A stretch of 22,390 bases of DNA from positions 1 through 22,390 of IMG/VR virus record IMGVR_UViG_3300025630_000066; one strand, written 5' to 3'. The notes beneath the pieces were generated by a model. That model searched no databases, was not told the origin of the DNA, and saw only the letters and a program-made list of their open reading frames with translations. Below are positions 1 through 22,390 of this stretch, piece after piece. Source of the stretch: a virus. Position 1 is the stretch's first letter; each line of letters begins with the position of its first letter. A program made the translations under genes and the position numbers.

Positions 1-2
1 CG

Positions 3-140
3 CTCAAGACCTACCGATCCAAGCGAACCCGGCAAGCCTTTCTGGGGAGATGGAGAGAATCAAAGGGAGAAGCAGAGTGGGCCAAGCTGAGAGCGGAGAT
101 GCTGCTGCTCTACAACTACCGGCAAGACCACCGCAAATAG
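3..140 (+). CDS. C-terminal end of an unidentified protein (5' partial)
   Basis: An open frame enters from the left edge and runs without a stop to TAG at 138-140, giving about 45 residues. The peptide is rich in Arg, Lys, Trp and Leu and ends YRQDHRK. It reads like a charged helical protein tail, unlike the low-complexity product of the overlapping frame at 50-136. I do not recognise the family. The next gene starts inside or at the end of this frame, so the two are probably co-transcribed members of an early or replication-type operon. The call rests only on residue composition and the lack of stops over 138 bases, so it remains tentative. Confidence 0.4.
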   Translation, partial: LKTYRSKRTRQAFLGRWRESKGEAEWAKLRAEMLLLYNYRQDHRK

Positions 141-814
141 TCAAAGCACCCTTCCAAGACCGTAGGAAGTTCTGCGTCATACCATGGCAAGCCGTGCAAG
201 ACTGGGAGCTGCCCTCAACCTCACTGCGCTACCTCGCAGCCCTGGCAGCCTACGCTAACCCAGCGGGACTAACCTGGGTATCACTCAAGCGAGTCGGCGA
301 AGACCTCGGTGTCTCCCATGTATCAGTCCACAGACATATGACCAGGCTCAAGAACCGCGGCTATGTCGAAGAGGTCAGCAAAGGATGGAAGGGAGAAAAA
401 GCAGCAACCAGACGCATCGTCTATGACGAAGACATCACCCCTGAAGACGCAGTTGCAATCAACTCAGGCAAGGAAGACTGCCGAGACCCAGACATGAAAC
501 GAAAGGAAGAACAGATGGCGAGGAAGAAAAAACAACCAACCACCGAGGCAACTCAAGAACCCGTGGGGAGTTTACATAATCTGGTGAACAGTACACCCCA
601 GGAAGGTAAGGAAACAGCGAGGCTGACACTTGATGATGCGGTACGGGTAGCACTTTCAAGTACTCATAAAGTCGATGAGATGGCGCTGCGGTGGCTCGGG
701 ATGGCGCTGGAGCTGGGGGCCACCCGCGGAATGCTGGAGACCTGCAGCCGCGAGACAGACCCGGTAGCCGCTGTGAAGGTGCTGGTAACTAGGCTAGACC
801 GTGCCTGTCGGTAG
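77..814 (+). CDS. Winged helix-turn-helix protein (HTH_36-like), putative replication or regulatory protein
   Basis: The product is 245 aa from GTG 77, or 254 aa from ATG 50. GTG 77 has GGAG at 66-69 with 7 nt spacing, whereas the GGAG before ATG 50 abuts the start codon, so 77 is preferred. Both starts overlap the previous frame, and residues before about 25 look non-conserved. Residues about 36-100 form a winged helix: FCVIPWQAV, a helical stretch with YLAALAAYANPAGLTW, then a recognition helix around SHVSVHRHMTRLKNRGYVEEV. This pattern matches HTH_36-type domains of phage and plasmid replication or regulatory proteins. A Lys-rich linker (KRKEEQMARKKKQ) leads to a small C-terminal helical domain from about residue 180. 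The fold is fairly sure; the role (replication initiation, loading or transcription control) is inferred. It is the last gene before a repeat-rich non-coding junction. Confidence 0.7.
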   Translation: MGQAESGDAAALQLPARPPQIVKAPFQDRRKFCVIPWQAVQDWELPSTSLRYLAALAAYANPAGLTWVSLKRVGEDLGVSHVSVHRHMTRLKNRGYVEEVSKGWKGEKAATRRIVYDEDITPEDAVAINSGKEDCRDPDMKRKEEQMARKKKQPTTEATQEPVGSLHNLVNSTPQEGKETARLTLDDAVRVALSSTHKVDEMALRWLGMALELGATRGMLETCSRETDPVAAVKVLVTRLDRACR

Positions 815-880
815 TGCAAAGGTTCGTATGCACTCCATCCAGGCTGGCTGGGGCTGGCCTGCTGCCGCCCCGCCGCCAAA

Positions 881-907
881 AGGCACCTTATCCCCCCCCC
901 GGTGCCT
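881..907 (+). repeat. Inverted repeat with poly-C loop
   Basis: AGGCACC at 881-887 is perfectly complementary to GGTGCCT at 901-907. The 13-nt loop contains ten consecutive C. It lies about 65 bp downstream of the winged-helix gene and has no T-run directly after it, so a classical intrinsic terminator is not supported. The C-run may also be prone to length variation or sequencing error. Confidence 0.6.
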
Positions 908-970
908 ACACATAGCGTGGGGGGAACCCTCAATTTTTCCTCTGTTTTTTCACGACACGGGGACACGCGG

Positions 971-985
971 TTTTTCCGAGAAAAA
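971..985 (+). repeat. Short perfect inverted repeat (TTTTTC/GAAAAA)
   Basis: TTTTTC at 971-976 pairs with GAAAAA at 980-985 across a 3-nt CGA spacer. It is the second in a row of hairpin-forming units in the non-coding junction. It could be a protein-binding dyad or part of a structured RNA. Confidence 0.45.
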
Positions 986-1011
986 GAACCTCACCCGTAT
1001 ATATAGGGTAG

Positions 1012-1027
1012 AAACCTAAAAAGGTTT
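1012..1027 (+). repeat. Short perfect inverted repeat (AAACCT/AGGTTT)
   Basis: AAACCT at 1012-1017 pairs with AGGTTT at 1022-1027 around an AAAA loop. It follows directly after the ACCC-TATATA-GGGT element at 993-1009. Function is unknown. Confidence 0.45.
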
Positions 1028-1053
1028 GTTAGCTCTCGTTTATCTTGGCTAGG

Positions 1054-1106
1054 CTGGATGCCCCCAGTGGACTGGCCCCCGATCTTTTGCTGTTGTTCCT
1101 ATCCAG
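1054..1106 (+). repeat. Long imperfect hairpin with inner CCAG/CTGG stem
   Basis: CTGGAT at 1054-1059 is complementary to ATCCAG at 1101-1106. Between them CCAG at 1064-1067 pairs with CTGG at 1072-1075 around a TGGA loop, flanked by C-runs. The nested arrangement suggests a folded RNA or a cruciform-prone DNA site rather than chance alone, but no covariation can be tested here. Confidence 0.35.
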
Positions 1107-1211
1107 GCAGCTTAAGAAGGAAGACCCACCGATACGCCTCGTTTATTCCCTTGGTCGCTAACTACCGATGGGAGGGCTGGGTTATGGCCCCGTGAGCGAA
1201 TACTACAATAC

Positions 1212-1240
1212 TTGCCAAACAAAACACAAGCACCTAGACT
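1212..1240 (+). promoter_or_regulatory. Candidate sigma70-like promoter
   Basis: TTGCCA at 1212-1217 (5 of 6 match to TTGACA) is followed, after exactly 17 bp, by TAGACT at 1235-1240 (4 of 6 match to TATAAT). It ends 32 bp before the first gene of the packaging block and points in the right direction. The -10 match is only moderate. Confidence 0.35.
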
Positions 1241-1272
1241 CTAGTCCTACAGATATCTAAGGAGGGTGGAGA

Positions 1273-1572
1273 ATGGAAGGCAATTTGGAGCAAGAACTTA
1301 GGTCTGGCGAGGCCAAGCTCTGGAGGAACCGAAAGAAAAAAGATCCGCAGAAGGATGCGAAGCTGCCAGACTTTACTGGCCGCATTAGATGGCACAACGG
1401 GACAGAGGCCTGGCTTAGTGCTTGGGAGAATACTTCTGGAGCTGGAAACAAGTGGTTGAAGTTGAATATTGGTGATTACATTACCCCACCAACCCAAAAT
1501 GAGCATGATCATGCCAAGACCAATGCTTTCCAGCCCCAACCCTTGGATGTAGACAATGAGGTGCCGTTCTAG
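1273..1572 (+). CDS. Small protein with DUF736-like core and SSB-like acidic C-terminal tip
   Basis: The product is 99 aa. The start is well set: AAGGAGG at 1259-1265 lies 7 nt before ATG 1273. After a charged, Lys-rich N-terminus (residues 1-28), the stretch LPDFTGRIRW to WLKLNIGDYI (about 31-70) resembles small phage and DUF736-like proteins of the form 'PDFTG.I...W....GKFLSL', a compact beta fold. The protein ends DVDNEVPF, which closely imitates the acidic tip ending in PF of bacterial SSB (for example DDDIPF), the docking peptide for replication and repair partners. Seen: the tip and the core pattern. Inferred: single-strand DNA binding, or competition for SSB partners. The gene overlaps the next one as TAGTG. 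Confidence 0.6.
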   Translation: MEGNLEQELRSGEAKLWRNRKKKDPQKDAKLPDFTGRIRWHNGTEAWLSAWENTSGAGNKWLKLNIGDYITPPTQNEHDHAKTNAFQPQPLDVDNEVPF

Positions 1573-2003
1573 TGCCCAAGTCTCCCAGGATGGCCAGTCA
1601 GATCCCTAGCCTGAATGGCTGGGGTGGAGTTCGGGCGGTGAGGAATAAGCTCGGGCGTTCTGACACGCTGATACAGAACAGGGAAGCGGTGAGCTATACC
1701 CTGCTCTGCATGGCCAATACCAAGATCACAGACATTATGACCTGGGATGCTGCTGGCAATATCACGGTTAAGCCTGCGGATCAGATACCAGAACACGCCC
1801 TGCAGGCCATAAAGACGATTAAACAAAGGACAGATAAGGAGGGTAATTCTTATCTTGATATCGAGCTGTTCGACAAGGTGGGAGTGCTGCGGCTGTTGGC
1901 CAAGGCCTCTGGCCTACTGGATAACCCCGATAGCGATTCAGACAAGCCAAGTGTTATTGGTATCAATGTTCAAGCACCAGAGGCGGTTGAGGTGCATGAA
2001 TAG
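1572..2003 (+). CDS. Terminase small subunit-like protein, short form
   Basis: The product is 143 aa from GTG 1572, which overlaps the upstream TAG. An ATG at 1590 (residue 7) is an alternative start. The C-terminal two thirds, from REAVSYTLLCMANTKITDIM through the segment LDIELFDKVGVLRLLAKASGLLD, match the oligomerisation part of small terminases, where a 'DK..AL..LAK..GL' helix is typical. The usual N-terminal helix-turn-helix that binds the packaging site is not visible; residues 1-40 are short and of unclear fold. In the family this subunit recognises phage DNA and regulates the large terminase. The position a few genes before the large terminase supports the call. Whether this short form binds DNA by itself is open. 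Confidence 0.6.
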   Translation: MPKSPRMASQIPSLNGWGGVRAVRNKLGRSDTLIQNREAVSYTLLCMANTKITDIMTWDAAGNITVKPADQIPEHALQAIKTIKQRTDKEGNSYLDIELFDKVGVLRLLAKASGLLDNPDSDSDKPSVIGINVQAPEAVEVHE

Positions 2004-2059
2004 GGCCGGCCAGCGGTGTCCTGATATCCATGTCGAATAACACTGGCAGTCGGGGCCGG

Positions 2060-2076
2060 GGTAAAACCGTTTTACC
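2060..2076 (+). promoter_or_regulatory. 17-bp palindrome GGTAAAAC-C-GTTTTACC
   Basis: Arms 2060-2067 and 2069-2076 are perfect reverse complements around a single C; as RNA the stem gains a G-U and a G-C pair (2058-2059 with 2077-2078). It sits in the 98-bp gap between the terminase small subunit-like gene and the small membrane protein gene, one of the few gaps in this block. No T-tract follows, so an operator-type binding site or an mRNA processing or stability hairpin is more likely than a terminator. Confidence 0.5.
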
Positions 2077-2131
2077 TCCCCCCTGGTGACCCGACACCCT
2101 TATGAAACATAAAGTCTCTGGAGTCCCTTAC

Positions 2132-2386
2132 ATGGTTGAATTAGATAAAAAGCCAGCATTGCCCAACTTTATCTCGGGCGTTGTCTTTGGTGCCCTGTTT
2201 GTTCTGGCGGCCCAGAGACTGTTTGCACCTGATCCTGAGTTGCCCACCATCCAGCGCACCCCTGCCAGCCAGATTGTTGAGGCCTATAAGCAGGGTGTCG
2301 AGGATGCTCTAAAGACCAACCCTGTCTCCTGGCGTTTGGAAGAGGCTTGCCTGGAAGTCTGGGCCAACAAGCAGCCGACACAATGA
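2132..2386 (+). CDS. Small single-pass membrane protein, unknown function
   Basis: The product is 84 aa. ATG 2132 is chosen because GGAG at 2120-2123 lies 8 nt upstream. An in-frame ATG at 2102 would add ten residues but has no good ribosome site. A hydrophobic segment of about 19 residues (FISGVVFGALFVLAAQRLF, around residues 13-31) follows a short charged N-terminus and predicts one membrane span. The remaining part is a soluble helix with TPASQIVEAYKQGVEDALK. The family is not recognised. Small membrane proteins in phages can be holins, spanin parts or host-takeover factors, but there is no lysis gene next to it to support any of these. The stop overlaps the next start as ATGA. Confidence 0.6.
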   Translation: MVELDKKPALPNFISGVVFGALFVLAAQRLFAPDPELPTIQRTPASQIVEAYKQGVEDALKTNPVSWRLEEACLEVWANKQPTQ

Positions 2387-2619
2387 GCGCAGACAAAGAA
2401 CAAGTGGGCGGTGACCATTACAAGACCATGGCAATGCAGCCATGGGAAGTCATGGAGTCGGTTCTGACGCATGAAGAGTTCATTGGCTTTCTAAAAGGCA
2501 ACATCATCAAGTACGCCATGAGAAATGGCCGTAAAGACTCCGATGATGCTGGCAAGGCCAAGCACTACAAAAAGAAGCTAGAAGAAGTTTCCCACGGGAT
2601 GCGGTTCCTTGAAGACTAA
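2383..2619 (+). CDS. DUF3310 family protein
   Basis: The product is 78 aa, started at ATG 2383, which overlaps the upstream TGA. Starting further upstream at 2347 would add 12 residues overlapping the previous gene and outside the family pattern. Almost the whole protein fits DUF3310: VGGDHYK at residues 8-14, MQPWEVME, FLKGNIIKYAMRNGRK and the final KAKHYKKKLEE helix. DUF3310 proteins are small phage proteins with distant resemblance to nucleotide-metabolism enzymes; no reaction is established. Presence just before the terminase suggests transfer with the packaging block rather than a packaging role. Family assignment is secure; function is unknown. Confidence 0.85.
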   Translation: MSADKEQVGGDHYKTMAMQPWEVMESVLTHEEFIGFLKGNIIKYAMRNGRKDSDDAGKAKHYKKKLEEVSHGMRFLED

Positions 2620-4159
2620 AGAGCAGTCCACCAAGACCATTGGCACAGGCCTGAATCTTGACTTTAGGACAAGTCCTGTCGTCTATAAGTTTCTGCAAAG
2701 CAATGCATTTGTCCGAGGTCTAATGGGGCCGGTAGGATCGGGTAAGTCTTATGCTTGCGCCGCAGAGATCATGCTCAGAGCTGTTAAGCAGAAACCCAGC
2801 CCCGTGGATGGCATCAAATACACCCGGTTCGCCATTGTGCGTAACAGCTACCCCATGCTGAAGACCACCACCATCAAGACCTGGCTGGATCTATTCCCCG
2901 AGGCCACCTTTGGCCCCATGCTCTGGACACCACCCATTACCCACCATATAAGGCTGCCTAGCCGTGGTGATGCAGCAGGCATTGATTGTGAGGTCATATT
3001 CCTGGCCCTAGACCAACCCAAGGATGTTAGAAAGCTACTTTCCCTGGAATTGACGGGTGCCTGGGTCAATGAGGCCCGAGAGCTGCCCAAAGCTGTCATT
3101 GATGGTCTTACCCACCGGGTTGGCCGCTACCCCACTAAGCGAGATGGCGGCGCTACCTGGCACGGGATCTGGATGGACACCAACCCCATGGACGATGACC
3201 ATTGGTGGTTCCGCATGGCCGAGAAAGAGAAGATGTCTGGCGCTTACGCCTGGAAGTTTTTCAAGCAGCCAGGCGGGATGATCGAGGTGCCCCCCGATGA
3301 GCTGCCCGAGAATCCAGAAGCCAATGACCATGTCTTTTCTGCTGGCAAGTGGTGGCGGCTTAATGAGAAGGCCGAAAACATTGGCAACCTACCCGCAGGC
3401 TACTACCAGCAGATGTTGCTGGGCAAAAACCTCGACTGGATCAGATGCTATGCCGGCGGCACCTACACCTATGTGCAAGAGGGCAGGCCCGTCTGGCCAG
3501 AGTATGACGACAGCATGATGTCGGGTGATGTTGAGTTTGACCCTGCTTTGCCACTACAGGTAGGGGTTGACTTTGGATTGACTCCCGCGGCCATCATTGG
3601 CCAGCGCAAGCCCAATGGCCAGTGGCAAGTGCTGCATGAGATTGTGACCTTTGATATGGGCCTGGAGCGGTTTGGCCAACAGCTCCTAGCGGAATTAAAC
3701 ACCCGCTATCCAAAAGCCCAAGTACTGGTCTGGGGTGACCCAGCCGGTATGGCCAGAGATGCGATCTACGAGGTGACAGCGTTTGATCACCTCAGAACCC
3801 TGGGGCTACGGGCGCAGCCTACCCACAGCAATGACTTCAAGGTGAGGCGTGAAGCTGCGGCCATGCCCATGCAGCGACTGATTGCTGGCAAGCCTGGTCT
3901 TATTGTGAACAGAGAATGCAAGCTCCTCCGCAAGTCACTTGCCGGCGGTTATCATTTTAAGCGAGTTGCCGTAGGAGCGGGACAAGAACGCTTTAGGGAT
4001 GCCCCGAATAAGAACGAGCATTCCCACTGTGGCGATGCTTTCGGATATCTCTTGCTGGGTGGTGGTGAGCATCGAAGGCTAACCAAGACCCCGATTGGAG
4101 CTGCTGGCCAGGTCATTATGCAGACCCAGGCGAAGACCGACTTTGATGTCTTTGCATAA
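2609..4159 (+). CDS. terL: Terminase large subunit (packaging ATPase and nuclease)
   Basis: The 516-aa product is the motor that drives DNA into the prohead and cuts it at the end. The N-terminal ATPase has the Walker A motif GPVGSGKS at residues 40-47 and an acidic Walker B region at LTGAWVNEARE (E155 likely catalytic). The C-terminal RNase H-like nuclease shows its three acidic sites: VGVDFG (D321), WGDPAG (D377) and HCGDAFGYLL (D476). Length is normal for the family. The best start is TTG 2609, inside the end of the DUF3310 gene, with a weak GGGA 9 nt upstream; no nearby ATG precedes the conserved region. A TTG start with a weak site fits low expression. The gene overlaps the following gp13-like gene by 14 bases. 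Confidence 0.95.
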   Translation: MKTKEQSTKTIGTGLNLDFRTSPVVYKFLQSNAFVRGLMGPVGSGKSYACAAEIMLRAVKQKPSPVDGIKYTRFAIVRNSYPMLKTTTIKTWLDLFPEATFGPMLWTPPITHHIRLPSRGDAAGIDCEVIFLALDQPKDVRKLLSLELTGAWVNEARELPKAVIDGLTHRVGRYPTKRDGGATWHGIWMDTNPMDDDHWWFRMAEKEKMSGAYAWKFFKQPGGMIEVPPDELPENPEANDHVFSAGKWWRLNEKAENIGNLPAGYYQQMLLGKNLDWIRCYAGGTYTYVQEGRPVWPEYDDSMMSGDVEFDPALPLQVGVDFGLTPAAIIGQRKPNGQWQVLHEIVTFDMGLERFGQQLLAELNTRYPKAQVLVWGDPAGMARDAIYEVTAFDHLRTLGLRAQPTHSNDFKVRREAAAMPMQRLIAGKPGLIVNRECKLLRKSLAGGYHFKRVAVGAGQERFRDAPNKNEHSHCGDAFGYLLLGGGEHRRLTKTPIGAAGQVIMQTQAKTDFDVFA

Positions 4160-4568
4160 ATTAATCGACTTTGTCCCCGAGCATATTCCCCTTATTGGAG
4201 ACCCTACCCCGGTCTCTATAGCGCATTGGCTAGCCGAAAACAGCCGGGCAAGCCTTACCGTTCTCCAAGAAGATAAGTGTCTAGCAGCCTTTGGCTTGTG
4301 CGCCCTGCATGAGACCGCAGCCCAGGCCTGGATGCTGGTAAGCCCTGAGTATCGGTACAGCCATGCAAAAACCATATTAAGAGCTGCCAAAGAAGAAATT
4401 GAGCGATGGCAGATATCTGAGGGTTTCAATCGAGTTCAAATAACGATAGAATTTGCCAATGCCGGTTTTGTTCGGTGGTCAAAGCTCTTGGGATTTCAGC
4501 TTGAAGGCTTAATGCGTTGCTATGGACAAGATGGGCAAGATCATTTTTTGATGGCCAGGATTCGATAG
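4146..4568 (+). CDS. T7 gp13-like protein (GNAT-fold, internal virion or assembly protein)
   Basis: The product is 140 aa. The start at ATG 4146, inside the terminase end, is preferred; a start at 4095 would add 17 residues that merely overlap the terminase. The body reads like the Gp13/DUF2833 family: AAFGLCALHETAAQAWMLVS, then RAAKEEIERW, IEFANAGFVRWSKLLGFQLEG and a C-terminal MARI strand. This is a GNAT acetyltransferase layout (beta strands, long helix, then the 'N..A..W...LGF' segment). The acetyl-CoA pyrophosphate loop (Q/R-x-x-G-x-G/A) is not seen; the equivalent region is YRYSHAKT, so catalysis is doubtful. In T7, gp13 is needed for virion morphogenesis. Its place beside the structural genes supports that role over antibiotic or host-protein modification. 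Confidence 0.7.
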   Translation: MSLHKLIDFVPEHIPLIGDPTPVSIAHWLAENSRASLTVLQEDKCLAAFGLCALHETAAQAWMLVSPEYRYSHAKTILRAAKEEIERWQISEGFNRVQITIEFANAGFVRWSKLLGFQLEGLMRCYGQDGQDHFLMARIR

Positions 4569-4578
4569 GAGATCATCT

Positions 4579-5052
4579 ATGGCAGCGGCACTCCCATTTA
4601 TTACAGCGACAGCAGCGGTGGCCAGCGTTGTCGTTGCAGACAAGGCCAGGAAAGAAGCCAAACGCGAAGCCGAGAAAGCGCAAGAGGCAGCCGCCGCAGA
4701 AGCCGAGGCTGCAAGGGTTGAGTTAGAAAAGCAGACCCGCGCACAAGAAGAGCAGGCAAGGATTGCCGCTGCTCGACTTGAAGAAGAGAAGAAACAGTAT
4801 GAGGCCGAGCAGTCTAGGATTGCTCAAGAGAAAGCCACCTTTGAGGCTGAAAAAGCAGCACTAGAGAAAAAGACAGCGCAGACCGCAGCCGAACTAGAAG
4901 CACAGCGCAGAAAGATTGCAGAGCAAGAATCAGCTCGCATGACAGCGGTTCGCCGCGGTGGCCGGCGCACACTGTTATCAGAAGCTCGCCTGGTGCCAGA
5001 ACTTGGCCTGGGTTCTGAAGAAGTCAAACTCGGTCAATCCCCAGTTCTATAA
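4579..5052 (+). CDS. Coiled-coil virion-type protein with C-terminal RRGxRxLLSExRLxPEL motif
   Basis: The product is 157 aa from ATG 4579, with AGGAG 7 nt upstream. It has three parts. Residues 2-20 (AAALPFITATAAVASVVVA) are hydrophobic and could span or insert in a membrane. Residues about 22-120 are a continuous Ala/Glu/Lys/Gln/Arg coiled coil. The end carries VRRGGRRTLLSEARLVPEL and a short tail. The last motif recurs at the end of the next protein. The exact family is not recognised, but small proteins with a hydrophobic N-terminus and an 'RRG..SLL' type ending are common beside portal genes of marine and freshwater podoviruses. A virion or assembly role is inferred from context only. Confidence 0.65.
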   Translation: MAAALPFITATAAVASVVVADKARKEAKREAEKAQEAAAAEAEAARVELEKQTRAQEEQARIAAARLEEEKKQYEAEQSRIAQEKATFEAEKAALEKKTAQTAAELEAQRRKIAEQESARMTAVRRGGRRTLLSEARLVPELGLGSEEVKLGQSPVL

Positions 5053-5063
5053 GGAATCGCACA

Positions 5064-5897
5064 ATGGCTACGCAAGCAGAAAAAGTTATTCAGGCAGCCT
5101 ATCAAAAGGCATTGGGCCGCACAGCAGACCCACAAGGTTTAAAGTTTTATACCGCTCAACTTGAGTCTGGCCAGAAAAATATTGGCCAAATTATGGCCGA
5201 TCTTAGTTTTGCAAAAGATGCCGACTTAAGGGCACGGGTTGCTGACCCTGCCACCCGAAAAGAAACAACCGAGCAAATACTTAGCCAGCCGTTGACTGGT
5301 TATGCCCCAGGTGTTCCTGGCTCAAAAACCAAAGCCGACATTGCTCGAAGAAGGCAATACGGGATACAAACTTCTGCATATATTCCCAAACCAGGTGGGT
5401 ATACGGGTGGTTCGCATAAGGTGGGTGGCGTTGAGCTTGTGCCTGGTGCGCCTGGTTATGATGAGGCAAAGGCTATGCCTATTGTCAAGAAGATGATTGC
5501 ACCGTATGACAAATCAGTGCAGGCCTATCTTGAAGATATTGGCGAGCTTGATGAGGCAACTAAAGCGGGAATTGAGGCGGCGCAGGCGCAAGAAGCCAAA
5601 TACACAAAATTACAAGACCTCGCAAAGTCTGGCCAAATCACTGGTTATCAAGCTGAAGCGGCAGCAATGGATATTCAGCGTGGCGTTGATCGGCCTGACT
5701 ACCTGACTAAAGAAGTCCAAAAACCAGCAACAACTCCAGCCGAGCAAACGCAGGCCACATTAGATCGTTCAAGAGCTGCACTGGCAGAAGAAGAGCGCAT
5801 GGCTGCAGAGCGAGCTGCTGCTAGGCAACGGGCAAGAATGCGCCGCGCTCGGCCATTGCTTTCTGAACAGCGGTTAGCGCCTGAACTTCAACTTTAA
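5064..5897 (+). CDS. DUF4214-containing virion-type protein with same C-terminal motif as its neighbour
   Basis: The product is 277 aa from ATG 5064 (AAGGA 8 nt upstream, overlapping the previous stop). Residues about 6-52 (IQAAYQKALGRTADPQGLKFYTAQL and following) match DUF4214, a short helical domain found in secreted and surface proteins of bacteria, often as repeats. The middle (80-140) is Gly/Pro/Tyr-rich and probably extended, followed by helices with alanine and glutamate. The C-terminus RARMRRARPLLSEQRLAPELQL repeats the LLSExRLxPELxL motif of the upstream protein. No enzyme motif is seen. A structural or assembly protein is the most likely role; the shared motif suggests both dock at the same site in the particle. 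Confidence 0.65.
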   Translation: MATQAEKVIQAAYQKALGRTADPQGLKFYTAQLESGQKNIGQIMADLSFAKDADLRARVADPATRKETTEQILSQPLTGYAPGVPGSKTKADIARRRQYGIQTSAYIPKPGGYTGGSHKVGGVELVPGAPGYDEAKAMPIVKKMIAPYDKSVQAYLEDIGELDEATKAGIEAAQAQEAKYTKLQDLAKSGQITGYQAEAAAMDIQRGVDRPDYLTKEVQKPATTPAEQTQATLDRSRAALAEEERMAAERAAARQRARMRRARPLLSEQRLAPELQL

Positions 5898-5909
5898 TAG
5901 GGGTTGATC

Positions 5910-6059
5910 ATGTACGACAGCAAGATGAAAAAGAAGGTATCCAAGGTCATGCGTGAGTACAAGTCTGGCAAGCTGGAATCTGGTTCTGGTGGCAAGGTTA
6001 AGAGTCGCAAGCAGGCCGTAGCCATTGCCATGTCTGAAGCGGGGTACAAGAAGAAATGA
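5910..6059 (+). CDS. Small basic protein, DUF6496-like
   Basis: The 49-aa frame starts at ATG 5910 with AGGGG 6 nt upstream and ends at TGA 6057-6059. The sequence KKKVSKVMREYKSGKLESGS followed by KVKSRKQAVAIAMSEAGYKKK matches the short DUF6496-type proteins common in phages and bacteria ('KVMREFK.GKL.SGS...V..RKQAIAIALSEA'). It has 15 basic and 4 acidic residues. Function of the family is not established; nucleic acid binding is plausible from charge. It overlaps the next gene by ATGA and is the first of three small basic proteins before the portal gene. Confidence 0.8.
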   Translation: MYDSKMKKKVSKVMREYKSGKLESGSGGKVKSRKQAVAIAMSEAGYKKK

Positions 6060-6214
6060 AAGAAAAAGAGGTTTGGGATAAAGACAGGCCAAAGGGTTTG
6101 GGTAAGCCCAAGCAGTTGTCGAAGATGCAGAAGGCAGCGGCAAAGGCGATGGCAAAGAAGGCAGGCCGCCCCTACCCCAACCTTGTTGACAATATGAGGG
6201 CTGCACAGAAGTGA
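6056..6214 (+). CDS. Small basic protein with KAGRPYPNLVDNMRAA motif
   Basis: The 52-aa product starts at ATG 6056, overlapping the upstream TGA, and ends at TGA 6212-6214. The core KPKQLSKMQKAAAKAMAKKA and the ending GRPYPNLVDNMRAAQK are typical of a small protein found in many phages and prophages near head genes. It carries 15 basic and 5 acidic residues. No function is known to me for the family; DNA binding or capsid association is inferred from charge and position. It overlaps the following gene, whose GTG start lies within AAGTGA. Confidence 0.8.
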   Translation: MKEKEVWDKDRPKGLGKPKQLSKMQKAAAKAMAKKAGRPYPNLVDNMRAAQK

Positions 6215-6795
6215 CCATTACAGTCACCAGGGAGTCGCTGACCACCGAGACCCGACACGCCTCGCCGAGCTTTGGCAAGCGTGATGGTACTCAGGTGCTG
6301 GTGGACTATTCCGAGCCATTGCCAATCATTGATATTAATCATTACCGCCTGCATGAGGGCAGGGCATTTATTGCTTATTACTTGCAGAATGGTGTATCAC
6401 CACTGGCCGATAATGCCAGCATTAACATTGCCATTGCAGCCAATGCAGGCTATTACCCCCACCTAACGGTTAGCGCATTTTGTGGTGGTGATTCAACGCT
6501 GTTTATTTATGAGTCGGCAACCGCATCAGGCGGCACAGCATTTACGCCGATCAATCGCAACCGTAATAGCCTGACCACCAGCAATGTGGCCATGACGATC
6601 AACCCGACTGTGACTAGCACAGGCACCGAGTTGTTTGAAGAGTTTTTGCCTGGTGGTGTTAAGAAGAAAGCGGGTGGCGGTGGCGGTGATGCGCTTGAGT
6701 ATGTGATCAAGCCATTAACGAATTATCTAATTCGCCTGACCAATATTTCTGGTTCGGCGCAAACGGCTGAAATTATGTTGGAGTGGTACGAATGA
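6211..6795 (+). CDS. Virion protein, probable head decoration or head-fibre type, beta-rich
   Basis: The product is 194 aa from GTG 6211, overlapping the upstream stop by four bases. The protein is rich in beta-type sequence: HYRLHEGRAFIAYYL, NIAIAANAGYYPHLTVSAFCGGDSTLFIYE, PINRNRNSLTTSN and LTNYLIRLTNISGSAQTAEIMLEWYE. These blocks recur in a family of phage structural proteins encoded beside portal and capsid genes. A KKKAGGGGG segment (about residues 151-160) looks like a flexible loop. No catalytic motif is visible. Candidate roles are capsid decoration or a short head fibre; the exact position in the particle is not deducible. The stop overlaps the next start as ATGA. Confidence 0.6.
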   Translation: MTITVTRESLTTETRHASPSFGKRDGTQVLVDYSEPLPIIDINHYRLHEGRAFIAYYLQNGVSPLADNASINIAIAANAGYYPHLTVSAFCGGDSTLFIYESATASGGTAFTPINRNRNSLTTSNVAMTINPTVTSTGTELFEEFLPGGVKKKAGGGGGDALEYVIKPLTNYLIRLTNISGSAQTAEIMLEWYE

Positions 6796-7118
6796 GTGAG
6801 CCAATCAAAGATCCCAAAGGTGGGCTGACTGCTGCTGGCCGTAAGTATTTCAAACGCAAGGAAGGGGCAAACCTCAAGCCTGGCGTTCAGGGAGCTGCTG
6901 ACACTCCTGAGAAGATGAAAAGGAAGGGGTCTTTCCTTACGCGGTTTTACACAAATCCCAGCGGGCCTTTGACCAAAGACAATGGTGAGCCTACCCGCCT
7001 CGCACTGGCAGCAAGAGCCTGGGGGGAGTCAGCTCCCACAGATCGATCTGCTGCCGCTCGACTGGCCGCTAAAGGCCGCAACCTGTTGAAACGCTACGAG
7101 GCGAAAAAGAATGGATGA
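6792..7118 (+). CDS. DUF6321-like small basic protein
   Basis: The product is 108 aa from ATG 6792, which overlaps the previous TGA; an earlier GTG at 6783 would only add three residues. The sequence KDPKGGLTAAGRKYFKRKEG, NLKPGVQGAADTPEKMKRKG, SFLTRFYTNPSGPL, GEPTRLALAARAWGE and AAKGRNLLKRY matches DUF6321-type phage proteins along its full length. It has about 24 basic and 10 acidic residues. The GxTxxGR and RRxSFL-like blocks are conserved in the family, but no reaction is known. Being directly upstream of, and overlapping, the portal gene points to a head or DNA-associated role, which is inference. Confidence 0.8.
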   Translation: MSEPIKDPKGGLTAAGRKYFKRKEGANLKPGVQGAADTPEKMKRKGSFLTRFYTNPSGPLTKDNGEPTRLALAARAWGESAPTDRSAAARLAAKGRNLLKRYEAKKNG

Positions 7119-8733
7119 AATTTTAGACAAAGGCTATATGGGCAAACGCTTAAGCCCTGACGATATCGTGCGTAGGGCCGAGACTGCCCAGCGCCGAAAA
7201 GATCAATTTGAGGATCTGTACCGGGATGCCTATGAGTTTGCGCTTCCACAGCGCCAGCTCTACGGTTACTGGGAAGGCAATAGCCAGGGCCAGAAGAAGA
7301 TGACCCGAGTCTTTGACTCCACGGCTATCACCTCAACGCAGCGTTTTGCCAACCGCTTGCAGTCTGGCATTTTCCCGCCACAGCGTAAGTGGTGCAGGCT
7401 TGAGCCTGGCACCGATATACCGCGAGACCGCATTGGCCAGACTCAGGCCATCCTCGATGCGTATAACGAAAAGATGTTCGCCGTGCTGAAGCAGTCCAAC
7501 TTTGACATTGCCATTGGCGAGTTCTTGCTTGACCTGGCTGTTGGTACTGCTGGAATGCTTGTTCTGCCTGGCGATGATGTTGCTCCGATCAACTTTATCC
7601 CCGTGCCCATGTTCCTGATCTCCTATGAGGAAGGTGCTAATGGCCAGGTTGATAAGGTCTTCCGCAAGCTGCGGATGAAGGGCGAAGCAATTGTTCAGCA
7701 ATGGCCAGATGCCAAGATGCCCATTGAGGTATCGCAGCGCATCGAGCAGAAGCCTACCGATGAGGTGGAGCTGCTAGAGGCCACCATTTATGATCCAGAC
7801 CGTGGCGATTGGTGCTATCACATTCTTGATAAGGCAACGAAGCAAGAGTTGGTCTATCGCCGGTACAACGGCAACCCCTGGGTCATCTCACGTTATATGA
7901 AGGTGGCCGGTGAGATCTATGGCCGTGGCCCACTGCTGACAGCTCTGCCCGACATCAAGACGCTCAATAAGACTCTGGAGCTGTTGCTTAAGAATGCCAG
8001 CTTGGCTGTTGCCGGGGTCTATACCGCCGCCGATGACGGGGTGCTAAACCCACAGACCGTGAAGATCTTGCCGGGTGCGATTATTCCTGTGGCCAGGAAT
8101 GGTGGCCCCCAAGGCGAGAGTCTGCGCCCATTGCCCCGCTCGGGTGACTTCAATGTCAGCCAGATTGTGATTAACGATCTGCGCCAAAACATTAAGCGTG
8201 TCTTACTTGATGAGTCTTTGCCACCTGACAACATGAGCGCCAGGTCAGCCACCGAGGTGGTGGAGCGCATGAAAGAGCTAGCCCAGAATCTGGGGTCAGC
8301 CTTTGGGCGCTTGATCAATGAGACCATGGTGCCGCTGGTGGGCAGAATTCTCCAGGTTATGGATGAGCGTGGGCTGATCGATATGCCTCTGCGGGTCAAT
8401 GGCCTGGAGGTTAAGGTTGCGCCTGTTGCGCCGCTGGCCATGGCTCAAAACATGGAAGAAATTAATTCAATCATGCAGTTTATGCAGATCACTGCGGCCA
8501 TGGGTAATGAGGGTCAGCTTGCTCTGAAGACGGGTGATGTCATTGACTTTATTGGTGACAAGCTCGGGGTGCCTGCATCTGTTCGGACAACTGCCGTGGA
8601 GAGGGCGTTCATTATCGAGCAGCAGCGCCAATTGATGATGCAAGACCAGGCCATGATGTCCATGGCTGGCCAGCAAGAAGCAGTCGCAGCAAACCAAGAA
8701 GCAGCAATCGCTCCGCAACAACCTATGGGGTAA
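7111..8733 (+). CDS. Head-tail connector (portal) protein, T7 gp8-like
   Basis: The 540-aa product forms the ring at the capsid vertex through which DNA enters and leaves and onto which the tail is built. Length is close to T7 gp8. The N-terminus (RRAETAQRRKDQFEDLYRDA, then FALPQR and FDSTAITSTQRFANRLQSGIFPP) is typical of podovirus connectors, as are YGRGPLLTALPDIKTLNKTLE and LPPDNMSARSATEVVERMKE in the second half. The C-terminal end after about residue 500 is Met/Gln/Ala-rich (MMQDQAMMSMAGQQEAVAAN), likely a disordered or barrel-lining helix. The start ATG 7111 overlaps the DUF6321-like gene by eight bases, so the two are translationally linked. Confidence 0.95.
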   Translation: MDEILDKGYMGKRLSPDDIVRRAETAQRRKDQFEDLYRDAYEFALPQRQLYGYWEGNSQGQKKMTRVFDSTAITSTQRFANRLQSGIFPPQRKWCRLEPGTDIPRDRIGQTQAILDAYNEKMFAVLKQSNFDIAIGEFLLDLAVGTAGMLVLPGDDVAPINFIPVPMFLISYEEGANGQVDKVFRKLRMKGEAIVQQWPDAKMPIEVSQRIEQKPTDEVELLEATIYDPDRGDWCYHILDKATKQELVYRRYNGNPWVISRYMKVAGEIYGRGPLLTALPDIKTLNKTLELLLKNASLAVAGVYTAADDGVLNPQTVKILPGAIIPVARNGGPQGESLRPLPRSGDFNVSQIVINDLRQNIKRVLLDESLPPDNMSARSATEVVERMKELAQNLGSAFGRLINETMVPLVGRILQVMDERGLIDMPLRVNGLEVKVAPVAPLAMAQNMEEINSIMQFMQITAAMGNEGQLALKTGDVIDFIGDKLGVPASVRTTAVERAFIIEQQRQLMMQDQAMMSMAGQQEAVAANQEAAIAPQQPMG

Positions 8734-8736
8734 TCA

Positions 8737-8994
8737 ATGCCAGGATGGGATGAAATAGAAGAAATGACCGGGGAGGGGAAACCCCATAGCAAGAATGACG
8801 ATACAAACAAACTGATTCTCAGGGTATTCGCTACCGAGGATGGCCAGAGGTTGATGGCCTGGTGGCGTGAGAATCTGCTGGAGCAACCCGTTGCCGTGCC
8901 GGGAAGCAGCTCGGATTTTGCGTTCTACCGTGAAGGTCAGAACAGCGTGATCCGAGACTTAGAAGCGCGGATCAAAAGAGCGAGGAACTTATGA
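8737..8994 (+). CDS. Bbp19-like phage protein
   Basis: The product is 85 aa, starting 3 nt after the portal stop. The central and C-terminal parts, ILRVFATEDGQRLMAWWREN and FAFYREGQNSVIRDLEARI, fit the Bbp19-like domain ('F.t..G..vL..L.......  f..REGqr.lv..I'), a small helical protein usually encoded between portal and scaffold in podoviruses. Its role is not known; position suggests head assembly or connector function. The stop overlaps the start of the scaffold gene (TTATGA). Confidence 0.8.
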   Translation: MPGWDEIEEMTGEGKPHSKNDDTNKLILRVFATEDGQRLMAWWRENLLEQPVAVPGSSSDFAFYREGQNSVIRDLEARIKRARNL

Positions 8995-9755
8995 GCGAAG
9001 AGCAACAAGTCGAGCCTAGCGAACCCGCTGGCCTACTCGATACAGCAGCACCCGAGGAGGCTCAAGCGAGTTCTGAACCAGAGGCAATTGAACACCGATC
9101 AGCAGAGTCAATACCCGAGGATGAGCCACTGGAGCGCCCAGACTGGTGGCCTGAGAATTTCTGGCGCAAAGAGGAAAACGAACCAGATTTAGAGGCTATT
9201 GCCAAGTCTTGGACTGACATGAGGAAGATAGTCAGCCAAGGCAAGCATAAGGCACCGCCCGATGGGAACTATGACACCGCAGTCTTTGGTGCCAACTTTA
9301 ACGATGATCCTTTGGCCCCAACCGTTCTAGACTGGGCTAAAGAGCATGGCATTAGCCAGATGGCCTTTGATGACTTGATTCAAAAGGTGCAGTCGGTAGC
9401 AGGCGAGCTGACACCCCAGGGGCCAAGCGTTGAAGAGGAAATGAAATACCTTGGGCCAAATGCATCAGCCAAGATCAATTCCATGGTCAATTGGGCCAGA
9501 GGCATGGTAAACAAGGGGATATTCTCCCCAGAGGATTTTGAGGAGTTTAAGGTTGCCGGTGGCACGGCCAAAGGCCTCAATATGTTGATGAAGCTGCGCT
9601 CCACCTATGAGGGCAAGATGCCGATTGAATCCCAGCCGGTTGAGGGTGGCGAGTCAGATGACGAGCTGCGAGCAATGATCAACGAGCAGTTTTACACTGA
9701 CCCGGTCTATCGAGCCAAGGTTGAGAGAAAGTTTTACCAGCGTTACAAAGAATAA
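8991..9755 (+). CDS. Capsid assembly scaffolding protein (T7 gp9-like)
   Basis: The 254-aa product acts inside the prohead to shape the shell and is removed before or during packaging. ATG 8991 overlaps the previous stop and has AGGAA just upstream. Residues 1-50 are acidic and disordered. Then come RPDWWPENFWRKEENEPDLE and AIAKSWTDMRK, the 'PE.FW...... la.sy..l' pattern of podovirus scaffolds. The middle is helical, and the C-terminus FYTDPVYRAKVERKFYQRYKE is short, basic and aromatic, as expected for the part that contacts the capsid protein. It precedes the major capsid gene, with a terminator and a promoter in between, so scaffold and capsid amounts can be set separately. Confidence 0.85.
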   Translation: MSEEQQVEPSEPAGLLDTAAPEEAQASSEPEAIEHRSAESIPEDEPLERPDWWPENFWRKEENEPDLEAIAKSWTDMRKIVSQGKHKAPPDGNYDTAVFGANFNDDPLAPTVLDWAKEHGISQMAFDDLIQKVQSVAGELTPQGPSVEEEMKYLGPNASAKINSMVNWARGMVNKGIFSPEDFEEFKVAGGTAKGLNMLMKLRSTYEGKMPIESQPVEGGESDDELRAMINEQFYTDPVYRAKVERKFYQRYKE

Positions 9756-9782
9756 TTTCTCCTCCCCCCTGCCTAGGGGTTT

Positions 9783-9809
9783 ACCCGGCCTAGTGCCGGG
9801 TATTTTTTT
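9783..9809 (+). terminator. Rho-independent terminator after scaffold gene
   Basis: ACCCGGC at 9783-9789 and GCCGGGT at 9795-9801 form a perfect 7-bp GC-rich stem with a 5-nt loop, followed by A and seven T at 9803-9809. It lies 27 bp after the scaffold stop and directly before a promoter, so it separates transcription of the upstream block from that of the capsid. Confidence 0.92.
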
Positions 9810-9812
9810 GTC

Positions 9813-9842
9813 TTGCATTTTTAAATAGTCTTGTCCTATAAT
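9813..9842 (+). promoter_or_regulatory. Sigma70-type promoter of the capsid gene
   Basis: TTGCAT at 9813-9818 (TTGACA, 4 of 6) and a perfect TATAAT at 9837-9842 are separated by 18 bp. Transcription would begin near 9849. It sits immediately after a strong terminator and about 150 bp before the major capsid gene. This shows that host sigma70 RNA polymerase probably transcribes the most abundant gene, in contrast with T7, where a phage polymerase does so. Confidence 0.75.
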
Positions 9843-9848
9843 CGGGGC

Positions 9849-9990
9849 AAGGCTAATTCAGATATCCTATCTGAACCCTGACATGGTGGTAGACCACCGG
9901 CTGGCAACCTACTGCAAGCTCTAGGCCCGGGTGACCGGCTAACCGAATGCGAAAAGTTTATCTCTATCAACTTTTTGAAAGGCATTACAA
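9849..9990 (+). ncRNA. Structured 5' leader RNA of the capsid mRNA
   Basis: The leader is about 142 nt from the predicted start site to the capsid ATG. It contains three clear hairpins. TTCAGATA/TATCTGAA (9857-9864 with 9868-9875) is a perfect 8-bp stem. GGTGG/CCACC (9885-9889 with 9894-9898) has a TAGA loop. AAAAGTT/AACTTTT (9952-9958 with 9969-9975) ends right before the ribosome site GAAAGG (9977-9982). The heptamer ACCGGCT occurs twice (9896-9902, 9934-9940), with CCTA/TAGG pairing possible between them. No known riboswitch class is matched. It may stabilise the abundant capsid mRNA, tune its translation, or act as a processed RNA. Confidence 0.6.
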
Positions 9991-10833
9991 ATGGCTATCA
10001 ATCTAAGCACAGCCTTTGTGACCCTGTTCGATGCCGAGGTTAAGCAGGCCTACCAAGCTGAAGCCATGCTCCGCGGCGCGATTCGGGTTCGTTCTGGCGT
10101 TGAAGGTTCTACCTATAAATTCCCTAAGATCGGCAAAGGTGTCGCACAAGTTCGCGTCCCCCAGACCGATGTTGCTCCGCTCAATGTTACCTATGGCCAG
10201 ATCACTGTAACCCTGGCTGACTACATTGCTGCTGAGTATTCGGACATTTTCATGCAGCAGAAGGTCAACTTTGACGAGCGCCGTGAGCTTGTTCAGGTTG
10301 TTTCTAAGGCCATTGGCCGCCGTCAAGACCAGATTATCCTTGACGCTCTTTCTGCTTCCAGCACTTCATTGACCGTGTCCAATGACATTGGTGGTACTGA
10401 CACCAACCTCAATGTGGCTAAGTTGCGTGAAGCCAAGCGTTTGCTTGATGCCAACAATGTCCCCATGGATGGTCGTCATATCATCATCCACGCTGATAGC
10501 CTGTCTTCGCTCTTAGGCGAGACCTCGGTAACCAGTGCAGACTTCAATACGGTTAAGGCTCTTGTGTCTGGTGAAGTGAATACCTTCCTTGGTTTCACCT
10601 TCCACACTATGGGTGACCGTGCTGAAGGTGGCTTGCCCATCGATGGTTCCAGTGACCGCACCCTCTACGCATTCCACAAGGATGCAATCGGTATGGCCGA
10701 GGGAATTGCACCTAAGACCGAGATCAACTATGTGCCCGAGAAGACTTCCTTCTTGGTTGCATCGATGTTCTCTGCTGGGTCTTCGGCCATTGATGACGAG
10801 GGTATTGTCAAAATCACTTGCCGTGAATCGTAA
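9991..10833 (+). CDS. Major capsid protein
   Basis: The 280-aa product is the shell subunit, a compact HK97-fold protein shorter than T7 gp10A. The N-terminus AINLSTAFVTLFDAEVKQAY and the segments YKFPKIGKGVAQVR, YIAAEYSDIFMQQKVNFDER and GRRQDQIILDAL are typical of podovirus capsid proteins (N-arm, E-loop and spine helix). DGRHIIIHADSLSSLL and the later FLGFTFHTMGDRAEGG belong to the A-domain. ATG 9991 has GAAAGG 8 nt upstream. The gene has its own promoter and leader and shares a transcript with the next small gene up to the terminator at 11142. Codon use is biased to GGT/GTT/TCT types, as expected for a highly expressed gene. Confidence 0.93.
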   Translation: MAINLSTAFVTLFDAEVKQAYQAEAMLRGAIRVRSGVEGSTYKFPKIGKGVAQVRVPQTDVAPLNVTYGQITVTLADYIAAEYSDIFMQQKVNFDERRELVQVVSKAIGRRQDQIILDALSASSTSLTVSNDIGGTDTNLNVAKLREAKRLLDANNVPMDGRHIIIHADSLSSLLGETSVTSADFNTVKALVSGEVNTFLGFTFHTMGDRAEGGLPIDGSSDRTLYAFHKDAIGMAEGIAPKTEINYVPEKTSFLVASMFSAGSSAIDDEGIVKITCRES

Positions 10834-10844
10834 GGAGAACTGAA

Positions 10845-11123
10845 ATGGCTTTTTCATCTACTGGTTGGACGGTCGTTTCGGCGGCAAAGCGGGGACAGGC
10901 TCCCTCGATCTATGCTTACAAGACGACTGACGCGATTGCTGATGTCAATACGGCAGGCTACTTCAACAACCTGTCTGACACGCTGCAAGTTGGCGATCTC
11001 ATTTACTGCGTAACTTCTACCGGCAGCACCGCTGTCTGCACACTCACTCAAGTTCTTAGTAATGCGAGTGGTGTCGTGGATGTCGCAGATGGCACCACGC
11101 TTGCTGCAACTGACGGAGATTAA
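10845..11123 (+). CDS. Small head-associated beta protein, probable decoration protein
   Basis: The product is 92 aa, 11 bp after the capsid gene, with AAGGAG upstream of ATG 10845. The sequence APSIYAYKTTDAIADVNTAG, YFNNLSDTLQVGDLIYCVTS and the ending VVDVADGTTLAATDGD matches a small beta domain found after capsid genes in many phages, alone or fused to other virion proteins. It is thought to be a structural protein; decoration of the capsid is the best guess. It shares promoter and terminator with the capsid gene, so both are expected at high copy. Confidence 0.7.
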   Translation: MAFSSTGWTVVSAAKRGQAPSIYAYKTTDAIADVNTAGYFNNLSDTLQVGDLIYCVTSTGSTAVCTLTQVLSNASGVVDVADGTTLAATDGD

Positions 11124-11141
11124 TCGCAGTTTGTAGGACAT

Positions 11142-11175
11142 GGCCAGCTTTCGGGGTTCTCGGAAGCTGGCCTTT
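11142..11175 (+). terminator. Hairpin terminator between head and tail genes
   Basis: GGCCAGCTT at 11142-11150 is perfectly complementary to AAGCTGGCC at 11164-11172, extended by a G-U and a C-G pair. It is followed by TTTAT. The stem is strong but the T-run short, so it is likely a partial terminator that lets some transcripts into the tail and core genes. No promoter was seen between it and the next gene, which supports read-through. Confidence 0.7.
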
Positions 11176-11194
11176 ATCACATTGAGGGGTTGTT

Positions 11195-11809
11195 ATGGCA
11201 GCGGGTGATACCGGCGTTTCAATCTGTTCAGACGCACTAATTCTCTTGGGCGCAAAGCCCATTTCGTCATTTAATGACGGGACAGACGAGGCAAACGCTG
11301 CGGATCGGTTGTACCCAGATGTTAGGGATTCTTCCCTGATGATGTACCCATGGTCGTTTGCCTATAAGAAGCTCAAGCTCTCACGCTTGGTTACCGAGCC
11401 TGTCAGCGAGTGGGAATACGAATATCAATTGCCAGGTGATCGCCTGGGCAATCCAAGGGCAGTCTTTAAAAGCAATAACTCTAGAGAGCGCCCCATGAAA
11501 GAGTGGGAAATTCTCGGCGATAAGTTAATGACCAATGAGGAAGAGGTCTACATTGACTACCCTTACCAAACCCCAGAATTTGCAATGCCCCAGTATTTTG
11601 TGCAGTTGCTCAAGTACCAGATGGCCTGGCATCTTGCTTACCCAATTACAGAGCAGTCTGAGAAGACACAATACTGGCAGCAAGTTGCTTTAGGTACGCC
11701 AGGCGAGAATGGTCGCGGTGGTTACTTTAGGCAGGCCATGAGCATGGATAGCCAGGGCCAACCGAGCCAGGTGATTGAAGACTATGCATTGAGTGCTATT
11801 CGCTTCTAA
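11195..11809 (+). CDS. Tail tubular protein A (T7 gp11-like)
   Basis: The 204-aa product is close to T7 gp11 in length. It forms the adaptor ring between portal and nozzle. ATG 11195 has GAGGGG upstream. The N-terminus SICSDALILLGAKPISSFND, followed by the Asp/Glu-rich turn and LYPDVRDSSLMMYPWSFA, is the classical gp11 signature, as is YEYQLPGDRL and the late QLLKYQMAWHLAYPIT helix. It overlaps the gp12-like gene by one base (TAATG), which gives coupled production of the two tail-tube parts. Confidence 0.93.
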   Translation: MAAGDTGVSICSDALILLGAKPISSFNDGTDEANAADRLYPDVRDSSLMMYPWSFAYKKLKLSRLVTEPVSEWEYEYQLPGDRLGNPRAVFKSNNSRERPMKEWEILGDKLMTNEEEVYIDYPYQTPEFAMPQYFVQLLKYQMAWHLAYPITEQSEKTQYWQQVALGTPGENGRGGYFRQAMSMDSQGQPSQVIEDYALSAIRF

Positions 11810-13794
11810 TGGCTCGCTTCATTGACTTCCAAACGAACTTCTCAACGGGGGAGCTTGATCCTCTGTTGCGTGGTCGTGTCGATCTCGCGCAGTACAACAA
11901 TGCCCTGGCCAAGGCTACTAATGTCATTGTGCAGCCCCAGGGTGGTATTAAGCGTAGACCTGGTAGCCGGTACATTGCAGAGCTACCCAATACGGGTTCT
12001 GAATCTGCAGGCAACGGGGTGCGCCTGGTGCCGTTTGAGTTCTCTGTTGATGACAGCTATATGCTGTGTTTTGTCCACCAGCGTATGTATGTCATCAAAG
12101 ATCGGACGGTCATTGCCAACATCAATGGATCGGGCAATAGCTATCTGACGATCTCATCAATTACATCGTCAATGCTCGATGGTTTGAATTTTACTCAGAG
12201 TGCTGACACATTGATTTTGGTACACCCAGATCTAGCGCCGATTACGATTGTGCGCGGTGCTACTGATGCAGACTGGACTGCTACGGCCATTACCTTTAAT
12301 TCTGTGCCGCAGTATGCATTTTCGTTTAGTGTCAGCAATCCAGCAGCAGCTCTGACACCATCTGCCACTTCTGGAAATATCACACTAACGGCCAGCGCCT
12401 CAGTGTTCTCAGCGTCTGATGTTGGCCAATACATCAATGTTACGCCGCAAGGCAGGCTGCGAATTGTCACCTATACATCAGGCACAGCAGTTAATGTTGT
12501 GGCCGAATACCCACTGTTTAACACCTTTACCATTGCCCAGAATGACTGGGAGCTGGAAGCCGGCTATGAGGATGTCTGGTCAGTCAGTCGAGGCTGGCCA
12601 CGCACCGTTACATTCCATGAGGGCCGGCTCTTTTTTGGTGGTTCAAAATCCAGACCGTCCACCATCTGGGCTTCTAAGATTGGCCTCTTCTTTGACTTTG
12701 CTCCAGAAGAAAATCTGGATGACGATGCGATTGAGGCAACGCTAGATACTAATCAGCTCAATACCATCACGGCCATTGTCTCGGGCCGAGACTTTCAGTG
12801 CTTCACAACTGGTGGCGAGTTTTATGTGCCGCAGACTGGCACCGAGCCTATCACGCCCACCACCTTTACCTTTAAGGCTGTTAGTCGTAATGGCATGAAA
12901 CCAGACACTACCGTGCAGGCTTTAGAGTCTGGGTCGGTATTCATTCAGCGCCAGGGTAAAAGTCTGAATGAGTTCTTGTTCTCTGACACGCAGCTCACCT
13001 ATGTGACCCAAAAGATTTCGCTGCTTGCCGGCCATTTGCTTAAAGGGCCGCACCGCATTAGCCTGCTGCGCTCCACGGCCAGTGACCAGGCAGATCTGCT
13101 TTACCTAGTCAATGAGGATGATGGCTCCATTGCGCTCTTCTCGATCTTGCGTAGTCAGAACATTGTGGCACCGTCTGAGCTGATAACTGATGGCGAATTC
13201 CTTGATGTTGCCACCGATGTTGTCGATGTCTACACTGTGACCAAGCGCACATTTAACAGCACCAACAAGTACTTTATTGAAGTCTTTTGTGAGCAATGCT
13301 TTACAGATTGCGCTTTCACTGGTGCATCTGCTGGCGGCGCGACAAGCCTGCCGCATGAGGGTGCCACGCTCAATGTCATCTGCGATGGGGTGCCCCAGGG
13401 TGATGAGGTTGTCAGCTCTGGTGCCGTGCTGTTTGATCGTGAATCAACCACGAGTTACGAGGTGGGCCTGCCCATGACGGTTTATGTACAGACCATGCCA
13501 GCCGAATTAAATTTGCAGAGTGGCACAAGGACTGGGTTTAAGAAGCGTATTGCCCAGGTCAATGCTGTTGTCTTTGAGACCCAGCACATAAACATTAATG
13601 ACCAGATCGTGCCATTTAGAAACTTTGACAATCCTTTGCTTGACGATCCAGTGCCAACCTTTACCGGCATTAAGCGCCTGGATGGGACGCTGGGTTATAG
13701 CCGAGAGGCAGCGATTACTGTGCAACAGACCTTGCCATTGAAAATGACTTTACTCAGCCTGGAATGCAAGCTGGCTGTACACCAAGGAACTTAA
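11809..13794 (+). CDS. Tail tubular protein B (T7 gp12-like nozzle)
   Basis: The 661-aa product forms the hexameric tail nozzle. The N-terminus FIDFQTNFSTGELDPLLRGR, DLAQYNNALAKATNVIVQPQ and GGIKRRPGSRYIAEL is diagnostic of the gp12 family. The central part is beta-rich with VWSVSRGWPRTVTFHEGRLF, FGGSKSRPSTIWASKIG, and TTGGEFYVPQT, typical propeller segments. It is shorter than T7 gp12, as is usual in environmental podoviruses. The start codon shares its first base with the stop of the gp11-like gene, and the next gene starts directly after its stop. Confidence 0.93.
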   Translation: MARFIDFQTNFSTGELDPLLRGRVDLAQYNNALAKATNVIVQPQGGIKRRPGSRYIAELPNTGSESAGNGVRLVPFEFSVDDSYMLCFVHQRMYVIKDRTVIANINGSGNSYLTISSITSSMLDGLNFTQSADTLILVHPDLAPITIVRGATDADWTATAITFNSVPQYAFSFSVSNPAAALTPSATSGNITLTASASVFSASDVGQYINVTPQGRLRIVTYTSGTAVNVVAEYPLFNTFTIAQNDWELEAGYEDVWSVSRGWPRTVTFHEGRLFFGGSKSRPSTIWASKIGLFFDFAPEENLDDDAIEATLDTNQLNTITAIVSGRDFQCFTTGGEFYVPQTGTEPITPTTFTFKAVSRNGMKPDTTVQALESGSVFIQRQGKSLNEFLFSDTQLTYVTQKISLLAGHLLKGPHRISLLRSTASDQADLLYLVNEDDGSIALFSILRSQNIVAPSELITDGEFLDVATDVVDVYTVTKRTFNSTNKYFIEVFCEQCFTDCAFTGASAGGATSLPHEGATLNVICDGVPQGDEVVSSGAVLFDRESTTSYEVGLPMTVYVQTMPAELNLQSGTRTGFKKRIAQVNAVVFETQHININDQIVPFRNFDNPLLDDPVPTFTGIKRLDGTLGYSREAAITVQQTLPLKMTLLSLECKLAVHQGT

Positions 13795-14433
13795 ATGGCT
13801 ACTACTCCCAACCCTATGACTAGCAGCCTCGATATGATTACCGGGGCAGCAACGGCCACCTCTGGCCTGTTTACCTCGATTGCTTCGGCCTACTCCACTA
13901 AGGCGCAGGGCTACCTTCAGCAAGCCGGCTATGCAGCCCAAGCAACTGAGGATCTGCGCCTGGCTGGCCTGCGAGCTGACAAAGCGTTTGAGTATGCTGA
14001 CATTCAGGCCAAGCGCACTGCACTGCAAAATACCTTTCAGCAGATCAACTTCAAGATTGCCGCAGTCAAGAGCATGGAGAATCTGCGCCGTACCAATGCA
14101 ACAGCTCGAGCCAGGGCTGCTGCCAATGGCGTGGCTTATAACGAGGGCAGCGCCATTACAGGACGCACCCAGAATGTGGCCAATACTTTTCAAGACATTG
14201 GGATTATCGACTTGAGCGCACTGGCCGCTCGGGTGACGGGTTATGAGGATGTCGTCAATATTTTGAAAGCAGGCGCTGACACAGCGTTCTATGAGCGTGA
14301 GGCTGCAATTGCTAACACCCGTTCAGCTCTGACCGCTGGATCTTATGCGGCCAAGAAGACTGGCCTTATGTCTGGGGTGCAGCTTGCCGAGGGTGCTTTG
14401 CAGTTTGCTAAAACAGTTCCAGGGATTGGATAG
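13795..14433 (+). CDS. Internal virion protein, T7 gp14-like
   Basis: The 212-aa product is near the length of T7 gp14 (which forms the outer-membrane part of the ejection channel). It starts directly after the gp12-like stop. Residues 10-32 are Ala/Ser/Thr-rich and amphipathic to hydrophobic (DMITGAATATSGLFTSIASA). A long helical region with AQATEDLRLAGLRADKAFEY follows, and RRTNATARARAAANGVAYNEGSA near residues 97-120 resembles the conserved 'R...AA..Ga....GS' segment of gp14-like proteins. The C-terminus is again Ala/Gly-rich and mildly hydrophobic. Position between nozzle and larger core genes matches T7 order. The assignment is by pattern and order rather than close identity. Confidence 0.75.
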   Translation: MATTPNPMTSSLDMITGAATATSGLFTSIASAYSTKAQGYLQQAGYAAQATEDLRLAGLRADKAFEYADIQAKRTALQNTFQQINFKIAAVKSMENLRRTNATARARAAANGVAYNEGSAITGRTQNVANTFQDIGIIDLSALAARVTGYEDVVNILKAGADTAFYEREAAIANTRSALTAGSYAAKKTGLMSGVQLAEGALQFAKTVPGIG

Positions 14434-14435
14434 TA

Positions 14436-16163
14436 ATGGCTCAATTACCTAGCGTTACCCCATACAACATCACCGTGACTGGTGTAGGTGGAGCTGCCAC
14501 GCCAAGCGTTGGCTTTGGAGCGCAGCGCCGGCCAGATGTTGCTTACCAGGCACAGGCTGAATATCAGCAGACGCTATCCAAGACATTGGACAGGATCAGC
14601 GGCGCATTGTTCGGCATGGCCGAGGTTTCTTCTACGAGGGCAGGCAAGCAGTTCGTTGCAGACAATCCATTGTCTAAAGAGCAGCTTGATGCAATGGTTT
14701 CTGGCCAGCCTGGTGTTATTGATATGGGCAGTCCATTTAATGCCTACTCATCTGCTGTGCGTAAAGCCAGGGCTATCGAGCTGTCTGCTTATGCAGAAGT
14801 CGAGGGCCAGAAGATGATCGAGACTTTAGAGGCTGGCGTTGCCATGGGCCAGGTTGAGGCGCTCGATGCCATGAACCAATTTAACAATTTTGTTGATGGC
14901 GTGTCATCCAGCCTGGCCGAACAAGAGCCTGATGCTTCGTTTAAGTTTCGCGCATCGATGGCCACGGTTGGCAGATCCTTCATTAACAATGTAGCCAGCA
15001 CCCAGCTTAAGCGATTCCAAGAGCAGAACCGAGCAATAACCGATGAGTCATTCAGATTGACAATGGTTGACATTGGCCGGGAGCTGACCAAGGAAACGCC
15101 AGATCCACAGGTCTTTGATGTCATTGAGCGCATGAAACAGAAGTTTCTGGTCAACTCAACTACGCTGGTGGGCAATACAAATGCTGGTGCTTATGTCCCC
15201 CGTTTTGAAAAAGAGATCCTCGAGATCCAACAGAACATGGCCAGGAGTTACATCAGTGCTGGCACCGATCCCTATGAGCAGTACGAAAAGATTCGCCTGG
15301 GCAAGACTGGCAATAGCCTGCTAGACGCGCTCACTGGCATTGATGCACCTACTCGCAGGCCGCTGATGGATGCAGCCAGGAAAGAGTTGGTTGAGGCCGA
15401 GTCGATTCGCAAAGAACAAGAGACCATTCAACAAAGGGCAGGCCAGGATCTTGAGGTGTCTTTTGTGGATGCTATGGCCACCAGGGATATGGGGCAGATG
15501 AAGTCTGTTCTGGATCGCCTGCGTAATACTGACCCGACAAGATATGTAAAGCTCAAGAAGGATTATGAGAACTTTGATGCTGTCTTTGCTGTTCGGGATG
15601 ATGGCAATGTTGTGGCTGATCTTGAGCGCAGGCTGAACAATCCCTATGGCGCAAGGGTCACCACTGAAGAGGTTTACAAGTTGCGCGCATTTTTAACTCA
15701 AGGTAGCTTTGCCAAATACATCAATGCAGCCAAGGCTATGGATGATGAGCAAGTTGATTTTATGGTGGATCAAGCGGCATCTAGACTTGGCATGATGCGT
15801 GGCTCAGTAATTAATTCCAATGCATTGCGCCAAAAGAATGAGCGAATTATTGCCGAGTTAAAAGTAAAGTTTTTTGAGGCCAGAAAAACTAACCCGGCGA
15901 TCAATCCGCTGGAGTTCTTGGACAACAACTTTGAGAAAGCCAAGGCAACCACAAGCAAATCAGTAGACTCTGCCCTGGCCTCTAAAGTTCAGTCCCGCCC
16001 CTATAAGACAATTCAAGCCTTTGATGATGCAATTCGCAAGGCAAGCATTGCTCAAAATGCAAAACAGGTTAGTGAATTAACTCGGCAGAAGAATGAACTG
16101 CAAGATGCTATTGACCAGGGCATTATCGATAAGAACGGCAAACTAGTGAAGGGTGGCCAGTAA
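14436..16163 (+). CDS. Internal virion protein, T7 gp15-like
   Basis: The 575-aa product begins 2 bp after the gp14-like stop. It has a short N-terminal beta or linker stretch with ATPSVGFGAQRRPDVAY, then is almost all helical: QTLSKTLDRISGALFGMAEV, EQEPDASFKFRASMATVGRS and many similar blocks. T7 gp15 is a helical protein (747 aa) that forms the periplasmic tunnel during ejection; this one is shorter. There is no enzyme motif. Order (gp14, gp15, gp16) and helix content support the call. The stop overlaps the next start (TAATG). Confidence 0.7.
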   Translation: MAQLPSVTPYNITVTGVGGAATPSVGFGAQRRPDVAYQAQAEYQQTLSKTLDRISGALFGMAEVSSTRAGKQFVADNPLSKEQLDAMVSGQPGVIDMGSPFNAYSSAVRKARAIELSAYAEVEGQKMIETLEAGVAMGQVEALDAMNQFNNFVDGVSSSLAEQEPDASFKFRASMATVGRSFINNVASTQLKRFQEQNRAITDESFRLTMVDIGRELTKETPDPQVFDVIERMKQKFLVNSTTLVGNTNAGAYVPRFEKEILEIQQNMARSYISAGTDPYEQYEKIRLGKTGNSLLDALTGIDAPTRRPLMDAARKELVEAESIRKEQETIQQRAGQDLEVSFVDAMATRDMGQMKSVLDRLRNTDPTRYVKLKKDYENFDAVFAVRDDGNVVADLERRLNNPYGARVTTEEVYKLRAFLTQGSFAKYINAAKAMDDEQVDFMVDQAASRLGMMRGSVINSNALRQKNERIIAELKVKFFEARKTNPAINPLEFLDNNFEKAKATTSKSVDSALASKVQSRPYKTIQAFDDAIRKASIAQNAKQVSELTRQKNELQDAIDQGIIDKNGKLVKGGQ

Positions 16164-18289
16164 TGAATGTCGATGAAATGTACGCAATGGCCTTGGCCAA
16201 TCGACAGACCAATATGCCTGTTGATGTCATGCGCGATGGTTCTGAAGTTGTGAGCGCGAGGGAAGCAGACGGTTCACTTCGCATTGACATTTATGGTGTC
16301 GGCGATCAGGCAAGAGATGAGCAAGTAACTGCACCGCCGCCTGGCATGATGGCACCCATGGCTGCGCCTGCTGCTGCACCTGGCATGACCCAGTCAATGG
16401 TTGAAGAGATGTTTGCCGGTGGTTACCCAGAGGGGGCTGCACCTATGTCAGCTCGCCAGTTCTTGGAGACTGCTGCGGATGTTCCCGCTGGTCTGGTCAA
16501 GGGCGCGATACAAGGCACCATAGGCCTGCCTGGTGACATCGAGAGCTTGACATACGGGGTGCGTGAGATCCTTAACCGCGGGGCCGGTGAGAGCGCCCTG
16601 GATGCGTTTATTAATGGCCTCGAGCAAAAGACCATACTGCCCACCACCGAGAATGTGAAGCAGTGGCTGGACACCAATGTTGGGCCACTGGTGCCTGCTG
16701 GAGCTGATCAGCGCAGGGTAGAAGCTGCCAAGACTGCTGAATTTGTCGGTGAGCTTGGCGGTGCTGGCCAGACCATCATTGAGGGCACCAGGGCTGCTGC
16801 TCGCGGTGCAAGGCAGATTGGCCAGGAGATCCTGACCGAGGCACCTGTTGGGGCTGTTAAGTTAGCCCAAGAGGCTGTGCCATTTGTAATGACCAATGCC
16901 ACGCCCAAACGCATGACCCAGGTTCAAAAGATCGTAGACCAGGGCATTGCTCAGAATATGTCGGCCACCAAGATTCTGCAGGCAGTAGAGTCTAGGACTG
17001 CCCAAAAGGTTACTGGCGCACAAGCTAAAGAGATTAAGCAGTACATCTTCGACAAGACACCCAAGGGTCAGATTTTCTCTGACCAGGCATTTAAGGATCT
17101 GGTGGCGCAGCCGTTCCCCATGGAACCATCGACTGCCAACTTTGCCGGTTCATTTAATGCGGCCATGGACTGGCTTAATACGCTGGATGCCAATGGCCTT
17201 AGAGTTGCAGCTCAAGATGCCAATGCTCGCCTGGCACCGATTCTTGGTACATCCAAGGATGGTAAGGTTAATCGATTGCTGACCACCAATGGCAAGCTGC
17301 TGAAGACCGAGAAGGGTCTTGAGGGTAAGACACCCATTGAGCTTCCTGATGGCCGTAACATTGAGAGCGCAGGCCTGGCTATCTCCCCGGCATTTAAGGT
17401 GGGCAAGTTCAGCACCTGTCCCAATTCTGCAAGCTGCGCCCAAGAATGTCTTGGTAAAACTTCTGGTGGTTACTTTGCTTATGGTGGTGGCGCTGACTTA
17501 GAGGCCATGAAGGGCACCAGGCTCCGCAGCTTCCGCATGACACAGGCCATGTTCAGAGAACCCGAGGCCTTTGCCATCAAGATACACAATGAGATCATTT
17601 CCCTTAAGCGAGCAGCAGAGAAGGGTGGCAACGCCCTGGCCATTCGTTTGAATGTTTTATCTGACATTGATCCCAAGGTGCATGAGGCCATCATCAAGGC
17701 TCACCCTGATGTCTTCTTCTACGACTACACCAAGATGAAGTACAAGCCCATTGCGCCCAACCATCATTACACCTACAGCTCGACTGGTACCACGCAGAAG
17801 GCTGGCCTCAATGGCATGACGGTGGATGTTGAGAATCCTCATACCAACTGGGAACAGATGAAAGCCAGGCTCGATGGTGGTGACAATGTGGCCATGGCCT
17901 TTAGCAGCAAGAAGGCGCTACCTCAAAGTGTTCTCGATGAGGCAACTGGCAAGGTTTATACCGTCATTGATGGGGATGCCTATGACTTTAGGCCAATGGA
18001 CAAGCAGCTACCCGGCACCGATGGCGTGATTATTGGATTAAAGAATAAGGCCATGACTCGCAAGGAATCTACCGCAGTGCAAGATTCCAAAGGGTTCTTT
18101 GTGCCCTATGACCCCCAGTTCTTAAAAGATGGCAAGAAGCTGGCAAGGGATCAGTTTGGTGATCCGATCCCTGGCAATACACAAGTTGTCATTCCTCAAC
18201 AAAAGCGCAGAATTATTGATATAGCGGTTGAAGGAAAAGCCGGGCCATTAGATACTGGTGAGCAAATTACCGAAAGGGCAAAACAATGA
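16163..18289 (+). CDS. Internal virion protein with C-terminal GP88/DUF7227-like domain
   Basis: The 708-aa product lies between the gp15-like and gp16-like genes, where T7 has nothing. Residues about 95-240 hold ETAADVPAGLVKGAIQGTIG, GLPGDIESLTYG, ILPTTENVKQWLD and a Gly/Ala-rich helix, segments that recur in large virion core ('polyvalent') proteins. Residues about 330-640 form another domain: STCPNSASCAQECLG with C419, C425 and C429, then TRLRSFRMTQAMFREPEAF, RLNVLSDIDPKV (495-506) and VFFYDYTKMKYKP (517-529). This order (Cys cluster, 'R..R...m', 'R.n..sDi', 'FY.YTK') fits the GP88/DUF7227 family of phage proteins, whose activity is unknown. The cysteines could hold a metal or Fe-S centre (inference). 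Delivery into the host with the core is inferred. Confidence 0.65.
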   Translation: MNVDEMYAMALANRQTNMPVDVMRDGSEVVSAREADGSLRIDIYGVGDQARDEQVTAPPPGMMAPMAAPAAAPGMTQSMVEEMFAGGYPEGAAPMSARQFLETAADVPAGLVKGAIQGTIGLPGDIESLTYGVREILNRGAGESALDAFINGLEQKTILPTTENVKQWLDTNVGPLVPAGADQRRVEAAKTAEFVGELGGAGQTIIEGTRAAARGARQIGQEILTEAPVGAVKLAQEAVPFVMTNATPKRMTQVQKIVDQGIAQNMSATKILQAVESRTAQKVTGAQAKEIKQYIFDKTPKGQIFSDQAFKDLVAQPFPMEPSTANFAGSFNAAMDWLNTLDANGLRVAAQDANARLAPILGTSKDGKVNRLLTTNGKLLKTEKGLEGKTPIELPDGRNIESAGLAISPAFKVGKFSTCPNSASCAQECLGKTSGGYFAYGGGADLEAMKGTRLRSFRMTQAMFREPEAFAIKIHNEIISLKRAAEKGGNALAIRLNVLSDIDPKVHEAIIKAHPDVFFYDYTKMKYKPIAPNHHYTYSSTGTTQKAGLNGMTVDVENPHTNWEQMKARLDGGDNVAMAFSSKKALPQSVLDEATGKVYTVIDGDAYDFRPMDKQLPGTDGVIIGLKNKAMTRKESTAVQDSKGFFVPYDPQFLKDGKKLARDQFGDPIPGNTQVVIPQQKRRIIDIAVEGKAGPLDTGEQITERAKQ

Positions 18290-18453
18290 TTACCGACATT
18301 GTCCTCGATGAAGAAGACTTCCTTCAGCAGTTCCCAGACAGCGAGCAATATTCAGGCGAGGGTTTACCCTATGCTGACTGGTGGGAAACTGGTGACGATC
18401 CTTTGGCCGTTGGCCAGCCAGTAGATATTGCTACTATGTTTGGGCAGGGGTAA
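18286..18453 (+). CDS. Small acidic protein, unknown function
   Basis: The 55-aa frame starts at ATG 18286, overlapping the upstream TGA (ATGA), and ends at TAA 18451-18453, 3 bp before the next gene. It fills exactly the only gap between the two large core genes, which is strong evidence that it is real. The sequence is acidic (DIVLDEEDFLQQFPDSE) and contains PYADWWETGDDPL; there is no predicted membrane segment. Residue types suggest a short partner peptide for the neighbouring core proteins. The family is not recognised. Confidence 0.7.
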   Translation: MITDIVLDEEDFLQQFPDSEQYSGEGLPYADWWETGDDPLAVGQPVDIATMFGQG

Positions 18454-18456
18454 GCA

Positions 18457-21400
18457 ATGGCAATTCCACCACTAACCCAGAGGCTGGATGATTTGGCGGT
18501 GTCTGCCGCCGAGAGCGAAACAGAAACTGGGAATACCTTAACCCAGCAGCAAGCTATTACGCCGCCTGTTATGAGCCTTGAGCAGGCTATACCAGCAGAA
18601 GCGCCACAGCTTGCCGGCAAGATTGAGGGCTTGCGTGGTCTGGGTAAGATCATTAAAGAAGTTACCAAGACTGAGCCACCCGCCATCACTGATCCGCTCA
18701 AGCGTATTGAAAAGCCCACGCCTGATGCACCAGAGATTTTGCCTGGTGATGTTCCCGCGGATGTCAAGAAAGAGCTGCGTAAGTCTGCACCCGTGCGAGC
18801 CGTTGGTGACAAGATCATTGTGCAGCCAGGATCACCCGAGCTGTTTAAACAGGTCACCGATCTTATGGAGACCGTACCCATTGAGGGCAGGCCACCACAG
18901 GTCAGGCCTAATATGGATATCTTCCAATCTGAGGATGATGTCAAGAAATTTGCTGTTGCAGCCACTGAGCATTGGAAGGATTGGGTGGATGTTCAGCGCA
19001 GAGCTGGCCGCACCCTGGAAGATATCATTGATGAGGCCGAGCGTTTCTTAGTGGTAGAGGGTGCAGGCAAGGCACTCAGGATGCTAATCAACCGCAAGCC
19101 TGGTGACCGGCCATTCTCCGACTTTGAGAGTGCAGCGGTCAAGATTGCCATGATTGACATGGCCAATGTGGTGACCAAAGAGATTGACCTGGCGCTTGAA
19201 ACCAATGACCCAGCGCAACTCCTCAAGGCCACTCGGCTGATGACCATGTACGGTTACAGCAATGCAGCCGAGCTGGGTAATGCTGCTGACTATGGCCGCG
19301 GCCTGGCAGTGCGCCGCATGATCCCTGGGCCTGATGAGGCTAGGGTCAGAAGGATGCAGCAGATTGTCGAACAGGTTCGCCCAGGTGCTACGCCAGTACC
19401 AGGCCAGCCTGGCGTTATGCCGCAGACTGCAACCGAGGTCACGTCTGCCATGCAAGATATTGCAGACATGGGTGGCGCTGACAATGTAAGAAGGGCGCTC
19501 CAGGCTTTTCGGGCGCTACCTGATGTTGACTCCAAGACTAACTTTGCAAGCCGTTTGGCTCGCGCTTCCCTTGATGCTGTTGCTGAGATCTACACAAGCG
19601 CATTGGTATCGAACCCAGTCACGCATTCATTCAATATCTTGGGTACACCGATTCATGTTAGCGCCATGCTGAGTGAGCGTTATGTTGCTGCTGTGGGCCG
19701 CGGTGATAAAGAGATGCAGGCAGCAATTTTTGCTGGTGTTCGTTCAATGCCCAAGTATTTCAACCAGGCACTGGCTGCTGGCACAAGGGCATGGAAGACC
19801 GAGATGCCCTCGGACATGACCACCAAGTTTGACCAGGATCGAATTGCTGTAACGCCGCAAAACTTTGGCGTTGCTCCTGACACCATGCTAGGCAAGACTA
19901 TTGATTATTGGGGCCAGGGCATGAGGCTGCTTGGCTTCCGAGTCCTGACCACTACAGACGAAACTTTTAAAGCATTGCTGCGCGGCATGGAGATGGAGAT
20001 TCAATCCTCCTATGAAGCAGGCAAAGCATTTAACTATAAGCTCGACAATGGCGGCACAGTCGAGGAAGCAACTAATATGGCTCGGGATGCATACCAAAGG
20101 GCCATGGCCTCTGATGCTACCTATGACCAGGCTGCTGAGTTTGCCAAGATTGCCACCTTCCAAGATGACTTGCCGGGTGAGATTCTTGCCCAGGCACAAC
20201 AGGTGATGACGCACCCCATGATGAAGATTATGGGTTTCCCATTCTTCAAGACTCCCATGCAGATTGCATTGCGGGTGCAAGAGCGCAGCCCATTGGCTGT
20301 GATCATGCCAAGGTTCTGGAAGGCTATCGTTTCGCCTGAGACTGAAGAAGCGCGTAGCTTGGCCCTGGCTAAGTTTGGTATGGGTTCGATGATCGGCACC
20401 AGCATCATGGCCTCTGACTACATTAGTGGTGATGAGATCAAGATAACTGGCTATGGCCCCAGCAGGCCAGCAGAGCGTACACGATGGCTTGAGAAGCACA
20501 AGCCCTATGCCGTGGGTGTCAAGCAGCCTGATGGCAGTTATACCTGGATTGACTATTCTCGCTATGACCCGATCTCTGGGGTTATTGCAGGCTGGGCTGA
20601 TACCCGAGACACCATCCTAAAAATGGACGATCCAGAAGCAGAAGAGAATCTGGTTATGGACATGGGCCTGGCCACTTACCAGTACATGACTGAAGCGCAC
20701 CCCATGCTCGACTTTGCTTCGCAGCTTAACTATGTGATGGGTTCCAGCTTTGACCCGGCAGAAGACAAGGTACAGCGCATTATCGAGTTATTCCAGAAGC
20801 AGGCTACCGATGTCGCTATGAATGTTGGCCAGAGCATGGTGACTGGTGGACTGTATCCACAATCACTTGCTGCTACCTTGGAGCGCTACAACAACCCATT
20901 AAGTAGCCAGACCTTGCCAGCAGATCAGTACGACTATCTGAGTGGGCCTGGCTTTAGGATAGGCCTGCGCGGTGCCTATGAGTCTATTCAAAAGGCCAGG
21001 TCTCGCAACCCTCTGTTTTCGGACGATACCTTTGTGCGCCATAACGAATGGTTTGAACCTATCGAAACTGGCCCTGGTGATCTGACCACATTCTTGCCAC
21101 TGCGTATTCAGAACAAGAAATTTAATGCCATCAATACAGAGCTGGAGTCTTTGGGTGGCGGGTTTGAGAAGTTGCAGCCCAGCATGGGCGAGCCAATGAT
21201 CAAGCTCAACGATATGCAGATGGAGCGATACAAGGAGCTGTACAACTACCCCGCTCGCTCAGTCTATGCCCTGGAGGCGCTGGGTGGATTTGACAGCGCA
21301 CTGGTGGGCAACATGACCGATGAGCAGAGAGAGTCTGCCCTGGCTTCTGTCATGGAGATGTACCCACCAAGGAATGAATACCTGTTCTCGGTCATCAGCT

Positions 21401-21645
21401 CGGAGATGTATCAGAATACCTATGACGATATGGGCGAACTGAGAGCTACCGAGAAAGGCGAGAAGCTCGACTATCTCAAAGCTGAGAATGGCCGGTATCG
21501 ATCCATGGCCAAGAAGCTCATGCTCATGGAGTTCCCCGAGCTTCGTAAGCTGATTGAGCAGCGCGATGCATACGAATTGAAGGAGGGCCGTAAACCAAGG
21601 AACCTTCCGCTGTCATCTGAAACCTATCAAAGAGTAATGAAATAA
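18457..21645 (+). CDS. Large internal virion protein, T7 gp16-like / polyvalent type
   Basis: The 1062-aa product is the largest of the window and follows the core genes as gp16 does in T7 (1318 aa). Residues 1-130 are Pro/Glu-rich and flexible. A helical centre follows. Near the C-terminal half, MTHPMMKIMGFPFFKTPMQI (583-602), ITGYGPSRPAE (663-673) and WIDYSRYDPISGVIAGWAD (697-715) form the block typical of gp16-like and large polyvalent phage proteins. T7 gp16 carries an N-terminal lytic transglycosylase; no matching glutamate motif was found here, so peptidoglycan cleavage is probably supplied elsewhere. The role, forming the inner-membrane part of the ejection channel, is inferred from family and order. 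Confidence 0.75.
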   Translation: MAIPPLTQRLDDLAVSAAESETETGNTLTQQQAITPPVMSLEQAIPAEAPQLAGKIEGLRGLGKIIKEVTKTEPPAITDPLKRIEKPTPDAPEILPGDVPADVKKELRKSAPVRAVGDKIIVQPGSPELFKQVTDLMETVPIEGRPPQVRPNMDIFQSEDDVKKFAVAATEHWKDWVDVQRRAGRTLEDIIDEAERFLVVEGAGKALRMLINRKPGDRPFSDFESAAVKIAMIDMANVVTKEIDLALETNDPAQLLKATRLMTMYGYSNAAELGNAADYGRGLAVRRMIPGPDEARVRRMQQIVEQVRPGATPVPGQPGVMPQTATEVTSAMQDIADMGGADNVRRALQAFRALPDVDSKTNFASRLARASLDAVAEIYTSALVSNPVTHSFNILGTPIHVSAMLSERYVAAVGRGDKEMQAAIFAGVRSMPKYFNQALAAGTRAWKTEMPSDMTTKFDQDRIAVTPQNFGVAPDTMLGKTIDYWGQGMRLLGFRVLTTTDETFKALLRGMEMEIQSSYEAGKAFNYKLDNGGTVEEATNMARDAYQRAMASDATYDQAAEFAKIATFQDDLPGEILAQAQQVMTHPMMKIMGFPFFKTPMQIALRVQERSPLAVIMPRFWKAIVSPETEEARSLALAKFGMGSMIGTSIMASDYISGDEIKITGYGPSRPAERTRWLEKHKPYAVGVKQPDGSYTWIDYSRYDPISGVIAGWADTRDTILKMDDPEAEENLVMDMGLATYQYMTEAHPMLDFASQLNYVMGSSFDPAEDKVQRIIELFQKQATDVAMNVGQSMVTGGLYPQSLAATLERYNNPLSSQTLPADQYDYLSGPGFRIGLRGAYESIQKARSRNPLFSDDTFVRHNEWFEPIETGPGDLTTFLPLRIQNKKFNAINTELESLGGGFEKLQPSMGEPMIKLNDMQMERYKELYNYPARSVYALEALGGFDSALVGNMTDEQRESALASVMEMYPPRNEYLFSVISSEMYQNTYDDMGELRATEKGEKLDYLKAENGRYRSMAKKLMLMEFPELRKLIEQRDAYELKEGRKPRNLPLSSETYQRVMK

Positions 21646-21656
21646 GGAGCTAGGCT

Positions 21657-22390
21657 ATGGCCGTACCCATTTCCAATGTCACCCGCCGGGTAGTGTATGC
21701 CCCATCAGGAACAGGGCCATACGCCTTTACCTTCGAGATCCTGGCGCAGACAGACATCGAGGTTTATAAAGGTGACACGCTGCTCACTCTAACCACCGAC
21801 TATAGCGTCACCATTAACGCCAATGGCACGGGGTCTGTGACCCTGGTGGCCACGGCAGGCACAGACAACATCACCATCATTGGTGCCAGGGCTATCCAGC
21901 GCCTGTCAGACTTTGTGACTGGTGGCGACTTCTTTGCCAATACGGTGAACGATGAGCTGGACAGTCTGACAATTTTTGCCCAGCAAAACTCTGAGGCTGT
22001 ATCCCGTGCATTGCAGGCACCAGAGACTGATCCCACCACAATCAACATGACGCTGCCCAGAGCTGCAACCAGGGCGAACAAGACCCTGGCCTTTGACTCT
22101 AATGGCAACCCGGTGATCGGCGAGATCATTGGTGACAACCGTGGGAACTGGGCGGCTGGCACTGCGTACAACAAGCGCGACATTGTCAAAGACACAAGCA
22201 ATTACAACATCTATCTTTGTAATACAGCGCACACTTCCAGTGGCTCACAGCCCATTAGCACCAATACCGATGCTGCCAAGTGGGATCTGCTGGTGGACGC
22301 TGCGGCTGCTGGCGCTGCTCAGACTGCGGCTGAAGCTGCACAAGCTGCTGCGGAGGCGGCGCAAGCTGCTGCTGAAACAGCAGAGACTAA
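21657..22390 (+). CDS. Tail fibre protein, N-terminal part (3' partial)
   Basis: The frame is open from ATG 21657 (AAGGAG 7 nt upstream) to the end of the window, 244 codons. Residues 1-115 match the T7 gp17 N-terminal domain that anchors the fibre to the tail: APSGTGPYAFTFEILAQTDI, YKGDTLLTLTTDYSVTINAN, ITIIGARAIQRLSDF and the helix ANTVNDELDSLTIFAQQNSE. Residues about 165-209 (W165 to W209, with AYNKRDIVKDTSNYNIYLCN and KWDLL) look like a small carbohydrate-binding module of the chitin-binding-like kind. From about residue 223 there is an Ala-rich heptad pattern (TAAEAAQ, AAAEAAQ, AAAETAE), a trimeric coiled coil. The receptor-binding end is outside the window. Confidence 0.92.
   Translation, partial: MAVPISNVTRRVVYAPSGTGPYAFTFEILAQTDIEVYKGDTLLTLTTDYSVTINANGTGSVTLVATAGTDNITIIGARAIQRLSDFVTGGDFFANTVNDELDSLTIFAQQNSEAVSRALQAPETDPTTINMTLPRAATRANKTLAFDSNGNPVIGEIIGDNRGNWAAGTAYNKRDIVKDTSNYNIYLCNTAHTSSGSQPISTNTDAAKWDLLVDAAAAGAAQTAAEAAQAAAEAAQAAAETAET
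22320..22387 (+). repeat. 21-bp-period Ala-rich heptad repeat in fibre gene
   Basis: Three consecutive seven-residue units (TAAEAAQ, AAAEAAQ, AAAETAE) are encoded with differing synonymous codons, so the repeat is kept at protein level. Such segments form the shaft coiled coil of phage fibres and can vary in copy number. The repeat reaches the edge of the window, so its full length is not known. Confidence 0.7.

Follow-up and report, generated by a model that had tools for sequence, protein, structure and literature searches.

In a virus, IMG/VR record IMGVR_UViG_3300025630_000066, of which positions 1 to 22,390 were analyzed (the window), the gene that lies between those for the gp15-like and gp16-like proteins encodes a fusion protein whose GP88 domain has conserved cysteines. 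The domain is conserved, it is swapped as a cassette, and the fused form is strictly linked to a small partner gene. Judged from sequence, GP88 would be one of the payloads that a polymorphic ejection-effector slot can hold, a variant of the polyvalent and polymorphic effectors, and the phage particle is probably armed with a protein active in the bacterium during DNA entry. The explanation we favor is a modular ejection effector in which a core carrier bears a swappable GP88 payload with a radical-SAM-like barrel and a dedicated partner; our confidence in it is about evenly balanced between true and false. The more specific claim that the podovirus injects a head-packaged radical-SAM-type enzyme with a dedicated 55-residue partner, from a slot that exchanges whole effector domains, is put forward tentatively, at a level of belief clearly short of even.

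The region 16163-18289 is a real open reading frame of 708 residues, and its translation confirmed the CX5CX3C (C419, C425, C429), RLNVLSDID and FFYDYTK motifs listed by the first-pass annotation. Its ATG at 16163 overlaps the stop codon of the gp15-like gene (14436-16163) by one base. The same annotation had assigned the C-terminal part to GP88/DUF7227, and the first half of that name stands. In the Pfam scan PF17338 (GP88) matched residues 375-613 with an E value of 1.3e-17 and a score of 64.8 bits against the curated cut-off of 24.4, and phrog_1617 matched residues 398-635 of the fused protein with an E value of 1.6e-31. These GP88 matches are far above chance. For DUF7227 (PF23872), neither the search of the window nor the Pfam scan of the protein (E<=1) gave a match; this is a weak negative, as the control search with this family was positive in no genome, and the protein is not assigned to DUF7227.

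The protein consists of three parts, all encoded on the + strand. The N-terminal carrier, residues 1-222 (16163..16828), is homologous to the entire 200-residue gene of contig L027 and to carriers that bear different cargo or no cargo at all; its sequence is variable, with the motif GLPGDIE...LPTTE.V..WLD. It is followed by a helical linker, approximately residues 223-374 (16829..17284), which is conserved together with GP88 in contigs L001-L026, is absent from L027 and consists of confident helices in the AlphaFold model. What had been described as a core-protein N-terminal half is in fact a carrier of about 222 residues plus this linker, which travels with GP88. The GP88 domain itself (17285..18100) is defined by PF17338 at 375-613, by phrog_1617 and by its invariant positions, and conserved positions extend past the Pfam stretch to about residue 645.

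When 55 relatives, both fused and stand-alone, were aligned, the three-cysteine motif C419-X5-C425-X3-C429 (17417..17449, +) was invariant. Also invariant were R495, N497, S500 and D501 in the RLNVLSDI motif (17645..17668, +), all six residues of FYDYTK (519-524; 17717..17734, +), and K378, K381, S539, G604, D608 and L626. Since all invariant residues of the GP88 family are kept across the 55 relatives, the window domain retains whatever the family retains. A conserved C-terminal tail, DTGEQITERAKQ (18251..18286, +), completes the protein, and TGEQITE(R/K)A ends all complete relatives of the window type.

The genes of the window run in the order terminase, portal, scaffold-like, capsid-like, gp11-like, nozzle, gp14-like, gp15-like, fused gene and gp16-like, the names given here without a match being assigned by gene order. 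The portal was identified by PF12236 (E 5e-98) and the nozzle by phrog_376 (E 9.5e-131). The upstream neighbor of the fused gene, the gp15-like internal virion (tunnel) protein gene (14436..16163, +), follows the nozzle and gp14-like genes, and the HMM of its family reaches gp26 of Methylophilales phage MEP301 (E 3.5e-37). The downstream neighbor, the gp16-like internal virion protein gene (18457..21645, +), matches the internal virion protein family phrog_6651 (E 3.3e-11), and the HMM of its family reaches MEP301 gp23, annotated as an internal virion protein (E 2.2e-135). By its nozzle protein, MEP301 is the nearest cultured relative (58%), with pelagiphages next at approximately 30%. MEP301 gp25 (161 residues) lies directly after gp26 and has no detectable homology to the carrier, and the carrier alone gave no match among cultured phages. 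The record is probably partial because relatives reach about 35 kb.

Ejection proteins are mostly viewed as parts of a DNA conduit. The slot of the fused gene suggests that the carrier of about 220 residues would make the protein part of the podovirus head's internal core, alongside the gp14-, gp15- and gp16-like proteins. Gene order and neighbors resemble those of the T7-type gp14/gp15/gp16 ejection proteins (PMC8954989). By analogy with T7-type ejection as presented there, the protein would be expelled with the core at infection, and the payload would be in the cell before phage genes are expressed.

Relatives of the fused protein are encoded in 27 IMG/VR contigs, and 26 of the 27 contain the GP88 part. 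The GP88 cassette (approximately residues 223-708) is 70-83% identical to that of the window, and the gp15-like and gp16-like neighbors in the same phages are mostly 25-30% identical to those of the window or were undetected. The exception is L027, where the gp16-like gene is 75% identical to that of the window and the equivalent of the fused gene (L027:7983-8582) is a 200-residue open reading frame encoding the carrier alone. Identity at fourfold sites was 30-41%, so silent sites are near saturation, whereas dN was 0.12-0.23 for the GP88 module and 0.47-0.91 for the carrier. Near-saturated silent sites combined with low dN indicate that the cassette is old and strongly constrained and is no recent import. 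Recent horizontal transfer as the sole cause of GP88 conservation was ruled out by the near saturation of silent sites.

The possibility was considered that GP88 and the carrier were joined by chance in one lineage and that the fusion has no selected role. A cargo-free sister, L027, does exist, as this explanation would have it. However, GP88 is kept in 26 related contigs with silent sites near saturation and few replacement changes, and the linked partner gene is likewise under purifying selection. The conservation data already contradict the chance-fusion explanation, to which we attach next to no credence.

To guard against bias, relatives were also gathered by the nozzle protein instead of the fused protein. 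The gene that follows the gp15-like gene was readable in 55 of these contigs and complete in 42. The slot between the gp15-like and gp16-like genes holds the carrier N-terminus joined to one of about 12 unrelated C-terminal domains, or to none, the payload classes having been defined by single-linkage clustering of BLAST matches in the region beyond residue 215. Among the payloads are DUF7178 (PF23802, E 9e-27), zeta toxin (PF06414, E 5.7e-13), ART-PolyVal (PF18760, E 4.2e-20) and PBECR5 RNase (PF18814, E 4.3e-23); other classes include a zincin-like domain bearing HExxH and several unnamed domains. GP88 was present in two near-identical contigs of this set, L132 and L155, and 9 of the 42 complete genes were payload-free. 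There are two carrier subtypes, the second of which was recognized chiefly by its slot and N-terminus.

Payloads are exchanged repeatedly. When payload labels are mapped onto the nozzle tree of 65 phages, at least 29 changes are needed. Contigs L174 and L176 share 96.7% identity across the 8.5 kb that end at about residue 247 of the gene; beyond this point they are unrelated until 30 bp before the stop codon, where identity returns (94.2%). The pairs L149/L154 and L189/L191 show the same pattern, being near-identical and differing in payload only. On the nozzle tree the window groups with the payload-free L027 (support 94, long branch), outside the main GP88 clade (support 100). L016 is in that clade, and yet the GP88 domains of L016 and the window are 92% identical, so relative to the nozzle gene the cassette has moved.

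In sister phages the slot holds zeta toxin, ART, PBECR RNase and further types of cargo, and delivery together with the DNA therefore gives the most coherent reading. The payload would act in the periplasm or the cytoplasm, and payloads such as PBECR5 and ART favor the cytoplasm. Alternatively, GP88 could serve the internal core as a scaffold or in its assembly and never be active in the host. The location of the gene in a structural operon and the strong conservation of the cassette are in keeping with a structural role. On the other hand, phages can do without the payload (L027, L115-L118 and others) or have a toxin-like enzyme in its place, GP88 also occurs as a free early-region gene, and its enzyme-like residues are invariant. 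A purely structural role is accordingly quite improbable in our judgment. Natural payload-free versions of the gene occur at L027:7983-8582 and in L115-L118 and could serve as controls.

Behind the fused gene lies an unannotated acidic open reading frame of 55 residues, MITDIVLDEEDFLQQFP... (18286-18453, +), the ATG of which overlaps the GP88 stop codon (ATGA). Its product, MITDIVLDEEDFLQQFPDSEQYSGEGLPYADWWETGDDPLAVGQPVDIATMFGQG, contains 13 acidic residues and no basic ones. As the spacer at 18290-18456 is a conserved open reading frame, the idea that it acts as RNA or in regulation was dropped. All slot GP88 genes with a readable gp16-like gene downstream have a spacer of approximately 167-250 bases, whereas other payload genes abut the gp16-like gene without one. 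An HMM of the partner gave 42 hits with E<0.01 among 42,886 open reading frames from 227 loci, every one directly behind a fused GP88; several of the loci represent a single contig in overlapping copies, which lowers the number of independent cases, and 15 of the 42 had been used to train the HMM. The partners of L132 and L155, which were outside the training set, were detected with an E value of 1e-6. The SU10-type loci have the partner motif (L052, E 0.0014). The median dN/dS of the partner gene was 0.11, which indicates purifying selection. The partner has no family match, and its sequence retrieved nothing meaningful from solved structures.

The partner may restrain GP88 in the producing cell, serve as a subunit or be a peptide substrate; in the mechanism that we favor it would restrain, assist or be processed by GP88. 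The other cargo classes lack a partner gene, so the arrangement does not follow a general toxin-immunity logic. In a variant of the main explanation, the partner would be the peptide substrate of GP88, as in radical-SAM RiPP systems, rather than an inhibitor or subunit. This proposal would account for a small open reading frame with a conserved core adjoining the gene, and the peptide-modifying radical-SAM enzymes SuiB, EpeE and TigE are among the best fold matches of GP88. Those fold matches are weak, however, the partner contains no cysteines and belongs to no recognized precursor family, and stand-alone GP88 genes have no partner gene. The substrate role is thus improbable, though a shade less so than the structural one.

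Two AlphaFold models were used to evaluate the fold of GP88: residues 225-708 of the window protein (pLDDT 85.7, pTM 0.78) and, independently, the stand-alone 235-residue protein of L060 (pLDDT 90.6, pTM 0.88). Foldseek found no significant match in the PDB for either model, and its best rows, none of them significant, were sugar epimerases and other TIM barrels. Sequence searches of solved structures with the whole protein and with the GP88 profile gave nothing meaningful. When the L060 model was compared with the PDB by VIA-align, the top 14 entries were all radical-SAM enzymes with Z scores of 4.5-6.1, among them NifB (6.1), EpeE (5.6), QueE (5.6), SuiB (5.3) and viperin (5.3); the remainder include TigE, sactipeptide thioether enzymes, MiaB, TYW1 and DesII. 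The first barrel of another kind had a Z score of 4.4. Radical-SAM enzymes also ranked first with the window model. As all Z scores, for both models, were below 8, the match to the radical-SAM fold is a lean and no proof.

A second indication came from profile comparison. The GP88 profile aligned with DUF5131 by hhalign with a P value of 4.3e-4 and an HH probability of 34%, the best local alignment lying outside the cysteines, whereas the best of 60 column shuffles gave a P value of 0.035 and unrelated profiles gave 0.2-0.8. DUF5131 proteins match TIGR04471 (radical SAM mobile pair protein A) with E values of 6e-22 to 2e-4, under the equivalog cut-off. GP88 shares with DUF5131/phage Gp37-Gp68 (PF07505) and TIGR04471 the motif order of three cysteines, SD, TK and S; the cysteine spacing is CX6CX2C in those families and CX5-7CX3C in GP88. 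DUF5131 was not found in the GP88-bearing phages or in the GP88-bearing bacterial genomes searched.

Radical-SAM enzymes hold their cluster after the first barrel strand, and in the predicted models of GP88 the cysteines come after the first barrel strand. In place of the radical-SAM motif CX3CX2C, the window has CX5CX3C and the family CX5-7CX3C; variants of CX3CX2C are known in the radical-SAM superfamily, to which GP88 is not assigned here. GP88 is possibly a divergent radical-SAM-like enzyme. In that event the three cysteines would hold an iron-sulphur cluster, perhaps for SAM-radical chemistry, and the enzyme would modify a host molecule or disarm a host defense.

It is also conceivable that GP88 is a swappable, virion-delivered effector of another kind, with cysteines that bind zinc or a structural cluster and a TIM-like barrel of different chemistry, acting for example on nucleic acid or nucleotides. 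Slot cargo and swapping imply the same delivery logic for such an effector, the cysteine spacing is non-canonical, and the leading Foldseek rows, although none is significant, are sugar epimerases and other TIM barrels. Against this stand the 14 radical-SAM entries that precede all other barrels in VIA-align and the profile link to DUF5131, members of which match a radical-SAM family. We consider this alternative rather unlikely.

GP88 is not confined to the slot. As the first-pass annotation had held, the structural module is not the usual location of stand-alone GP88 genes; in cultured phages they are mostly found in early-type regions near a genome end: GP88 is gp02 of Mesorhizobium podovirus Lo5R7ANS and gp03 in pelagiphages HTVC024P and HTVC134P, and it lies near the right genome end of mycobacteriophage Steamy. 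The nozzle gene of HTVC024P places this phage in the same wider group as the window. Since stand-alone genes exist, virion delivery is not required for the function of the family. Only 14 loci with the GP88 pattern were found in approximately 85,000 prokaryote genomes, and PADLOC linked GP88 to no known defense system. A literature search for PF17338 and "gene product 88" found nothing; a match to the name "gp88" in one paper was merely a gene number.

The fusion is real, as proposed, but it is not a one-off, since it recurs in the 26 related contigs and also in phages with SU10-type portals and in Tunturi_5. In the SU10-type contigs, GP88 fusions adjoin the portal gene and lie near ART-PolyVal or transglycosylase proteins. 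L051 combines a sub-threshold ART-PolyVal match (E 1.3e-5) and GP88 in a single protein of 1,013 residues. Tunturi_5 gp272 combines InPase (E 5.9e-34) with GP88, and its neighbor is a NUDIX-ART-GNAT protein of 1,489 residues. On the GP88 tree, T7-like and SU10-type fused forms make up one clade (support 100) separate from the stand-alone forms, and the Tunturi_5 fusion stands apart. A 407-residue protein at L108:3494-4714, with GP88 at its C-terminus, falls outside the known fused clade. The window domain retains all invariant residues of stand-alone PF17338 proteins and differs from them in its fusion to a putative ejection carrier, two insertions, the helical linker and the linked partner gene.

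Polymorphic toxin systems, reportedly described by Zhang et al. in 2012 (cited in PMC5512222), combine a conserved delivery end with swapped C-terminal effectors. The slot likewise has a conserved delivery end and exchanged C-termini, with 29 changes and sharp breakpoints. Unlike those toxins, its payloads would be delivered by a podovirus core and not by a secretion system, and most have no immunity gene behind them. The polyvalent proteins of phages and conjugative elements (Iyer et al. 2017, PMC5512222) contain ART, zeta-toxin, PBECR and peptidase domains; they are virion or transfer proteins and are thought to act early in the invaded cell. GP88, radical SAM, T7-like phages and internal core proteins are all absent from the main text of that paper. 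As in polyvalent proteins, GP88 lies among virion genes fused to a carrier, which its slot marks as a putative virion protein. ART-PolyVal, PBECR5 and zeta toxin occur at the same slot, and ART-PolyVal (L051, sub-threshold) and InPase (Tunturi_5) in the same protein. The difference is that here one short carrier usually bears a single payload, which is exchanged between near-identical phages. Domain swapping between ejection proteins is known for a peptidoglycan hydrolase (PMC8954989), and the consulted part of that paper does not describe an additional carrier gene located between gp15 and gp16 whose toxin-like domains can be exchanged.

A whole group of podoviruses, relatives of pelagiphages and of the OM43 phage MEP301, appears from sequence comparisons to use one ejection protein as a holder of interchangeable warheads. 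The slot would then be a natural library of candidate effectors that act as infection begins. Among these candidates is GP88, a phage family that is widespread and has no known activity, and it comes with a testable chemistry and a partner gene. What phages inject besides DNA is a long-open question, which is now directly testable in this phage group. If the proposal is true, it would comprise a virion-delivered radical enzyme and a polymorphic-effector system based on an ejection protein.

Several other payloads of the slot have distinctive features. Those of L119 (13977-15584) and L124 (8266-9828) have HEILHH, a zincin-like metallopeptidase signature, and no relevant Pfam match. The DUF7178 payload (L138, L146, L160 and relatives) has a VDTHA-type motif, which may resemble HhH-GPD DNA glycosylases. 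L120, L137, L142, L151 and their relatives have payload classes of approximately 500-750 residues with little or no family match and are candidate new effectors. Finally, unrelated payloads often share an end such as VTGGRRAPxSGA (for example L156, L160, L165 and L174), and this shared type of tail may be a packaging or recombination element.
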